64,000 nucleotides of DNA from positions 1 to 64,000 of IMG/VR virus record IMGVR_UViG_3300014720_000031; one strand, 5' to 3'. Made by a program: the position numbers and the translations under genes. The stretch is from a virus. The notes under the pieces are model-generated. The model had not been told where the DNA came from and searched no databases. It saw only the letters and a program-made list of their open reading frames with translations. Of this stretch, positions 1 to 64,000 are shown one piece after another (position 1 is the stretch's first letter; each line of letters opens with the position of its first letter).

Positions 1-1
1 A

Positions 2-2284
2 ACCCTTGATGCAACTTACGCTACAGATTCGCAATTAATTTCTACCGGTTCGTTTATTGATACTCTTAGTGGAAACTTAATCTCTACAGGTTCTCGTATC
101 GATACTCTTAGCGGTAATCTTATAACCACAGGAAATACACTTACCAACAATTTAATCTCTACAGGTTCTAGGATTGATAGTTTAAGCGGAGTTGTAGTAT
201 TTACTACTGGTGATCAAACTATTAATGGAATTAAAAATTTCATAAATAGACCAACAGTAAATACTATACCAGTTTTATTAAGCGGAGAAAGTACTGAAGG
301 TTTAACTTTACTTGTAAAAAATGATGATACTGGTATTCTTTACAAAGGTCAACCAGTATATATTTCTAGCGCAAATGGTAATAATATATTAATTAAAGCA
401 GCAAGTAACACAGGAGAAGCTTATTCTTCTAAGACGATAGGATTACTTGCACAAAATTTAAATATAAATGACCAAGGTTTTATTATAACAGAAGGTGGAT
501 TAACTGGAATAGATACTAACGCAGGTAATGCTGGCGATCCAGTTTGGCTTGGTACAACAGGTAATTTAATATTTGGTTTAGCTAATAAACCATATGCCCC
601 AAATCACCTTGTTTATCTTGGGGTTATAGAAAGAAAACAAGCTAACAATGGTAAAATTTATGTTAAAGTCCAAAATGGATATGAATTAGAAGAACTACAT
701 AATGTAAATATAAATCATTCATACTCATTAAATAATGAAGATATTTTAAGATATGATTCTGCCAGCGGTTTATGGTTTAATAGACCTTTAAATACAGGAA
801 TATTTACAACTCAGATAAATTCACTTAGCGGCGAAGTAGTATTAAAAACCGGAAATCAAAGCATTGATGGAACTAAGACATTTACAGATAATGTTTATAT
901 TAATAATCTTTACGTTACTGGCGTAGAAACAATTCTAAATACAACAAATAATAATATAGCTAGTCCATATTTGCTTCTTAATCTTACTGGTGGCGCAACA
1001 GATGGTGGAATTTTCTTTGTTACTGGAAGTGGATTAACTGGAACAAATGATAGTGGTCCAATTATTGGTTTTGATCATAGTAATAAATTTAAATTTGGAG
1101 TTAGCACAAGAAATAGTGATCTTTCAACTTTACCAGATATTGCATCAGTTCAACAGATAGAAGTATATAGTGGTTTTGTTGATGGAAAATATGCTACAAT
1201 AATAAATCTTGCAAGTACTGGCTCAACACTACAAACCAACATAAATACAGTTTCTTCAAATTTAGTTACAACAGGAAATACATTACAAAATAGTATAAAT
1301 AGTCTAAGTGGTTATTCAAATTTTACTTTTGCAACAATTACAAATCTAGCTAGCACTGGCTCTACACTACAAAATAATATAAATACTGTTTCCTCAAATC
1401 TAGTCAGCACAGGAAATGTATTAGAAGGAAAAATAAGTTCACTTAGTGGGACTTTAACTTCTAACTACGCTACAATTACTAATCTCGCTTCGACTGGAAG
1501 CACGTTAAACTCAAGTATTAGTTCGTTAAGTGGGACGCTTACTAGCGATTATGCTACGATAACAAATCTTGGCTTGACTGGCAGTACGCTTGACACCAAG
1601 ATTAATGCTCTCAGCGGTAACAATTATCTTACAACATCAACCGCTTCGTCAAACTATGCTACCATAACAAATCTTGGCTTGACTGGCAGTACGCTTGACA
1701 CCAAGATTAATGCTCTTAGTGGAGTCTCTGTTTTAACTTTTGGCAATCAAATTATTTCTGGAAATAAAACTTTTGTTAATAATATAGAAGTTCAAGGCAC
1801 TGGAATATTTAATTCTTTAGATTTAAATAGCGTTGATGAATTTAATCTATCTGGAGTTGATATCACAGTTACTAGTGGAAATATTTATTCAACTAATGAG
1901 ATTATTGGTTCAAATCTCATTTATAATACTGGAGATCAAATTATTTCTGGAAATAAAACTTTTGCCAATAATATAATTTATCCTGTATCTCCTCGTACGT
2001 CTGGAACTAGTTTTACTCCTAATGCAAACCTTTATACTTTCTTTGATTTTGTATTAACAGGAAATTCAACTTTAAATGAACCAACTAATATGGTTAATGG
2101 CGAATCTATTACTATATTCTTAAATCAAGATTCTAGCGGATCAAGGACTATGAGTTTTAATTCCGCTTATTTATTCTCTAATGGAATTACTCCGAGTTTG
2201 AATTTTGTACCAAGTGGAATTGATATTATGCAAGTTATCAGAGTAAATAATAGATATTTCAGCACATTTGCAAGTAATTATTAA
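2..2284 (+). CDS. Tail fibre protein, C-terminal part (5' end outside window)
   Basis: The reading frame is open from the first bases of the window, so the gene begins upstream; 760 residues are visible. It is built of repeated units of about 30-35 residues of the form ATITNLxSTGSTLxxxIxxLSG. The regular Leu/Ile spacing and the alternating STG and LSG turns are typical of trimeric, fibrous phage tail fibres. A globular insert lies at about nt 250-720, and the units with NQxISGxKTF resemble the T4-type fibre repeats of marine phages. The last 110 residues form a compact Asn/Gly-rich end, a probable receptor-binding tip. It is followed after 2 nt by the beta-propeller gene, suggesting co-transcription. 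An internal TTG at 971 is not the real start. The role as fibre is inferred from repeat architecture and from the structural-gene context. Confidence 0.75.
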   Translation, partial: TLDATYATDSQLISTGSFIDTLSGNLISTGSRIDTLSGNLITTGNTLTNNLISTGSRIDSLSGVVVFTTGDQTINGIKNFINRPTVNTIPVLLSGESTEGLTLLVKNDDTGILYKGQPVYISSANGNNILIKAASNTGEAYSSKTIGLLAQNLNINDQGFIITEGGLTGIDTNAGNAGDPVWLGTTGNLIFGLANKPYAPNHLVYLGVIERKQANNGKIYVKVQNGYELEELHNVNINHSYSLNNEDILRYDSASGLWFNRPLNTGIFTTQINSLSGEVVLKTGNQSIDGTKTFTDNVYINNLYVTGVETILNTTNNNIASPYLLLNLTGGATDGGIFFVTGSGLTGTNDSGPIIGFDHSNKFKFGVSTRNSDLSTLPDIASVQQIEVYSGFVDGKYATIINLASTGSTLQTNINTVSSNLVTTGNTLQNSINSLSGYSNFTFATITNLASTGSTLQNNINTVSSNLVSTGNVLEGKISSLSGTLTSNYATITNLASTGSTLNSSISSLSGTLTSDYATITNLGLTGSTLDTKINALSGNNYLTTSTASSNYATITNLGLTGSTLDTKINALSGVSVLTFGNQIISGNKTFVNNIEVQGTGIFNSLDLNSVDEFNLSGVDITVTSGNIYSTNEIIGSNLIYNTGDQIISGNKTFANNIIYPVSPRTSGTSFTPNANLYTFFDFVLTGNSTLNEPTNMVNGESITIFLNQDSSGSRTMSFNSAYLFSNGITPSLNFVPSGIDIMQVIRVNNRYFSTFASNY
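1559..1716 (+). repeat. 53-bp exact direct repeat inside the tail-fibre gene
   Basis: The stretch 1559-1611 is repeated identically at 1664-1716, an offset of 105 bp or exactly 35 codons. A second exact repeat of 30 bp is at 1746-1775 and 1935-1964. The nucleotide identity, in a protein where other repeat units have diverged, suggests recent duplication or gene conversion between units. In-frame offsets let the fibre change length without breaking the frame. Confidence 0.85.
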
Positions 2285-2286
2285 AA

Positions 2287-5200
2287 ATGAATTTTTCTGT
2301 TTATAATACAGAATCTCTTAATAACTTTCCAGATAGTGGAATTTATACTACGTATCGTTCATCATTAGACGGAACAACATTTACTTATGTTTTTACCCAA
2401 GCTTTGCATGTAGATGATCAGTTTGTTTATTTTCCAGTACAACAACATAGTTATATATCCAAAAATATTGGCACAATAGGAGTTTTGGATACCGAAGGCA
2501 ATCTCATCTCAAGAATAGAACCCAACATATCACCTCTTCCTAAAATACTAACATCTGATGAGAATTACATATATTTTTCAGTAGAAGGTTATCGCATAAA
2601 AAATAACGCAAATGGAGTAGCAAGAAATGTATTTAGATTCAATAAAAACACATATAAAATTGATTCAAATTTTTGTTTAGGTTCTTGGAATGGATGGACA
2701 CCATTCTGGATGACTAAACAAAACAATAAATACTATTTAGCAACAATTAGCAACGCAGCAAACACAGTTAATCAAATTTATCCTAATCTTAACGAAAATT
2801 CAACAGAAGGAATATACATAATTAAAAATAATATAAATACAGCAGATTTTGGAAGAATAAATACAAATGTTCCAAATAGAATTAAAGTAAGAAATGATGA
2901 TATTTATATTGCTGGAAGAACACCTAATTTAAATAATACAACAGATTATTCTAAAATATTTAAAATAAATAAAAAGGATATTGTAGATCCAAATTTTTAT
3001 CCTTTTATCGAAAGAATAAATAACACTAGTACTGCGGCTCCTGCAGGAGGATCAAGTTCAGATGTTTTTGATTTTGATTTTGACAACGAGGGCATATATA
3101 TCGGTGGAAATTTTCTAACTGTTGGAGGAGAGCAAAGAATAGGCGTTGCTAAGATAGATTATTCTGGAAACTTGATTAGCGGTTTTAACGCAAACTTTCC
3201 ATATAGTAACAATAGTAATATCTGCAGAGCAGTACTAACGACTGGTAGCGGATTGTTTATATGCGCCGCACCAACAGGAATTAATGGCGTATCTTTTAAT
3301 CAAAAAGTATTTAAACTTCATAATGATGGGTCAAGAAATGTTGCTTTTAGCGGAAGACAAACAATAAATTATGCAAGTGCTATGGCAATTTCTGGAAATT
3401 CATTATATGTAGGAAATGCGCTTAATAGTGCTTTTGCTGGCGTTACTTATGGGTTGGGCAAAATGAATACAGAAGATGGCGTTATTGATACTAATTTTAG
3501 CGTACAAGTTGGAACTAATTCTCCAATTAATAAAATATTAGTGAGTGGCGATAGTTTATATATATGTTCAGATTTTTTTAATCCTTATGAAAATTTTAAT
3601 AATGGATTACAGCATTTTGCTACTGGAGTAATTAAGCTTAGAGCTTCTGATGGTAATCCAGATACAGGATTTAAAATAAATTTTAATACTCATCTTACAC
3701 CTCCCACAATTCAAGGTATGTTTATAAAAGGTAATGAATTACATATTGTTGGCAATTTTACAGGAATAGAAGGAAAAACTATAAATAGTTATGCAGTAGT
3801 AGATACTACTAGTGGTAGATTATTAGATAATAAAAGCTATTTTGGCGCACAAAATACTAATAGAGCTATAGCTTATGATACAAGTAAAGATAGAATAATT
3901 ATATGCGGAGCATCATTATCACCATATTTTAGCGGATATAATTTTAATTATGACTCAAAAATTAATGTTTTTGATAATAATTTTAATCTTTTAAGTGGAA
4001 TACAATTTACAGGAGCAGGAGTAGGTGTTGGAAACGTAAAGGGATCAGCTTCTCTTAATATAGGTGTAGACGCACTTCATGATAACCAAATATTATTTAA
4101 TAATACAACTGGCTATATAACTTCTGGTGATACGACTACAGTTCAAACATTTATTAGATCCTTTAATATGGAAAATGGCAACATGTTAGATACAAGTAAT
4201 TTTTATCTTTCTGGAAATAACAGATTCACATCAGCTGTAAAATATAATAATGATTATTATTTTGGCGGAGGCTTCGATAGAGTATCGTCAGTTGGATTTA
4301 CTGGGACAAGAGCAGGAGTTGTTAAAACAAATATTAGTGGGATTATTGATCAATCGTTTAATCTAAATCTAACAGGCACAAGCACAGCTGTTGTTCGTAA
4401 TCTAAAAATAATAGATAATAATTTATATATACTTGGCAATAGCGCTTTAACAGGCGTTAGTGGCATAAGAACCAATAACTTTGTAAAATATAATCTTTTA
4501 AATCAAACTATAGATACGGGATTTAATAGTTTTTTAAATCGTTTTAGTAGAGAAATAAACAATGTTCACAATGATAACCAAAATAATCTTTATTTTGTCA
4601 TAACTACAACAAGTGCTACTAGTGCTCTAGAATATACAGGGGTAAATATTTTTGAACATTCTGGACATCTTTTTAAATTTAATAGCGGCTCATATGAGCC
4701 AAATATGAATTTTAGTAGCAAATATTTTATTCTATCTAATGATATATTAATAGATAATAATAAAATCTATGCGCCACTAAGAAATATGAATAAAGTTAGT
4801 GGCTCTACTATATATAAGATAAATAAAAAAACCAGAGAAATTTCTAATGCAAAAGTTTCTCTAATTAGCAGCGGGTCTCAACCAGTATATGGTATGTATG
4901 GTAATAGCACTTCTCTTTATGTGTGTGGAGCTTTTACTGGGGTAAATGGAATACCCAAAACAGGAGTATGTAAATTAAATAAGAGTGACCTTTCATTAGA
5001 CACTAGTTTTAATTTAAATTTTTATAATACAGGAATTCCTGGTGCAACTACCGTAGAATTGCTAGAGAAAGATAATTATTTATATATTAGAGGACAATTT
5101 AATAGGATTAACAATGACGCATATACAGGTATATGTAGAATAGATAAAACAAATGACACTCTTGACTCATCTTTTAAAATAAATTTTAGCGGTATAGAGT

Positions 5201-5856
5201 TCACAAGTCCATTGCAAAGCGTAATTAGCGGCAAAAATATGTATATAATTTCAAGCGCATCTCCTAATTTTAGAATATTAGATCTTGATCAGAAAAGTTT
5301 TATATTTACAGGACAAGCAGAAGCCTTGAGTTCTGCGAGCATGTTTAGTGTGGTTAATGCAAATAATAATTTATTTATCGGTGGCATTGCTAACTCAACG
5401 AAAACAGATTCAAGATTAGTAGGAAGTAGAGGCAGAGGAGTTTTTATAGCGGGTTATAATAGTGGAGAATTGTTGCCTCCATATAGCGTATGGAATAGTA
5501 ATGCTTTTGCTACCTATGCATTTGGAAGTTATTTGCCTATTAATAATACAGTCGCAATGAACTCTACTACTCCAACGACATTAAATAATACCACAAATAA
5601 AGGCACAAATAATACTGTATTTTTTGATGCAAATAAAATGTATATCAAAAATAAAAGAACCACAAACTGGGCAGTCTCGCTCCCAAATAATGTTAATACT
5701 TTTGTTTATGTTAAAAATAGTGAATATTATATGACGTATAGTAACTACCTTTTTGCTAATCCAGAAGATAATATAAATTATATAACTAATTCTGCTTATA
5801 CTTTGGGCGTAGTTAAATATGATCCTATCAAGGAAAGGTATGATATTATAGTGTAA
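2287..5856 (+). CDS. Large beta-propeller (delta-60-like repeat) virion protein
   Basis: This 1189-residue protein is made of repeats of roughly 50-60 residues that read like the delta-60 (DUF5122-type) beta-propeller repeat. The pattern is 'lYvgGxFtxvxgxxrxgvxKln' followed by 'DxxFn', seen for example around residues 270-300, 830-860 and 930-990. Such repeats fold as propeller blades; in bacteria they occur in large secreted or surface proteins. No signal peptide or catalytic motif is visible. It starts 2 nt after the fibre gene and is followed by the connector genes, so a fibre accessory, receptor-binding or tail-spike role is likely. Its C-terminal 120 residues are less repetitive and Asn/Thr-rich. 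The fold is fairly certain; the function is inferred. Confidence 0.6.
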   Translation: MNFSVYNTESLNNFPDSGIYTTYRSSLDGTTFTYVFTQALHVDDQFVYFPVQQHSYISKNIGTIGVLDTEGNLISRIEPNISPLPKILTSDENYIYFSVEGYRIKNNANGVARNVFRFNKNTYKIDSNFCLGSWNGWTPFWMTKQNNKYYLATISNAANTVNQIYPNLNENSTEGIYIIKNNINTADFGRINTNVPNRIKVRNDDIYIAGRTPNLNNTTDYSKIFKINKKDIVDPNFYPFIERINNTSTAAPAGGSSSDVFDFDFDNEGIYIGGNFLTVGGEQRIGVAKIDYSGNLISGFNANFPYSNNSNICRAVLTTGSGLFICAAPTGINGVSFNQKVFKLHNDGSRNVAFSGRQTINYASAMAISGNSLYVGNALNSAFAGVTYGLGKMNTEDGVIDTNFSVQVGTNSPINKILVSGDSLYICSDFFNPYENFNNGLQHFATGVIKLRASDGNPDTGFKINFNTHLTPPTIQGMFIKGNELHIVGNFTGIEGKTINSYAVVDTTSGRLLDNKSYFGAQNTNRAIAYDTSKDRIIICGASLSPYFSGYNFNYDSKINVFDNNFNLLSGIQFTGAGVGVGNVKGSASLNIGVDALHDNQILFNNTTGYITSGDTTTVQTFIRSFNMENGNMLDTSNFYLSGNNRFTSAVKYNNDYYFGGGFDRVSSVGFTGTRAGVVKTNISGIIDQSFNLNLTGTSTAVVRNLKIIDNNLYILGNSALTGVSGIRTNNFVKYNLLNQTIDTGFNSFLNRFSREINNVHNDNQNNLYFVITTTSATSALEYTGVNIFEHSGHLFKFNSGSYEPNMNFSSKYFILSNDILIDNNKIYAPLRNMNKVSGSTIYKINKKTREISNAKVSLISSGSQPVYGMYGNSTSLYVCGAFTGVNGIPKTGVCKLNKSDLSLDTSFNLNFYNTGIPGATTVELLEKDNYLYIRGQFNRINNDAYTGICRIDKTNDTLDSSFKINFSGIEFTSPLQSVISGKNMYIISSASPNFRILDLDQKSFIFTGQAEALSSASMFSVVNANNNLFIGGIANSTKTDSRLVGSRGRGVFIAGYNSGELLPPYSVWNSNAFATYAFGSYLPINNTVAMNSTTPTTLNNTTNKGTNNTVFFDANKMYIKNKRTTNWAVSLPNNVNTFVYVKNSEYYMTYSNYLFANPEDNINYITNSAYTLGVVKYDPIKERYDIIV

Positions 5857-5863
5857 TATAATA
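5850..5863 (+). promoter_or_regulatory. GTGTAAT-type promoter, leaderless class
   Basis: AGTGTAATATAATA overlaps the end of the propeller gene. Ten nucleotides separate GTGTAAT from the ATG at 5868, and no Shine-Dalgarno lies between. TGTAAT (or the overlapping TATAAT) would act as the -10 box and place the start of transcription at or just before the ATG. No -35 box is visible. Confidence 0.5.
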
Positions 5864-5867
5864 TACT

Positions 5868-6377
5868 ATGACTACTAAAATCGTTGATATTGCAGATGAA
5901 CTTTACAGAGAAATGGGCGAACCCTCTGACTTAAGCATAGCTTCAGTGGCTTATTGGCTAAGAACAAATATTGGAGATTTAAATATTACCATTAATAAAG
6001 AATATACCATAAATGAAACTACATTAGAAATAGAAGTTCCTGAAGATGATATTTTTGGCGTAACAGAAAAAAGTATTTTTAAAATGTTATTTGGCATTCA
6101 TTACTATGAAAGATTATTAAGAAATGCCCTTGGCGCAGCTAGCACAGACAGCACAATAGAAATTGATCAAAATGGTTTTCGCGCTAAAAGAGTTAATAAA
6201 AATGAATTGGCTAAAACATACGCAGAATTAAGAAAACAAATTTCTCAAGAGTTAGATATTCTTACTAAAAATTATAACTTAAATGAGGCTCGTCCTTTAC
6301 AAGTGGCTGGAGACGATACAATAGAGTCCTCTTCTAGATCTTATAATTATTCTATAAGAAATACAGAAAGCATATGA
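5868..6377 (+). CDS. Putative head-tail connector/adaptor protein
   Basis: A 169-residue, mainly helical, acidic protein. It is the first gene of a block of four small genes that ends in the tail-tube gene, the usual place of connector, head-closure and tail-terminator genes in siphoviruses. The N-terminal part alternates short helices and an extended segment, and residues 100-140 form a long amphipathic helix with regular Glu/Lys/Leu. No family signature is recognised by eye, so the assignment rests on position, size and predicted helicity. A GTGTAAT element sits 10 nt before its ATG and no ribosome-binding site is seen. It is followed after 4 nt by the next gene. Confidence 0.45.
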   Translation: MTTKIVDIADELYREMGEPSDLSIASVAYWLRTNIGDLNITINKEYTINETTLEIEVPEDDIFGVTEKSIFKMLFGIHYYERLLRNALGAASTDSTIEIDQNGFRAKRVNKNELAKTYAELRKQISQELDILTKNYNLNEARPLQVAGDDTIESSSRSYNYSIRNTESI

Positions 6378-6381
6378 TTTT

Positions 6382-6831
6382 ATGGGAGACTTTTTATCAG
6401 AAGCGGACAAAAAATGGTTTTCAGACGCAGCCACAAGTTGGTTCGATACATTTAAAAGACAAATAACCATACATAAAGAGCCTTTAAAGACAATAAAAAA
6501 TAATATAAATACTCAGCTTTTTGGGTATGGTCAAAACGGACAAACAACAAATAAAGAAATTGAATATACTCCAAGAAGTCAGAGCTTTTATGCGGTTATT
6601 AAATATAATAACAATCAAGATTTAAATTTAATCTCCGATATTAATGCTTATGTTACTTCTCAAAATTATGTAACTATAATTGTTAATTCTACAGCAAAAG
6701 ATTATATAAATAAAGATAAGACAGAAAAAATATCTTTTGATCAAAAATCTTTTAATGTAATTTCTAAAGGTACAACGAAATATTATTTTTCTACAGAATA
6801 TTATGAATTTATTTTACAGGAGATAACATAA
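6382..6831 (+). CDS. Putative neck/head-closure protein
   Basis: A 149-residue protein with an N-terminal amphipathic helix (ADKKWFSDAATSWFDTF) and then mostly beta-strand sequence rich in Tyr, Thr and Asn. Its gene lies between the putative connector and a gpHK97-10-sized protein, the normal slot for a head-closure or stopper protein. It ends at 6831, sharing the final A of its stop codon with the ATG of the next gene, which indicates translational coupling. An AGGAG site for the next gene lies within its end. No catalytic motif is present. Function is inferred from gene order only. Confidence 0.4.
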   Translation: MGDFLSEADKKWFSDAATSWFDTFKRQITIHKEPLKTIKNNINTQLFGYGQNGQTTNKEIEYTPRSQSFYAVIKYNNNQDLNLISDINAYVTSQNYVTIIVNSTAKDYINKDKTEKISFDQKSFNVISKGTTKYYFSTEYYEFILQEIT

Positions 6832-7427
6832 TGCCAGTCACAATAAACAGAAATATTCTTTTAAAAAAATTTAAAAAATTTGATCTGTCATCTTTAGAAG
6901 ATGAAGCAGAAAAAATTGCAGAAAGTAAAATCAATAAAATTAGAGAAGAACTTATTAATGATTTTGAAAATCATCCTGTAACTAAAGAAATACAAGCTGG
7001 TCCAGATGCAGAAAATTCTTCTTCCACTTTGAATGGAGTTGGTAATCTTAGTTCTTACATTGGATTTTCACCAGCCGATAATCCAATAGAACCAGTTAAA
7101 AATATTTTAAAAACAGTAAGAATCACTAGTAAACCTAAAAAAATTAATAATCAAGAAGGTGTATCTTTCGAGTTTGATGTAATATCTCCTACAATCGAAG
7201 AAATAGAATCTGTTGGAAAACTTCCATTTGAACAAGGTCAAAGCTGGGTGAAAGGAATAGAAAGTGGAATATCTGGTTTTGGAGCTTATATATATGGAAA
7301 AATGTTTAAAAATAGTAGATCTGGTAAAGGATTACAATCTAAAAATTCTTTTAGACAAGGAGCTTTTAGACCTGTAAGATATTTATCTGAAATTATGGGA
7401 AAATTTTATTTAAAAATTAAAAAATGA
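6831..7427 (+). CDS. Putative neck/tail-completion protein
   Basis: A 198-residue basic protein. An N-terminal helix of about 45 residues is followed by a glycine-rich segment (GNLSSYIGFSPADNPIEP), a beta-rich middle and a basic C-terminal helix. The size, basic charge and order fit the HK97 gp10-like or neck proteins that join head and tail. The G-x-L-x-x-x-IGF-x(5)-P-I-x-P pattern is familiar to me from neck genes of environmental phages, but I cannot name a family. It has a good AGGAG ribosome-binding site about 8 nt before its ATG. It overlaps the next gene by ATGA. Confidence 0.45.
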   Translation: MPVTINRNILLKKFKKFDLSSLEDEAEKIAESKINKIREELINDFENHPVTKEIQAGPDAENSSSTLNGVGNLSSYIGFSPADNPIEPVKNILKTVRITSKPKKINNQEGVSFEFDVISPTIEEIESVGKLPFEQGQSWVKGIESGISGFGAYIYGKMFKNSRSGKGLQSKNSFRQGAFRPVRYLSEIMGKFYLKIKK

Positions 7428-8275
7428 AACCTCAATTAGATAATTTATTAATGTCAAATATGTTATTATGGATAGATCATGAAATATGTTCCAAAGGAGA
7501 AGCTTTTACTAATTATTCTGGAGATTTTTATCCAGTTGATAGTTTAATAAATGGTTTTTTTGCTTATGGATTACCATTTAAGCAGATCGTTTCTGATAGA
7601 TCAATTACTGGAGCCTCGATAATTTCTGGAGTATATTTAAATGGATCTTTTGTAGCTCCTGGAATTTCTGGATTTTCTGGAATAAATCCAAATGTTGGTT
7701 ATTCATTTTTCTCTTCTGATCCATCTACAACTGGAATAAGCGGTAATTATTCTGTAAAAGATTTTAATATTTATTTAACAAGCCTTGCAGAAGAACAGCT
7801 TATTTTTGAAACAAAATTTGAAATTAATCCTAAAGTTCAACAAAATCCTACAGGAATAGCTAGTACAGCTTTAACTTATCCAGCAATATTTTTAAAGAAT
7901 AATGGCGGTCAAAATAAACCATTTGCTTTGGGTGGTGAAGACGAAACAATATTTCAAGTAAGATCTATAGTTATGGCTGATAATCTATTTTCTTTGGATG
8001 CGGTTTGCGCTATATTAAGAGATACGGCAAGAAAACACATACCATTAATATCACAAGATAATATGCCTTTTGATAATTATGGCATGATAAAGAATAACTA
8101 TTATAATTATAAAGAATTAATATCTGGTATAGGATATCCTAATCTAATTTACGTTAAATCTGTTAATGTTAGCAAAATTATACCATTTAGATATGAATAT
8201 AATAATGTTAATCCAGAGATATTTAGCGCTTTTGTTGATTTTGAAATATCTGATATAAGATACCCTCATTTATAA
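7424..8275 (+). CDS. Structural protein, possibly tail terminator
   Basis: A 283-residue, beta-rich protein without a recognised family. Aromatic and glycine-rich motifs such as FSGINPNVGYSFFS suggest a virion component. The region around residues 180-210 (RSIVMADNLFSLDAVCAILRDTARKHIPL) is a long helix. The gene is coupled to the one before by ATGA and is the last gene before the tail-tube gene, the usual position for a tail terminator. At 283 residues it is longer than most tail terminators (about 130-200), so a fused extra domain is possible. The role is inferred from order. Confidence 0.4.
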   Translation: MKPQLDNLLMSNMLLWIDHEICSKGEAFTNYSGDFYPVDSLINGFFAYGLPFKQIVSDRSITGASIISGVYLNGSFVAPGISGFSGINPNVGYSFFSSDPSTTGISGNYSVKDFNIYLTSLAEEQLIFETKFEINPKVQQNPTGIASTALTYPAIFLKNNGGQNKPFALGGEDETIFQVRSIVMADNLFSLDAVCAILRDTARKHIPLISQDNMPFDNYGMIKNNYYNYKELISGIGYPNLIYVKSVNVSKIIPFRYEYNNVNPEIFSAFVDFEISDIRYPHL

Positions 8276-8304
8276 TATAATTTTCTTCTCTTTGGGTTAA
8301 AAAC

Positions 8305-8331
8305 AATGTAATAATGTATATATTTAAGGAG
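8305..8331 (+). promoter_or_regulatory. GTGTAAT-like promoter with leader and strong RBS
   Basis: AATGTAATAATGTA is a variant of the GTGTAAT element, here ATGTAAT, 26 nt before the tail-tube ATG. AAGGAG at 8326-8331 is a near-perfect Shine-Dalgarno 8 nt from the start. A separate strong promoter and RBS suit a protein needed in hundreds of copies. Confidence 0.45.
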
Positions 8332-8339
8332 ATTTTAAT

Positions 8340-9416
8340 ATGGCTAATAGAAATAGAGTAATTTATCAATCAGAGGCACTTTTCGTAGGACCAACAGGAA
8401 GTGCTACAGGAGACATCAAACAATTAACTCGTGTCCAAAGTTGTAATTATAGTTTTAACGTTACCCGTCAAGACGTTAATCAATTTGGACAACTTGCTGC
8501 AATTGATCGTGTAATTTTAGAGCAACCAACAGTAAGTCTAGATTTTAGTTACTATACTAATACAGGAAATAACGAATCTAATTTGGGATTATATGTAAAT
8601 CCTACTGGTGCAGCTTCAATTACTGGCGCACTAGCTCAAATCATGCAAAACGTAGGCGATATTAAAAATTATTACATCCTTGTTTCTCCAGAAGGCACTG
8701 ACATCAACAATAACACTGGCGTTATCGACCTAGCAAATACTAGATCAATTGGAATTGGAAATGCTTATCTTTCTTCATACTCTTTTGAAGCAGCCGTAGG
8801 AAGTTTCCCAACAAATACAGTTAATGTTCAAGCATATAACATGCGTTTTTATGGCGCTTCTACAGGTGAAATTCCAACAATAAGTCAAGTAGACGGTTCT
8901 AACTTAACCGGTCAATTTGCTATCACTGGAGTAACTACTGGTGGCGGATATTCAGCTCTAAAACCAGGAGACATTAATCTAACCGTTAGCGGAGCAATTG
9001 GTGCTGTAATTGAAGATTTAAAACCTCAAAACGTTTCAATCTCTTTTGATATCGGTAGAGAAGATCTTCAAAAATTGGGAACAAAATTTGCATTCGCAAA
9101 AGTAATTACTTTCCCATTAACAGCTACAATGACTGTAGATGCTGTACTTGGAGATATCGAAGCAGCAAATCTTGCAACACTAGTAAATGGAGATTGCGAC
9201 AAATATAATTTACAAGTCGCTATCAATGGAGCAGCTTGCGGATCAACTGCAAAGCAAGCTATTAAATACATATTCAAGGGCGCAAAATTAGATTCACAAG
9301 AATTTACAAGCTCAGTAGGCGCCAATAAATCCGTATCATTATCATTCACAACTCAAATTGGTGGACCAACCGATAATGAAAACGGAGTATTTATCGAAGG
9401 GCCAGCAACAACCTAA
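8340..9416 (+). CDS. Major tail-tube protein
   Basis: A 358-residue protein with alternating beta strands and Thr/Gly/Ser-rich loops. It begins with a polar segment and a pattern (GDIKQLTRVQSCNYSFNVTR) typical of tail-tube subunits, followed by repeated statements of the 'YLSSYSFEAAVG' kind. It lies directly before the chaperone and tape-measure genes, the standard order for the major tail protein. It has its own promoter and AAGGAG site and is followed by a strong terminator, fitting very high expression. Its codon use is also less A/T-biased than its neighbours, with more GC-ending codons, as expected for a highly expressed gene. Three divergent proteins on the other strand (26898-27740, 27740-28552, 35661-36959) look related. 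Confidence 0.75.
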   Translation: MANRNRVIYQSEALFVGPTGSATGDIKQLTRVQSCNYSFNVTRQDVNQFGQLAAIDRVILEQPTVSLDFSYYTNTGNNESNLGLYVNPTGAASITGALAQIMQNVGDIKNYYILVSPEGTDINNNTGVIDLANTRSIGIGNAYLSSYSFEAAVGSFPTNTVNVQAYNMRFYGASTGEIPTISQVDGSNLTGQFAITGVTTGGGYSALKPGDINLTVSGAIGAVIEDLKPQNVSISFDIGREDLQKLGTKFAFAKVITFPLTATMTVDAVLGDIEAANLATLVNGDCDKYNLQVAINGAACGSTAKQAIKYIFKGAKLDSQEFTSSVGANKSVSLSFTTQIGGPTDNENGVFIEGPATT

Positions 9417-9441
9417 AGATTATATAAAATTATATAACTAG

Positions 9442-9468
9442 AAAACCCTGCTTTGAGCAGGGTTTTTT
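9442..9468 (+). terminator. Intrinsic terminator after the tail-tube gene
   Basis: A 10-bp perfect stem (AAAACCCTGC with GCAGGGTTTT), a 5-nt loop and a run of six T. It is the clearest Rho-independent terminator of the window and ends the tail-tube transcript. Confidence 0.93.
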
Positions 9469-9482
9469 AGTGTAATTATTTG
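9469..9482 (+). promoter_or_regulatory. GTGTAAT-type promoter with leader
   Basis: AGTGTAATTATTTG starts directly after the terminator T-run and would restart transcription for the chaperone and tape-measure block. The leader of about 30 nt carries the duplicated string AGGTTAAAGGTT, once just before the ATG at 9513. Confidence 0.5.
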
Positions 9483-9512
9483 TAGGTTAAAGGTTCAAAA
9501 AGGTTAAAGGTT

Positions 9513-9815
9513 ATGGATAATAACGAAAAAGTTAAGGAATACGTATTATTTCAAATACATAAAAATCTTGTTAATTTATATAAAAGATATTTAAATTTAA
9601 TAGAAGACCTACAAGAAGATCATCACTCTATGATGTATAAACTTTCGAATGAAATTAATCAAAATATGTTAAAAAATATAGATTATTTTAATCAAACTAA
9701 ATATAATTATTTAAGGAAAAAGATATTAGACCTAGGAAATGAATCTATAAGAGAAATAGAAAAGAATTTTGATTTTATAAAAATGGAATTTAAAGATGAT
9801 GAAAATAAAGAATAA
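9513..9815 (+). CDS. Small helical protein before the tape measure
   Basis: A 100-residue, almost wholly helical, charged protein (Lys, Glu, Asp, Asn) with an acidic end (MEFKDDENKE). It has no recognised family. It stands between the tail-tube gene and the tape measure, where tail assembly chaperones are coded, so an assembly role is plausible. The ribosome-binding site is unusual: GGTTAAAGGTT directly abuts the ATG and is duplicated 20 nt upstream. It overlaps the next gene by 20 nt in another frame. Confidence 0.5.
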   Translation: MDNNEKVKEYVLFQIHKNLVNLYKRYLNLIEDLQEDHHSMMYKLSNEINQNMLKNIDYFNQTKYNYLRKKILDLGNESIREIEKNFDFIKMEFKDDENKE

Positions 9816-10068
9816 ATACATTAAATTTTCTATAGATAAAATTATAGAAATGAATTTAAGCATGCAAACAATTCAAAGAGAATTAAATAAACTAGGATTT
9901 CGAAATCTATCTATTAATACATTTAAAAATAAAAACTTTTTGAACTTGTATAATAGTTGGGGGGAAGAAAAAAAGAATGGCTTTATAAAACTTATTGGAG
10001 GAAATGCAAATTTCAAAAAAACAAAAGCCTATTTAGAAACTTTAGAAACAGGAGAAAATTATGAATAA
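9796..10068 (+). CDS. Small basic helical protein, unknown
   Basis: A 90-residue basic protein with two adjacent ATG codons at 9796 and 9799. The middle (SMQTIQRELNKLGFRNLSINTFKN) has the look of a short helix-turn-helix, so DNA or RNA binding is possible. Because it sits in the chaperone region an assembly role is an alternative. It overlaps the gene before by 20 nt and the next by 8 nt, so translation is coupled. AGGAG for the next gene lies near its 3' end. No family is recognised. Confidence 0.45.
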   Translation: MMKIKNKYIKFSIDKIIEMNLSMQTIQRELNKLGFRNLSINTFKNKNFLNLYNSWGEEKKNGFIKLIGGNANFKKTKAYLETLETGENYE

Positions 10069-10801
10069 AAAAATCTATGAATTTATAGTAAGAAAAGAAG
10101 AAGAAGTCGATCAGGTCAACACAAAGATCGAAGATGGAAAAGAAATAACAATCACTTCTAAAGCTAAAGAATTAGTTAATAGAAAATTTTTTATTAAAAA
10201 ACCTACGCGAGGATTATTCGAAGAAGCAGAACTCTTTTATGCTGTAAAATTATCAGAAGGTATTAAAGCTGGTCTTCTTACGAGATCGCTATTAGCAAAA
10301 AGATATGCTAATGATGGTGGAGCTTTAAGCGATATTGAGAAAGAAAAGTATGCAGAATATTATGTAAAACTTTTTGATAAACAAAATGAATTTCAAAAAC
10401 TTTCAATTAAAGATAAACTTGAAAGAACAAAAGAAGAGCAAGAGCATTTCGACAAACTAACTTCCGACATTATAAATATAAGAAATGAAATACAGGATTT
10501 TGAAATTGCTCAAGCTAGTCTATTTGATCAGACTGCAGAAAATAGAGCAAGAAATAAAACCATCCTATGGTGGATTTTACATCTATCATATATGATTGAT
10601 AAAGAAGGTAAAGAAACATGTATATTTGGAGATGGACCTTTTGAGGAAAGGCTTGCAATCTATGATGGCTTGGAAGAAAGTCAAGATGAATGGTTAAAGA
10701 CTGTTGTTAAAAAATTTGCTTTCTATGTTAGCTTTTGGTACATGGGTAGAGCAAGCACTCAAGAAGAATTTGAAAAACTGGTTACATTTGAAAATGTTTA
10801 A
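10061..10801 (+). CDS. Putative tail assembly chaperone (gpG-like)
   Basis: A 246-residue acidic, helical protein with a good AGGAG site. It has an N-terminal beta segment (IYEFIVRKEEE), long charged helices and, around residues 60-95, the pattern 'EaelfYaVklSegIkaGLLtrsllakRYandgG'. I associate that pattern with proteins upstream of the tape measure in marine phages. Such proteins correspond in place to lambda gpG, which coats the tape measure during tail assembly. The following gene starts only 2 nt after the stop, in the -1 frame and from a TTG without a ribosome-binding site, so a G/GT-type frameshift is possible. The function is inferred from position. Confidence 0.5.
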   Translation: MNKKIYEFIVRKEEEVDQVNTKIEDGKEITITSKAKELVNRKFFIKKPTRGLFEEAELFYAVKLSEGIKAGLLTRSLLAKRYANDGGALSDIEKEKYAEYYVKLFDKQNEFQKLSIKDKLERTKEEQEHFDKLTSDIINIRNEIQDFEIAQASLFDQTAENRARNKTILWWILHLSYMIDKEGKETCIFGDGPFEERLAIYDGLEESQDEWLKTVVKKFAFYVSFWYMGRASTQEEFEKLVTFENV

Positions 10802-10803
10802 TC

Positions 10804-11796
10804 TTGAACCAAGAAGACTACAAGTTAATATATCATGATATTATAAATGGCTATTCGTTTTATACGGATGAAGTAGATTCTTTTTATATTAAACATTTTA
10901 AATTAGAAGATCTTAACGAAGTAAATAAAAGAAAATCTCAGATAGAAAATAAAGCCAGAAAACTTGGGCTTCTTGACGAAGAAACTCAAATTAAAAACCT
11001 TATTGATAAAGATAATTGGTCTAACGAAAGAGAAGAAGAAATATCTAAATTAAAATCTTTTATAAAAGATTTAAGGTACACAAAATCTAAATTAATAATC
11101 ACAAGAGATATAGACCATATAAATAGTCAGATTAAGGAAAATGAGGATAAATTAAATAAGATACTTAAAGAAAGGGAAGAGCTACTAGGTACTACCCTTG
11201 AGTCTTATTCAAATAAGAAAATTAGCGAATACTATATATTTTTATCTATATTTAAAGATGAACGATTAAAAGAAAGGCTTTTTACTAAAGAGCAATTTGA
11301 AGAACTTGAATATAAAGAACTTTTTCAATATTATTCAAAATATAATAAAGGTTTATCATTTTTAACAGAAAAGAATATTAAGAAAGTAGCATTATCGTCT
11401 TTCTTTCTAAATAGTTTCTATTTATGTGAGGATAGTCCTTTGATATTCTTTGGTAAACCAGTAATTGAATTAACTTTCAGTCAAGTAGAGTTATTTGCCT
11501 ATGGTAAATATTTTAAGAATATATTGACTAATGCAACCACAAAGCCACCAGATAACGTAATGGATGACCCAGAAGCTCTTGTAGACTGGTATGAAGGGTC
11601 AAAGAACGCAAATAAAGCTATCAATAAAAACTCATCAAATAAAGAGGTTTTAGGTGCATCAATCGTAGGAGCATCTAAGCAAGATCTTAAAAAGTTGGGA
11701 ATAGATAAACAGGGAGGAATTGACTTAGTAAAAGAGGCAGAGAAAAAAGGCGGATCGCTCTCTTTCCAAGATCTTATAAAATTACATAATGCTTAA
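10804..11796 (+). CDS. Putative tail assembly chaperone partner (gpT-like), TTG start or frameshift product
   Basis: A 330-residue protein, mainly charged coiled-coil-like helices in residues 30-130, then a globular part. The C-terminal section (residues 240-330) contains 'MDDPEALVDWYEGSKNANKAIN' and small repeated 'GASxxDLKKLG' units. No ATG occurs in frame before about residue 250. The only near start is TTG at 10804 without a Shine-Dalgarno, and the frame is open back to 10792, overlapping the previous gene. Either coupled TTG initiation or a -1 frameshift near 10793 would express it. The place directly before the tape measure fits lambda gpT. Function is inferred. Confidence 0.45.
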   Translation: MNQEDYKLIYHDIINGYSFYTDEVDSFYIKHFKLEDLNEVNKRKSQIENKARKLGLLDEETQIKNLIDKDNWSNEREEEISKLKSFIKDLRYTKSKLIITRDIDHINSQIKENEDKLNKILKEREELLGTTLESYSNKKISEYYIFLSIFKDERLKERLFTKEQFEELEYKELFQYYSKYNKGLSFLTEKNIKKVALSSFFLNSFYLCEDSPLIFFGKPVIELTFSQVELFAYGKYFKNILTNATTKPPDNVMDDPEALVDWYEGSKNANKAINKNSSNKEVLGASIVGASKQDLKKLGIDKQGGIDLVKEAEKKGGSLSFQDLIKLHNA

Positions 11797-11801
11797 TATT
11801 T

Positions 11802-11815
11802 AGTGTAATTTTATG
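11802..11815 (+). promoter_or_regulatory. GTGTAAT-type promoter with leader
   Basis: AGTGTAATTTTATG lies between the chaperone gene and the tape measure, 26 nt before the ATG. The leader holds a purine-rich GGAAAGAGG ribosome-binding site about 10 nt from the start. Confidence 0.5.
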
Positions 11816-11835
11816 ATAGGAAAGAGGTACAAGGC

Positions 11836-14800
11836 ATGGCTAATGTAGTCGGTAGAATACCAGTAGGTGCAGATACAAGACCTTTAGAAAAGGATATCTC
11901 AACGGCTTTAGGTAAAAATTATCAATTTAAAGGTTTAAATGAAAAAGCTTTCACTCAACCTCTTGGTAGAATTACTGGATCTGTAGATGAATTTAGAAAA
12001 TCATTAGACGCATCTAATGCTCGCGTGCTAGCTTTCGGTGCTTCTGCGGGAGCTATATTTGCAGTAGAAAGAGGATTCCAAGCTTTAATTGGAACTACTT
12101 TAAAAGTACAGAAAAATTTAACAGATATTAATTCGATTTTAGGTTTAAGTGGAAAAAATTTACAATTATTTGGGGACCAATTATTTAAAATAGCAAGTCA
12201 AACTGGCCAAACTTTTGATACAGTATCTCAAGCAGCCGTAGAATTTTCTAGACAAGGTTTAGGCGTTGAAGAAACTTTAAAAAGAACAAAAGATGCTCTA
12301 ATTCTAACAAGATTAAGTGGTTTAGATGTTGTTTCTAGTACAGAAGCCTTAACTGCAACAATTAATAGTTTTAATAAAGTAGCACTAGATTCTGTAACTA
12401 TAGTAAATAAATTAGCGACAGTTGACGCGGCTTTTGCAGTTAGTAGCGCAGACCTTGCCGAAGCAATTCAAAGAGTAGGCTCTTCAGCAGAAAGTGTTAA
12501 TATAAATTTTGATCAACTGCTGGCTTTAGTTACTAGCGTGCAACAAACTACAGCTCGTGGAGGTGCTGTTATTGGAAATTCTTTAAAGACTATTTTTACA
12601 AGACTAGAAAGAACTGAAGTATTAGATCAGTTAGAGCAATTAGGTTTGCAAGTTAGAAATCTAGATGGAAGTTTTAGACCAGCAATTGATACGCTTAGTC
12701 AACTAGCTCAAAGATTTGATGAATTATCTGACGCACAAAAAGCAAATGTTGCTGAATTAGTCGGCGGCGTGTTCCAAATCAATATTTTAAAAGCAGCTTT
12801 AGGAGATTTAGGTAAACAATATTCAATTTATAATAGCGCTTTAAATACAAGTTTAGGTGCAAGCGATGCGGCTATACAAAGAAATGAAAAATTAAATGAG
12901 ACATTATCTGCTTTAGTTAATAGAACTCTAGCTAATTTTACAAAACTTGGAGCAGAAGTTGGAGGGTTGACTCTAGCTCCAGCTATAGAAAATTTATTAA
13001 GTAATGTAAATTCTGCTTTAGAATCTTTCAGTTTAAGTGATGCAAAAGGTCCTGGAGAAAAATTAGCCAAAGGATTTTTAGAAGGATTAGGCAATTATAT
13101 TAGTGGACCAGGATTAGCTTTAATTGGCGCAGTAATAGGTAAATTATTTATAAACTTAGCTAAATTTAGTACTCAAGCTGTTGGACAAATATTACAAATC
13201 AATAAAGGGTCTCAACAACAAGCAGAAATTCAGCAAAGAATTAACGCTCTTCTTTCTCAAAATCCAAATTTAATACAAGGAATTCTAAGCAAACAAATAA
13301 GTTTATTAGATGTAGAAAATCAAATTTTATCTACTATTCGCGCTCAAACTGTAGCTAGAGAACAATCAGCAAAAATTGCATTAACAATGGCTGGTAATCT
13401 AGCTGCTCGCGGAGTAACTTCAAGAGGAGGGCAAATTTCTGCAAGAAGTTTTGGATTTATACCAAATTTTACATCCTCGGAACAAGTTGAAATATTTGGA
13501 GCTTATTTAGGCGGTTATAAACCTGGAAAAGTTTCTAGTATGTCTATTCCTGGAGAAGGAAAAGTAGTATATAATCAAGCAGAGGATGTTAAAAAATTTC
13601 CAGGATTCGATCAGCCAGCTATAATGCCACCAGTATCAAGTCAGGCTGGAAAAAGATATAAAGAAGCATTTGAAAAAAAATTAGGATTCAATCCTTATGC
13701 TTCATCTGGTTTTATACCAAATTTTCAATATAATGCGGCAGCAATTCGTGAAGCTTATGAAAGTGGTACATTAAAAAAGATAAGCGAAAAAGCTTATGAA
13801 TATGGAGTAGATGCAAAAGGAAAAAAACTTATAGTATATGAAGCTCAAATAAAAGATATTTTAAGTTCAACACCAAAAGGATTAGCCCCAGATAGAATAA
13901 AAGATGTTGCTAAATTAGCTACAATACTTATACCAGAATTTGGAGGAAGCACAATAATTCCTGGACCAGTATCTCCAAAAGGAAAAAGCTCAGAATTTGC
14001 AATAACTAATATACCCGTACATAGAATGGATCCAACTAGACTAAAAGGAGATATTCAAGATGATAAGGCTCAGTTGGCTAGAAACATAAAAGAAAATATA
14101 TTAACTGATACATCTAGTTTTATTAATACTTTAAAACCTTTAGGAAAAAGTGTTGATAGGGCAGATCTTGCTTCTGCGTTTTCAAGTTCTGGAGAAAAAG
14201 GCGCATACGGTGCAGTTAATGCAGCAATTGGATCAGCCTTTGAAATAGGAATTAAGACAGCTTTAAATTATACCGCTGGAGAATCTACAATAAAAGATGC
14301 TGGAGATTTTGACGTAAGAGGAGGAAAAAATCTTAGTAATCTTCAAAAATTATTTGGTTTTACTACGGGTCTTGCAGATTTTAAAGCTACTATTTCTGAA
14401 GGAAATTTAAAAAGTTTTGCAAAAAAAATATATAGAGAATTAGGCGCGGAAGCTAGGTTTAAAAAACAAGCCGCTAAAGCTATGCGAGCTTTTTCTGGAT
14501 TTATACCAAATTATTCGCCTTTAATAGAATCTATGGGCAGAGAAATATCTGCTGGAGTCTCCCCAGACAATATTAGAATCGGTCAAGATAGAAGATTACA
14601 AAATTCAGCTAATCCATTAGGGCTTGGAGTTTATAATACTAAAGATGAACCTTTAGGATTATCTCAGGGTATAGCAAGGTATGGAGATTTAAAATCAGCA
14701 AGAACTGCCGGTGCTTCAAAAGGTTTTGTGCCAAATTATGTTGTTTCTAGAAGAGAACAACTATTAGCTCAACTTAATCAATATAGGTCAAATAGAAATA

Positions 14801-17800
14801 CTGGAACTGGTTTTAGCTCAAATGCTATCTTAGCTGGATCAATAGGTATACCTATTGTTGGAGGCGTTGCAGAACAATTTTTAAGCGAAGAGAATTTATC
14901 TGGAAGAGCATTTACTCGTGGGGCAGCAAATCTTGCAAGTTTCACTGCTACAGGCGCAGCTTTAGGTGGTCCAGTAGGCGGTGGAGTTGGATTTCTAGTT
15001 GGATTAGTTACTACGTTAAATGATATTGATAAAGCCGCAAATCAAGAAGGAATAGATAAATTTAAGAAAAGATTAGAAGCCTCTCAAGAGCAATTAAATA
15101 AATTAAATGATGCTTTTAGTCAATTTAATTCAATAACTGATAAATTAAGAGGAGCAGCAAATCTAAGTGCAAATGATATAGAGAAATTACAAAAAAGGCT
15201 AGGCTCAGTTCTAGCTGATGTTCCAGAAAATATTAGAAAAGACTTAATTAAAGCTTATGGAGAAGGAGATCAATTAAAAGTACAAAGCATACAGACAGAT
15301 GTACTTGAAGCTAAACAATCAGAACAAAGAAGATTAGAATATCAGACAGCTTATTCAGAAGCTTATGCGCCAGAAACTTTTGGAGAAGCAGTTTCTTCAA
15401 TGTTTGGATTTGGAGGCGCAGAGGAGAGAAGAAATAAAGCAATACAAAAATCTCTAAGATTATCACCTAGCACTGCAACAGCAGCAGATATAGAAGGAAA
15501 AGCAACAGATTTAGGTAACTTATTATCGGATGAATTTGAAAAGTTTCTAATAATAGAGCAAAGAGCTGGAGAGTCTTTAGATGAATATTCTAAAAGATAT
15601 GAAAAACTTGTAGAAGAAGCTTTAGAACAGCCTAAAACTTTAGTTTATATTTCAGAACTTGCAGCTAAAAAATTAAGAGATGAAGCGGCTAATCAATTTG
15701 GTTTTGATTCTCCAGAATATGCTGCAGCTTCACAACAAGCCTTGCAAATTGTTGAAGATTCTCAAAAGCAAGCAGATGTAATTAGAAAAGCGATAAAAGC
15801 TAGAAAAGATAGCTTATTGGCTTCAGCTGCTGGTGGTAAGGCCGGAATAGAAGCAGAAAACTTTAAAAATACAATTTTAAATTATTTAAATAATATTACA
15901 AAATCAACAACAGATTTAACTATTAGTTATTCTCGCGCAGAAACAGAGATAGATATAAACTCAAGAAAATTACAATCTCAGAAAAATACATTATTAGAAA
16001 ATGCTAGATTATTTTTAGGCGAATTTTCTCAAATTAATATAGAAGCACAATTTGAAGAAGCTAATGCCAATTTAGAATACCAAAAAAACGCATTAGCTGC
16101 ACAAAGAAAACTTTTAGAAAAAGTTGGGCCAGGTTTGTTTGCTGATACATTATCTAATTTAAGTGGAAGTGCAGATTTAAACTCTAGAAATTTCGCTCAG
16201 TTTATAGAATCCAGATCAAGAAGTTTGACTAATATTCCATTAGATGAATTACCAACTAAGATAAGAGAATTAATATCTAATATAGAGAACCAATATTCTA
16301 ATCAAGTTGGAATAAGTTCTGAATTAAAAAATTCCGCTAAGAGCTTAATTACTATACTTAATAATGTATTAGTCAGGGATATACCAGAAGCTAAAGCTGA
16401 CACAGATAGATTAAGACAGCTATTCCAAGCTGAAAATGAAATCAGAAAACAGGAACTAGCCGCAAGATTAGAAAATTTAAAAAATAGACAAATTATTGGT
16501 TTTGGTGGTGGTATAGAATCATTAAGAAGAAATGATTTTAATGAAAGAGTTACTGAATTTACTAGAAATAGATATTTATTAGGCTCACAAAATACATTAA
16601 CTCAAGGACGAGGAGCTTTAGGAATATTAGAAGAATTGAAAAAATTTGGAATTGGTCCTCAAAGCGTTAACAAAGATTTAAAAGACGCTATAGTTTCTGC
16701 ACAGACATCTAATATACAAAGGTTTAGTCAGGCATATGGTTTAAATATTAGTCAAGATAAAGCAAGAGAAATTGCCAATAAACAATTTGACGCTTTAAAT
16801 TCTACAGAAATGACAGTAGAGAATATTTATAAAGCACTACAAAGTGGAATAAAATTAGATAATCAGACAATAACTGCAATTAATCCTGAAGCAAGAATTC
16901 CAAATGGAAATGGAGGATTTAGTCCAGCCGGTGGAAGATTAGGGGGAAATTTACCTCTATCTCCAGAAGCAGAAGCATATTTTTATAACGAAGTCGCTGG
17001 ACCAATAGAAGCAGAGAAAAGAATAAAAGCTCAAGAAGCCGCTATGGAAAAAATTAAAGAAAGAAGTGTTGACGCAGGAAACGTACAAGTAAAATCTAGT
17101 CAAACTGTATCAAAACTTCTTGATAAAATAATAGAACAAACTAAAGAAAGATATACAGGGGAAGAAAGTTTAGCTAGTTTAATTACCCAGAGCGCAGAAG
17201 CATACTCAAGACTAAGAGACGATACTATTAATATAAATGATGGATTAAGAATTAGTGAAACTTATTTAAGTGGAATTAAAACTATTGGAGAAGAGGTAGA
17301 AAAAGGAACTTTAAGTCAAGAAGAAGCGAGAAGAAGAATAAATTTATTACTTAATGAAAGCATTGAGCAGCAAGAAAGATCAAATGAATTAGAAAAAATT
17401 AGAGTAGATCAGATGAAAGATCTTAAAGATCTTGCTGATGGCTACTTAACTTCTACAGAATATGCTAATAGAGAATTAGAAAGACAACAAGCTTTAGCTC
17501 GCAGACCTGGATATGACTCAATGCAGGGTATCGCTGTTAATTTCACAAATCAAATGGCATACAATGGAAGTCAATTTTTCCAAGATTTAAATAATTCAGC
17601 AGTTGATGTTGCGAGAAATATTCAAGATGCATTCTCTAATGCATTTCAAAGTTTTACGAGTGGAACGCAAACTGCTGGAGATGCATTTAAAAGTTTTGCT
17701 ATACAAATATTACAACAAATACAACAAATTTCAACTCAAATTGCTACTAAATTATTTTTTGGAGCATTATTTAATCCTTTACAAGGAGCTTTAAGTGGTG

Positions 17801-19572
17801 GTGGGGGTGGGTTTGGTGGATTATTTGGATTTGCTAAAGGAGGATTTGTTAAAGGTTATGCTTCTGGTGGATATGTTTCAGAAGGCTCTGGAATGATGGA
17901 TGATGTTCCAGCTATGTTATCTAAAGGAGAATATGTATTAAATCGTAGAGCAGTAAAAAGTATCCAACAAGCGTATGGCACAGGATTCTTAGAGTCATTA
18001 AATGCAGGGGCAACAAAAGGCATGGAAGATGGCGGAGGTTTTAGCAGAAGTTTTGATAATAAATATCTTGTAAGTGGATGGGAAAATACCCAAGGACTAA
18101 ATACAAAAGACATGGCAGGTGGAATTGCAGCTCTTGAAAGATATTTAGGTCAATTAAAGGGTGAAGAAGTAATTTCTCCAGAATTATCTAATTTTGCTTT
18201 AGCTGATACAACTCAAAGGCAAAATACAGAAAGAATGCAAACTGAACAAGATTTTTATGAATATGTTGCCTATTTACAAGATAATTTAATGTCTAATAAA
18301 ATGTCTTATGTTCAGGCTCAAGCAGCCTATACTCAACAATTAGAAGCATATAACAGACAAAAACAGCAAAGTTTGATTGGAGGTTTAATTAGTGCAGCGA
18401 TGACTATCGGTGGAGGTTTACTACTTGGAGGCGGTGGGCTTGGTGGATTATTTGGCGGAGGAGGAGGTGGACTTAGTGGCCTATTTGGTGGCGGTCCAAA
18501 TGCATCCGCTTTTGCTATGCCTGGTGGTATGGGTGGAACATATAGTGCTTTAGGTTCTAATTATAATTTAGTTACCGGTGGAGCCGGAATAACAAGCGCT
18601 GCCGCAATGAGAGCTGCAAATACTGGAGGTTTAGGATCAATGTTTGGTGGAAGTAATATGGGTACTATGGCTCTACTAGGAGCAGGTGCAATTGGAGCTC
18701 CTTTAGCTATAAACTTTCTTCAAGGCAATCAAAATCAAAGAAATACCGTATCTCCTACCAGATCTTCTTCTGGATTGCAAGTTAGTAATAGATTTAGATT
18801 TGCAGAAGGAGGCATGAGTCCAGATGACGTTCCAGCTTTACTTATGCAAGGAGAATATGTAGTTAGTAAGGATGCAGTTAAAAAATATGGCGCAAGATTC
18901 TTTGATAAATTGAATAGAGGTCAAGTCAGTAAATTCGCAAAGGGTGGTCAAGTTGGTCAGCAACCAAATCTAAATATGGGTGCAATGCCATTAGAAGATC
19001 CAAATATTAATTTAATAGAAGCAATAAATAATTTAGCTTATATAATAACTGAAAGTTCAAGCCCAGCTAATCAAAATAGAAGCATGGACAATATACCAAA
19101 TATTGTACAAAGAGATACTCCAACTGAAACTCCGCAAATCGAAGCCACTCAAAGATCTAATAATTATATAGATATATTCAGAAATAATAACAATCAACAA
19201 GAACGACCATATAATCCAGTGGTAGAAAATAGAACTTCGGTTAATCAAAGTCAAGTAGATCAAACATTTTTAGTAAGTTTAATATCATCTTTAAATAATT
19301 TGACAGAGAATTTGGGACAAGTTAGCGCTTCCGAAGGCATCACAAATAATATTAACATATCTGTTAATGTAGAAGGTGATAATAAAACTACAGAACAAGG
19401 AAATGATCAATCTTCTGGGAATGGAGAAGACGATACTACGGATAGTTCTTCCGCAAAAGATTCCTCTCAAAAATATAAAGCTTTAACTGATTTAATTAAA
19501 CAAAATGTTATAAAAACAATAATTGAGCAGAAACGTCCTGGCGGATTATTAAATAAAAATAGTCCATCTTAA
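11836..19572 (+). CDS. Tail tape measure protein
   Basis: At 2578 residues this is the largest gene. Residues about 80-330 match the TP901-type tape-measure core (DINSILGLSGKNL, AAVEFSRQGLGVEETL, ELVGGVFQINILKAAL). Four copies of the tag GF(I/V)PN(F/Y) lie at about residues 539, 625, 889 and 963. Between the second and third is an embedded module with nuclease-like motifs. Residues about 980-1060 are hydrophobic and could cross a membrane during DNA injection. Long coiled coils fill residues 1070-1900. Near the end are two copies of the common tape-measure motif 'DDVPAxLxxGEYVxxxxAVKxxG' (about 2015 and 2335), Gly-rich loops and an acidic tail. By the usual 0.15 nm per residue the tail could be up to roughly 380 nm. 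The identification is secure. Confidence 0.93.
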   Translation: MANVVGRIPVGADTRPLEKDISTALGKNYQFKGLNEKAFTQPLGRITGSVDEFRKSLDASNARVLAFGASAGAIFAVERGFQALIGTTLKVQKNLTDINSILGLSGKNLQLFGDQLFKIASQTGQTFDTVSQAAVEFSRQGLGVEETLKRTKDALILTRLSGLDVVSSTEALTATINSFNKVALDSVTIVNKLATVDAAFAVSSADLAEAIQRVGSSAESVNINFDQLLALVTSVQQTTARGGAVIGNSLKTIFTRLERTEVLDQLEQLGLQVRNLDGSFRPAIDTLSQLAQRFDELSDAQKANVAELVGGVFQINILKAALGDLGKQYSIYNSALNTSLGASDAAIQRNEKLNETLSALVNRTLANFTKLGAEVGGLTLAPAIENLLSNVNSALESFSLSDAKGPGEKLAKGFLEGLGNYISGPGLALIGAVIGKLFINLAKFSTQAVGQILQINKGSQQQAEIQQRINALLSQNPNLIQGILSKQISLLDVENQILSTIRAQTVAREQSAKIALTMAGNLAARGVTSRGGQISARSFGFIPNFTSSEQVEIFGAYLGGYKPGKVSSMSIPGEGKVVYNQAEDVKKFPGFDQPAIMPPVSSQAGKRYKEAFEKKLGFNPYASSGFIPNFQYNAAAIREAYESGTLKKISEKAYEYGVDAKGKKLIVYEAQIKDILSSTPKGLAPDRIKDVAKLATILIPEFGGSTIIPGPVSPKGKSSEFAITNIPVHRMDPTRLKGDIQDDKAQLARNIKENILTDTSSFINTLKPLGKSVDRADLASAFSSSGEKGAYGAVNAAIGSAFEIGIKTALNYTAGESTIKDAGDFDVRGGKNLSNLQKLFGFTTGLADFKATISEGNLKSFAKKIYRELGAEARFKKQAAKAMRAFSGFIPNYSPLIESMGREISAGVSPDNIRIGQDRRLQNSANPLGLGVYNTKDEPLGLSQGIARYGDLKSARTAGASKGFVPNYVVSRREQLLAQLNQYRSNRNTGTGFSSNAILAGSIGIPIVGGVAEQFLSEENLSGRAFTRGAANLASFTATGAALGGPVGGGVGFLVGLVTTLNDIDKAANQEGIDKFKKRLEASQEQLNKLNDAFSQFNSITDKLRGAANLSANDIEKLQKRLGSVLADVPENIRKDLIKAYGEGDQLKVQSIQTDVLEAKQSEQRRLEYQTAYSEAYAPETFGEAVSSMFGFGGAEERRNKAIQKSLRLSPSTATAADIEGKATDLGNLLSDEFEKFLIIEQRAGESLDEYSKRYEKLVEEALEQPKTLVYISELAAKKLRDEAANQFGFDSPEYAAASQQALQIVEDSQKQADVIRKAIKARKDSLLASAAGGKAGIEAENFKNTILNYLNNITKSTTDLTISYSRAETEIDINSRKLQSQKNTLLENARLFLGEFSQINIEAQFEEANANLEYQKNALAAQRKLLEKVGPGLFADTLSNLSGSADLNSRNFAQFIESRSRSLTNIPLDELPTKIRELISNIENQYSNQVGISSELKNSAKSLITILNNVLVRDIPEAKADTDRLRQLFQAENEIRKQELAARLENLKNRQIIGFGGGIESLRRNDFNERVTEFTRNRYLLGSQNTLTQGRGALGILEELKKFGIGPQSVNKDLKDAIVSAQTSNIQRFSQAYGLNISQDKAREIANKQFDALNSTEMTVENIYKALQSGIKLDNQTITAINPEARIPNGNGGFSPAGGRLGGNLPLSPEAEAYFYNEVAGPIEAEKRIKAQEAAMEKIKERSVDAGNVQVKSSQTVSKLLDKIIEQTKERYTGEESLASLITQSAEAYSRLRDDTININDGLRISETYLSGIKTIGEEVEKGTLSQEEARRRINLLLNESIEQQERSNELEKIRVDQMKDLKDLADGYLTSTEYANRELERQQALARRPGYDSMQGIAVNFTNQMAYNGSQFFQDLNNSAVDVARNIQDAFSNAFQSFTSGTQTAGDAFKSFAIQILQQIQQISTQIATKLFFGALFNPLQGALSGGGGGFGGLFGFAKGGFVKGYASGGYVSEGSGMMDDVPAMLSKGEYVLNRRAVKSIQQAYGTGFLESLNAGATKGMEDGGGFSRSFDNKYLVSGWENTQGLNTKDMAGGIAALERYLGQLKGEEVISPELSNFALADTTQRQNTERMQTEQDFYEYVAYLQDNLMSNKMSYVQAQAAYTQQLEAYNRQKQQSLIGGLISAAMTIGGGLLLGGGGLGGLFGGGGGGLSGLFGGGPNASAFAMPGGMGGTYSALGSNYNLVTGGAGITSAAAMRAANTGGLGSMFGGSNMGTMALLGAGAIGAPLAINFLQGNQNQRNTVSPTRSSSGLQVSNRFRFAEGGMSPDDVPALLMQGEYVVSKDAVKKYGARFFDKLNRGQVSKFAKGGQVGQQPNLNMGAMPLEDPNINLIEAINNLAYIITESSSPANQNRSMDNIPNIVQRDTPTETPQIEATQRSNNYIDIFRNNNNQQERPYNPVVENRTSVNQSQVDQTFLVSLISSLNNLTENLGQVSASEGITNNINISVNVEGDNKTTEQGNDQSSGNGEDDTTDSSSAKDSSQKYKALTDLIKQNVIKTIIEQKRPGGLLNKNSPS

Positions 19573-19574
19573 TT

Positions 19575-22500
19575 ATGAAATTAAATCGTCATGAGACAAT
19601 TAAGTATAAGAATTATGAATATTCTTGTTTAGAAAATCAATACTTAGATTTTTTAAAATTGTCAGGATATCTTTGCAGTGGTGAGCCATTAACCTCTGGT
19701 TTAAATAATTTATACAATCAATTTACTACATTTTCTCAACCATTAGTAAGTTATAATTATATAAAATATGGATTGTTTTCAAATCATAATAATTTAACTT
19801 TATATCAAAATACCGACTCTTCTTTCAATAAAGTAACTATCACCAACTCTGAAAGCGAAGATATAAATGGTTTATATTTAGGAACGACTTCTCCAAATAC
19901 TAATGGTAAATTTGAATATAATAAATCAAACAAAAGAATATTTTGGAGTGGAGATAGATGGGTTTTGACTAGTGGTGGTAGATTAGTTTACGAATCTGTT
20001 TCTAATGTCGAATATCCTTGGCTGGCAAGTTGGAGCGGCTCTGGTTCGCATTGCTGTTTTAATGATGGTATATTTAGTTCGACATCTGTATTTACGCCAA
20101 ATAAATTCTTGAATTTACAGATATATAGCGGAAAAGGATTTTTTAATTTAAAAATTCCTCCAACAGGAATTACTACTGGTATTTTTTTAAGTGGTCAATT
20201 AAAAACATTAAACTATGGATTTTCTCCTTGTATACAAAATAAAATTCCACTAATTATAAATTATTCTGGTAGAGCTGGTGCAGGATGGTTTCATACCGGA
20301 AAGGTTGATCAACCAATTTTATATACACAAAATTGCCCTTTAGGTCCAGGAAACGAAATAGTAAAAACTCAATTAAATTCAAATACTGACTATAATTTTA
20401 TACTAAGCGGAATGATAAATCTTAAAAATGGAATTAATTTTACTATTTCAAATCCTAATATTTTACCTATAGATATATTGACAGGAAATCCAAATAGTTC
20501 TTTTTATTTTACCCCAACATCAATATATGATGCAAATTGCTATTTTACAGGACAAGTTAGCGGTAGTGGAGAAAGTTTCGTTAATTTAATAAAGTCTCAA
20601 TGCATCGCAGAAGATCAAGCCGAAAACTTAAAATTATCTGGAATTAATGCTATTTCTTGTGATAATTGCGATTATACTTTTAGCATGAGCTTGCCATGCC
20701 CTCATAATTCTATAAATCATTTTGATGTAGATTCTTTATCTTATTTTCAAAGAGCGAGTATCATAGATTTTAGAATAAAAGAAGATATAAATACTTTTAT
20801 TATAAATTTAAAAAATCTTAAAATGTGGGATAAGTTTAAAAATATTTTCATATTAAGATCTGACTATAATAATAATGGCAGCTTTTTTTATGACTTAAAA
20901 AATCCTAATTTTACTGGTACATCTGTATCAACAGAAAAGACCATTTCAGGATATAAGTTTTTGTTTCAGTCTTCTAGATTAAATTTTCCAAATCATCCTA
21001 TAAATCTTACAGGAGCTAATTTTACTATATTTTCCATATTAGAAAATTATACTAGTCCTCCGCCAAATACTCCATATAGAGTTTTACTATCTTCAGAGGT
21101 TTATCAAACTAATGGTTTTAGATTTGGCACACAAGGAAGTTTAGGGAATATAAAACAATTTAACATATGGAGTACGGAAAGCGTTAGTACTTCTGGGCCA
21201 GTAGGTTTTAATGTAAGTACTTCAGATATAAATATTCCTAATAAGTATTCGTTTCTAACTGCTGGTGTGTTAAACAGCGGTAGCGGATTTATTCAAATAA
21301 ATAATAATTTACCCTTAATCTCTGGAGGAGAATATATAGAAAATTCTTTATCGATTACATCTATTCCAAAAATTGCTGGAGGTACGACGCCACTTAATAA
21401 TCGAATATCATTTTTTGCTATATCAAATGAAGACTTAACTAGATATCATAAAGATCTTCATCATCTTGCCAGCTCAACTATTGCTAGAAATATAGATATT
21501 CAAACAGGAATTGATCTTGGACCAGTCTCTTCGGGATTAACAAATGTATTTAAGCCAATTATATTCCAAACAGGGTTTTCAGAAAAACAAAACTTTATAA
21601 ATGCGTATGAAAATTCTTTATCTAAAGCTTTAAACGATGCATGCAATAATTGTTATTATTTAATAACTGGAGAATTTTATACAGGTGATCAAAAGAGAAA
21701 TTTATATAATTGGTCAAATGAATATTGCAATGTAACAGGTAGTGCAATATACAAATATGGAGAAGATCAATTAGGGATTGAAAGGCTCAAAGGAAATTTA
21801 TTAAATAATGTAATTAATAAATCAAATCTAGTAAAATGTCTTGAGGATGATCCTGGATGTTGCGAAGACGTCGGATGTGAAACTGCTTATATTGGTTTTG
21901 GTGGATCTACTGGATCTGGAAAAGAAAAACATGAAATTTTAGCTTTTAGTTTTCAAAATATATATGAAATAAGATCCTATAATAAAGATTTTTATTTAAG
22001 AGATTTAATTTTAATTGGAAGTTCTTATATTTCTGGCGATAATAACGCAGATGAAAATTCTATAGTTCTCACGGATGATCTTTTTAATCAAGGTGGTAAT
22101 TTCTATTTTAGGCAACCATTTAAATTAAGAAGTTGTGATGATAAATTACCTGCACCATTTAAAATTTATTTTCAAATGAGAATGACTCCAGGACAAGATG
22201 TGGGTATAGGTCGTGCGGATGGAATTAGCCTAATAATTCAATCAAAATCAGATACAGCCGGAGGAATTGGTGGAGGAATTGGATATTTTGGTATAGATAA
22301 AAGCATAGCAGTGTCATTTGATACATATAAAAATGATTTTGATATAAATAATAATCATATAGAATTAAATTTAAATGGAATAGTAGATAATCCAAGAAGA
22401 GTTGGTATCCCCTCTTTAGATCTAGCTGATGGACAAATAAAACATGTATGGGTAGATTATCTAGAAGGATATTTGAAAGTATATATTAGCAATAATAATA

Positions 22501-22583
22501 TCAAACCATCAAATCCAGTTTTAGAGAGAGATGGAATGAACTTCTGCGAGATATTTGATGGACGTTGTTCTGGTTTCTTATGA
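19575..22583 (+). CDS. Distal-tail structural protein with C-terminal L-type lectin domain
   Basis: A 1002-residue protein directly after the tape measure (2-nt gap), where distal tail proteins are coded. The first 700 residues are beta-rich, with many SG/TG turns and paired cysteines (GSHCCF, SCDNCDYTFS, DACNNCYY), and a concanavalin-like stretch at about 470-640. Residues about 770-990 look like a legume/L-type lectin: 'GIGRADGISLIIQ', 'GIGYFGIDKSIAVSFDTYKND' with the metal-site Asp, 'NNHIELNLNG' and 'IKHVWVDYLEGYLKVYIS' in the family order. Such domains bind sugars, often mannose. It ends with a small Cys-containing tail. Attachment to surface glycans is the likely role. The lectin call rests on motif order; the rest is unassigned. 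Confidence 0.65.
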   Translation: MKLNRHETIKYKNYEYSCLENQYLDFLKLSGYLCSGEPLTSGLNNLYNQFTTFSQPLVSYNYIKYGLFSNHNNLTLYQNTDSSFNKVTITNSESEDINGLYLGTTSPNTNGKFEYNKSNKRIFWSGDRWVLTSGGRLVYESVSNVEYPWLASWSGSGSHCCFNDGIFSSTSVFTPNKFLNLQIYSGKGFFNLKIPPTGITTGIFLSGQLKTLNYGFSPCIQNKIPLIINYSGRAGAGWFHTGKVDQPILYTQNCPLGPGNEIVKTQLNSNTDYNFILSGMINLKNGINFTISNPNILPIDILTGNPNSSFYFTPTSIYDANCYFTGQVSGSGESFVNLIKSQCIAEDQAENLKLSGINAISCDNCDYTFSMSLPCPHNSINHFDVDSLSYFQRASIIDFRIKEDINTFIINLKNLKMWDKFKNIFILRSDYNNNGSFFYDLKNPNFTGTSVSTEKTISGYKFLFQSSRLNFPNHPINLTGANFTIFSILENYTSPPPNTPYRVLLSSEVYQTNGFRFGTQGSLGNIKQFNIWSTESVSTSGPVGFNVSTSDINIPNKYSFLTAGVLNSGSGFIQINNNLPLISGGEYIENSLSITSIPKIAGGTTPLNNRISFFAISNEDLTRYHKDLHHLASSTIARNIDIQTGIDLGPVSSGLTNVFKPIIFQTGFSEKQNFINAYENSLSKALNDACNNCYYLITGEFYTGDQKRNLYNWSNEYCNVTGSAIYKYGEDQLGIERLKGNLLNNVINKSNLVKCLEDDPGCCEDVGCETAYIGFGGSTGSGKEKHEILAFSFQNIYEIRSYNKDFYLRDLILIGSSYISGDNNADENSIVLTDDLFNQGGNFYFRQPFKLRSCDDKLPAPFKIYFQMRMTPGQDVGIGRADGISLIIQSKSDTAGGIGGGIGYFGIDKSIAVSFDTYKNDFDINNNHIELNLNGIVDNPRRVGIPSLDLADGQIKHVWVDYLEGYLKVYISNNNIKPSNPVLERDGMNFCEIFDGRCSGFL

Positions 22584-22658
22584 TAAGAAAGTATCCAATA
22601 TCTATTATTTCTTTGAATATTTTAAAGATTATTAATATAATATAATGCATAATTTAAA

Positions 22659-23666
22659 ATGAGTATAAATAGATGTGAAGATTTGCAAAATACGACAGGA
22701 GATTGCCCTTGCTCCTCTTATCAAGGCTTATATAATCCTAATTTAGTATCTAATCCTTCTGATTGTATTTCTATTGGAAAATATGCAGAACCGTTTAATG
22801 TTGGCACGGCCACATATAATTATATTAAAAACTGTTTTGATAATATAAAGATTTGTTATGAATGTTATGAAATTGCAAATTGTATAGATTACAGTTACCA
22901 TCCAACTGGATATTGTTATACTCCAATTACTACAACAACAAATAGTCCTACGACAACAACTACAACAACAACTCCAGAACCATTTTTATGTGACCCAATT
23001 ATTCCTATATATAGCGAAACTTCTTTAGAAGAAATCGAAAGCACTAGTGTTAGCATACCTACTACCACTACTACTACCACTACGACAACTAGCACCACAA
23101 CTACAACTCGCCCACCCCAGCAGACAACTACTACACCATCCCCTCTTCCGCCACCACCTCCTCCACCACCACTAACTCTTGCTCCACCTCCTCCACCTCC
23201 TCCACCTCCTCCACCTCCTCCACCACCACCTCCACCTCCTCCACCTCCTCCACCACCACCACCTCCACCTCCTCCACCTCCTCCACCTCCGCCACCACCA
23301 CCAACTACTCGTCCACCTACAACTACAGAACCACCACCACCTCCGCCACCACCACCTCCGCCACCACCACCTCCACCACCTCCACCACCACCTCCTCCGC
23401 CACCTCCACCTCCGCCACCACCTCCTCCGCCACCTCCACCTCCGCCACCACCATGTTACAATTGCGGGGGCTGTCAATTTACATGTGGTAACGGCTTCTA
23501 CGCTGCAGACGGCGGCTGTTGTCATGGTTGGGGATTCTGCTCAGACGGAACTTATTTTAACGATGGACCTGGAGGATTTAATCCAGCAGGGCTAGATCCA
23601 ACAAAAGAATATAAAGGATTGGCTGGTCCAGATCTTAGAGATATTGAAAAGCTTTTTAATGAATGA
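22659..23666 (+). CDS. Polyproline and Thr-rich stalk protein with Cys-rich ends
   Basis: A 335-residue protein in three parts. Residues 1-115 hold paired cysteines (DCPCSSY, CYECYEIANC). A Thr/Ser/Pro segment follows, then uninterrupted runs of 40 and 41 prolines at nt 23184-23303 and 23331-23453, separated by TTRPPTTTE. The end is a small Cys/Gly-rich domain (CYNCGGCQFTCGNGF, GGCCHGWGFC). Proline runs form stiff polyproline-II rods, about 12 nm each, so this looks like a rigid spacer between two disulfide-bonded heads on the tail. Translation of such runs stalls ribosomes without EF-P. Proline codons mix CCA, CCT and CCG. Overlapping TATAAT boxes lie 12-22 nt before the ATG. The role as spacer is inferred. 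Confidence 0.7.
   Translation: MSINRCEDLQNTTGDCPCSSYQGLYNPNLVSNPSDCISIGKYAEPFNVGTATYNYIKNCFDNIKICYECYEIANCIDYSYHPTGYCYTPITTTTNSPTTTTTTTTPEPFLCDPIIPIYSETSLEEIESTSVSIPTTTTTTTTTTSTTTTTRPPQQTTTTPSPLPPPPPPPPLTLAPPPPPPPPPPPPPPPPPPPPPPPPPPPPPPPPPPPPPPPPTTRPPTTTEPPPPPPPPPPPPPPPPPPPPPPPPPPPPPPPPPPPPPPPPPCYNCGGCQFTCGNGFYAADGGCCHGWGFCSDGTYFNDGPGGFNPAGLDPTKEYKGLAGPDLRDIEKLFNE
23147..23455 (+). repeat. Proline-codon triplet repeat tract
   Basis: About 310 bp of CCA/CCT/CCG triplets, with local periods of 6 and 15 bp. The tract gives false open frames on both strands (His/Leu-rich on +, Trp/Arg-rich on -); these are shadows. It is prone to length change by replication slippage. Confidence 0.95.
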
Positions 23667-24696
23667 CCTCTACGATACAGAATTATTAAGTTTTGTTGAT
23701 GAAGGAGGCTACATACTTAGTATACAAAATAATATATTTATTGCAGATATAGATAATGTCTATTACAAAAAAAAGATTAATTTAATAGTATTTGAAGAAG
23801 ATGGAAGACATCTATTCTCTGTAAAAAATAAACCATTTAAAATAAGTCATAACCAAAAATTTTTTGATGTAAAGATAATAAATAAAGAAAAAATAGAATA
23901 TTTTTTAAATCTCAAAACTTATTTAATTGATACAAGAAATGATTCTTTTATTAAAGAGTTACATTTAAATAAAAAGATATATAAAAATTTTATACGTTTT
24001 TATATAAATAAAGATGAATTACAAAATGGAAATATGATAATATTTTTAGATTCATCTAAATACGGATTCGACCCTAGATATGATTTAAAATGTCATATTA
24101 GCAAAGAAGCTTCTGAAGATTTTATATTAAAATATGGCGAAAATAAATTAATAGAAGAAATAGAAAAAAAAATAAAAGAATATAAGGCTTCTGGACATTT
24201 ATATAAAACACAAAATGGATTAAGGTTAATATTAACAGATAAATTTAGAAAAAACGAAGATTACGCGCAATTAGCGAAAGATTTATATTCAGATTCAAAA
24301 TACATTAATACATGTTTACTCGCAGGAAGATACGGATGTAGACTTACTCCAAAATTAAAAAATTATAAATTATTCGACAAATCTTATAATAAACTAATTT
24401 CAAATCTATCTAATAATGATATTGCCACAAGTATAATAGAAAATGATGGAGGAACACCAATAAAATTTGATCTTAAAAATATTTACTTTAAAGACGATAA
24501 ACAGAATAAAAAAATAGAAAAATATTTTATAATTTTTAAGGATTTAGTAACTGGTTATATAAAAAGAGAAGGGTACGCTATTTGTAGAAAAATTAAAAAA
24601 TTTAAGTTTTCTGAAGAGAATCCTGAAATTTTACAATTTTTAGATTATCATGATAAATGGACAAAGGCTAATAAAGAGAACACAATACTTATATGA
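23659..24696 (+). CDS. Uncharacterised protein, paralogue 1 of a tandem pair
   Basis: A 345-residue lysine-rich protein. I chose ATG 23659, overlapping the end of the polyproline gene, over the TTG 15 nt upstream. Its N-terminal 130 residues are beta-rich. The C-terminal half has the motifs YKTQNGLRLIL, then RxGCRLTPKLKxYKLFD, then YHDKWTKANKxNTIL at the very end. The next gene carries the same three motifs in the same order and spacing. The Y-x-T-x-x-G-x-R and R-L-T-P-K pair reminds me of an uncharacterised, possibly primase-like family in bacterial plasmids and genomes, but I cannot confirm this. The setting among structural genes argues for a virion or assembly role instead. Function unknown. 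Confidence 0.6.
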   Translation: MNDLYDTELLSFVDEGGYILSIQNNIFIADIDNVYYKKKINLIVFEEDGRHLFSVKNKPFKISHNQKFFDVKIINKEKIEYFLNLKTYLIDTRNDSFIKELHLNKKIYKNFIRFYINKDELQNGNMIIFLDSSKYGFDPRYDLKCHISKEASEDFILKYGENKLIEEIEKKIKEYKASGHLYKTQNGLRLILTDKFRKNEDYAQLAKDLYSDSKYINTCLLAGRYGCRLTPKLKNYKLFDKSYNKLISNLSNNDIATSIIENDGGTPIKFDLKNIYFKDDKQNKKIEKYFIIFKDLVTGYIKREGYAICRKIKKFKFSEENPEILQFLDYHDKWTKANKENTILI

Positions 24697-25649
24697 TAGA
24701 TTTATATAGCTCTGAATACAATCATCGCGGGTATATAAACAGCATCCAAAAATATATAGGATTAATTGATGTAGACTTTATTTCTTCAGATAATAATTTT
24801 ACAATAGATTTTACTAATAATTTAACTTTATATCCATTAGACGTTTATCAATTAAACATTTGCCCATATCAAAAATCATTCGATATAAATTTTATAAACA
24901 TGGATAAAAAGTCCATATCAGAGATTTCTATTTATGATAGAAACAATAATGATCTAAATTTTAAAAAGGAAATAGATAATAATTCTAAAGTAAAATTTAA
25001 TATACCAAAAGATATAAGATGCCGAAAAGACGAATTCTATATTCTCAAAGATAAAAAAAATGATTTAATGTTTAAAATTTTTGTAAATTATAATGCGTCT
25101 AAAAGAATTTACGCTGAAAATGGAGAAGAAAAAATTATAAATGACATAGAAAAATACTTAACTCAAAACAAAATAACTTCAAATATATATAGGACGCAAA
25201 ATGGTTTAAGAGTGATATTACTTGATAAATTAAGAGGCCTATTTGATAAAGATTCATATCAAGATTATAAAAGCATAAGTAATTCTATATATGGCGATGA
25301 TTTGTATTTAAAATACGTAATAGCAAGGGGAGCTTATTCTTTAAGATTAACGCCAAAATTTAGGAGTTACAAGCTTATAGATCAAAATAATTATAAAGAA
25401 TATGAAGAAAAATTTAAAGAAAGCCTTGGATTAAAGTACCTTCATGGTCTTATCAGAGCCGTTGGAAACCCCTTGAATGGAAAGAAAATAATTGATTCTT
25501 TATCAAGAATATATTTAAAATCTGATAAATATTCTGTCGCAAAAATAATAAATAGAATTGGTGATATAAAAGATAAAGATATATCTAATTTTATAGAATT
25601 TCACGATAAATGGACAAAAGCAAACAAAATTAATACAATATTAGTATAA
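24693..25649 (+). CDS. Uncharacterised protein, paralogue 2 of a tandem pair
   Basis: A 318-residue protein coupled to its paralogue by an ATGA overlap. The N-terminal 140 residues are beta-rich and poorly conserved between the two. From about residue 150 the pair align well: IYRTQNGLRVILLDK, YGDDLYLKYVIARGAYSLRLTPKFRSYKL, and FHDKWTKANKINTILV at the end. The shared C-terminal half is therefore the functional core, and the variable N-terminal half may bind a partner. The pair arose by tandem duplication and diverged long ago, since nucleotide identity is low outside the motifs. No enzyme family can be assigned with confidence. Confidence 0.6.
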   Translation: MIDLYSSEYNHRGYINSIQKYIGLIDVDFISSDNNFTIDFTNNLTLYPLDVYQLNICPYQKSFDINFINMDKKSISEISIYDRNNNDLNFKKEIDNNSKVKFNIPKDIRCRKDEFYILKDKKNDLMFKIFVNYNASKRIYAENGEEKIINDIEKYLTQNKITSNIYRTQNGLRVILLDKLRGLFDKDSYQDYKSISNSIYGDDLYLKYVIARGAYSLRLTPKFRSYKLIDQNNYKEYEEKFKESLGLKYLHGLIRAVGNPLNGKKIIDSLSRIYLKSDKYSVAKIINRIGDIKDKDISNFIEFHDKWTKANKINTILV

Positions 25650-25650
25650 C

Positions 25651-26067
25651 ATGGTCTTTCTCTCTTATAACTTATTTCTATATAGATACAATAAAGGATA
25701 TGATGCTAAATTAAATATTTTTAAAAAGCATTTTCCTGGTAAAGACTATTTGCTACCATATAGTCAATTAAGTAAAGATGAAATTGCTACAAAGATAAAA
25801 TGTGATGAAAATGAACTAACTGGGCTATTTGTAAAAGATTTAGACTTTATAATGAAAAAATGTAGTGGACTAGCCGTTTTTCCAACAAAAAACAATTACA
25901 TTGGACTTGGTACATATTGGGAAATTATCTCGGCAGAGAAATATGGTTTAGAAAAGTTAGTATATAATTCTGAAAAAGATATATTTTATAATAAATTTAA
26001 AATTAAAGAAGTTCCAAAGAAAATCAAAAATGCGACATTTTACAAAAAAATTATTTTTTTAGATTAA
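25651..26067 (+). CDS. Small protein, possibly nucleoside deoxyribosyltransferase-like
   Basis: A 138-residue protein starting 1 nt after the gene before. The middle (FVKDLDFIMKKCSGLAVFPTKNNYIGLGTYWEIISAEKYGL is the region at about residues 59-100) follows the order 'D-x-x-x-x-x-x-C-x-x-x-x-x-P....S/G-x-G-T-x-x-E-x-x-x-A'. That order is seen in DUF4406 and nucleoside 2-deoxyribosyltransferase-like folds, where the Glu is catalytic. The N-terminal part is shorter than in the enzyme family, so the match is weak. It ends convergently with the next gene, overlapping by 17 nt. Base-salvage, nucleotide-sugar or purely structural roles are all possible. Confidence 0.35.
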   Translation: MVFLSYNLFLYRYNKGYDAKLNIFKKHFPGKDYLLPYSQLSKDEIATKIKCDENELTGLFVKDLDFIMKKCSGLAVFPTKNNYIGLGTYWEIISAEKYGLEKLVYNSEKDIFYNKFKIKEVPKKIKNATFYKKIIFLD

Positions 26068-26890
26068 TAATTTCTTCTACTTTTTTTTCTAGCAAAGCTA
26101 ATTTATGATCTATTTTAAAAAGAATATCTTCAAACATTTTATTTGCGACTTCATCTTCGATCTCTGGATATGGTAAATCTAAATAAGGTATCTTTTTATC
26201 TATAATATAAAATACTTCATTATCTTTATTTTTCTTAGCAAATTGGCTTTTTGTTTTTATTAATATTTTATTCGTAACGACTTTACCAGTTTTAATTTCA
26301 TATGGAAGATTATTAAGGAGATGAAGGACCATAAATCCATCCCCATGAGTTACGTCTTTGATAAAGTTAGATTGAAAATTTTTTACATTAGTTTTTTTAT
26401 AAAAGAAATCTAATAAAATTTTAGCACCATTTTCACTAATAAAATAAGCATTTTCTTCTGGAGGTTCAAAATAAGCTCCCTTTTGTAATATTTCGAACTC
26501 GATTTGATCGTCTTTTATATCAGTTATTATGATTGATGTTTTTCTCAAAGGATCATTTATCTCTTTATCTAAAACAAATTTTTGATTTTTGAATATATTA
26601 CCACTTTTTTCTATCACTTTAGTATGCCCAAAGAATTCATATTCATCGTAATATATATCTATATATTCATTATTTACTATATCACTAGAAGTCTCAAAAA
26701 TATGTATTTTATCTATAGACTCTAAATTTTTAAAATTCTTTTCTATTCTTATAGTTTCAAAGTCTTCAATTTTAATAGAAGTAAAATCTGAATCGAATAC
26801 CATAAACATATTCTTTCTAATTGGTATATCAGAAATATTTGCATGAATTAATATTCTACCGTCTTTTATAGAAGATGTATATCTTTGCAT
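26051..26890 (-). CDS. Unknown protein with C-terminal coiled coil, last gene of a tail operon
   Basis: A 279-residue protein. The first 200 residues are predicted beta-rich with short charged loops. The last 50 (from about residue 235) form a probable coiled coil (MFEDILFKIDHKLALLEKKVEEIINLKK region), which suggests a trimer or dimer. It follows two tail-tube-like proteins on the same strand with a gap of 7 nt, so it is probably a tail accessory or small fibre. A TATAAT box lies exactly 6 nt before its ATG, inside the end of the gene upstream, so it may also have its own leaderless transcript. No family recognised. Confidence 0.45.
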   Translation of the reverse strand: MQRYTSSIKDGRILIHANISDIPIRKNMFMVFDSDFTSIKIEDFETIRIEKNFKNLESIDKIHIFETSSDIVNNEYIDIYYDEYEFFGHTKVIEKSGNIFKNQKFVLDKEINDPLRKTSIIITDIKDDQIEFEILQKGAYFEPPEENAYFISENGAKILLDFFYKKTNVKNFQSNFIKDVTHGDGFMVLHLLNNLPYEIKTGKVVTNKILIKTKSQFAKKNKDNEVFYIIDKKIPYLDLPYPEIEDEVANKMFEDILFKIDHKLALLEKKVEEIINLKK

Positions 26891-26902
26891 TATAATATTA
26901 TA
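26891..26902 (-). promoter_or_regulatory. Possible leaderless -10 box
   Basis: On the minus strand TATAAT is followed by 6 nt and then the ATG at 26890. The spacing equals that of the promoter at 52764, but no -35 box is present and the region is AT-rich, so this may be chance. Confidence 0.25.
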
Positions 26903-27740
26903 TGTGATATTTTAGACTTATTCTAGAATTTATTATATCATTTGTTCTTAGTGAAAAATTCTTACCAACAAGATATCCACTTTTTAAATTCATAGATATT
27001 TTGGCATCTCCAGACCATGGACTCGCGTAATTAATATTAGTATTGTTAATTAAGCTATTTATATTCCTTATATTCATATCGTATGTATTTAACTCGACAA
27101 AAAGATCGATTTGTTCTTCATTATAAACTACTCTGTGTGGATATGTCTTTTCTAATGTATATATTGGTTGAACATCAGCCTTATAGGATAGGTCAATTTT
27201 TCTAATATCATGACTAGAAAATTCATTTGAATTATCTTGAAATATTAAAGTTGTAGAAGATCCATGAGAATAGAAATTTTGCTGATTGACACCGACATCG
27301 TAAGAATCTACTCCAAGTGTTCCATTGAATTGACTATTTGTAACACTATAAAATACAAACTCTGCCTGAGACGATATCATATTGTCTGGATCTGCTGAAA
27401 TATTATATGATCTTAAGTAGCCACTATTAAATATAGCATTCCCACATGTTATTTTAAAATTATCTTTATCTCCTCCAGTTTTTAATATATTATTAATAAA
27501 AATATAATCCTTTGGAGCTTGAGATAGGAATGATACATTTATAACTGCCGCCAAACCATCTGCATTGTTTCCTCTAAAAGGATGTTTTTGATTGACTATA
27601 TAAGCAAAGCCAGCATTTGGATTTATTTCTAAAGATATATTTTGAGCGGTAAAATTATACTGATTGTACAAAGCTGGAGCAATTCCATATTTATTGAAGC
27701 TCTGAATTGAAATTGGAAAATTTTTATAAGAATAAAACAT
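26898..27740 (-). CDS. Tail-tube-like structural protein
   Basis: A 280-residue beta-rich protein. The segment 'SGYLRSYNISADPDNMISSQAEFVFYS' (about residues 105-130) lines up with 'CLLDSFSFTVEPDRIVNAQASFFTF' in the next protein upstream and with 'AYLSSYSFEAAVGSFPTNTVNVQAY' in the major tail-tube protein. All three share strand-turn-strand and the placing of Ser/Tyr/Phe. I read it as a diverged tube-fold protein, perhaps a distal tail ring or a decoration subunit. Its start codon overlaps the last base of the gene upstream, so the two are coupled. The relationship is a motif-level inference. Confidence 0.45.
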   Translation of the reverse strand: MFYSYKNFPISIQSFNKYGIAPALYNQYNFTAQNISLEINPNAGFAYIVNQKHPFRGNNADGLAAVINVSFLSQAPKDYIFINNILKTGGDKDNFKITCGNAIFNSGYLRSYNISADPDNMISSQAEFVFYSVTNSQFNGTLGVDSYDVGVNQQNFYSHGSSTTLIFQDNSNEFSSHDIRKIDLSYKADVQPIYTLEKTYPHRVVYNEEQIDLFVELNTYDMNIRNINSLINNTNINYASPWSGDAKISMNLKSGYLVGKNFSLRTNDIINSRISLKYHI

Positions 27741-28552
27741 TAATAGAATTTAGTGAATCTTCTTCTTGTAGAAGTAATTCCATCAACAGAGCTTGTACCC
27801 TCTATTGTAACGCTTTGCGCTCCGCTCATAACTACTGTATAGGTTACTCCTGGGCAACAAATTGCTTCTAAAGCAAATGTAAGAATTCTTGAATCACCTG
27901 TATATATTACTCTTCTATATAATGCTTCTGACATTTCAAACTCTTCTGATGCGCCATTAAATTTTATTAGTCTTGGATCAATTCTATTTAATATTTTTAC
28001 TGGTAAATATTCTGCTCTAAAACTATATGACATATTAAATAGATTAGAATAGTCTTCTATATTTCCTAAATAAGAATTTGGAAATGCAGTCATTGCGGCT
28101 TTTGATCCATGTAGAAAGTCTGCGTCTAAATTTTGACCAACTGTATACATTCCAATTTGTCCAGTAGGAGTATTAAACGTGAAGAAAGAGGCTTGAGCAT
28201 TAACTATTCTATCTGGCTCAACTGTAAAAGAAAAACTATCTAATAAGCAATTTGTATATCTAAGACCACCGATATCTATATCACCACTTGGAGCAATATC
28301 TGTTAGGTTATTCTTCATGTTATCTATTAAAGTTTTAATAGGATCATCATTTTGAATATTATATTGAAATGATACATTATGAGTAACTACATCATTAGGA
28401 ACTTGGCTATAATAAGCTTGTCTTTTGCCGAGAGACTTGACTGGTGTTATATTATTAGTTGTTGAAAAAGTAATATTTGTTACAGGCATTGCTCCAGTTA
28501 TACCATTACATATAAATCTAACTGGGGTATATTTAAAAGAATATATGCTCAT
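27740..28552 (-). CDS. Tail-tube-like structural protein
   Basis: A 270-residue beta-rich protein with 'RYTNCLLDSFSFTVEPDRIVNAQASFFTFN' at about residues 98-128, the same strand pattern as in the tail-tube gene and in its downstream neighbour. 'GAMPVTNITFSTTNNITPVKSLGKRQAYYSQVPNDVVTHNVSFQY' near the N-terminus also fits a tube-fold start, where a loop leads into long paired strands. It has its own GTGTAAT promoter 8 nt before the ATG, and no ribosome-binding site is seen. Upstream lies the intron and structured-RNA region, not another gene. It could form an alternative tube ring near the tip. The exact role is unknown. Confidence 0.5.
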   Translation of the reverse strand: MSIYSFKYTPVRFICNGITGAMPVTNITFSTTNNITPVKSLGKRQAYYSQVPNDVVTHNVSFQYNIQNDDPIKTLIDNMKNNLTDIAPSGDIDIGGLRYTNCLLDSFSFTVEPDRIVNAQASFFTFNTPTGQIGMYTVGQNLDADFLHGSKAAMTAFPNSYLGNIEDYSNLFNMSYSFRAEYLPVKILNRIDPRLIKFNGASEEFEMSEALYRRVIYTGDSRILTFALEAICCPGVTYTVVMSGAQSVTIEGTSSVDGITSTRRRFTKFY

Positions 28553-28554
28553 TT

Positions 28555-28568
28555 TATTATATTACACT
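28555..28568 (-). promoter_or_regulatory. GTGTAAT-type promoter, leaderless class
   Basis: AGTGTAATATAATA on the minus strand, identical over 14 bases to the element at 5850. Eight nucleotides separate GTGTAAT from the ATG at 28552, with no ribosome-binding site between. Confidence 0.5.
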
Positions 28569-28569
28569 G

Positions 28570-28860
28570 TTATTTTTTCTAAAAGAAGATTAAATTGATT
28601 AGCCACTTTCCTCTGCTCATACGGCTTAGTCCGGTGTTCATTTTTATTTATAAATAAATTAGATATTTAGCCAATCTATCGCCGATTGCTCGGTGTCCTC
28701 CCAATTCTAAAAGTCCTAAGACTACATAGAAAAATTAAGTCTAATAGATCGTTTATCAGCTTAGGGCCTTGGTTAGGCTTTTTGGGCCTTTTTGAATGTA
28801 TTTCGGAGATATTCCCTCTGTCCACTCGTTCCTCGGCTTGTCACCTTCAATTTATTTAAT
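28570..28860 (-). ncRNA. Structured, GC-rich non-coding stretch next to the intron
   Basis: About 290 bp without a credible gene, clearly richer in GC than its surroundings. Hairpins read on the minus strand include CCGA-GCAA-UCGG with a GNRA loop (28682-28693), AGGC/GCCU around a short A-rich loop near 28772-28788, AGACU/AGUCU and CCUAAG/CUUAGG nested at about 28703-28765. It may be the 3' part of the intron, a second ribozyme or an independent phage RNA. The strand is uncertain; minus is chosen because of the intron. I do not recognise a family. Confidence 0.45.
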
Positions 28861-29134
28861 ATCTTTAATTTTAAATAAAGATTTTCTTATTGTTACCAAT
28901 AAGATTGGACTATGTCTTATTTATATTTTATATAAATTTGGGCGCTCGTGTCCTTGTTATTCCTGCGGAAGGTCAAAGATTAGTCTCTACACCTTCTTAT
29001 ATCATTTTTAAACCGCGATATAAGCTTGGCTCGGCGTTACCCTATATTATATGTCAAAGAACTTTTATTTTATATAGGACTTTCACCGAATTCACCCAAT
29101 ACGGCCATAAGGTGTTACACTTGTATAGTCCCGA
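28861..29134 (-). ncRNA. Group I intron (ribozyme core, IA-like)
   Basis: Read on the minus strand, all core elements are present in order. P3 UUGGGUG (29093-29099) pairs with CGCCCAA (28938-28944). P4 UUCGGUG (29084-29090) pairs with CGCCGAG (29030-29036). P5 is CCUAUAU/AUAUAGG, P6 CUUAUAUC/GAUAUAAG. P7 GACUA (28981-28985) pairs with UAGUC (28908-28912) inside the conserved AAGACAUAGUCC. P8 is at 28919-28937. P9 is an 8-bp stem with a GUAA loop (28885-28904). The strings AACGCCGAGCCAAG and AAGGUGUAGAGACUA match the known catalytic core. Extra hairpins between P7 and P3' suggest subgroup IA. No homing endonuclease is coded inside. Splice sites are not resolved: the upstream gene's stop (29135-29137) lies at the 5' edge. 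The 3' end may lie further down, in 28570-28860. Confidence 0.88.
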
Positions 29135-32100
29135 TTAGATTGTTATTGCGTATTTATTTGCTAAATATGTATTTACTGCTGATATTTGCGATGGGCTTAA
29201 TTCTTTATTATATATTAATACTTCAGCTAAATTACCCTGCCAGTAATATTGTCCTCCCCAATTTTGAACCCCTAAGAATGGTCCACCATTTGGGAAAGAA
29301 TTAGTATATGTGCTGCTACTATATGATGGAGCAAGAAAATCTGGATAAAAAGATATGAAGCCTGTATTATTTATAGCTATATATCTATTTTGATTACTCG
29401 ACATAGTTGTTAATATATGCCATCCAGTTATCGCATTTGGGGCAGCAAAATAATCTCTATAGGTATAAGCGAATCCATCATAAATTTGACCATCTTCCCA
29501 AGCGTAGTGACTACCTCCGTCAATATTATTACCAAAATCTCCAAATACAGATCCAAGTTGTTTATTCAAGTAATCTGAGACTGTTCTTGCGACTGCAAAT
29601 GCTGTAGCTCCTGTTGTTGAACCCGTGCTTAGTATCGCTGGCAAATCTATGAAATTCGATCCATCAAAAATAACCGAACCATAGCCATTAATCAAATGAT
29701 TAGAAGCTTGGGAAAAACTTGCGCCAAATATTTCTGGAGAATTTTGAGCATTACTTGAATCAACAAATGGATTCTCTGGTTTTAACCAATAAACTAAATT
29801 ATTTAAGATATTAAATCCAGGTAATGGGGTTGTTGTAGTGGTGCTTGTTGTAGTGGTGCTTGTTGTAGTAGTACTTGTAGTGGCTGCAGGAGTTGCACAA
29901 CTTAAATAATAAGTATATATTGGAGATGTACCTTGACACAATTGACTTTGGGTAGTTACTATGACTTTGACTATAGAATTATTTAAATTATTTAAATTTG
30001 ATACAGTTCCGCCCCCATTGAAACCTATTGGACCAGAATTAAAAATTAAATTAGTCCCAGCGTAATCATATAATGAAAATACTAAAATTTCATCAGAATT
30101 ATCAACTGTAAATGTAAAATCAAATGTTCCTAATGCGTTTGTGTCAACATATCTTGTATGTATGCATGTATTATTTATTGTCCAGTTCGAATCATTATAA
30201 TCATAATATGTAATTGCACAATTTCCTGCCAAAGCACTAACTGGAGTAGTTGAAGTTGTGGTTGTTGTAGTGGTTGTCGTACTAGTGGTCGTCGTAGTAG
30301 TACTTGTAGGACCAACAGTGCCAATTATTTTGAATGCTTTTGAATTATTTTCATTATTATAATAGTTTGATAATCTATAAGTACCATCCGAAGTTATATT
30401 AGTATTATCGACTGAAGTGTTTGAAGTAGTTTTAATTCTAAATTGAATTTGACCCATTAGACCGCCCCAACTTAATTCAATGTTTTCATTAGAGAAATTA
30501 TCAGAATTCAAAGACCATTCATATAATGGACCACCTTCAAAATTATTTAAACTAGAATATAATCCTAAGTTCTTTGGTCCTTTATTTGAAGAACGATTTC
30601 CAACCAATATTCTTTTTAATGTAGCTTCATATCCATTTTCAATATTAAAACCAAAAGAAACATAATCATTTGTGTCCTGACTCCAAGCTTTAGAGCAAAA
30701 TGAGTTTGATCCAGATGCCGCCAAAAGGCCTGGGCCTCTTTGTAAATCTAGAGCAGTAATATGATTTGAACCAATTCCAGTGACTAGATTTTCATCTCCA
30801 TTTCTACCATCGAGCTCCCAAGCAACTAATGCTGGACAACTTAATTGATAATTATAATAAACAAAAGGCGCACAATCATCTGAATTTTGTACTTTTATAT
30901 AAACTAAAGCATTATTCGCTTCTGATGTTTTTACAAATCCTACAGATGCAGAGGTTGATGTTGGTCCAAAAGGATAAAGTATATTATTATAATTAACATA
31001 ACCACTAATTTGGTAACCTTCTGAATAAAATGCCAAAGAAGCAAGTCCTTGAGAATCTCCATCAAGACTAATATTTCTTTTATGTTGACAACCATAAGAT
31101 ACCCAATCTAAATCATTTGTTTCATTGTATATAACATCGCATTCACCTTCTGTTACAGGAACAGGAGGAGGAGTCGTTGTCGTTGTAGTCGTTGTTGTTG
31201 TAGTAGTTGTGGTTGTTGTTGTCGTTGTAGTAGTGGTTGTAGTCGTTGTGAATCTTTCGCAAAATATAGAATAAAAGTACCAAGCATTAATTGAGCAATC
31301 TATTGTCGAATCTATTAGTACATATACTGTAGCATATTCTGGATCTCCAGCTATTCTTTCGAAAAGAACATTTCCATAATATCCTGAGCTTTCTGTTCCT
31401 AAAGCGACAACAAGTCTATTACCAAGATATACATAGAAATTTAAATTAATATTATTTTCTGCTCCCCAATTGAAGCGTAAATTGCCCAAATCGCTTCCTA
31501 TAAATATTCTTCTTCCATCTAAGCATCCTCCACTAACCCAATTTGGATTATCTACTTCATAATAATTATTACCACAAGTTCCATCTGGTAATAATGGAAA
31601 TGGGGTAGTTGTAGTAGTCGTAGTGGTGGTAGTAGTCGTGGTAGTCGTGGTCGTAGTTGTAGTAGACGAAGTCAAATCATAAAAATATATATATTTTTGT
31701 CCTACAAATAGAATTTTTGATCCAAGATACTCAGCGGTTACAGATATCCAATTATCTAGATATGGTAATGTGGCAATTGAATAATTAGGTAAATTATAAG
31801 ATGGTAACGGAACAAAATTTGTTTTAGAAATTAAAAATACATTTGTTTTTAAATCATTGGTCCTAGATTTTTTAACTGCTATGACCCAAGTACCTCCTCC
31901 TGGATTAATATCAAAATTTGTCCACGCTACTTCTGTCAATTCGTAATCTAATTCAAATCCAGCTGATGCCCAATTTTCTCCAAATCCTGAGAAATAAAAT
32001 TTACCATTATTATTTCCAAAAGCATTTATTGTTGGAGTATCATTAAATAAACGCATTTCTGTTTCGCCCACGTTATTCTCCCATTCTGAAGGGGGATAAT

Positions 32101-33319
32101 TTAGACTTTGCTGCCAATTTATACCATCAGAAGAATATGTGGTTCCAGTACCTTTAGCATGGGCGACAAAATTATATCTAGTATAATCTCTAACTATTTG
32201 AATCCAATTTCCTTCAAAAGGAAACTGTCTTATTGTATACGTTATAAACTCATTTTCAGAAGTAATATATTCATTTGTATATAATTCTCCATTTGATATT
32301 TTATGAGAGAATATCGCTATATATAATGGGGGCTGGCCGCCTCTCGTAATCCAATTTGACCCAGTATATCTAGAAGATGGCACCGAGCGAGCATAAAATT
32401 CATTTTCATTAGAGTCAAAAACATAAATATAATTTGAGTTTACTCCTCCTCCAGCTGTAATTATAAAACTTCCTCCAGAGCCAGCGCTAATAGAAGTAGG
32501 AACAAGTCCTTGCGAAATTTTTGAGGCTTCATCTTGCGGGATTGGGATATTAAATGATGCCCAATTAACTCTATCAGAAGTAATATATAATTTCCAATCT
32601 TTTGCTAAAATTGCCCATTTATAATTTCCTTGAGAATAAGCAGAGTCTATTGCAGTATTTTCTGGTATTGGTTGTATTGGCTCTGGAGTAGTGGTTGTTG
32701 TTGTTGTTGTTGTCGAAGTAGTGCTTGTAGTAGTAGTTGTTAATTCAGTGCATGGGTTGAAAGAAAAAGAATTTAACGACGGACAACTATTAAAAATAAT
32801 TTGCTCAGTGCTTGCTTTATAAATTTTTATCCAATTTAAATAATTATCGCACTCTCCTAAACCATAGCCTCGATCTTGATTTCCTGGGATTGCACAAGAA
32901 ATTTCTAGATTAATAAGTCCGCCTATTGAATTACTAGATATTTCGCTGATTTGTTGTTCTGTTAAAATAAATTGAGCAGTTCTATCTGCCCCGTCATCTG
33001 CATTATTTAAATTTGCTACGCCTAGATTTATTCCATTTGCTTGTACAAAAAATTCTGCTGCATTTGATGCCGTTGCAGTTGGACATGGTCCAAAGATATT
33101 TGAACGTTTTACTTCTATTATTAAATCTACAAAACATGGATTAGGACTTGTTGTTGTAGAGCTAGTCGTTGTTGTGGTAGTACTTGTAGTAGTAGTGGTA
33201 GTAGTCGTAGTAGTTTCTGGAGGAATAGTATCGCAACATATTAAGAAATTATTTCCATTAATATCAACAGTTCCTGGAGGTAATGATATTTGGGTACTTG
33301 GTCCGTTAATACATGACAT
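29135..33319 (-). CDS. Giant multidomain adhesin with six Thr-rich linkers
   Basis: A 1394-residue protein from ATG 33319; the longer TTG start at 33337 falls inside the promoter motif and is rejected. The order of parts is: a Cys-rich head; a beta domain ending in SCPSLNSFSFNPC; a BNR/propeller-like domain (residues about 220-550); three related domains of about 110 residues of the form 'GxCxxxYxxxNxxWxxxxCxxxR...YYxYxLSC'; and a C-terminal LamG-like lectin domain (WLKPEN.., IFDGSNFIDLP, WQGNLAEVLIYNKELS, residues about 1170-1394). Six linkers of 15-27 almost pure Thr/Ser separate them. This is a long, flexible receptor-binding or decoration protein. Cysteines at the domain ends suggest disulfides. 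A group I intron lies immediately 3'. Confidence 0.7.
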   Translation of the reverse strand: MSCINGPSTQISLPPGTVDINGNNFLICCDTIPPETTTTTTTTTTSTTTTTTSSTTTSPNPCFVDLIIEVKRSNIFGPCPTATASNAAEFFVQANGINLGVANLNNADDGADRTAQFILTEQQISEISSNSIGGLINLEISCAIPGNQDRGYGLGECDNYLNWIKIYKASTEQIIFNSCPSLNSFSFNPCTELTTTTTSTTSTTTTTTTTTPEPIQPIPENTAIDSAYSQGNYKWAILAKDWKLYITSDRVNWASFNIPIPQDEASKISQGLVPTSISAGSGGSFIITAGGGVNSNYIYVFDSNENEFYARSVPSSRYTGSNWITRGGQPPLYIAIFSHKISNGELYTNEYITSENEFITYTIRQFPFEGNWIQIVRDYTRYNFVAHAKGTGTTYSSDGINWQQSLNYPPSEWENNVGETEMRLFNDTPTINAFGNNNGKFYFSGFGENWASAGFELDYELTEVAWTNFDINPGGGTWVIAVKKSRTNDLKTNVFLISKTNFVPLPSYNLPNYSIATLPYLDNWISVTAEYLGSKILFVGQKYIYFYDLTSSTTTTTTTTTTTTTTTTTTTTPFPLLPDGTCGNNYYEVDNPNWVSGGCLDGRRIFIGSDLGNLRFNWGAENNINLNFYVYLGNRLVVALGTESSGYYGNVLFERIAGDPEYATVYVLIDSTIDCSINAWYFYSIFCERFTTTTTTTTTTTTTTTTTTTTTTTTTTPPPVPVTEGECDVIYNETNDLDWVSYGCQHKRNISLDGDSQGLASLAFYSEGYQISGYVNYNNILYPFGPTSTSASVGFVKTSEANNALVYIKVQNSDDCAPFVYYNYQLSCPALVAWELDGRNGDENLVTGIGSNHITALDLQRGPGLLAASGSNSFCSKAWSQDTNDYVSFGFNIENGYEATLKRILVGNRSSNKGPKNLGLYSSLNNFEGGPLYEWSLNSDNFSNENIELSWGGLMGQIQFRIKTTSNTSVDNTNITSDGTYRLSNYYNNENNSKAFKIIGTVGPTSTTTTTTSTTTTTTTTTSTTPVSALAGNCAITYYDYNDSNWTINNTCIHTRYVDTNALGTFDFTFTVDNSDEILVFSLYDYAGTNLIFNSGPIGFNGGGTVSNLNNLNNSIVKVIVTTQSQLCQGTSPIYTYYLSCATPAATTSTTTTSTTTTSTTTTTPLPGFNILNNLVYWLKPENPFVDSSNAQNSPEIFGASFSQASNHLINGYGSVIFDGSNFIDLPAILSTGSTTGATAFAVARTVSDYLNKQLGSVFGDFGNNIDGGSHYAWEDGQIYDGFAYTYRDYFAAPNAITGWHILTTMSSNQNRYIAINNTGFISFYPDFLAPSYSSSTYTNSFPNGGPFLGVQNWGGQYYWQGNLAEVLIYNKELSPSQISAVNTYLANKYAITI

Positions 33320-33322
33320 ATA

Positions 33323-33336
33323 AGGTAAATTACACA
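33323..33336 (-). promoter_or_regulatory. GTGTAAT-type promoter, leaderless class
   Basis: TGTGTAATTTACCT on the minus strand ends 3 nt before the ATG at 33319; 9 nt separate GTGTAAT from the start. No ribosome-binding site is present. This element decides the start of the adhesin gene. Confidence 0.5.
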
Positions 33337-33385
33337 ACTATTCTTTTTTTTTAGAATAATCTTAAACTTATATATATTATAATAT

Positions 33386-33802
33386 ATGCTAAATATAGAC
33401 AAAACTTATCAATATTTCTCTAAGGTATTCTTAGAATTAATTAATATTCAACAATTTAAGACTGAATTTCAAGCTTTGGCACCTGAGATATACGCAGATA
33501 TAGAATCATTTTCTCATAATCAGAATTGTTCTTGCAAATTTAAAATAGAGAATTATGTTAATATGTATAGAGATAAGTGCTCTACATTTTTAAATGATTT
33601 TATATCTAATCATAATATAGATGTAGATTTAAATAAAATAGAAACAAAATATAAAATTGTTAATATGTCTGGTGCAATAGAAAGAGTAAAAAAAGTAGAT
33701 TGGCAAAATTTTAGAGATAGACTAATAAGAGAAAGGGCCATGTACAAGGCTTTTTCTGTGGTTCAAATAGACGATAATACAATTGACGTATATTTTCTAT
33801 GA
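33386..33802 (+). CDS. Small protein of unknown function
   Basis: A 138-residue, mostly helical protein with a CSC pair (QNCSCKFK, about residues 48-52) and one more cysteine (DKCS) that could form a small metal site. It stands divergently from the adhesin gene, in a two-gene plus-strand island between minus-strand operons. A TATAAT box lies 2 nt before the ATG, so its true promoter is unclear. The gene overlaps the following membrane-protein gene by ATGA, so the two are coupled and probably act together. No family is recognised. Confidence 0.5.
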   Translation: MLNIDKTYQYFSKVFLELINIQQFKTEFQALAPEIYADIESFSHNQNCSCKFKIENYVNMYRDKCSTFLNDFISNHNIDVDLNKIETKYKIVNMSGAIERVKKVDWQNFRDRLIRERAMYKAFSVVQIDDNTIDVYFL

Positions 33803-34086
33803 TATTTTTTGAATTCTTATTATACTTAATTTTAAGTTTAAGCGTTTCATTCATGTGGAGTTTTGCAGACATATTCTTGCCTTTAAGAAACATAATAGCT
33901 AGAATACCATATATCAGAAGGCCAATGCTATGTCCCGAATGTAGTAGTTTTTGGATGGGATTTTTTGTGTCTTTTATTTACAATCCATTAAAATATGACT
34001 TACAGTTATTTTCATTCTTTTTTTGTGGATTAGCCACGCATCTTTTCGCGGCTTTTTTATATAAAATTTATTTTAAAATAAAATAG
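33799..34086 (+). CDS. Small membrane protein, DUF1360-like
   Basis: A 95-residue protein with hydrophobic segments at about residues 3-24, 50-62 and 68-90. Between the first two is the motif 'PLRNIIARIPYIRRPMLCPECSSFWMGF'. The arrangement TM - R/P-rich loop - CPxCxxFWxG - TM - TM is that of the small DUF1360-type membrane proteins common in phages, whose function is not known. It is coupled to the gene before by ATGA. An imperfect hairpin with a T-run lies within its 3' end. A role in the host membrane, such as lysis timing or superinfection exclusion, is conceivable but unsupported. Confidence 0.6.
   Translation: MIFFEFLLYLILSLSVSFMWSFADIFLPLRNIIARIPYIRRPMLCPECSSFWMGFFVSFIYNPLKYDLQLFSFFFCGLATHLFAAFLYKIYFKIK
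34032..34058 (+). terminator. Possible terminator within a gene end
   Basis: AGCCACG and CGCGGCT form a 7-bp stem with one mismatch, loop 8 nt, followed by TTTTTT. It lies inside the coding end of the membrane-protein gene, just before a convergent operon. Confidence 0.35.
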
Positions 34087-35640
34087 TTATAGATAATTAA
34101 CTAAAACTGGAAAGCTTTTTGGGTTTTCATAAGATGTATCAGATGTAAAAATATATATATCTCCAGAATACAATCCAGCACTAATCTGACCAGTATCTTT
34201 AATAGAAAATAATATATCGCTTTGAAATGCTCCTGAACTTGATTGATAATTTATATAATTATTTGAAGGAAGTGATCCAGAAATTCCTGTCCTAAACTGT
34301 ACCATCCCATTTTTCGTATTCATTTTTATCATGCTAGAATCAAATAATTGATTTCTAGTATTTGCATTCCAATACATTTTTGATTCTAAGCATGGTTTAA
34401 AAAATCCGCTAGATATCTTATCTAAAGATTTTGCTCCAGAAACTCCTGTGCCAGTGTTGTAGACTGTTAATCCTAAATTTAATTTTGGATATTTATTGTT
34501 AGATAATTTACTTATTTGTATTGGTGTTCCAATAGGATAAGTTTCAAAAGCATTAATATTTTCATGAAAATCTCCTGTATATTTAAAATAAAAATTATCA
34601 AAATACGCTCTTGATCCATGATCGTTTATCTTGTAGTAAATTGGTATATTAAACCCAGTAGTATTATATATTGTATCTGGTTTGTATATACCGCTAAATT
34701 GAATATACCCAGTATACTCGTGGTTTAAATTTAAACCAATTGTAGATATCTTATAAGATATGGTCCTTTTATTTTGAAGTCTTTTTCTTTTAGTTTCTCT
34801 ATTTATAATTCCTCCTCTGACATGCCATGCCTTTGGAGACATTCTACTTATTGTAATTCTTGGATCTAATCCAGTAAAAATATATCTAAGCGTATGATTA
34901 CCAGAATTAGATATATTAAATGTTCCATATAAAAATTCACCAGATATTCCCGAGTGTCGAATAAAAAAGTTTTCATTATTTCCGGTGATATTTAAATAAT
35001 TTTCTGTATTAACTGCTGAACCAATAGATACGTAAGCTTTCTTTTGAGTCTCAGTACTCTCTTGAAAATTAAATTCTCCAGTAGATAGAAAGAATTGATA
35101 TCTTACTGTACCAGGACCAGTTTTTTGATTTTTAATTTTGTAACCAAAAGCATTATTAAATGGAACAATTCCGCTATCACTAAAATGAGAAACCATAACG
35201 CAATCTATTGTTTTTCCTAAAAGATCTTGTAGCGTAGTTCCAGTTCCTTCAATATATATTTCATTATATCCAATTGGCGCACCAGAAAGAGTATATTTAT
35301 AACCATATTTTTTAGATAGTGTTTCATCAAATCCGGCGCCAATAAGATCACCACTTGTAGCAAAAAATTGTTCTCCTGACCCACTTAGTTTTTGTGTTCC
35401 TGAATGAAGTATAAGATCAAAAATATTTTGATATGGGAATGTTATTTCTGACTCATCTCTTTTGGGTTCCCAGTATCCAAGAACAGTATTTACTAATTTC
35501 TTATTATTATTTAAACATTTAAAATTTTTAAGCTGAGTATAATATCCAGAATATGGAAGAATTCCGCTTGACCAAAATGGATTTGATTTAGTAGAGAATG
35601 TTTCTAAAACCTCTATATTTAATATATCACCAGATGCCAT
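34087..35640 (-). CDS. Structural protein, unknown, beta-rich
   Basis: A 517-residue protein rich in Ser, Gly, Tyr, Asn and Thr, with frequent 'SG' and 'TG' turns like the other virion proteins of this phage. No domain is firmly recognised. The segment at about residues 255-330 has strand-rich sequence of the immunoglobulin-like kind (IRHSGISGEFLYGTFNISNSG, GYIQFSGIY). The last 80 residues (SSGAFQSDILFSIKDTGQISAGLYSGDIYIFTS) have the look of an Ig-like or surface-layer domain. It lies downstream of a tube-like protein, has its own GTGTAAT promoter, and ends 1 nt from a convergent gene. A tail or baseplate decoration is likely. Confidence 0.5.
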   Translation of the reverse strand: MASGDILNIEVLETFSTKSNPFWSSGILPYSGYYTQLKNFKCLNNNKKLVNTVLGYWEPKRDESEITFPYQNIFDLILHSGTQKLSGSGEQFFATSGDLIGAGFDETLSKKYGYKYTLSGAPIGYNEIYIEGTGTTLQDLLGKTIDCVMVSHFSDSGIVPFNNAFGYKIKNQKTGPGTVRYQFFLSTGEFNFQESTETQKKAYVSIGSAVNTENYLNITGNNENFFIRHSGISGEFLYGTFNISNSGNHTLRYIFTGLDPRITISRMSPKAWHVRGGIINRETKRKRLQNKRTISYKISTIGLNLNHEYTGYIQFSGIYKPDTIYNTTGFNIPIYYKINDHGSRAYFDNFYFKYTGDFHENINAFETYPIGTPIQISKLSNNKYPKLNLGLTVYNTGTGVSGAKSLDKISSGFFKPCLESKMYWNANTRNQLFDSSMIKMNTKNGMVQFRTGISGSLPSNNYINYQSSSGAFQSDILFSIKDTGQISAGLYSGDIYIFTSDTSYENPKSFPVLVNYL

Positions 35641-35655
35641 AAAAATATTACACTC
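35641..35655 (-). promoter_or_regulatory. GTGTAAT-type promoter, leaderless class
   Basis: GAGTGTAATATTTTT on the minus strand abuts the ATG at 35640; 6 nt separate GTGTAAT from the start, the shortest ATG spacing of the class. Transcription would begin on the A of ATG. Confidence 0.5.
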
Positions 35656-35660
35656 CTATA

Positions 35661-36959
35661 TTAACCATCTATAGTAAGTCTAATCCTCTTTGCTTTTGTA
35701 CATTTTGGAGTAGTGGTTGTTGTTGTTGTTGTTGTCGAAGTAGTGCTAGTTGTTGTTGTCGAAGTAGTGCTAGTTGTTGTTGTAGTCCGAGGAGTAGTAG
35801 TTGAAGTTGTTGTTGTTGTTGTTGTTGTTGAAGCAGGAGGTGGTATTGTAGTTGTTGAAGTCGTAGTTGTTGTTGGAGGTGGTATTGTAGTTGTTGAAGT
35901 AGGAGTAGTTGTTCTAGTTGTTGTTGTCGTAGTAGTTGAAGTTGTTGTTGTTGTTGTTGTTGAAACAGGAGGTGGAAGTGGAGGCGGAGTTGTAGTTGAA
36001 GTTGTCGTTGATGTTGTTGTTGGAGGTGGTGTTGTAGTTGTTGAAGTAGGAGTAGTTGTAGTTAAAATTATTGGTGGATATACATAAGGAGCAAGTGGGG
36101 GTTGTGGAGATGGTACTCTTGGAATATTTGGCCCGCATAAAAAACTTCCTATATTATCATAAAGAAACGCTTGATATCTTAAGTTAACTAAAGAAGATCC
36201 ATCAACAGAGGCTTGGTACGTTTCTCCAAGAAATATAGCTTCTTTAATGCAAAATCTTATAAGTTGTTCATTTGGATTTTTAAATTTATTAAATATAATA
36301 TTAAATTCGTCTACTTTGAATTTGCATATTGCATCTCTTACGTTTTTAACTTGATAATCATTTAATTTTATACTAAACTCTATATCAACAACTAAAGGTG
36401 GTATAATTTTTATGTCTATTGGATAAGAACTTCCTATTTTATAGATTATATTTTTTTCAGAAGATATGTTTATGCTGAAATTCTGCAATCTATTAAAGGA
36501 AAAATCATCAAGAGATATATCTATATTTGAATAATCTGTTAAGTCTATTTGAGGTTGAATTAATGAATTTTGAGATGCCTTTGCTATTCCACTACCAAAA
36601 TCACCAAGCGCATCAATTTGAACATTTAGTTGAGGTATTTGCCCAATTTGACAAGATAAGTTATAACTCGAAACCACGCCAGAATTAAAAGCAAAATATT
36701 TATCTTTATATTGAACATGTCCATTAAAAGTATAATCATAATCCATCAAGTAAATAAATGGATCATTGTCAATAAATAATTTATTTATGGATATTTGACT
36801 TATTATATTATTATTATTTTGATATGTAACTGAGTCCATTCCAAGGCTTTTGACGATTTCTACTGGAACTTCATAAGAGGCTTCGAAGTTTTGAATACCT
36901 ACAATACCAGTATTGTTTATATATAATTTTTGATTTTGTTTTACAATTCTAGAACTCAT
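35661..36959 (-). CDS. Tail-tube-like protein with long Thr/Ser/Pro tail
   Basis: A 432-residue protein in two parts. Residues 1-285 are beta-rich and show the tube-like pattern: 'GIQNFEASYEVPVEIVKSLG' near the start, paired strands, and 'SSYNLSCQIGQIPQLNVQIDALG' at about residues 95-120, which parallels 'AYLSSYSFEAAVG' in the major tail-tube protein. A Pro-rich hinge (VPSPQPPLAPYVYPP) leads to about 120 residues of nearly pure Thr, Ser and Pro, ending in a short basic Cys-containing tail (CTKAKRIRLTIDG). It looks like a tube or tip subunit carrying a mucin-like arm. It lies in a minus-strand operon, 20 nt before the next gene. The tube relationship is inferred from strand pattern. Confidence 0.5.
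   Translation of the reverse strand: MSSRIVKQNQKLYINNTGIVGIQNFEASYEVPVEIVKSLGMDSVTYQNNNNIISQISINKLFIDNDPFIYLMDYDYTFNGHVQYKDKYFAFNSGVVSSYNLSCQIGQIPQLNVQIDALGDFGSGIAKASQNSLIQPQIDLTDYSNIDISLDDFSFNRLQNFSINISSEKNIIYKIGSSYPIDIKIIPPLVVDIEFSIKLNDYQVKNVRDAICKFKVDEFNIIFNKFKNPNEQLIRFCIKEAIFLGETYQASVDGSSLVNLRYQAFLYDNIGSFLCGPNIPRVPSPQPPLAPYVYPPIILTTTTPTSTTTTPPPTTTSTTTSTTTPPPLPPPVSTTTTTTTSTTTTTTTRTTTPTSTTTIPPPTTTTTSTTTIPPPASTTTTTTTTSTTTPRTTTTTSTTSTTTTSTTSTTTTTTTTTPKCTKAKRIRLTIDG
35713..36065 (-). repeat. Thr/Ser/Pro codon repeat tract
   Basis: About 350 bp of ACN, AGT/TCN and CCN codons on the minus strand, coding the arm of the tube-like protein. All four Thr codons are used, so the peptide rather than the DNA repeat seems conserved. 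A valine-rich open frame on the plus strand is a shadow. Confidence 0.9.
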
Positions 36960-37004
36960 GTCAATTATATTTTATAAGAAAATAGATTATATTTCAAAAT
37001 TAAA

Positions 37005-37235
37005 TTAGGGCCCATTATTAATTATAATAGGATTTGACCCTTGTGATGCTAGCGGTGATGGCGTAGTAGTTGTTGTGGTAGTTGTTGTTGGAATAGGTAT
37101 TACGCCGGGAGTCGTTTGTGGGGCAGGTGTTGTTGTAGATAAAGGTAGTGATTGATAAATTGGTATATCTAGACTATTTATTATAGTTAAATTTTCTGCT
37201 TCTACACAATATTCATTATTCTCTGCAGGATGCAT
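37005..37235 (-). CDS. Small Thr/Pro-rich protein
   Basis: A 76-residue protein: a short head with one cysteine (NNEYCVEAENLTIINSL), two Thr/Pro segments (STTTPAPQTTPG and PTTTTTTTTTPSP), and an Ile/Asn-rich end. It shares the linker composition of the two large Thr-rich proteins on this strand and may attach to them or decorate the virion in the same way. It is the first gene of the minus-strand operon, after a GTGTAAT-like promoter. It could also be a leftover piece of a larger adhesin. No domain is recognised. Confidence 0.55.
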   Translation of the reverse strand: MHPAENNEYCVEAENLTIINSLDIPIYQSLPLSTTTPAPQTTPGVIPIPTTTTTTTTTPSPLASQGSNPIIINNGP

Positions 37236-37240
37236 TATTA

Positions 37241-37252
37241 ATAAGTTACACT
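37241..37252 (-). promoter_or_regulatory. GTGTAAC-type promoter, leaderless class
   Basis: AGTGTAACTTAT on the minus strand, a one-base variant (GTGTAAC), 9 nt before the ATG at 37235. It is back-to-back with the plus-strand element at 37264-37270. Confidence 0.45.
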
Positions 37253-37261
37253 ATAAATAAC

Positions 37262-37276
37262 TTGTGTAATATTACT
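37262..37276 (+). promoter_or_regulatory. GTGTAAT-type promoter with leader
   Basis: TTGTGTAATATTACT lies 28 nt before the gpM-like ATG at 37299. The leader contains AAGGTAAAAGGTT as a ribosome-binding site. CTATAAATAA at 37251-37260 also matches the T4-type late promoter string and could be an alternative. Confidence 0.5.
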
Positions 37277-37298
37277 ATACAAGGTAAAAGGTTAAAAT

Positions 37299-37841
37299 AT
37301 GAGTGATTTATCGTTATATAATGTACCTGCTTATAATCCCTCTTCAACGTATTATAAAAATGATGTTATATTATTAGGAAATATTTACTATTACAGTCTA
37401 CTTGATAACAATACGTCGAATACTCCATCAGTAAACTCTGTGGCTTGGGGTGGTTATAGATCTTATGGATCATTAGTAAAACCTGATTTTTTTTGGGCAG
37501 CAAGTTATGCTAATACAGACTTAAGATTAAAACCCAATATAGAGGTTATAAAATTTGGAGATGGATATGAGCAGAGAATGGAGAACGGAATAAATAGTAA
37601 TGCTTTAAAATTCAATTTAAATTTTGAAGGTAGAGATAAGGCTGAAACGCGTGCGATAGCACATTTTCTGCATAAAAGAAAATCAAAGCAAGGATTTTTT
37701 TATAATCCTCCATTTCCATATAATTTCGATGCTTCTCAGGCTTATCCTAAAAGATTTGTATGCGAAGAGTGGACAATAACTTATAATTTTTATAATAACT
37801 ACAGCGTTAGTGCTGTATTTTTAGAGACAGCTAATTTATGA
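37299..37841 (+). CDS. Minor tail protein M (lambda gpM-like) with N-terminal CBM-like module
   Basis: A 180-residue protein. Residues about 70-180 match the lambda gpM family: 'IKFGDGYEQRMENGIN', 'FHxxF/LHKRKSKQGFFYNPPFPY' and 'FVCEEWTITYNFYNNYSVSAVFLET'. gpM sits at the tail tip, between the tube and gpL. Residues 1-55 have the pattern 'aYnpssTYykNDVillGniYYysll...tPsvnsvaW', which resembles the small chitin-binding (CBM5/12-type) module of Tyr-rich strands. This is extra to lambda gpM. It starts the M-L-I-J cassette, overlaps gpL by ATGA and has its own promoter. The gpM call is firm; the CBM call is tentative. Confidence 0.8.
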   Translation: MSDLSLYNVPAYNPSSTYYKNDVILLGNIYYYSLLDNNTSNTPSVNSVAWGGYRSYGSLVKPDFFWAASYANTDLRLKPNIEVIKFGDGYEQRMENGINSNALKFNLNFEGRDKAETRAIAHFLHKRKSKQGFFYNPPFPYNFDASQAYPKRFVCEEWTITYNFYNNYSVSAVFLETANL

Positions 37842-38911
37842 GTGTAAACCCAAATTTAGCCGCAGGATCAAAAAAAATATTTTCTGAGTCAAGTAAATTA
37901 GAACCATCTACATTAATTAATCTATTCGAATTAGACTTTACTCAATTTGGTATTAATAGAGATAACTATGCTTTATCACAAATAACATTTGCTAATATAC
38001 CTCCTCCTTATGCTGGATTGTCAAATGTTGATACAAATGGAATTTTAAGATTTCATAATTTAAATATAAATTTAGAAAATATTAGCACAAACCTTATAAA
38101 TCCAGAATTATATGGACAGATTATTTGGAAAGGTAAAAGATACATACCATTTCCAATAACTATGGAAGGTTTTGAAATTGCATCTCGTGGTACATTGCCA
38201 AAACCTAGATTATTATTTAGTAACCATGCTCAGATTGATTCTTATAATACATTTTTTACTATTATTAAAAATTCAATTAGAAGCATAGGAGATTTAATTG
38301 GACTAAATGTAACTAGAAGAAGAACTTTCATAAAATATTTAGATGCTGTTAATTTTAAAAGCTCTGGAGGGATTATTAATAATGATGACTTTCAAATAGA
38401 TCCAGATCCAAATGCAGAACTAGCTCCAGATATTTATTATATTGATAGAAAATTAAGGGAAAATAGAACTGTTTTAGAATATGAACTTAGTTCTATTTTA
38501 GATTTAGAAAATATAAGATTGCCCTTAAGAACGCTTTACAGTGAATCCTGCTCTTTTGATTACAGAGGAGAAGGTTGTGGATATGGCTTGGGAATATATG
38601 GCAACCAATTAAATCAAGGAAATCCAATAGCTAATGATAAAGATCAATTAATCACTTCTTTAATAAATAGCTCTTTAGTAAATCGCGGAGCATGGCAACA
38701 AAATACAACATATACTGCGGGAAATTATGTTTTTGTTAATATTGATGGAATTAAGAATTTTTTTGTAGCAAAAGCAACTACAACAACTTCTCCATTTGAT
38801 ACCAATTATTGGGTTGCAGACCAATGCTCAAAAAGACTATCTGGATGTAGAAAAAGATTTGGTTCTCCATTACCATTCGGTGGATTTCCAGCAACAAATA
38901 AGGATTTATAA
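37838..38911 (+). CDS. Minor tail protein L (lambda gpL-like), iron-sulfur
   Basis: A 357-residue tail-tip protein. Cysteines 238, 247, 330 and 337 reproduce the spacing of the lambda gpL cluster ligands (C-x8-C ... C-x6-C), which hold an iron-sulfur cluster in lambda. The N-terminal 160 residues match the gpL beta domain (IIWKGKRYIPFPITMEGFEI). Between the two Cys pairs lambda has 22 residues and this protein has 82. The extra part holds 'GAWQQNTTYTAGNYVFVN...FFVAKATTTTSPFDTNYW', the pattern of a CBM5/12-like module. So a sugar-binding loop may be placed beside the cluster at the tip. It ends 1 nt before gpI. Confidence 0.88.
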   Translation: MSVNPNLAAGSKKIFSESSKLEPSTLINLFELDFTQFGINRDNYALSQITFANIPPPYAGLSNVDTNGILRFHNLNINLENISTNLINPELYGQIIWKGKRYIPFPITMEGFEIASRGTLPKPRLLFSNHAQIDSYNTFFTIIKNSIRSIGDLIGLNVTRRRTFIKYLDAVNFKSSGGIINNDDFQIDPDPNAELAPDIYYIDRKLRENRTVLEYELSSILDLENIRLPLRTLYSESCSFDYRGEGCGYGLGIYGNQLNQGNPIANDKDQLITSLINSSLVNRGAWQQNTTYTAGNYVFVNIDGIKNFFVAKATTTTSPFDTNYWVADQCSKRLSGCRKRFGSPLPFGGFPATNKDL

Positions 38912-38912
38912 T

Positions 38913-39614
38913 ATGGTTGATATAGAGCTACACGGAATCTTAGCTGAAAAAATTAAAAAAAGCAAATGGAGCTTGGATGTAAAAAGTGTGAGCGAAGCAA
39001 TTCGAGCAATAGAAATCAATTCTTCTTCATTGTATAAAACTTTATACGAATTAGATAAAGAAAATATTAAATACCGAGTTCTAATTAATAAAAAAGATTT
39101 TAAAGTTTTTAAGAATGAAAATGAAATAAGAAATGACTTTGATAAGGTTTTAAATTCAAATTTATTTACAAATTTTAATGAAGAAGATTTACATAGTATT
39201 GATATCGTCCCTGTATTAGAAGGTTCATTTGGAGGTGGTGGATTCTTCCAAATTATACCAATTATTCTTGGTGTAGCACTTATTTTTACAGGAGTTGGAA
39301 TAGCGGCTTCAGCGGGAGCATTTGGACTTTTAGCGACAACGCTTGTCATTGCTGGAATAGGACTTGCTGCAGTTGGCTTTCTATCGCTACTATCTTCTCC
39401 TCCTCCGTTTATAGCTCCAGAATTTAATGCACCAGACGTAGCTGGACCAAAGGGTGGAGGAGGAAAATCATATTTATTTGATGGTCCAGTTAATACTGCT
39501 GGAGAGGGTGGACCAATTCCAATTGGATATGGAAGATTAATTGTCGGATCGAAAACTATTAGCGCATCATACATTACTACTCATGTTCCAGCTGGATCTC
39601 CAAGGACTACTTAA
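38913..39614 (+). CDS. Tail assembly protein I (lambda gpI-like)
   Basis: A 233-residue protein from ATG 38913, 1 nt after gpL; the frame continues further upstream but only through the gpL gene. The start 'VDIELHGILAEKIKKSKWSLDVKSVSEAIRAIEIN' and 'DIVPVLEGSFGGGGFFQIIPIILG' match lambda gpI. Two hydrophobic stretches at about residues 110-155 follow, then a Pro/Gly loop and 'GGPIPIGYGRLIVGSKTISAS' near the end, as in the family. gpI is needed for tip assembly with gpJ and is probably cleaved or lost in the mature tail. Its stop shares an A with the start of gpJ. Confidence 0.85.
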   Translation: MVDIELHGILAEKIKKSKWSLDVKSVSEAIRAIEINSSSLYKTLYELDKENIKYRVLINKKDFKVFKNENEIRNDFDKVLNSNLFTNFNEEDLHSIDIVPVLEGSFGGGGFFQIIPIILGVALIFTGVGIAASAGAFGLLATTLVIAGIGLAAVGFLSLLSSPPPFIAPEFNAPDVAGPKGGGGKSYLFDGPVNTAGEGGPIPIGYGRLIVGSKTISASYITTHVPAGSPRTT

Positions 39615-42600
39615 TGAAAGAAAAAAATAAAAAATATTTTAAAATTTTAAAGGGTTCTGGAGGAGGAGGTGGGGGTCCACCACCATGTTATCCCGCTCCA
39701 CCACCAGATCCACACACGCCAAAAGAAGCTGAAGAAGGAATTATAAAAGATGGAAAGAAACTATCAAGAACTGAAACAGAAGTAACGGATTTAATATGCG
39801 AAGGCCCAATTGATGGTTTAGTAGAAGGATCATATAGATACGTTGGAAGAAATGGTAGAGTAGGATGGGATTCAGTTACTTTTACTCCTTATGAAGGTGG
39901 AGCAAGAAAATTTTTACGCTCTGTATATTGGAGGAACGTTCCTCTATTAGATGAAGGAGGAAATTTTAATTACAGTGACATAAACTTTAGGTATGATAAA
40001 GGCGATCAAACTACAGCAACGAGCCTTGTAAGTGATCTAAGTGGTAATCCAACTCCTCAAGCTTCAAGAACATTATCTATAGGAGATATACTAAGATATA
40101 ACCCGCCTGGTACAGAAGATTTTGCAAAAAATTATGATTTTAAAAGTACAAATATTAGCTCTTTAATAATATCAATAAAAATTGACGGATTATTCGATCA
40201 GCAGAATGATCCAAATAAAGATAGACAAACTTTTAATTTAGGCTGCGGACAATCGGTAAAAATTTCACAAACTTTGGGAGATATAAGAGATCGATCAATA
40301 AGTTTTACTTTTCAAATTTATAAACTAACTACTACTGGAAATGTTTTAGTAAGAAATATCAGTGCTTCTTCCTCGGGTAAAATTACATCTGGTTTTATAG
40401 ATACATGGGAAGTTAATTTAAGTGGTTACTTTCAACCAGACGAAGAAAATCATTTAGGATGGAGAGTAAAAATAAGAAGAACATCAAAAGAAAGCACTAC
40501 TCTTAATTTGAGAGATGCTTGCAGCGTACATGCTATAACAGAAATTTTTAGAGAACAATATATATATCCAAAAACAGCAATTTTTAAAAGTCTATTTACA
40601 ACTGAATATTTTGATGAAGTCCCACCAAGATCTTATGACGTAAAATTATTAAAAGTAAAAGTTCCTAGTAACTATGATCCTATTAAAAAAACTTATACAG
40701 GAGATTGGAATGGAACATTTAAATCTAATTTAGAATGGACAGATAATCCTGCTTGGTGTTATTATGATTTATTAACTAATAAACGATATGGTTTAGGAAA
40801 ATATATTAAAGATGCAAATGTCGATAAATGGAATCTATATAGAATTGCTCAGTATTGTGATACAATAATATCAGATGGATACGGAGGATTAGAACCAAGA
40901 TTTACTTGCAATGCACTTATAAGTGATTTTGCAGATGCATTTAGCTTATTAAATGATATGGCTAGTATTTTTAGAGGGATGTCGTACTATGCAAATGGCT
41001 CAATTTTTGCAATAGCAGATATACCAAATGAGCCAATAGTATTATTTACAAATGCAAATGTAGAAAATGGAGATTTTAATTATTCTAGCAGTAGTAGAAA
41101 AGTAAGAAATACGGTTGCTGTCATTAGATATAATGACATGTCAAATTTTGCAAAACCTGTTGTAGAATATGTAGAAGATCCAGATGGAGTTAGAAAGCAT
41201 GGAATTAGAAAATTAGAAATAACAGCTTTTGGTTGTACTAGTCAAGGTCAAGCATATCGTTTAGGAAGATGGGCTTTAGCTAGCGAACAGTTAGAGACAG
41301 AAACTGTAGATTTTACTGCTGGTCTAGAAGCTTTATATATAAAGCCTGGAGATATAATAAAAATTCAAGATCATAATCGTATTTTACATAGACTAGCTGG
41401 CAGAATATTGAATATATCAATAGAAAATGGTCAACATACTTTTATTTTAGACGAAGAATTTTCAAAATTAAGTAGTTATTTCTCTAGTAACTATCCTGGA
41501 AATGCATATAAATTAGAAATTTTAACTCCAACTTTTAGAACTACTGGAAATATGTATTCTGACTTTGTTAGTAGCTATAATAGAACAGAAATACAATCTG
41601 GTGTATTTAATTTATCAAACCTATCTCCAATTACAGGGTATGACCCAGATAGAGTATTAACAAAAATTAATACCAATAAATTATTTGATACTAGCAATTA
41701 TGTTTTACAGACAGGAACAATTTGGTCTATGCAAACTGCTGGAGGTAATTTTAATTTAAATGCTCAAACAGAATTATATAGAGTTATTGGTTTAAATGAA
41801 GTGGAGCCAAACAAATATAGCATAAACGCTATTGAGCATAATCCTAGTAAATATTTATTTGCTGAATCTGGTATTAGTTTTAGTGATGCGCCTATAACTA
41901 ATCCAATCGAAAATACAATATTAGAAGCTAGTTATCCAATAAGTTTATCTTTTTCTACATTTAATAATTTATATTTAAGATATACTATTAACAGAGCAAC
42001 AACTACTACTAATTACTCTACTAAATTTTGGAAAGTATATGCAAAAGCTGGATCTAATTTTACAACAACTGAACTTAGTAGGCAATTAGTGAATCAACAA
42101 GGCGTAACAGTTTTTGTTCCAAATGATTCTTTTCTTGTAGCTACTATAAGCGTAAGTAATGCAAATCAAAGTATTACTGAAGAATTTGTCCCAAGAGTAA
42201 ATAACACAACATATTATTTTAGAGTATATGGGCTAAATGATAATGGATTCTATTCAAGAACATTTGCTCAAGGAACATATAGTTACAGTTCTCATTTACT
42301 AAATGATTTTACAAATTTAATAGAATTAAATAGCTTTTCATATTCTACGACAGAACAAAGAACATCAACGGCTGTAAATTTAAATGGTCCGAATCTTTTT
42401 CAAGGAAAATCTATTAATTATAGTTGGAGAATTAATAATTTAGCTTCTGCATTAAAAATTTGGACGTCGGATGATCTAGAATATAGGTTAAGATTTGGAA
42501 CAGGAACTTTTAATCAAAATACTGCTATTAGTAATACTTTAGGAATAAAAACTTTTAGTCAAAATGGTACTGAGTTTGAAAATTATACTGGTATAGATTC

Positions 42601-44110
42601 AGCAGTGTTTAATGACGTATTAACTCATAAAAGTTTAAGTGGATTTTGGCTGGCAATAGATGCGAAAGAAAGAACAGGTAATAAATATACTTCTCAAGAA
42701 TCATTATCTGCTTTACCATATAGTCAAAGTCATGGTTATCTAAAAGGTGATTTTTATAATTTACCACTGAATACGAGGGTTAATCTTAATAACGCACAAG
42801 CTATAATTACAAGTTCAAACAACGTACAAATAAGTATTCCAGAGCAAGGAGGTGTCCCAGCAGATGTAGGAAGCACATTTATATTCTTTACAGATAAAGC
42901 AAATAGCACGGGTTTTCTAAAAGATGTAGAAATAAATAAATTTTTATTTAAACAAACTCGATTCGATGGATATAATTTTGTAAATGACATGTATAATAGT
43001 GGCATACAAATTAGAGAAGCATTTTATGATGGTTCTAGAGGATTTGCTACAAATGATGGTTTTACAAATACTAGCGCATCCGGAGCAATAATCAAAACAG
43101 GTTGGTTAGCGTTTAAAATGGCTACAAATTTTGAATCTATGTTGATTGATAGATATACTAAAGATTTTAGCGCTCCAAATAATACTACTTATTCATCTGG
43201 ACCAGTAAATACTCCTACTGGAATTAACTTTGGAAGATATCCAGCTGGCGTAACTGAAACATATATATGGGATAATAGTGGCGATATGAGAAATATTGCT
43301 AATAATTTATTATTCCTTTATCACCCATTCGCAAATCCTGTGCAAATCGGAAATGTTTTAGGAGGAGTTATAGACACTGGAGATTTAGACCGAGCAATAA
43401 AACAGACATTTAGAAGTTATAGTAATGGAGGATTTACTAATACTGGAGAATGGAGATTACAAGACGGAACGCTTAGATTACAAAATACGCAACTTATTCT
43501 AAATAATGCCTCATATATGAATTTACGAGATACTGCTTACCTTAATGTAGGTGCAACAAATCAATCAGATACTAGTAGAATTTATTTAAACAAAACTTCA
43601 ATTGAAGCACTTTTCCATACACATATTTCTTTTACTGATGGGATTTCCGGATTTAATCTAACTTTTCCAAATTATACTAGTGGGGGATTAGGTAACGGTT
43701 CAGTTAATGCGAATTCTTTTGCTCCAAGAATAAATATTACAAGTGGAACATTAGAAATGCGAAGTGGATTTATTGGTGTAGATGACATTAATATTTTATT
43801 TTATAAAAAAAGCGGATTAACAATTCAAGGCGGAGTCGCTGGCGGATTAAGCGGAAAGACTTATGCTATGATTCGCGCATCTACTGGAAGTGGATTACAT
43901 ATTTCTGGCAACTTAACAATAACTGGTGGAACAGGAGCATCTATAATTGCTCCAAGCGGATACTTGCACATGACTGGAAATTTAGGAATTTCTGGAACTA
44001 CAGTAATTTCTGCTACTGCTGGAACTGCGACTTTGCCAACGAATCCTAGGGGATTTTTAAATGTTAATATAAATAACTCTGGATTTAAAGTTCCATATTA
44101 TAATATATAA
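39614..44110 (+). CDS. Tip attachment / host-specificity protein J (lambda gpJ-like)
   Basis: A 1498-residue protein. The N-terminus is a Gly/Pro hinge (GSGGGGGGPPPCYPAPPP) followed by 'ETEVTDLICEGPIDGLVEG' and 'RFTCNALISDFADAFSLLNDMASIFRGMSYYANGSIF', the signature parts of lambda gpJ (residues about 45-640). A fibronectin-like segment follows at about 770-900 (YLRYTINRATTTTNYSTKFWKVYAKAG). The last 600 residues are beta-rich and fibre-like, ending in Gly-rich turns (TGSGLHISGNLTITGGTGAS), the presumed host-contact tip. It overlaps gpI by one base and closes the M-L-I-J cassette. The identification of the N-terminal half is firm; the tip is specific to this phage. Confidence 0.9.
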   Translation: MKEKNKKYFKILKGSGGGGGGPPPCYPAPPPDPHTPKEAEEGIIKDGKKLSRTETEVTDLICEGPIDGLVEGSYRYVGRNGRVGWDSVTFTPYEGGARKFLRSVYWRNVPLLDEGGNFNYSDINFRYDKGDQTTATSLVSDLSGNPTPQASRTLSIGDILRYNPPGTEDFAKNYDFKSTNISSLIISIKIDGLFDQQNDPNKDRQTFNLGCGQSVKISQTLGDIRDRSISFTFQIYKLTTTGNVLVRNISASSSGKITSGFIDTWEVNLSGYFQPDEENHLGWRVKIRRTSKESTTLNLRDACSVHAITEIFREQYIYPKTAIFKSLFTTEYFDEVPPRSYDVKLLKVKVPSNYDPIKKTYTGDWNGTFKSNLEWTDNPAWCYYDLLTNKRYGLGKYIKDANVDKWNLYRIAQYCDTIISDGYGGLEPRFTCNALISDFADAFSLLNDMASIFRGMSYYANGSIFAIADIPNEPIVLFTNANVENGDFNYSSSSRKVRNTVAVIRYNDMSNFAKPVVEYVEDPDGVRKHGIRKLEITAFGCTSQGQAYRLGRWALASEQLETETVDFTAGLEALYIKPGDIIKIQDHNRILHRLAGRILNISIENGQHTFILDEEFSKLSSYFSSNYPGNAYKLEILTPTFRTTGNMYSDFVSSYNRTEIQSGVFNLSNLSPITGYDPDRVLTKINTNKLFDTSNYVLQTGTIWSMQTAGGNFNLNAQTELYRVIGLNEVEPNKYSINAIEHNPSKYLFAESGISFSDAPITNPIENTILEASYPISLSFSTFNNLYLRYTINRATTTTNYSTKFWKVYAKAGSNFTTTELSRQLVNQQGVTVFVPNDSFLVATISVSNANQSITEEFVPRVNNTTYYFRVYGLNDNGFYSRTFAQGTYSYSSHLLNDFTNLIELNSFSYSTTEQRTSTAVNLNGPNLFQGKSINYSWRINNLASALKIWTSDDLEYRLRFGTGTFNQNTAISNTLGIKTFSQNGTEFENYTGIDSAVFNDVLTHKSLSGFWLAIDAKERTGNKYTSQESLSALPYSQSHGYLKGDFYNLPLNTRVNLNNAQAIITSSNNVQISIPEQGGVPADVGSTFIFFTDKANSTGFLKDVEINKFLFKQTRFDGYNFVNDMYNSGIQIREAFYDGSRGFATNDGFTNTSASGAIIKTGWLAFKMATNFESMLIDRYTKDFSAPNNTTYSSGPVNTPTGINFGRYPAGVTETYIWDNSGDMRNIANNLLFLYHPFANPVQIGNVLGGVIDTGDLDRAIKQTFRSYSNGGFTNTGEWRLQDGTLRLQNTQLILNNASYMNLRDTAYLNVGATNQSDTSRIYLNKTSIEALFHTHISFTDGISGFNLTFPNYTSGGLGNGSVNANSFAPRINITSGTLEMRSGFIGVDDINILFYKKSGLTIQGGVAGGLSGKTYAMIRASTGSGLHISGNLTITGGTGASIIAPSGYLHMTGNLGISGTTVISATAGTATLPTNPRGFLNVNINNSGFKVPYYNI

Positions 44111-44914
44111 TTATTTTTTAATCTTTTTAATTCTTTCTATTAGCTCAAATATTTTTGATTTTGGAATATCTTGAATACAATTTAAACTTTCTGCATTTTC
44201 AAATTTCTCTTTCAAAAGTTTTTCTTTTAAAAGATCAAAAGAGATATTTTTATCTTTCATTACTTTCTCCAGAAGATTCTGTGGAGATGTTGGATTTTCT
44301 TGTTGGATATTTTCATCAATAAGTTTAGCGTCTCCAAGTTCTTCTTGTGATACAATATTGATTTTCAAAAAATTTCTTACGCATCTAACAAAAGCTCTAT
44401 TTTCAGCAATTGCAGCTAAAAAGAATCTGGCAAAAGATTTTGTATTATTATGAGTAGCGTCTGCTAGTGCTTCAAAAATTATCTCTTGCCCATTAGTTTC
44501 ATAATTTGGTAACCATGTTATTCTGCAACTCGTGGCAAAATAAGTTTCTGATGCTGCTACAACTTTATATTCAACCTTAGCATAACCTCTGATTTGAGCA
44601 AGCTCTTTAATTCCACCAAGCAGTATTAAAAGATCTTTATCTTCTAGCTTTGTAACGTCAGTCTCTTGCGTCTTTTGACGATTTGGAACAAGATATTCTG
44701 TTTTAACCATTTTACGCCAGTTTATGGTACCATCTTCATTATATACATAATTTATATTTTTATTTTCGACTAGACCATATTTATTTCTAGTTATAAGAGA
44801 TGGAGGTATTTGCATGGTATTTATATCAAAATTTAAAGTATTATCTTCAATTATTGATTTTAATTCGGAACTGCCTATCGAAACCGTATCGTTTTTATCT
44901 ATTTTTAATGCCAT
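44111..44914 (-). CDS. Putative recombination/ssDNA-annealing-like protein
   Basis: A 267-residue protein. The middle, residues about 105-195, has 'GYAKVEYKVVAASETYFATSCRITW' and 'EALADATHNNTKSFARFFLAAIAENRAFVRCVRNFLKINIVSQEELG'. The latter, an alanine-rich helix then ENRAFxRxVRxFL, recalls the helix of Rad52-like annealing proteins where 'A-x-x-RAxKRAxR' occurs. The C-terminal part holds 'LLEKVMKDKNISFDLLKEKL', short helices like an interaction tail. The position at the end of the replication operon supports a role in DNA recombination. The family is not certain. A GTACGAT string 6 nt before its ATG may be a weak leaderless promoter. Confidence 0.4.
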   Translation of the reverse strand: MALKIDKNDTVSIGSSELKSIIEDNTLNFDINTMQIPPSLITRNKYGLVENKNINYVYNEDGTINWRKMVKTEYLVPNRQKTQETDVTKLEDKDLLILLGGIKELAQIRGYAKVEYKVVAASETYFATSCRITWLPNYETNGQEIIFEALADATHNNTKSFARFFLAAIAENRAFVRCVRNFLKINIVSQEELGDAKLIDENIQQENPTSPQNLLEKVMKDKNISFDLLKEKLLKEKFENAESLNCIQDIPKSKIFELIERIKKIKK

Positions 44915-44941
44915 TCTATAATCGTACTATAAATAATTAGT

Positions 44942-46096
44942 TTAGTCAATCAAAAAAGCATAGCTATCTGCATGCCTCCAAAATATTTCGTCATCAATAA
45001 CTTGTTGTATATTTTCATTAAAATCTTTAATAGGTTTTTTATCTTTTAAGGCCGCTTCACTTATGTATATTTTATTATTACTTAATATATATCTATTACT
45101 TTTATAATATTTACTTTCTGGTATATCGCTCTTCGTCTTAAATGATAATCTTGTAATTAATCCTAAATCCATATAGTCCATTTTTAATTTATTAATTTTT
45201 TCTTCAGATAAATATGAGGCCATAATAAAATTTATATTCTGTAATTTTAAATAAGTAGGAAATGCGGGATCATTGTCATCTTCTATTTTATAAAAGACTT
45301 GAATTATATTTTTTCTATATTTAGATAATATTTCTTCAGAAATGCTTCTATTTGTTACTATAATACATTTACCAAGTTGTAATTGTCTTTCTAGGGTTTG
45401 TTCATTAAATTCAATATCCATTCTAACTATCATATTATCTAAATTTAAAGATGCTGGATTAACTACGCTATTTGGAACAATTTCTATAGTTTTTTGATTA
45501 AAGTTGGAACCAATCCATGTATATTTATATTTAAGATTTGATTTGATATTTAATTTATTTAAAATTTCTTGAGCAATTTTATCTGGTTTAATATCATTAA
45601 CTGTCTTAGGGTTTTCTACTGGAAAATAAGAAGGCTTGTCATTTTCATTAAATGCTTGAATTAAACTTACATCTTTTTTATCACTCCAATATGGATTACC
45701 TTGAGAAGGATATATTGTGCTGTATAAACCTACTATTTTTTTATTTAAATGAGAAGCCATCTGAAGATTAAGTCCAGGATAACCTATATATAATAAACTG
45801 TTATTAATAATATAAGCCTTTTGATTAAAATTTAATCCAATTATAGAATAAGCATTTATAATCTTATAATCATTTTGATTGCAAAATTGTAATACTTTAA
45901 TATTCTTTTCTAGTAGTTGTTCGCTAATTAGATTGACTACTTCTTGCCAGTAATCATAGTTCTTGGCTTGGCATTTATTATCGTGTGAATCTATTATAAT
46001 ATAATTATCAATATCTGTAGGATAATATTTTTGATATATATAGGGCTTTGATATTTTAAGACCGCAAGACAAAGCGAATGATTCTAGCGTATGCAT
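44942..46096 (-). CDS. GT9 (heptosyltransferase-like) C-terminal domain, split from the upstream gene, with extra domain
   Basis: A 384-residue protein. Residues 1-160 match the C-terminal Rossmann half of GT9 ADP-heptose transferases: 'NKCQAKNYDYWQEVVNLISEQL', 'NNSLLYIGYPGLNLQMASHLNKKIVGLYSTIYPSQGNPYW'. The N-terminal half of that fold is at the end of the upstream gene, in the same frame, separated by TAG AAT AAT TAA and then this ATG. So one GT9 domain is cut into two polypeptides or the fusion is broken. Residues about 190-384 are a further, unknown domain. The two halves would need to pair to bind the sugar nucleotide. Whether it is active cannot be judged. Confidence 0.6.
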   Translation of the reverse strand: MHTLESFALSCGLKISKPYIYQKYYPTDIDNYIIIDSHDNKCQAKNYDYWQEVVNLISEQLLEKNIKVLQFCNQNDYKIINAYSIIGLNFNQKAYIINNSLLYIGYPGLNLQMASHLNKKIVGLYSTIYPSQGNPYWSDKKDVSLIQAFNENDKPSYFPVENPKTVNDIKPDKIAQEILNKLNIKSNLKYKYTWIGSNFNQKTIEIVPNSVVNPASLNLDNMIVRMDIEFNEQTLERQLQLGKCIIVTNRSISEEILSKYRKNIIQVFYKIEDDNDPAFPTYLKLQNINFIMASYLSEEKINKLKMDYMDLGLITRLSFKTKSDIPESKYYKSNRYILSNNKIYISEAALKDKKPIKDFNENIQQVIDDEIFWRHADSYAFLID

Positions 46097-46105
46097 TTAA
46101 TTATT

Positions 46106-48028
46106 CTAAAAGTTTTTAATGTCAAATTCAATTTTATCTTTTCCATTATGGAGATATGTAAGTACTTTCTGTGTTCCTACATATGGTATAAAGGCTATAT
46201 CAAAATATCCTGGACTATATTTATTTCCCTCGCACCATATTTGATTTTCCATTTGAGGCATAAATGGTATTACTTTATCAACGTAAGGATTTCCATCTAG
46301 AACTTCAAAATATTCTGGTTTTGTAGCTACATATAACACATGGTTTGGATAATTCTTTTTTATAGAACTAAAAAGGCTTGTACTTAAAAATACATCATTT
46401 TCATCTTCTGGTATTACATATAATATTCTTCTGCCAGAATCATCTTTATTCAAGAAATCTTCAAATTTAATTTTTTTATTTTTTTGATTTTCTTGCCAAG
46501 CCACCTGTTTAAAATAGTTTTCTATGTCCTGTCTTTTCATCCCTTTAGATAATTCTTGCATCCAATATTTATGCCCATCATCATTTTCATCTACATCTGG
46601 TCTTTTTAATATATTTGCATATAAACATTTTATCCACTCTGAGTTATCGTCTATATTTGGCACTTTAAAGAAAGGGTCTTGCTCTTCTGGTTCTATAGAA
46701 AAATTTTTATAATCTATAAATTCTGCATTATCTATAAACTCTTCAAATTTTTTTCCTATGATTTCTGAAGAATAATTATCTATAGTCCATTGTCTGGCGT
46801 TTTTACCCATTTCAATTCTTTTTTGAATTGGCATTTTCCATACTTTTTGTAATTGTTTTGCTATTGAATTTGGAGAGGTCGAAGCTTTTCTAAACTCTGT
46901 TCCGTGTTCTCTATATTCTGCCCACTCCAATGGGAGCGAGAAAGCTTCTTCTTCGCACATTTCTTCGCCACATGAATAGTTCGTCACAAGAGTTATAAGC
47001 TCGGTTAACTTTGCTTCTTGAATTGGTATTTCTTGGCCACCACTAGTAAATGGATGACAATATACATCCATTATATTATATACTTCATTTAATTGTTTTT
47101 CTGATACGCCTAAGCCAACGTTAGTTGTTATTTGGCCTTTTTCATTTTCACAAAATTTACATTTTATATCTTGGCCGATAAAATTTTTAACTTCATAATT
47201 TCCACAGGATTTACAAACGTAGGTCGTCAATATTTCATTCTTAGGGATGCCATATTCTTCGGCTAGTTTATAAATATTCCATCCTTCTCCCCAGTGAGTA
47301 TGCAAAAGCAAAAATGTGTTTTTTACTTCTGGATTTCTATTCTTCCATAATGCATATCCTTCTAATAAATTAGGCACGCTTTTTCTCAATTGATTTCTAA
47401 ATACAAATCCAACAATAAATGCATTTAAAGGTATATTAAAATTTATTCTTAAATTTTTTCTTTTTTCAATATCTAATTTAAAAAAATTAGTAACATCTAG
47501 TGGGCCGTGCATAGTTTTTACGTTCGAATGCCCAATGTCATTTAAAGCTTTTGTAGCAAAGTTACTCCATATCCAATAATTTTTCAACTTTGGAGCGCAT
47601 TTAATTGCAGATGGTAATATTGGAAGTGAATCTAAAGTCGTCCATATACAGGAAGTTATTTTCTTAAACCATGGCTTATCTATGCTGTAATCTACACCCC
47701 AAATATCTTGAACAGCTATATAAACATCTGGCTTTTCCTCTTGAATAACTTTATCAATGTTATATGCTCCATAACTAGCCATTCTAGATTGATTAGGATC
47801 TTTATTGAGCTGCTCTATCTCCTGTGGTGAGGAAGGAAGTGACCCTATAGATTTCCAAGGGGTTTTTTGAAGTTCTGGATTATTTTCCTGCATCCCACAA
47901 CAATAGTGGGATATATCGTATTTATTAGTTTTATATAAATAAGTTAGAAGTGCCTTAGATACCCTACCAAAACCTGTTTTGGCTAAAGCAAAATCAGAAT
48001 GATATAATAATTTTTTTTTTCTAGACAT
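46106..48028 (-). CDS. GT4-type glycosyltransferase, DUF4214 and N-terminal half of GT9
   Basis: A 640-residue fusion. Residues 1-450 are a GT-B glycosyltransferase of the GT4 group: 'SDFALAKTGFGRVSKALLTYLY' at the start, 'IVGFVFRNQLRKSVPNLLEGY', and 'VYCHPFTSGGQEIPIQEAKL' with the Glu pair that binds the donor. Two CxxC pairs (CKSCGN and CKFCEN, about residues 280-305) form a zinc knuckle inserted between the halves. Residues about 480-545 are a DUF4214-like segment (WIKCLYANILKRPDVDENDDGHKYW), and the end is the N-terminal half of GT9 (GRRILYVIPEDENDVFLSTSLFSSI). The gene ends in TAG in the middle of the GT9 fold. It probably adds a sugar to a host or phage glycan. Confidence 0.7.
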   Translation of the reverse strand: MSRKKKLLYHSDFALAKTGFGRVSKALLTYLYKTNKYDISHYCCGMQENNPELQKTPWKSIGSLPSSPQEIEQLNKDPNQSRMASYGAYNIDKVIQEEKPDVYIAVQDIWGVDYSIDKPWFKKITSCIWTTLDSLPILPSAIKCAPKLKNYWIWSNFATKALNDIGHSNVKTMHGPLDVTNFFKLDIEKRKNLRINFNIPLNAFIVGFVFRNQLRKSVPNLLEGYALWKNRNPEVKNTFLLLHTHWGEGWNIYKLAEEYGIPKNEILTTYVCKSCGNYEVKNFIGQDIKCKFCENEKGQITTNVGLGVSEKQLNEVYNIMDVYCHPFTSGGQEIPIQEAKLTELITLVTNYSCGEEMCEEEAFSLPLEWAEYREHGTEFRKASTSPNSIAKQLQKVWKMPIQKRIEMGKNARQWTIDNYSSEIIGKKFEEFIDNAEFIDYKNFSIEPEEQDPFFKVPNIDDNSEWIKCLYANILKRPDVDENDDGHKYWMQELSKGMKRQDIENYFKQVAWQENQKNKKIKFEDFLNKDDSGRRILYVIPEDENDVFLSTSLFSSIKKNYPNHVLYVATKPEYFEVLDGNPYVDKVIPFMPQMENQIWCEGNKYSPGYFDIAFIPYVGTQKVLTYLHNGKDKIEFDIKNF

Positions 48029-48570
48029 TACCAGAGTTCGCCATCATTGTCTTTATCATCAGTTTCTACTTCAACTTCTTTTTTATTATTTTTAATTTTT
48101 TTTATAGCCTCTATTCTTTGCGCTTCAAAAACAGAGTTAAGTGCATAAGATAGAAATTCTTTTATTAATCTTGCCTCACTAAAATAAAAGCCTATTAAAT
48201 ATCCTTGTTTGTTTTCACTATTTTCCTTGCTTTCTTTATTAACTGTATAAGAAAAACCTACTTGATTATTATCTTTAATATATGGAGAAAGCTTTATCCT
48301 TGTGATCTGCTTATCGGAAGTATGATAAGCTGTAAATTCAGAATTTCTTTCTAATGCGTCTAGTATACCAGCGGTTTCTGTTAAAGAGAATTTAATTTTA
48401 ACGCTTTTTGTTGGATTATTTTGATTTTCAGAGAAAGAACCAATTTTTTTAGATTCATTCCAAGAATGCTGTTTAATTAATGAGCTCCATATCGAGCCAT
48501 CTTTAGTATTTACTGTAAAGCTACATGCCGTACCTGAATTTTTGCTATTTGGTTTATAAAATGATATCAT
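48028..48570 (-). CDS. Putative single-stranded DNA-binding protein
   Basis: A 180-residue protein with a beta-rich core (residues 15-130: ACSFTVNTKDGSIWSSLI, KSVKIKFSLTETAGILDAL, TRIKLSPYIKDNNQVGFSY), a helix and then an acidic tail ending EVEVETDDKDNDGELW. A beta core with a flexible acidic tail ending in an aromatic residue is the plan of phage and bacterial SSBs (T7 gp2.5, E. coli SSB), whose tail recruits partners. The DnaB-like helicase here ends in nearly the same way (NQNDGELL). The location between the polymerase and glycosyltransferases fits a replication protein. No known family was recognised, so this is an inference from architecture. Confidence 0.5.
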   Translation of the reverse strand: MISFYKPNSKNSGTACSFTVNTKDGSIWSSLIKQHSWNESKKIGSFSENQNNPTKSVKIKFSLTETAGILDALERNSEFTAYHTSDKQITRIKLSPYIKDNNQVGFSYTVNKESKENSENKQGYLIGFYFSEARLIKEFLSYALNSVFEAQRIEAIKKIKNNKKEVEVETDDKDNDGELW

Positions 48571-48602
48571 AATATTGATATTAACTTATTTTTATAGAAA
48601 TG

Positions 48603-51170
48603 TCAAATGTTTTTAATTTCGCTTAATTTCATATAAATATCTTGGTCTTGTACAGCTATAAGATCAGCAAATATACAATCTTCTTTTTTAATACCTTTAA
48701 CTATCACTATATTTTCTATGTCTGGCATTTTATTGCCATTTAAAACCTTACAATTATCAATTTTATCATTAAATAAAAGTACTGTGGCTTCTCCAGTTTC
48801 GTCTGCTATTTTTAATCTAAAATACTTAGTCTTCTTTTCGCTCTTTGATATTCCGGAATAAGTATCGACTATTTCTCCAACAAAGGATATTTTTGTATTT
48901 ATTTCTAATTCAGATATTTCTCTTAAAGATCTTAAATCTGATTTTTTTTCTCTAAAAATATCTATAAGTGTTTTTTCATAAGTATATCCTAAAAGCCTCT
49001 TTTCATAGAACCAATTTGCAAAGCTTTCGCTTTTGCTATTTTGATTATATATTTTTAAATATGGTTCATATTTATTTTTTATTGTTTCAAGCCTAGATTG
49101 CTTTATTATAACTTTGCTTTTTTCATCTTTGAATTCATTTAAATGTTTTATAATTTTAATTAAATCAAAATCAAATTTTTCTCCGAATGATATAGCGTAT
49201 TTTTTTTCTTTAATGTTTAATATATTCCATAGCTGGGCTTCTAATACGACTTTGCTTCTAGACTGTTTAAAGCCTGTAAGGGCTCCTGCTTGTATAAGCG
49301 AACATAAAACTCCAATATTTAATCCAGATTCTTCTGCTGCTTGAAAGATTTCAAATTTATTAGAATATTTGTTTCTAAAACTATTTAATTTTTCTATAGA
49401 TTTATCTGAGATGCCTTTAACAGAAAGTAGTCCAAATCTAATGTCTTGATTTTCTATTGAAAAATCCATATCAGACTTTATAATATGTGGTCTTAGTAAT
49501 TTTATATTAAATTCTGACATTTCTTTTTGTATTTTAGATATTTCGCCTATAGGGTTTGGCTCATTCCTAGTCATTTTTAAAAGCGAAAGAAAGAATTGTT
49601 GAGGATAATTAAATTTAAGATAAACAGTAATTGCAGCAAGCGCAGCATAAGCTATAGAATGGGATTTATTAAAAGAATAATTTGCAGAATCTTCTAAAAT
49701 TTTCCATAAGATCTCTCCTACTTCTTTTGGTATTTTACTCTCTTGACATTTTTCTTTAATTTTATTTTGCCATTCTTTAATCTCTTCGACCTTCTTTTTC
49801 CCTACGATTCTTCTTAGAATTTCTGCTTCATCAAGAGTAAATCCTATTTTATTCGCCATTTGCATGAGCTGTTCTTGATATAAAGCTACGCCACCCGTCT
49901 CCTTTAAAATATTATCAAAAAATGGATGAATTGTTTCGTATTCATTATAGTTTGTGTGTTTAGCGTATTTGTCAACAAATTGTAATGCTCCTGGCCTTGC
50001 CAAGGCTAATACTCCACTAAGCTCTTCTAGATTTTTAGGTTTTACTTTTTGACAAACTTTAAAATTTGTTTCTGCTTCAATTTGAAAAAGCCCATGAGGA
50101 TTTTTTAAATCTTGTAAATTTCTATATATAGATTCATCATTTAGATTTATATCATTAATTTTTATGCCTATGTTTTTACAAACATCATCTACTACTGATA
50201 CGCTTCTTAAGCCTAAGATGTCTAGTTTAATATTAAATAAACTTATCCAACTCATATCAAAACTTGACACAGATTCTTTATCTGAAGATAGTTCTGTTGG
50301 ACATGAATTAATTAACTGTTCATGAGATAGTAATACTCCAGATGGGTGTACGCCTTTGTTTTTTACTAAATTTCTTAATTTCAAAGCCGTTTCATAAATC
50401 TCTTTATTGGCGTCACACCAATCTTTAAATCTAGAAACTTCATTATAAGTCTCTTCTATGTCTTTCACCTGGCCAAAGATTTTAGGTATCAATGAAGATA
50501 TTTCGGTCATTTCTTGCTCGGTCTTTTCTCCTATAATTTTACCACATTCTTTTATTAAAAGTTTGCCACTCAAAGTATTTAAAGTAAGAATTTTACTAGT
50601 CTTACCTTTAAATTCTTCTTCCAAATATTGTAAGACTTTGTGTCTATTATAATAACATATATCTAAATCAACATCGCACATTAATGTTCCGTCTAGGTAA
50701 ATATTTCCATCAATAATTTGTTTTTTGGCTCTAATCTTCGATATAAACCTTTCAAAGTATAAGTTGTATTTTACTGGGTCTATCTGCGTTACTCCTATTA
50801 GAAATAATATTAAAGATCCTGCCGCAGAACCTCTTCCAAGACCAACTGGTATATTATTTTTATTACAAAAATTTATTACGCTCCAAACCAGTATAATATA
50901 ATCTATAAAAGCTAACTCTTTTAAAGTTTCTAATTCATGTTTAGCGCGATCTATATATCTTTTGTATTCTTGAGAATCTTTTTTTAAATTAAGTTTCTTA
51001 AACCCTTGCAGAGATAATGCCCTTAAGAATTCGTAATTTGATACATCTTCACTTATGCCTAATTCATGCTTATAAGAATTATCAATTTTAAACTCTGGTA
51101 GTCTTACCCCGTGCAGAGGCAAATCTATGTTTTTAAAATTTTTGCCAAAATCTTTAATTTCCAAAGTCAC
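48603..51170 (-). CDS. dnaE: DNA polymerase III alpha, catalytic part (split DnaE)
   Basis: An 855-residue replicative DNA polymerase of family C without its N-terminal PHP domain. The palm motifs are intact: 'VGLGRGSAAGSL' (residues 109-120), the catalytic pair D166-x-D168 in CDVDLDICYYNRHK, and the third Asp 317 in KLDILGLRS. Fingers follow (ALYQEQLMQMANKIGF, EILRRIVGKKK), then HhH (about 590) and an OB-fold domain at about 745-800. Start is GTG 51170 with a strong GGAGG site 7 nt upstream, so it is translated as a separate protein. The missing PHP part is coded at 52015-52764, with the exonuclease gene between. Full-length bacterial DnaE is about 1100-1200 residues; the two parts together give about 1100. 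Confidence 0.93.
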   Translation of the reverse strand: MTLEIKDFGKNFKNIDLPLHGVRLPEFKIDNSYKHELGISEDVSNYEFLRALSLQGFKKLNLKKDSQEYKRYIDRAKHELETLKELAFIDYIILVWSVINFCNKNNIPVGLGRGSAAGSLILFLIGVTQIDPVKYNLYFERFISKIRAKKQIIDGNIYLDGTLMCDVDLDICYYNRHKVLQYLEEEFKGKTSKILTLNTLSGKLLIKECGKIIGEKTEQEMTEISSLIPKIFGQVKDIEETYNEVSRFKDWCDANKEIYETALKLRNLVKNKGVHPSGVLLSHEQLINSCPTELSSDKESVSSFDMSWISLFNIKLDILGLRSVSVVDDVCKNIGIKINDINLNDESIYRNLQDLKNPHGLFQIEAETNFKVCQKVKPKNLEELSGVLALARPGALQFVDKYAKHTNYNEYETIHPFFDNILKETGGVALYQEQLMQMANKIGFTLDEAEILRRIVGKKKVEEIKEWQNKIKEKCQESKIPKEVGEILWKILEDSANYSFNKSHSIAYAALAAITVYLKFNYPQQFFLSLLKMTRNEPNPIGEISKIQKEMSEFNIKLLRPHIIKSDMDFSIENQDIRFGLLSVKGISDKSIEKLNSFRNKYSNKFEIFQAAEESGLNIGVLCSLIQAGALTGFKQSRSKVVLEAQLWNILNIKEKKYAISFGEKFDFDLIKIIKHLNEFKDEKSKVIIKQSRLETIKNKYEPYLKIYNQNSKSESFANWFYEKRLLGYTYEKTLIDIFREKKSDLRSLREISELEINTKISFVGEIVDTYSGISKSEKKTKYFRLKIADETGEATVLLFNDKIDNCKVLNGNKMPDIENIVIVKGIKKEDCIFADLIAVQDQDIYMKLSEIKNI

Positions 51171-51372
51171 CGTTGTCCTCCATTTTGTCTACTTCTTTAT
51201 TAAAGACATCTAATCCTTTAGCTAAAATTCTCATGGAATTTCTGTCTTTTAAGGAATAAAAGACATCCGCTTTACCATTCTTTTTGCCTTTTTGTATCGT
51301 AATTAAAAGATATTCTATATTAGAATCTTCTAATTTTTGCGTCATATCATAAATATCATCTAAAGATGCCAT
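51154..51372 (-). CDS. Small protein between the DnaE parts, unknown
   Basis: A 72-residue protein with an alpha-beta-alpha pattern (helix SLDDIYDMTQKLED, strands IEYLLITIQKG and KADVFYSLKD, helix MRILAKGLDVFNKEVDKM) and an acidic end MEDNGDFGN. It overlaps the catalytic polymerase gene by 17 nt and starts 1 nt after the exonuclease stop. Its place inside a split polymerase suggests a polymerase accessory or bridging subunit, comparable in size to bacterial theta. No sequence family is recognised, so this is only a contextual suggestion. The GGAGG site of the next gene lies in its 3' end. Confidence 0.55.
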   Translation of the reverse strand: MASLDDIYDMTQKLEDSNIEYLLITIQKGKKNGKADVFYSLKDRNSMRILAKGLDVFNKEVDKMEDNGDFGN

Positions 51373-51373
51373 A

Positions 51374-52012
51374 TTAAATTTCTACCTGCCATTTCAATTT
51401 ATTCCACACTTTTAAGTTTAAGTCAAGATCATTTAAAGCGTCATGGAGCTTTTCATAATCATGTTCAATTTCAAATTCTTTTCCAAGAGTCGATAGACTG
51501 CTTTTAACATCTCTTCTTTTAGTGTGATAAATTTTATATTGATATTCTAGTAGATTTTCGTTTGGTTTATATGGCGTTCCGTATTTAATACCTCTTGCAA
51601 TACAATTTGTGTCAATAATTTTATTCATCAAATGATCCCAATGACAACCCATGTGTTCATATAATTCTTTAATTAAGAAAATATCAAAGCCTAGAATATT
51701 GTGGCCAACTATATAATCAGCATGATCTAGCCAGTCTTTAACAGTCGGAAAAGAGTCTTTTATATTAAGACCTTCCTTTTCAACCTTCTTGTGATCATAT
51801 CTTGTTATTCTTGCTGCCTCCTGGCTTATTTTTAAATCTGTATCCCATTTTATATAATAATTTTTACTATCAGTTTTGATATCTCCATTAGCTTTTACTA
51901 AACCAATCTGCCAAGGTAAGTTATGACAAAAGTTTAAACAAAGATTGAAACTTTCCATATCAATAAATACAAATTTGTTTTGTTTATTAAATCTTAAAAG
52001 ATGTTCTTGCAT
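51374..52012 (-). CDS. DEDDh 3'-5' exonuclease (DnaQ-like)
   Basis: A 212-residue exonuclease of the DnaQ/epsilon type. Exo I is FIDMES (D18-x-E20), Exo II is VGHNILGFDIFLI (D110), and Exo III is HDALND (H190, D195), giving the DEDDh set. It would proofread for the DnaE-type polymerase, as epsilon does in bacteria. The gene lies between the two polymerase halves, starts 2 nt after the PHP gene stop and ends 1 nt before the 72-aa gene, so all four proteins probably form one holoenzyme-like complex. No clamp-binding peptide is obvious. Assignment is firm; the pairing with the polymerase is inferred from the operon. Confidence 0.88.
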   Translation of the reverse strand: MQEHLLRFNKQNKFVFIDMESFNLCLNFCHNLPWQIGLVKANGDIKTDSKNYYIKWDTDLKISQEAARITRYDHKKVEKEGLNIKDSFPTVKDWLDHADYIVGHNILGFDIFLIKELYEHMGCHWDHLMNKIIDTNCIARGIKYGTPYKPNENLLEYQYKIYHTKRRDVKSSLSTLGKEFEIEHDYEKLHDALNDLDLNLKVWNKLKWQVEI

Positions 52013-52014
52013 AA

Positions 52015-52764
52015 TTAAGCCTTTATGCTTTCATAACAAAATGAATTGCTTGTCATATGAGCCAATTCTGGCTTATTCAAGTTTGTTCTGTTGTTAATAC
52101 ATCTGAAAGTTAGATATGCTTTAAAATCTTTTCTGTTTTTATAAAATACGCTTTTCACATTAATAGTATTAAAGCTGTTTGCTTTCGCAAAATTATTTAC
52201 TTTGGATTTTATTAGATTATCAAATGGTAAAGAGTTATTTTCTATAAAAAAGAGCGGATTTGTAAAACTAAAATCTGGAACACATATGGAGCCCATTAAT
52301 GTATTATTAAATATGAAAGAGTCGTAGAAAGGAATACATAAAAGAAGATCGTCTTCTTTCCATAAAGATCTTAATGTTTTATAATCTATTCTTGGTTCAT
52401 AATAAAAACCCTGTTTACAAGCTATAGTAAAGATATTTATTAAACTTTTATATCCATTATTATTCTTAAAAAAGATTATAGCCTTTGAGGTCTTTTTTCT
52501 AGACTCTTCGCTTTTTTCATTTAAATCATCGTTGACAGATATCCTAACTCCATATCTTAAAGATATATTATACTTTTTTGTATTTGTATATGCTTCTAAA
52601 AATGAAGTCATATTATCCTCAACTAAATATACTTCTTTTAGTTTATTTTCTTTCGCTATATTTATAATTGAATTTGGGTAAAATTCTTCAGCTTTCTCAT
52701 CTTCTAGAGTTAATATAGATCTTCCTATGCTATAATGAGATTTAAATATAGGTAAAACTTCCAT
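52015..52764 (-). CDS. dnaE: N-terminal PHP part of split DNA polymerase III alpha
   Basis: A 249-residue protein that corresponds to the PHP domain of DnaE. 'KSHYSIGRSILTLEDEKAEEF', 'NISLRYGVRISV', 'NGYKSLINIFTIACKQGFYYEPRIDYKTLRSL' and the end 'KAYLTFRCINNRTNLNKPELAHMTSNSFCYESIKA' follow the order of the bacterial domain. The metal-binding pairs are degenerate: the first H-x-H is reduced to a single His (SHYS), and the TDHGN motif reads VEDNM. So the domain is probably a structural scaffold without nuclease activity. It ends where the palm should begin. A sigma70-type promoter ends 6 nt before its ATG. The identity is well supported by its order with the catalytic part. Confidence 0.75.
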   Translation of the reverse strand: MEVLPIFKSHYSIGRSILTLEDEKAEEFYPNSIINIAKENKLKEVYLVEDNMTSFLEAYTNTKKYNISLRYGVRISVNDDLNEKSEESRKKTSKAIIFFKNNNGYKSLINIFTIACKQGFYYEPRIDYKTLRSLWKEDDLLLCIPFYDSFIFNNTLMGSICVPDFSFTNPLFFIENNSLPFDNLIKSKVNNFAKANSFNTINVKSVFYKNRKDFKAYLTFRCINNRTNLNKPELAHMTSNSFCYESIKA

Positions 52765-52770
52765 GGTGTT

Positions 52771-52799
52771 ATTATATTAAATATATATAATATTGTCAA
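52771..52799 (-). promoter_or_regulatory. Sigma70 promoter giving a leaderless mRNA
   Basis: On the minus strand TTGACA (52794-52799), 17 nt, TATAAT (52771-52776), both perfect. The ATG of the PHP gene begins after 6 more nucleotides, which is where transcription should start. So the polymerase transcript is probably leaderless. Confidence 0.8.
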
Positions 52800-53755
52800 T
52801 CTAGATCTGAAAAAGCATCTTTTGGATTACTTGTATTGTTATTTTTTATATTCCATTTTGGACACCCTTGGTATTCCCTTGTCTCTACTGAGTAACCATT
52901 TACATTTTTAAAATCGTTTTTTAAGCTTGTCTCAACAATCTGGCCATCTTTATTAACTTTAACATAATATTCATACGGATCTTTATATGGGCATCTCCAG
53001 CCTCCTATTTGGCACATCCATTTATTCTTATCGCTATCTGCTGCAAAATTTGCTTTTGCAGACTTCTCGTCAAATCTATTTATATAATCATTTATGTGTT
53101 CTAAATAATGCTCAAAACCTTTTATTTGATCTTCTGTGAACGTCAATTCTTGTATTGGTTGTTTTGGAAATCTTAAAAATAGAAACTTAACGATAGGCTT
53201 TAATTTTGGCCAAATTTTTAAACTCGCAAGGCTATACATCATGGCTTGAATATTGGCTTCAAGGTCATCTCCTCTAAATTTATATTTGGAGCTTTTGTAG
53301 TCGATTATATGCATTTCTTTCTTCTTTTTAATAGGCTTATCTATAAAACCCTTAATGTGATATTTGGGGGAATCATTTTTAATATCAAATGGGTATTCTG
53401 GTTGAATAATTTTTCCTTCTTTACCAAAGAAATCATGTTTTAATCCGACCATAATCATTTGATCTAAAATTTCAAAATTTGATTCATTTAGGCCAACTTT
53501 TGCTTTTAATTTTTTTATTAATTTAGTTACGCTTTTACTTCCAGTGACAGAGTTACTTTTAATTATTTTATTATAATTATGTTTATGTCTTGGATTTAAT
53601 AATAATTCAAATATCGTATGACAAATTGTTCCTCTTAAAGCTCCATCGTTAGTACTTTGTGGAATCTTTAAATGATAGTTGTTCCAATAAACCCAAGAGC
53701 ATGTCTCTAAGGTTTTAATTCTTGAAGCAGAAAGCGTTCTTAGTTCTTTGTCCAT
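52796..53755 (-). CDS. PD-(D/E)XK nuclease, Cas4/RecB-like, probably Fe-S
   Basis: A 319-residue nuclease. The motif order is that of the RecB/Cas4 group: 'LSASRIKTLETCSWVYW' (residues 8-24), 'GTICHTIFE' (H46), 'KGFIDKP' (D139), 'IIDYKSSKY' (D152-x-K154) and 'ANIQAMMY' (Q170). Cysteine 19 and Cys 248, 255 and 298 in the C-terminal part resemble the four ligands of the Fe-S cluster of Cas4 and AddB-type nucleases, although the last spacing is wider than usual. It would trim DNA ends for recombination or replication. It overlaps the primase gene by 16 nt at its start. No CRISPR genes are near, so a Cas role is not implied. Confidence 0.85.
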   Translation of the reverse strand: MDKELRTLSASRIKTLETCSWVYWNNYHLKIPQSTNDGALRGTICHTIFELLLNPRHKHNYNKIIKSNSVTGSKSVTKLIKKLKAKVGLNESNFEILDQMIMVGLKHDFFGKEGKIIQPEYPFDIKNDSPKYHIKGFIDKPIKKKKEMHIIDYKSSKYKFRGDDLEANIQAMMYSLASLKIWPKLKPIVKFLFLRFPKQPIQELTFTEDQIKGFEHYLEHINDYINRFDEKSAKANFAADSDKNKWMCQIGGWRCPYKDPYEYYVKVNKDGQIVETSLKNDFKNVNGYSVETREYQGCPKWNIKNNNTSNPKDAFSDLD

Positions 53756-54648
53756 TTTGCAATCTCTTCTGAGGACATCTCCCCAAAATCTTTTTTCGTA
53801 GGTAATTTAATTTTAATTTGATTTACATCAAAATATCTAGAAAGTTTATTTTGAGCTTTTTGAGCAGCTAAATTGCCAGCGCTGTTTTTATTGGAGTCAT
53901 TATTAAAAGATATAAATATTTTATTTGGATCAATCTTTAATAATAGATTTAAGATTGAAATGCTTATCTCTAAACCAAATGTAACGATCACATTTTTTAC
54001 ATTTGAATCCCACATGGCCAAGCAATCGCCTATACTTTCTACTAGATAAACTTCTTTCTTATTTTTTATATCTTCAATGTTCAAAAATAATGGATAACAC
54101 CATGCAGATTTATCTCCTAAATGTTTCCATTTTATTTTACTTAAATTTGTAATATCTCTTCCAGAAAATCCAACTATATCCATCTTGCTGTTAAAAATTG
54201 GAAAAACATAGCGATTCTTCATTTTTCCGCTTTTGATAACTCCACCTAAAAAAGCACTGAGGGTATCTTCTTTTACTCCTCTGTTAATCCAATATGTATG
54301 ATCCTTATCTATATTTGATAATAAGCTTTTATCAAAAGTTTTCGTATCTTTAATTTGTGGCCTAGTATATTCGCTTTTTATGTTAGTATATGTAAATTTT
54401 TTTTCTTTTAGCCATTCTTTGGCTGTCTCATCATTATTTAATTTTAATGTTTTTTTAATTAAAGACGTGAAATCACCGCTAATGTTTTCTTTAAAATCAA
54501 TCCAGTTGCCACTATCTTTATAGATCCTTAAAACTGTATCATTATCGCTATCTCTGTATATAGGTTTTGTTCTATATTCTTTTCCGTAATCTTTTAAAGA
54601 ATATCCTATGCTGGTAAGTATTTGATGGATATCTACATTATTTTCCAT
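53740..54648 (-). CDS. DnaG-like primase with TOPRIM domain
   Basis: A 302-residue protein with the DnaG order. The N-terminus (residues 1-80) has the shape of the zinc-ribbon domain (GKEYRTKPIYRDSDNDT, GNWIDFKENISGDFTSLIKK) but all zinc cysteines are gone. The middle, around 115-165, has 'YWINRGVKEDTLSAFLGG' and 'RYVFPIFNSKMDIVGFSGRD', as in the RNA-polymerase core. The TOPRIM motif is E204 in VYLVESIGDCLAMW, then 'ISFNNDSNKNSAGN' (D251). The second Asp of the usual DxD is Asn 253. It overlaps ThyX and the nuclease gene by 16 nt each. A primase role beside DnaB is expected. It lacks a C-terminal helicase-interaction domain. Confidence 0.82.
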   Translation of the reverse strand: MENNVDIHQILTSIGYSLKDYGKEYRTKPIYRDSDNDTVLRIYKDSGNWIDFKENISGDFTSLIKKTLKLNNDETAKEWLKEKKFTYTNIKSEYTRPQIKDTKTFDKSLLSNIDKDHTYWINRGVKEDTLSAFLGGVIKSGKMKNRYVFPIFNSKMDIVGFSGRDITNLSKIKWKHLGDKSAWCYPLFLNIEDIKNKKEVYLVESIGDCLAMWDSNVKNVIVTFGLEISISILNLLLKIDPNKIFISFNNDSNKNSAGNLAAQKAQNKLSRYFDVNQIKIKLPTKKDFGEMSSEEIAKWTKN

Positions 54649-55292
54649 TGTAGGGCCTCGCTGGTTATTGGAAATTTTTTTATAAAAATATTTTTACATT
54701 TCTCAGCAATAACCCTATGTTCTTTCTGAGTATTTTTTTCTGTCCTTAATTCAATATAATGTATCCAGCTTCTTAATGATCCTTTCATATACATTGTGGT
54801 TTGCGTTGTTAATGGCAATATCATTCTTGCTACTTCCTTAGCCACTCCATTTTCTATCATGGATTCATAGCAATGTTGACTTATGGATATGGCTTCGGCA
54901 ATCAAATGGTTTATATTCTCATAACCTTTTGTATCTATTGGCATTAATCTTTCTCCGACTTGTCGATTTTTTTCTCCCTGTAATCTAAGTTCTATATCTT
55001 CATAATCATTCGCTACACTATATCTTTGACTAAATTCTTGAAACGAAAATGATCTATGCCTTAAAATTTGAGCTGCAATTGCTCTACTTGTTTTGATTTC
55101 CAAAGTCATATCTACCATTTCAAATGGCGACCAATGTCTGTGCTTAATTAAAAATTCTAAAAGTTTTGGGGCAGTTTCTAGATTCATTTGATTTGATGGA
55201 TTGCTGACTCTAGCACAATATGATATTAAATCTTCTGCGTTTTTTATGCCTTCAATATAAGGATGAGTTACAGAAATTAATTCTACGTTCAT
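54633..55292 (-). CDS. thyX: Flavin-dependent thymidylate synthase
   Basis: A 219-residue enzyme that makes dTMP from dUMP with FAD and methylene-THF. The ThyX signature RHR(x7)S is complete (R78-H79-R80, S88, in RHRSFSFQEFSQRYS). Other conserved parts are 'LEFLIKHRHWSPFEMVDMTLEI' and 'ARMILPLTTQTTMYMKGSLRSWIHYIELR'. The length is normal for phage ThyX. It is coded between DnaB and the primase with overlapping ends (GGAGAGC as RBS, inside the end of DnaB), so it supplies thymine nucleotides during replication. The identification is secure. Confidence 0.97.
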   Translation of the reverse strand: MNVELISVTHPYIEGIKNAEDLISYCARVSNPSNQMNLETAPKLLEFLIKHRHWSPFEMVDMTLEIKTSRAIAAQILRHRSFSFQEFSQRYSVANDYEDIELRLQGEKNRQVGERLMPIDTKGYENINHLIAEAISISQHCYESMIENGVAKEVARMILPLTTQTTMYMKGSLRSWIHYIELRTEKNTQKEHRVIAEKCKNIFIKKFPITSEALQWKIM

Positions 55293-56773
55293 AATAGCTC
55301 TCCATCATTTTGATTTGTATCATTAAGCTCATATTGCTCTCTTTGTCTTGTGGCAATATCTTGCAGAGATCCTCTTTCTTCTATCTTAAAGTTTTGGACA
55401 TTGTAATTCAAATAGTTTTGCGCCCAAACTTCTTTGCCAGCGGAGTCTAACCTTCTGACTAAATCTTGATGACCTGCCGCTTCTTTTCCTTGAAATCTTG
55501 TTTTAGTCGGAATTAATTTATGAGTACCGAACTGTTGACCATCTAAAGCTAGTTCGTCCAGAGTTTTTCTTCTAAATATTGCGACGAAGGAAGCGAACCA
55601 TTGTAGTCTATCCGACAATGCGATTACGGAACTATCGTCTACAACGGTATTTGAATTTCTATTAAAATTTTCTCCAGAACGATTTAATTGCATTGCGGTG
55701 ACTATTGGACAATTAATTTCTTCAGATATTCTTTTTAATTTATCTATTTTTTCTCCTATGGCTTGATGCTCTGCCCAATTATTGCCAACTTTTTCTCCAG
55801 TCAATTTTATATAATCATATGCTATCAATGCTTGATTTCCTCTTCCTACTTTTGATAGATACCAGCGCCTAATTATTGAGCAGATTTGATCTATATTTTT
55901 ACTTCCTACATGATAATGATAGTATTCATAATTTTTAACTAATTGCCAAGCGGCTCTAACTTTTTTTGTCATCTCCTCATTTTTTCTCCAATTACCTGTC
56001 TCTAAATACCACATAGGTACATCTGCCAAAGAAGAAACCATTCTTAATTGAATATCAAAGGTCTGCATTTCTGTGTCTAAAATCAATGTTTTTACTTTAT
56101 TTTTTGGATTAATACTTGCATTAAAACATATATCATTTATCCATGTAGATTTTCCCTGACCTGGACGACTAACTATAGCGTAAATATTTCCATTTTTAAG
56201 ACCACCATAAAGTCTATTAAATTCTGGATAAGATGTAGTAAGCCCTACTTCCTCTTTTGGATTATTTCCGATCTCTTCAATAACGTCTTCGACATTGTTA
56301 AATAAATTAATTGGCTCGTCATTAATTTCATAAGATGATATTTTCTTATTATAAATAGAATCGCACTCAGCAATTATTTTATCTATTGGTTCTTCAGGGC
56401 TCTTTACAAGAAAATCTTTTAGCTTTTCTGCGGTCTGAGAAATCTCTCTTCTGATTCTCAATTTTAAGAGCTCTTTACATGCATTAATAGTAGCTTCCTC
56501 GGTTATTTGAGAGAAGCTAAGGTTATCTATATAGTCATAAATATTAATATCATCTTTAAAAGATATGCCCAAGTTTTTAATTTTTTCAGCTAAAAGCACC
56601 TTATCAATCTTTTCTCCTTTTTGAGCTATGCTTTTATATACAGAATATATTGAAGAGTGGACTTCATTAAAAAAGTCATTTTCATTTAGAAAAACATCAA
56701 TATCTGGAAATAGATTTTGATATTTAATTAACCCGCTCAGTACGTGTCTTTCTACCTGTATTGAATAAATCAT
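55289..56773 (-). CDS. dnaB: Replicative DNA helicase, DnaB-like
   Basis: A 494-residue protein with a DnaB N-terminal domain (residues 1-110, 'VERHVLSGLIKYQNLFPDI'), a linker and a RecA-like motor. Walker A is SRPGQGKST (202-210), Walker B is ALIAYDYIKL (D320). 'FLNENDFFNEVHSSIYSVY' and 'TLILDTEMQTFDIQLRM' are family motifs. It would load with the adjacent primase at the fork. The C-terminus ends in NDTNQNDGELL, which resembles the tail NDGELW of the putative SSB (48028-48570). It has a possible own transcript, since 44 nt without a gene precede it. The identification is secure. Confidence 0.95.
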   Translation of the reverse strand: MIYSIQVERHVLSGLIKYQNLFPDIDVFLNENDFFNEVHSSIYSVYKSIAQKGEKIDKVLLAEKIKNLGISFKDDINIYDYIDNLSFSQITEEATINACKELLKLRIRREISQTAEKLKDFLVKSPEEPIDKIIAECDSIYNKKISSYEINDEPINLFNNVEDVIEEIGNNPKEEVGLTTSYPEFNRLYGGLKNGNIYAIVSRPGQGKSTWINDICFNASINPKNKVKTLILDTEMQTFDIQLRMVSSLADVPMWYLETGNWRKNEEMTKKVRAAWQLVKNYEYYHYHVGSKNIDQICSIIRRWYLSKVGRGNQALIAYDYIKLTGEKVGNNWAEHQAIGEKIDKLKRISEEINCPIVTAMQLNRSGENFNRNSNTVVDDSSVIALSDRLQWFASFVAIFRRKTLDELALDGQQFGTHKLIPTKTRFQGKEAAGHQDLVRRLDSAGKEVWAQNYLNYNVQNFKIEERGSLQDIATRQREQYELNDTNQNDGELL

Positions 56774-56817
56774 TAACCATTATGATACTAGATTAAAAAA
56801 TAAAAGTCAAGAGCCTT

Positions 56818-57096
56818 TTAATTTTTATCTTCTAAGTCATCAAAATCATCATCTTCTCTATTTGTTTTGGCAATTTGATCTGTTGTGGCTTCTAAATTTA
56901 ATTGGTCTATACTTTGACTCCAAGTATTAACATAATACAATAATGCCATAGCATTTATTTGATTATCAAATTTTGTAAATACTTGGGGCTCCCCTTTACT
57001 TGAAAAGTTGAACATTATATATCCTCCGAAACTGCATTCATCAAGTTGCTTTAATAGTGAATCTGGTATTTTAAAACTTTTCTTTTTATTTGTCAC
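56818..57096 (-). CDS. Small acidic-tailed protein, unknown
   Basis: A 92-residue protein. I place the start at GTG 57096, 8 nt after a GTGTAAA element; a TTG at 57099 would lie 5 nt from it. The N-terminal part is basic (TNKKKSFKIPDSLLKQL), the middle has a beta-hairpin look (FGGYIMFNFSSKGEPQVFTKF) and the end is very acidic (REDDDFDDLEDKN). An acidic tail is shared with the putative SSB. Its place between the helicase and a nuclease gene suggests a replication accessory. It has no recognised family. Confidence 0.5.
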   Translation of the reverse strand: MTNKKKSFKIPDSLLKQLDECSFGGYIMFNFSSKGEPQVFTKFDNQINAMALLYYVNTWSQSIDQLNLEATTDQIAKTNREDDDFDDLEDKN

Positions 57097-57102
57097 CAAA
57101 TA

Positions 57103-57113
57103 ATTTTACACTT
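57103..57113 (-). promoter_or_regulatory. GTGTAAA-type promoter, leaderless class
   Basis: AAGTGTAAAAT on the minus strand, a one-base variant of GTGTAAT. It overlaps the stop codon of the upstream nuclease gene and lies 5 nt from a TTG and 8 nt from a GTG start. The 8-nt spacing fits the class and supports the GTG. Confidence 0.4.
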
Positions 57114-57531
57114 AAATAATAAAAATTTGGAACTTTTCTTGTATATAGTCTAAAGAGACTTTTTTTAAATCATTTTCATATAATTGCAAGAATTTAAAAT
57201 TATTCATTTCAAGCCATTTTTCTTTTTTTACATCTCTTTTTATACTATTTAAATATTTTAATCTTGAGTCTCCGTGAAAAAATTTATTAAAGGATTCATG
57301 TTGATCGCCTTGTATCTCAACTGCAATTCTTTTTGTTGCATTTAATATATCAACTTTAAGCATTGTTCCATACACGGGGAACTCTTCATATACAATATGG
57401 TTTTTCCAGAATGGATAAAAAAACTGTTTAAAATTAAATTGAAGCTTACTTCTACTTTTACCTTCCCAATTTATAAGATTTTTTCTTACATTTTTATTAA
57501 CGAGTTTACCGTTAATATTTAATAGTCTCAT
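57112..57531 (-). CDS. Putative PD-(D/E)XK / VSR-like endonuclease
   Basis: A 139-residue protein. The motifs 'VYGTMLKVDILNATKRIAVEIQGDQHE' (residues about 75-100) give D-x(9-10)-E-x-Q-G-x-Q-H, the form of the very-short-patch-repair-like and related restriction-fold endonucleases. The end 'KWLEMNNFKFLQLYENDL' matches the typical last strand and helix with the phrase 'L-x-x-x-E-x-D-L'. It overlaps RecA by 4 nt (ATGA), so it is probably a DNA-repair or recombination nuclease. A homing-type nuclease is a less likely alternative because there is no intron near. Catalysis is inferred from the motif. Confidence 0.6.
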   Translation of the reverse strand: MRLLNINGKLVNKNVRKNLINWEGKSRSKLQFNFKQFFYPFWKNHIVYEEFPVYGTMLKVDILNATKRIAVEIQGDQHESFNKFFHGDSRLKYLNSIKRDVKKEKWLEMNNFKFLQLYENDLKKVSLDYIQEKFQIFII

Positions 57532-58673
57532 GTTGCCAATGTAGAGATGAATTTATTATAAAAGTAATTTGTAATATCTTTATTATCTTCAAGATAAAGC
57601 CTTAAGTTATCTATACCTTGATGCTGTTTTTTAAGTTCAATATTAGACTTTTTAAGTTCTTCTATAATTTCATCTGAAAAAGTTACCCATGCTCCTTTTG
57701 CAGTGGCGAATTCCCAGCTCAAAATCTGATCGATTACTTCGTACTCTTTCCAAACTGATGCGCCGTCTTTTCTTCCATATTTTATTGGATATTGAACTTT
57801 AGAGTTAGTGGACTCATTTGTTGATTTTTTGATAGCGATCTTTACATTATGTCCAATAATTTTATTTTTAATTGGGTCATATTTTTCATTTGGTTTTTCA
57901 AGAATAAGATCTTTATTATAACGTGGTTCAAATTCAAGAATCCAATTAGCAAAATGAAGAAGAGCATTGCCTCCTGTTGCGCTAGTTTGTCTTATATCTT
58001 TATTTGCAGCGTATGGATCTAGTTTGATATCCGAGCGTACTTGACTAATAAAAATCGCCATATGGCCGCGCTTAGATAAGGCTAAAGATATTTTTTTCAT
58101 TAACATTGATGATATCACTGCTCCACCAGCAACTTTCGTAGCTTCACTTAAAGTTTTTTCTTTATCATTTTTTGTAATCAATCCATCAACTGAATCTAAT
58201 ATAAAAATATATCTTTTGTTTTCTTCATTATTCTGGATAAGTTCTTTCATCAATTCGGAAACAGTTTCAAAGACATTCGACTCAAAAACAAAGCAAGTTC
58301 CATCTTCCCATTCATCTGGATTTGTAACAAACTTAATTCCAGATCTTTCTTGGACTTCTTTACTCAATCTTCCTTCCGCTTTAAATAGCAAGGCCTTAGA
58401 GTCTTTTAAGGAAGTGAGAAAATTTTTTGAGACCTCTAAAGCTTCGCTAGTTTTACCGCCCTCATTCATTCCAATGAATCTATGTAAGCCTGGGCATAGT
58501 CCTCCTCCAGTGGCAATATCTAAATTTAGGCTTCCAGTTGAAACTTTATAATAGATTTCTTCTTCAAAATTATAATGATCATCTTTATTTTGTTTTAAAA
58601 ATGCGGATAATCTAGTTTTTGCTGATGGTAGATTGCTTGTTTCTACTACTTCTTCTTTAGGTTTTCTTCCCAT
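57528..58673 (-). CDS. RecA-like recombinase
   Basis: A 381-residue strand-exchange protein. Walker A is GMNEGGKT (residues 68-75). The catalytic Glu region is KAEGRLSKE (about 98-106). Walker B is RYIFILDSVDG (D160). 'HMAIFISQVRSD' (204-215) and 'KDIRQTSATGGNALLHFANW' (225-244, including DNA-binding loop L2) follow. The shape is closer to bacterial RecA and phage UvsX than to Sak4. It lacks the long C-terminal domain of bacterial RecA. It is coupled to the VSR-like nuclease by ATGA and overlaps the gene upstream by 17 nt. It would handle recombination-dependent replication and repair. Confidence 0.93.
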   Translation of the reverse strand: MGRKPKEEVVETSNLPSAKTRLSAFLKQNKDDHYNFEEEIYYKVSTGSLNLDIATGGGLCPGLHRFIGMNEGGKTSEALEVSKNFLTSLKDSKALLFKAEGRLSKEVQERSGIKFVTNPDEWEDGTCFVFESNVFETVSELMKELIQNNEENKRYIFILDSVDGLITKNDKEKTLSEATKVAGGAVISSMLMKKISLALSKRGHMAIFISQVRSDIKLDPYAANKDIRQTSATGGNALLHFANWILEFEPRYNKDLILEKPNEKYDPIKNKIIGHNVKIAIKKSTNESTNSKVQYPIKYGRKDGASVWKEYEVIDQILSWEFATAKGAWVTFSDEIIEELKKSNIELKKQHQGIDNLRLYLEDNKDITNYFYNKFISTLAT

Positions 58674-58995
58674 ATCTTATAAATTCTAGCAGGGTTTTAG
58701 GTTTTTGGCAAACATTTTTATCTTCACCAATTTTATTTTCTTTGATATTATATGTATTTTTATTTATTATTAATCTATTTTTTTTGTCTTCTATATTTAA
58801 AAAAGCCTTGCCATCTTCTGTTAAAAACCAAGCTAAGCTAGGCAAATTTAAATCTTTTAAGGATTTCCAGTAAGTTAAAGTCTTATATTTTTTTATTAAC
58901 TTTTGAGCTATTTTTATTTCTCTTGGCCAATTTGGTTTTGTTTTTATAAACTTTTTTACGATTAATTGGCATAATTTATGGTTTGTAATTTTCAA
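58657..58995 (-). CDS. Small basic protein of unknown function
   Basis: A 112-residue basic protein with an N-terminal helical half (KLCQLIVKKFIKTKPNWPREIKIAQKLIKKY) and short strands after it. The pattern 'W-P-R-E-I-x-I-A-x-K-L' recalls small phage proteins next to recombinases, but no family can be named. It overlaps Gmd by 20 nt at its start and RecA by 17 nt at its end, bridging the sugar cassette and the replication block in one operon. The high charge would allow DNA binding. Function unknown. Confidence 0.55.
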   Translation of the reverse strand: MKITNHKLCQLIVKKFIKTKPNWPREIKIAQKLIKKYKTLTYWKSLKDLNLPSLAWFLTEDGKAFLNIEDKKNRLIINKNTYNIKENKIGEDKNVCQKPKTLLEFIRYGKKT

Positions 58996-60034
58996 TATCC
59001 CATTTTACCATTCTTTCAACCAGATTGTCAAAGGAATTTTCAGGTTTCCATCCTAATTCGACTCTAGCTTTTGACGAATCTCCTAGTAGAAGATCTACTT
59101 CTGCTGGCCTATAAAAATTTGGATCGGTTTGTACTAATATTTTTGTTGCAATATTTCCATCTTTTAGTAAGTAATCTGGTAGAACATATAAAGTATTAAC
59201 GCCTTCTCCCGTCCATATTCCGTCTTTTATATTAGCATATGAAAATGATTTTTCTACAAATTCTTTTATAGAGTGAGTTTCTTCGGAAGATAAAATATAT
59301 TCCTTTGGCTTTTCTTGATTTAGCATAGTCCATATGCCTTTAACAAAATCTTCCGCGTGACTCCAATCTCTTTTAGATTCTAAATTTCCTAGTTTTATTG
59401 GTTCAAATGGTATTTTATTATCTATGGCATATTTAATTCTGGCTACTCCTTTTGTGATTTTTCTTGTGACAAATTCCTCTCCTCGCCTTTCGCTTTCATG
59501 GTTATAGAGTATACAGTGAATAGCATATAAATTATAAGACTCTCTAAATACTTTTGTTATATGTCTTGCTGACGCTTTCGCTGCTCCATATGGAGATCTT
59601 GGCTTTAATGGATGTTTTAAATCTTGCGGAGAATATTCTACATTGCCCATTTCCTCGCTAGAGCCAGCTGAATAAAATCTGCAAGATGGACAATTTTTTC
59701 TTATAGCTTCCAAACATCTAAGAACGCCTAAAGCTGTTACATCAAAAGTCTGCTCTGGCATAATCCAGCTTGCTCCAACAAAAGATTGTGCGGCGAAATT
59801 AATGAAATAATCTGGTTGTATGTTTTTTACCATATTCTCTAAAGAAGATCCATCAGATAAATCTCCATAAATTAATTTAAAATTTGGATGATTTATTATT
59901 TTAATTAAATTTGAATAATTTGGATTAGACGATCTTCTTATCATCCCATATACTATATGACCCAAAGATAGGCAGTACTCCGCCATATAAGATCCATCTT
60001 GACCGCTAACTCCTGTTATTATAATCTTTTTCAT
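58976..60034 (-). CDS. gmd: GDP-mannose 4,6-dehydratase
   Basis: A 352-residue SDR enzyme that turns GDP-D-mannose into GDP-4-keto-6-deoxy-D-mannose. The NADP motif is GVSGQDGSY (residues 8-16). The catalytic set is S126-E127 in SAGSSEEMG and Y149-x3-K153 in SPYGAAKAS. 'ILYNHESERRGEEFVTRKITKGVARI' is the Gmd fingerprint with the Arg that binds the nucleotide. The length is normal. It follows the ColD-like gene by 1 nt and is the last sugar gene of the cassette. Its product is the shared substrate for fucose, perosamine and colitose routes; the neighbours point to colitose. Confidence 0.95.
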   Translation of the reverse strand: MKKIIITGVSGQDGSYMAEYCLSLGHIVYGMIRRSSNPNYSNLIKIINHPNFKLIYGDLSDGSSLENMVKNIQPDYFINFAAQSFVGASWIMPEQTFDVTALGVLRCLEAIRKNCPSCRFYSAGSSEEMGNVEYSPQDLKHPLKPRSPYGAAKASARHITKVFRESYNLYAIHCILYNHESERRGEEFVTRKITKGVARIKYAIDNKIPFEPIKLGNLESKRDWSHAEDFVKGIWTMLNQEKPKEYILSSEETHSIKEFVEKSFSYANIKDGIWTGEGVNTLYVLPDYLLKDGNIATKILVQTDPNFYRPAEVDLLLGDSSKARVELGWKPENSFDNLVERMVKWDIENYKP

Positions 60035-60035
60035 C

Positions 60036-61190
60036 TTAAAGATTATTGATATAATTCAACAATTTATCTAAATTATTTGAAGAGACTTTACTATGTAGTC
60101 CAACATAAAAACCATTATTATTTAATACTTCACTATTTTTATAATGTTTATAGTTAGCGTATTTTTTAAAACAAGTTTGTCTTAAAAGATTACCAGAGAT
60201 AATTGGCCGTGTTTCGATGCCATTCTTTTTGCAAAAGTCTAAAGCTTTTATTTTATCTTTTTTGTTTTTACATATAACAGGAATGCAAAATGGAACATGA
60301 ATTCTATTATCAAAATTTTTTGGTAAGGAGGCTCTTTGGGTATATTTATGTATATAATTATTATAAATATTAATTCTTTTATCTATATAAAATTTTATTC
60401 TTTTAAAATCTAATAATCCTATCAACGCATTGATATTAGTATTCCTAAAGTTATTACCTAATAAATAGAAATCAAATCTTGAATCTACATTTTTATTTAA
60501 ATACTTTTGATTATCTTTTACGCTTCTTGTCATTCCGTGGTTTCTTGCCATTAGAAAATAATCGTATTCTTTATCTGAATTAGTGAATATAAATCCACCT
60601 TCTACGCTTTGCAGTTGGTGGCCAAAATAAGTACTTGTCGTGGAAGTAAAGAAAGAGCTCACGTTTTTATTTTTGAAAGAACCAAATGTATTTTCACAAT
60701 TATCTAACATAAATTTTACTTTATATTTTTTTTCTAGATATATAATTTTGCCTATATCAGGAGTATAACCCAATAGACTTGTAATAAAAACACATGATAT
60801 ATTTTTAGATTTTTTAATTAATAAATCTTCTAATTTGTTCAAATCCATTGACCAATCCTCAAGATTAATATCAACAAAATTAGGAGTAAAGCCTTCTCTT
60901 ATAAAAGGCGAAACGGAGGTAACCCATGTCGTAGATGGAAATACTATAATATTTTTGTTCTTCGAATATTGATTATCTTTAAGATACATAGCTAACAATG
61001 TATTTGCAAGAGAACCATTTGCGACAAATACTGCGTATTTTACTCCAACATATTCGGCCATTGTTTTTTCAAAAAGCGAAACCTGATCGCCCATAGTCCA
61101 CATATCTTTTTTCTTTAAGAAAAACTTACATATATTAAATTTATCTTTTAATGTAAAATTAGATTCGTTTAGATTCCACATGTTTTTCAT
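60036..61190 (-). CDS. PLP-dependent 3-dehydratase, ColD-like (His variant of the DegT fold)
   Basis: A 384-residue DegT/DnrJ-type PLP protein. The start 'DMWTMGDQVSLFEKTMAEYVGVKYAVFVANGSLANTLL' and 'LDNCENTFGS' (D163) are family parts. The residue that normally holds PLP is Lys, six places before the EGG. Here that position is His 191 (TYFGHQLQSVEGG). In ColD, the GDP-4-keto-6-deoxymannose 3-dehydratase, and in the CDP-sugar enzyme RfbH, the same place holds His and the enzyme removes the C3 hydroxyl. 'ETRPIISGNLLRQTCFKKY' also fits these dehydratases. Together with Gmd and the Fcl/ColC-like neighbour, ColD is the best call; a plain aminotransferase is unlikely. Confidence 0.82.
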   Translation of the reverse strand: MKNMWNLNESNFTLKDKFNICKFFLKKKDMWTMGDQVSLFEKTMAEYVGVKYAVFVANGSLANTLLAMYLKDNQYSKNKNIIVFPSTTWVTSVSPFIREGFTPNFVDINLEDWSMDLNKLEDLLIKKSKNISCVFITSLLGYTPDIGKIIYLEKKYKVKFMLDNCENTFGSFKNKNVSSFFTSTTSTYFGHQLQSVEGGFIFTNSDKEYDYFLMARNHGMTRSVKDNQKYLNKNVDSRFDFYLLGNNFRNTNINALIGLLDFKRIKFYIDKRINIYNNYIHKYTQRASLPKNFDNRIHVPFCIPVICKNKKDKIKALDFCKKNGIETRPIISGNLLRQTCFKKYANYKHYKNSEVLNNNGFYVGLHSKVSSNNLDKLLNYINNL

Positions 61191-62073
61191 AAGTTCTTTT
61201 TATTCCTTCATAGAGCGGGGTAAATTTAAATCCATTTAAAATACTAATTAATTTGGCTGACGAGGCATCTTTTCTATATTGACCATCTGGCTTTAATATA
61301 TCCCATTGTATACTAATATTGTTTGCATTGCAAGCTCTTAGTGCTATTTCTGCTATTTCTTTTATGCTTTTAACTTCATCGGTGCATACATTGCAACTTT
61401 CGTTTATATTATTTTCAACAAAATTAAAAATAACTTTTGCTAAATCGTCTGCATACATAAATTGTCTTAAAGGCTTCCCTGTGCCCATTAGTTGTATATT
61501 TGTGTTATTATTTTTTGCATTATAAATTTTATTTAATAAACTAGATAAAAAATGAGCCTTATCGCCTTCAAAATGATCATATTCGGAATATAGATTGCAC
61601 GGAGTTAGATATGTATAATTTTTATTATATTGTTTATTATAAGCTTCAATTTGAACAGCCATACATCTTTTAGCATATCCATAAGCAAAATTTGTTTCCG
61701 TTGGTGGTCCTTTGTGTAAGAGGCTCTCGATCATTGGGTACTCATTGTCATCTACTTTATCTGGATAAATACATGTACTTAATATACCTATAAATTGATT
61801 AACACTTACTTCATGTGCATATTTTAATACATTTGTATTAATCATAATATTTTCTTCAAAAAATTGAACGGGGTTTTTGATATTGTCCATAATCCCACCA
61901 ACTTTTGCTGCCAAATGAATTACTTTCTGTGGTCTAATATCATGCATTAATTCTAAGACTTCTTTTGGATTTTTTAAATTACAATCTTTACTAGATATAA
62001 AAATTCCATTTGGTAAATATTTGATTAGATGCTTGCCAACCATACTAGATCCGCCTGTTATTAAAATTTTCAT
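61159..62073 (-). CDS. GDP-sugar epimerase/reductase (Fcl or ColC-like)
   Basis: A 304-residue SDR enzyme of the GDP-L-fucose synthase family. 'MKILITGGSSMVGKHLI' is the NADP motif. 'GILSTCIYPD' (S99, C101) and 'FAYGYAKRCM' (Y131-x3-K135) supply the catalytic residues. 'KPDGQYRKDASS' near the end matches the fingerprint P-x-G-x-x-RK-x-x-D. The family does C5 (and C3) epimerisation and C4 reduction. Fcl yields GDP-L-fucose from the keto-deoxymannose, while ColC yields GDP-L-colitose from the dideoxy sugar. With a ColD-like enzyme next door, overlapping by 32 nt, ColC is more likely. The two families cannot be told apart by eye. Confidence 0.85.
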   Translation of the reverse strand: MKILITGGSSMVGKHLIKYLPNGIFISSKDCNLKNPKEVLELMHDIRPQKVIHLAAKVGGIMDNIKNPVQFFEENIMINTNVLKYAHEVSVNQFIGILSTCIYPDKVDDNEYPMIESLLHKGPPTETNFAYGYAKRCMAVQIEAYNKQYNKNYTYLTPCNLYSEYDHFEGDKAHFLSSLLNKIYNAKNNNTNIQLMGTGKPLRQFMYADDLAKVIFNFVENNINESCNVCTDEVKSIKEIAEIALRACNANNISIQWDILKPDGQYRKDASSAKLISILNGFKFTPLYEGIKRTYEKHVESKRI

Positions 62074-62882
62074 ATGTTATTATATATAGTATTTTCTGCT
62101 AATAGATATTGCTTGGCTCTTGTAAAGTTTTCTATTATAGCTGGAATCCTTTTGGAATATTCATGATCACTTATATTATTTAATATTTCATCTAATTTAT
62201 CTAAAGAATCAAATTGGATTATCCCATTGATATCAAAGAAATTGCCTATACTTGAGCATCCATAGTAAATCGGTATTGTGCCAGTCACGAAGCAGTCAAT
62301 AAGTTTTTCTGTAAACCAAAAATTTTTTATACTATTTTCTATTACGATCTGAAACTTAAAATCTTTTAAAACTTCTATTTTTGATATTATTTGTTTATAA
62401 CCATTTCCAAATAGTTCAAATTTATTTTTAAATCTTTCTATGCATTTCATTCTTAGGTTATGTCCAGTTAAAAAATTTTTATTAGAAGTTATCATGCATA
62501 TCATTCTGCTTTTTTCATAAATATTAAAATCTTTTTTATCAATCCAACAGCCTCCGTAAGGTATAAAAACAGAATTTGGTAATTTTAGAATATCTTCATC
62601 GTGAGAATATATTTTATAGAATAGATTATAATTATTTTTCACATATGAATATTTTTCTGGACAAAGCTCTTGGGGTTCTATTAGCCATGCAATATCTTTT
62701 TTATTGTTTCTTCTGGATGCAGTTATAAAATTATCTGTATATATGATTATATCTTCATCAGTATAGTTATTTGATCGATCCCATTCGATCTTATCACTAA
62801 ATTGAATTGGGGGCATTGGGTTGTTGCTAAATATGCAATGAGAAAAGCTAGAATCTTTTATAAAAATTTTTTTCGGTATCAT
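62070..62882 (-). CDS. GT10 fucosyltransferase-like glycosyltransferase
   Basis: A 270-residue protein. The GT10 signature of alpha-1,3-fucosyltransferases is visible at residues about 172-215: 'LKDFKFQIVIENS', 'FWFTEKLIDCFVTGTIPIYYGCSSIGNFF', which carries the E-N and the T-E-K-L residues that hold GDP-fucose. The N-terminal half (residues 1-130) is a divergent acceptor-binding half with 'IAWLIEPQELCPEKYSYV'. L-colitose is 3-deoxy-L-fucose, so this enzyme is a natural user of the sugar made by its neighbours. It overlaps the carbamoyltransferase and the Fcl/ColC gene by 4 nt each. The acceptor is unknown. Confidence 0.8.
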   Translation of the reverse strand: MIPKKIFIKDSSFSHCIFSNNPMPPIQFSDKIEWDRSNNYTDEDIIIYTDNFITASRRNNKKDIAWLIEPQELCPEKYSYVKNNYNLFYKIYSHDEDILKLPNSVFIPYGGCWIDKKDFNIYEKSRMICMITSNKNFLTGHNLRMKCIERFKNKFELFGNGYKQIISKIEVLKDFKFQIVIENSIKNFWFTEKLIDCFVTGTIPIYYGCSSIGNFFDINGIIQFDSLDKLDEILNNISDHEYSKRIPAIIENFTRAKQYLLAENTIYNNI

Positions 62883-64000
62883 TTTGAAAATAGATATCCT
62901 TTGACATAGACATGATCTAACTCTGTATTTTTTAGGACATATAAAGCGTCTTCTATTGAAGATAATATTGGCAATCCTTTAATATTAAAGGACGTATTTA
63001 ATATGATTGGTATTCCACCAAGATTTTGCATTGAATTTAAAATATTATAAAATATTTCATGATCTTTTTCTTTTACAGTTTGAAGCCTTGCCGTCCCATC
63101 AAAATGAGTTATGGAGGAAAGAGTTTTTCTATAATTTTCTTTGACGCTTGGGGCATAACTCATATATTTTGAATAGAATGCATTTTCAAAATATATACTT
63201 TTATCTTTATCTCTACATACTGGCGCGAATGGTCTAAACCATTCTCTAAACTTTACTTTATGATTAAGAATATCTTTCATGTTATCTACGCATGGATTAC
63301 ATATAATACTTCTATTGCCAAGGGCTCTTGGGCCTACTTCTGAACAATCATTAATTATACCTACAATTTTACCATCCAATATAATTTTAGCTAAATCATT
63401 AATTGACACTTCTTTGGCGTCAAATTCTTTTATATAATAATTTATTTTATTTGCATCTAAAATTTCTATTCCATTGTATGTAAGATCTTTTTCTATTTTT
63501 AATTCTGTAAAATATAAAAATTGGCCGAGGGCAAGCCCGCAATCATTTGGATTCGCAGGAACGAAAAGGTCTCGGTTGATTTCATTTAGTCTTTGTTTTA
63601 ATTTTTGATTTAAGAGAACATTTAGCGCACATCCACCGACTAAGACTACATTCAAATTCGAAGAAAATATCTCCTCCCAAAATGTATTAAAAAATATTTT
63701 TTCAAAAACATACTGGGATGTTGCTGCAAGATCATAACTTTGCTGTCCTTTTAAAAAATTGAAAGTTAGATCTAAATTTAAATCTCTCGATAGTTTATTT
63801 AAATCTTTGTGAAAGTAAAAATTTTCGATAGGTCTTACCCACTCATTAATGACTTTGCCGTATGCACATAAACCCATCACTTTTCCTGCATATGCTAAAG
63901 ATTGCAATTCGCTATCTGGCCCAGGTTTTATTTCAGCAATTGGACATCCTATCATCGCGTAAGGTGTTCCAAAATCTAAGTTGTAATTCTTGTGATTAAA
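62879..64000 (-). CDS. Carbamoyltransferase (NodU/CmcH family), N-terminal part outside window
   Basis: The frame runs open to the end of the window (first residues FNHKNYNLDFGTPYAMIG), so the N-terminus is missing; 373 residues are visible, of about 550-600 expected. 'VLVGGCALNVLLNQKL', 'LFVPANPNDCGLALGQ', 'GIINDCSEVGPRALGNRSI' and 'REWFRPFAPVCRDKDKSIYF' are the family fingerprint. The C-terminal YrdC-like part continues to 'GGIPIILNTSFNIKGLPIL'. The family transfers a carbamoyl group from carbamoyl phosphate via ATP to a sugar hydroxyl. Here it heads the sugar cassette and would decorate the glycan. In some phages relatives act on modified bases, so a DNA role cannot be excluded. Confidence 0.9.
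   Translation of the reverse strand, partial: FNHKNYNLDFGTPYAMIGCPIAEIKPGPDSELQSLAYAGKVMGLCAYGKVINEWVRPIENFYFHKDLNKLSRDLNLDLTFNFLKGQQSYDLAATSQYVFEKIFFNTFWEEIFSSNLNVVLVGGCALNVLLNQKLKQRLNEINRDLFVPANPNDCGLALGQFLYFTELKIEKDLTYNGIEILDANKINYYIKEFDAKEVSINDLAKIILDGKIVGIINDCSEVGPRALGNRSIICNPCVDNMKDILNHKVKFREWFRPFAPVCRDKDKSIYFENAFYSKYMSYAPSVKENYRKTLSSITHFDGTARLQTVKEKDHEIFYNILNSMQNLGGIPIILNTSFNIKGLPILSSIEDALYVLKNTELDHVYVKGYLFSK

Follow-up and report, generated by a model that had tools for sequence, protein, structure and literature searches.

Can a phage make its own colitose? Colitose, which is 3-deoxy-fucose, is a rare sugar and an O-antigen component of some Gram-negative bacteria. The question is raised by a 64,000-nt stretch of a viral record (hereafter the window), for which an earlier note had proposed a GDP-L-colitose pathway with a GT10-like transferase beside it. 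The analyses reported here suggest that this phage probably does encode a GDP-L-colitose pathway, together with transferases to use its product. Genes for a tape measure protein, minor tail proteins, DNA polymerase III alpha, DnaB, a primase and a RecA-like protein mark the record as phage. The Gmd, DegT, epimerase/reductase and GT10 genes are contiguous, as the earlier note had described, and all four lie on the minus strand within the coordinates it gave; adjacent ORFs either share 4 to 32 nt or have a gap of 1 nt (Table 1).

Table 1. Genes of the putative sugar cassette, with positions counted from the first letter of the window
Gene product	Length (aa)	Position	Strand	Predicted role and basis
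Gmd, GDP-mannose 4,6-dehydratase	352	58976-60034	-	predicted step 1; PF16363 and PDB matches
ColD-type PMP-dependent 3-dehydratase (His191)	384	60036-61190	-	predicted step 2; phmmer, alignment, tree and fold
GDP-fucose-synthase-fold epimerase/reductase	304	61159-62073	-	predicted step 3 (ColC role): epimerisation at C5, reduction at C4
GT10-like glycosyltransferase	270	62070-62882	-	candidate colitosyl- or fucosyltransferase; PF00852, PDB and fold matches
TobZ/NodU-type O-carbamoyltransferase	525	62879-64000, continuing to record base 64456 (L005:2880-4457)	-	PF16861 and PF02543
GT11		64441-65220, beyond the window edge		same run
GT25		65217-65933, beyond the window edge		same run
GT4		65912-66772, beyond the window edge		same run

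The block continues upstream past the window with the carbamoyltransferase, GT11, GT25 and GT4 genes, nearly all of them overlapping; with these four further genes the cluster is bigger than the earlier note stated. The DegT gene occurs with 100% identity and in the same gene order in two other IMG/VR contigs, and the ColD-type gene is linked to a RecA-like gene across many related contigs, so the cassette is not an assembly chimera. A search of the 66,880-base record turned up neither an NTP_transferase domain (ManC, PF00483) nor a PGM/PMM domain (ManB, PF02878), in keeping with the proposal that GDP-mannose would come from the host. A flippase and a polymerase were likewise unseen among the annotated genes, so that the manB/manC, wzx and wzy set of an O-antigen cluster is not present among them. 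As to the host, searches returned no close cultured relative of the phage (the RecA-like protein, polymerase and helicase are all about 31% identical or less), and the sequence contains no tRNA.

The first predicted step is assigned to Gmd, which matches the GDP_Man_Dehyd family in a Pfam domain search (PF16363, E=8e-107) and has GDP-mannose 4,6-dehydratases as its nearest PDB entries, with a GDP-D-mannose dehydratase (2z1m) at the top (E=1.3e-86). Its score on the NCBIfam gmd model is 366 bits, under the cut-off of 415, and homologues with 57-78% identity are present in most related phage records. The second step depends on the DegT protein (PF01041, E=8e-49), for which phmmer gives E. coli ColD (2gms) as the best PDB match (E=1.7e-39, 139 bits). 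His191 shares an alignment column with ColD His188, which bears out the proposal of a histidine at the PLP-lysine position, and no member of a 73-sequence alignment departs from histidine there; histidine is also found in all 84 DegT proteins scoring above 150 bits in a second set of loci. An AlphaFold model of the protein (pLDDT 96), made as the earlier note had recommended, has ColD structures as all nine of its top PDB fold matches (TM 0.86-0.89). In the recommended phylogeny, all 77 His-type enzymes stand apart from Lys-type aminotransferases (support 100), which is not the grouping with 4-aminotransferases that the note had named as evidence against it. An ordinary PLP-dependent 4-aminotransferase resembling perosamine synthase, and hence an N-containing sugar, shares this fold family, and perosamine synthase is among the fold matches, but the missing active-site lysine, the tree split and the constancy of the histidine in both sequence sets make that reading scarcely credible.

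A second type of His-type DegT 3-dehydratase, RfbH/E1 of the CDP-3,6-dideoxyhexose pathway, carries a [2Fe-2S] cluster held by four cysteines and works with a partner reductase (PMC8987622). At three alignment columns every RfbH-type sequence has cysteine, which neither the window enzyme nor any member of the ColD set has there, and the tree separates the ColD side (99) from E1 (98), which indicates ColD rather than E1 chemistry. On sequence and modelled fold, the DegT protein is thus a ColD-type 3-dehydratase, predicted to carry out C3 deoxygenation of GDP-4-keto-6-deoxymannose. The window enzyme belongs to a phage clade of its own, next to but outside that of E. coli ColD; given the long stem of this phage clade (1.25) and its identity of only about 25-29% to bacterial ColD, its specificity could have changed.

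The third enzyme had been called Fcl/ColC-like, a description that holds for its catalytic residues and its pairing with ColD and fails for its ancestry. Its score on the NCBIfam Fcl model (E=8e-57, 193 bits) is below the equivalog cut-off of 500, and its best PDB match is human GDP-L-fucose synthase (E=2e-63), for which reason human and Naegleria sequences were included in the final tree. There it falls in a phage clade that is sister to eukaryotic GDP-fucose synthase, and a grouping with ColC is rejected (p-AU 5e-5); the enzyme is therefore not, by phylogeny, an orthologue of bacterial ColC. A first tree without the eukaryotic enzymes had grouped it with ColC (100/98), a placement that vanished once they were added and was probably long-branch attraction. 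E. coli Fcl has the catalytic residues C109, Y136, K140 and H179, and the phage enzyme retains each of them, as C101, Y131, K135 and H174. A tyrosine in the motif PCNLYSEYDHF was considered as the substitution for catalytic His179 that E. coli ColC shows, and this reading was discarded: its column corresponds to E. coli residue 170, which is variable in Fcl, and the true His179 equivalent is the retained H174.

Function was approached through linkage, using the epimerase/reductase alone as query for 80 phage loci and a bacterial-type Fcl as control query for another 80. A His-type DegT gene accompanies the phage enzyme in 77/80 loci (71 ColD-type and 6 with E1-type only, as divided by four alignment columns), compared with 10/80 in the control, while Gmd is about as frequent in both (64/80 and 66/80). 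After clustering at 70% identity the difference persists (25/30 vs 3/22, Fisher p=6e-7). This near-obligate pairing argues that the epimerase/reductase acts as the ColC partner. The set of carbamoyltransferase, GT10, epimerase/reductase and ColD is found again in L111, a different phage that is T4-like, and in L120. In many phages of this ColD clade, Gmd and ColD occur without such an epimerase/reductase, so colitose need not be the outcome wherever ColD is present.

The transferases fit a colitose donor, and they also fit fucose. The gene next upstream is GT10-like, as had been noted: it matches PF00852 (E=2.5e-8, 34.2 bits against a cut-off of 23.9), has the donor-site run ENSIKNFWFTEKLIDCF, and finds FUT9 by PDB sequence search (E=1e-7). 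Its top fold matches are alpha1,3-fucosyltransferases (best 2nzx, E=2.8e-7, with a TM of only about 0.56). GT10 relatives adjoin ColD in other phages, and it is plausible that the enzyme uses a colitose donor. The operon GT11 shares 31% identity with the alpha1,2-transferase of E. coli O55, which we take to be WbgN. WbgN is a characterised colitosyltransferase of GT11 with GDP-L-colitose and GDP-L-fucose as donors, and FUT2 also accepts both (PMC11987014). Since characterised members of the epimerase/reductase lineage make GDP-L-fucose and the ColC grouping is rejected, GDP-fucose could arise instead of, or as well as, GDP-colitose. The locus might then be a branch point, in which Gmd and the fucose-synthase-type enzyme mainly supply GDP-L-fucose to GT10 and GT11 and ColD diverts a part, so that both L-fucose and L-colitose are available. 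The 39% identity to human FX, the assignment of both transferases to fucosyltransferase families, the acceptance of either donor by WbgN and FUT2 and the report of Gmd, GDP-fucose synthase and fucosyltransferases in cyanophage S-SCSM1 (PMC9602691) agree with this. Fucose as the main product would, however, predict many loci with the epimerase/reductase and no His-type DegT, and only 3/80 are of this kind, two of them cut near a contig end; we consider a branch point unlikely.

Another GDP-3,6-dideoxy sugar is less probable still, for example a D-sugar, which would form without inversion at C5, or a heptose analogue. The cassette enzymes have low identity to characterised enzymes, and several Campylobacter and Helicobacter relatives of ColD adjoin low-scoring Gmd homologues and divergent Fcl-like enzymes, which suggests that related enzymes act on other substrates. 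Against this, every residue needed to epimerise (C101, H174) and to reduce (Y131, K135) is conserved, and the phage Gmd matches GDP-mannose dehydratases at E=1e-86 and heptose 4,6-dehydratase at only 4e-22. GDP-L-colitose is the product best supported by the sequences, with GDP-fucose as a co-product or another 3,6-dideoxy sugar possible.

The carbamoyltransferase (PF16861, E=5e-57; PF02543, E=1e-20) has TobZ as its best PDB match (E=9e-39). A phage enzyme of the same family acts on 5-hydroxymethylcytosine (PMC8670742), so the sugar and carbamoyl group might be placed on hypermodified bases of phage DNA rather than on a surface glycan. This is very improbable: the known activity co-occurs with PF00303 thymidylate-synthase homologues, on unmodified contigs the neighbours of the carbamoyltransferase are genes such as glycosyltransferases (PMC8670742), and the 66.9-kb record has ThyX and no PF00303.

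What the sequences show directly is which genes are present, in what order and linkage, to which families they belong and which active-site residues they keep; from this we infer the reactions, product and biological role of the cassette. Gmd would convert host GDP-mannose to GDP-4-keto-6-deoxymannose, and the ColD-type enzyme would remove the C3 hydroxyl using PMP and glutamate, with His191 in the place of the lysine. C5 inversion and C4 reduction by the GDP-fucose-synthase-fold enzyme would then give GDP-L-colitose, the sugar would be passed to an acceptor by GT11 and/or GT10, and the glycan may be carbamoylated. The sugar may be used on the host surface, where the earlier note envisaged a rewritten O-antigen that excludes rivals, or as decoration of the virion; most likely, the cassette would remodel a host surface glycan in infection.

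Dozens of other phage contigs contain similar gene sets, and we found no description of phage colitose synthesis in the literature, so phages appear to be a neglected source of 3,6-dideoxy sugars. A wider reading is tentative and falls somewhat short of probable: phages could be a large, independent reservoir of 3,6-dideoxyhexose biosynthesis, with a GDP route that combines a ColD subfamily that is phage-only in our data and an epimerase/reductase drawn not from bacterial ColC but from the GDP-fucose-synthase lineage that phages and eukaryotes have in common. A CDP-type E1 enzyme is also present in some of these phages, which within this reading would mean that the trait was put together, passed between unrelated (siphovirus-like and T4-like) phages and maintained as a means of recoding host-surface sugars during infection. 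A colitose-making phage could alter the receptor met by rival phages or grazers, and such cassettes may move between hosts via phages. The epimerase/reductase, a natural enzyme apparently specialised for a 3-deoxy substrate, could also find use in GDP-colitose production.

The colitose genes of E. coli O111/O55 (gmd, colC, colD) have the same predicted chemistry, with adjacent colC and colD, and O55 also has a GT11 gene in its colitose cluster, as in the phage operon. The phage cassette differs in that the E. coli genes belong to O-antigen clusters on the chromosome that include manB/manC, wzx and wzy and in which no carbamoyltransferase or GT10 was seen; their ColD is only 27-28% identical to that of the phage and their ColC is of another lineage. 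The cultured Synechococcus phages ACG-2014f and S-CAM7 have contiguous genes for Gmd, an epimerase/reductase, a His-type ColD and GT11. Their annotations go no further than hypothetical, aminotransferase or epimerase, and the present finding turns such aminotransferase and epimerase genes into a testable pathway; their ColD is about 32% identical, their epimerase/reductase is outside the group of the window enzyme, and no GT10 adjoins. The sugar genes of chloroviruses are reportedly the subject of a review. For the virus-encoded fucose genes of S-SCSM1, the portion of the report consulted describes no 3-dehydratase step (PMC9602691). Eukaryotic GDP-L-fucose synthase (FX/TSTA3) is the sister lineage and has the same catalytic residues, whereas the phage clade almost always lies beside a His-type 3-dehydratase gene.

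The four sugar genes of this uncultured phage lie on the minus strand, at the positions given for them in the earlier note (table), and their assignments are firm. They belong to a longer run that continues beyond the window edge, in the rest of the 66,880-base IMG/VR record (the window covers 1-64000), with a full-length TobZ/NodU-type carbamoyltransferase, GT11, GT25 and GT4. Because the eight genes of the run overlap or abut, and the overlaps extend downstream to the RecA-like gene and a gene for 112 aa, the run looks like a single predicted transcription unit. The phage has no close cultured relative: its RecA-like protein, polymerase and helicase share no more than ~31% identity with their top listed matches in a phage collection. 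No tRNA was found in the window.

Features of the window phage and of related viral contig loci (L numbers)
Feature	Source	Positions	Strand	Remarks
Tape measure protein	window phage			2578 aa
Minor tail proteins	window phage			
DNA polymerase III alpha subunit, primase, ThyX, nuclease genes	window phage			
DnaB-like and RecA-like genes	window phage			
Lectin-domain protein	window	19575-22583		1002 aa; adjoins tape measure gene; C-terminal legume-type lectin domain PF00139, E=2e-19; possible glycan-binding virion protein
GT group 1 + DUF4214 protein	window	46106-48028		640 aa; apart from sugar operon
Small protein	window	57112-57531		139 aa; beside RecA-like gene, conserved there in many related phage contigs; no match in Pfam search; by eye, looks like a small endonuclease
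Gmd	window	58976-60034	minus	
DegT/ColD-type	window	60036-61190	minus	
Epimerase/reductase	window	61159-62073	minus	
GT10-like	window	62070-62882	minus	
E1/RfbH-type gene, then sugar 4,6-dehydratase-like gene, then a gene pair resembling halves of a TPP (transketolase-like) enzyme	L095	2033-5469		
CMP-sugar cytidylyltransferase-like and NeuB-like synthase genes	L120	2372-4003		near colitose-type cassette, by eye

Judged from sequence, the pathway product is quite probably a GDP-3,6-dideoxy sugar; GDP-L-colitose in particular is somewhat less likely, though still favored. The first enzyme, Gmd, is a GDP-mannose 4,6-dehydratase by Pfam, NCBIfam and PDB searches alike; its 366 bits fall below the NCBIfam equivalog cut-off of 415, as would be expected of a divergent family member. 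The second, the DegT protein, is very probably of ColD type given its matches, active site, fold, phylogeny and missing E1 cysteine columns. Its top PDB sequence matches are E. coli ColD, and His191 aligns, as had been proposed, with the residue mutated in ColD H188 variants. An AlphaFold model built with 73 related sequences has a mean pLDDT of 96, and all nine best matches in a PDB fold search are ColD. In a 92-row tree His-type enzymes (His at the PLP position) stand apart from Lys-type aminotransferases (support 100), and among them RfbH/E1 separates from the ColD side. A review names a [2Fe-2S] site of four cysteines as the distinction between E1 and ColD (PMC8987622); three cysteine columns occur in every RfbH-type sequence and in none of the ColD set or the window protein. 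The window enzyme lies within a phage-only clade with a long stem and is about 25-29% identical to bacterial ColD.

The third enzyme is probably of different descent from bacterial ColC. The epimerase/reductase has human GDP-L-fucose synthase as its top PDB match, with 39% identity; E. coli ColC reaches 33% and E. coli Fcl 29%. It conserves all residues equivalent to E. coli Fcl C109, Y136, K140 and H179. It groups with other phage enzymes in a single clade whose sister is the eukaryotic enzyme (100/99), in a tree with only two eukaryotic sequences and some long branches. Since grouping with bacterial ColC is also rejected (p-AU 5e-5), the enzyme is no orthologue of ColC.

Pairing counts are the strongest evidence that this enzyme would be a dedicated partner of a 3-dehydratase. 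With its family as sole query against viral contigs, a His-type DegT was found within the fetched flanks at 77 of 80 loci and Gmd at 64; two of the three exceptions are cut near a contig end. Typing by Fe-S cysteines gave a ColD-type enzyme at 71 loci and an E1-type one alone at six. A control query with bacterial-type Fcl recovered Gmd at 66/80 loci and a His-type DegT at 10/80. After clustering at 70% identity and a tighter motif count, the comparison was 25/30 versus 3/22 (Fisher p=6e-7). Loci L298, L311, L316, L340, L353 and L361 have the window-type epimerase/reductase and Gmd near an E1-type enzyme, with no ColD seen.

The set varies among 30 phage records (some fragmentary) with a relative of the window ColD: most have strong Gmd matches, about half match the epimerase/reductase, several have just one of the two, and the window phage has the complete set. 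The epimerase/reductase was undetected in Gmd- and ColD-bearing L104, L119, L124, L133, L135, L136 and similar loci. E1/RfbH-type His-DegT enzymes with Fe-S cysteines also occur in ColD-related phages L095, L097, L100, L116, L123, L127, L154 and L159; the L095 genes suggest a second, possibly branched-chain, dideoxy sugar, and those of L120 suggest that this phage may also make a nonulosonic acid.

The GT10-like protein matches PF00852, and its top fold matches are alpha1,3-fucosyltransferases with modest TM-scores. GT11 is 31% identical to an E. coli O55 cluster gene annotated as alpha1,2-fucosyltransferase, which we take to be WbgN. WbgN transfers both L-colitose and L-fucose (PMC11987014). 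A carbamoyltransferase-GT10-epimerase/reductase-ColD set recurs in L111, which by eye has T4-like replication genes, and L120 carries GT11, GT10, carbamoyltransferase, epimerase/reductase, ColD and Gmd in one direction; its occurrence in phages of different types points to a functional module. The cassette is unlikely to modify phage DNA, because PF00303, with which carbamoyltransferases acting on hydroxymethylcytosine co-occur (PMC8670742), is absent from the record. Most probably the cassette would remodel a host surface glycan.

Titles and abstract openings of open-access literature mentioning colitose and phage contain no report of a phage-encoded colitose pathway; GDP-fucose genes are reported in cyanophage S-SCSM1 (PMC9602691). 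Synechococcus phages ACG-2014f and S-CAM7 carry adjoining gmd, epimerase/reductase, His-type ColD and GT11 genes, annotated there as hypothetical or generic enzymes.
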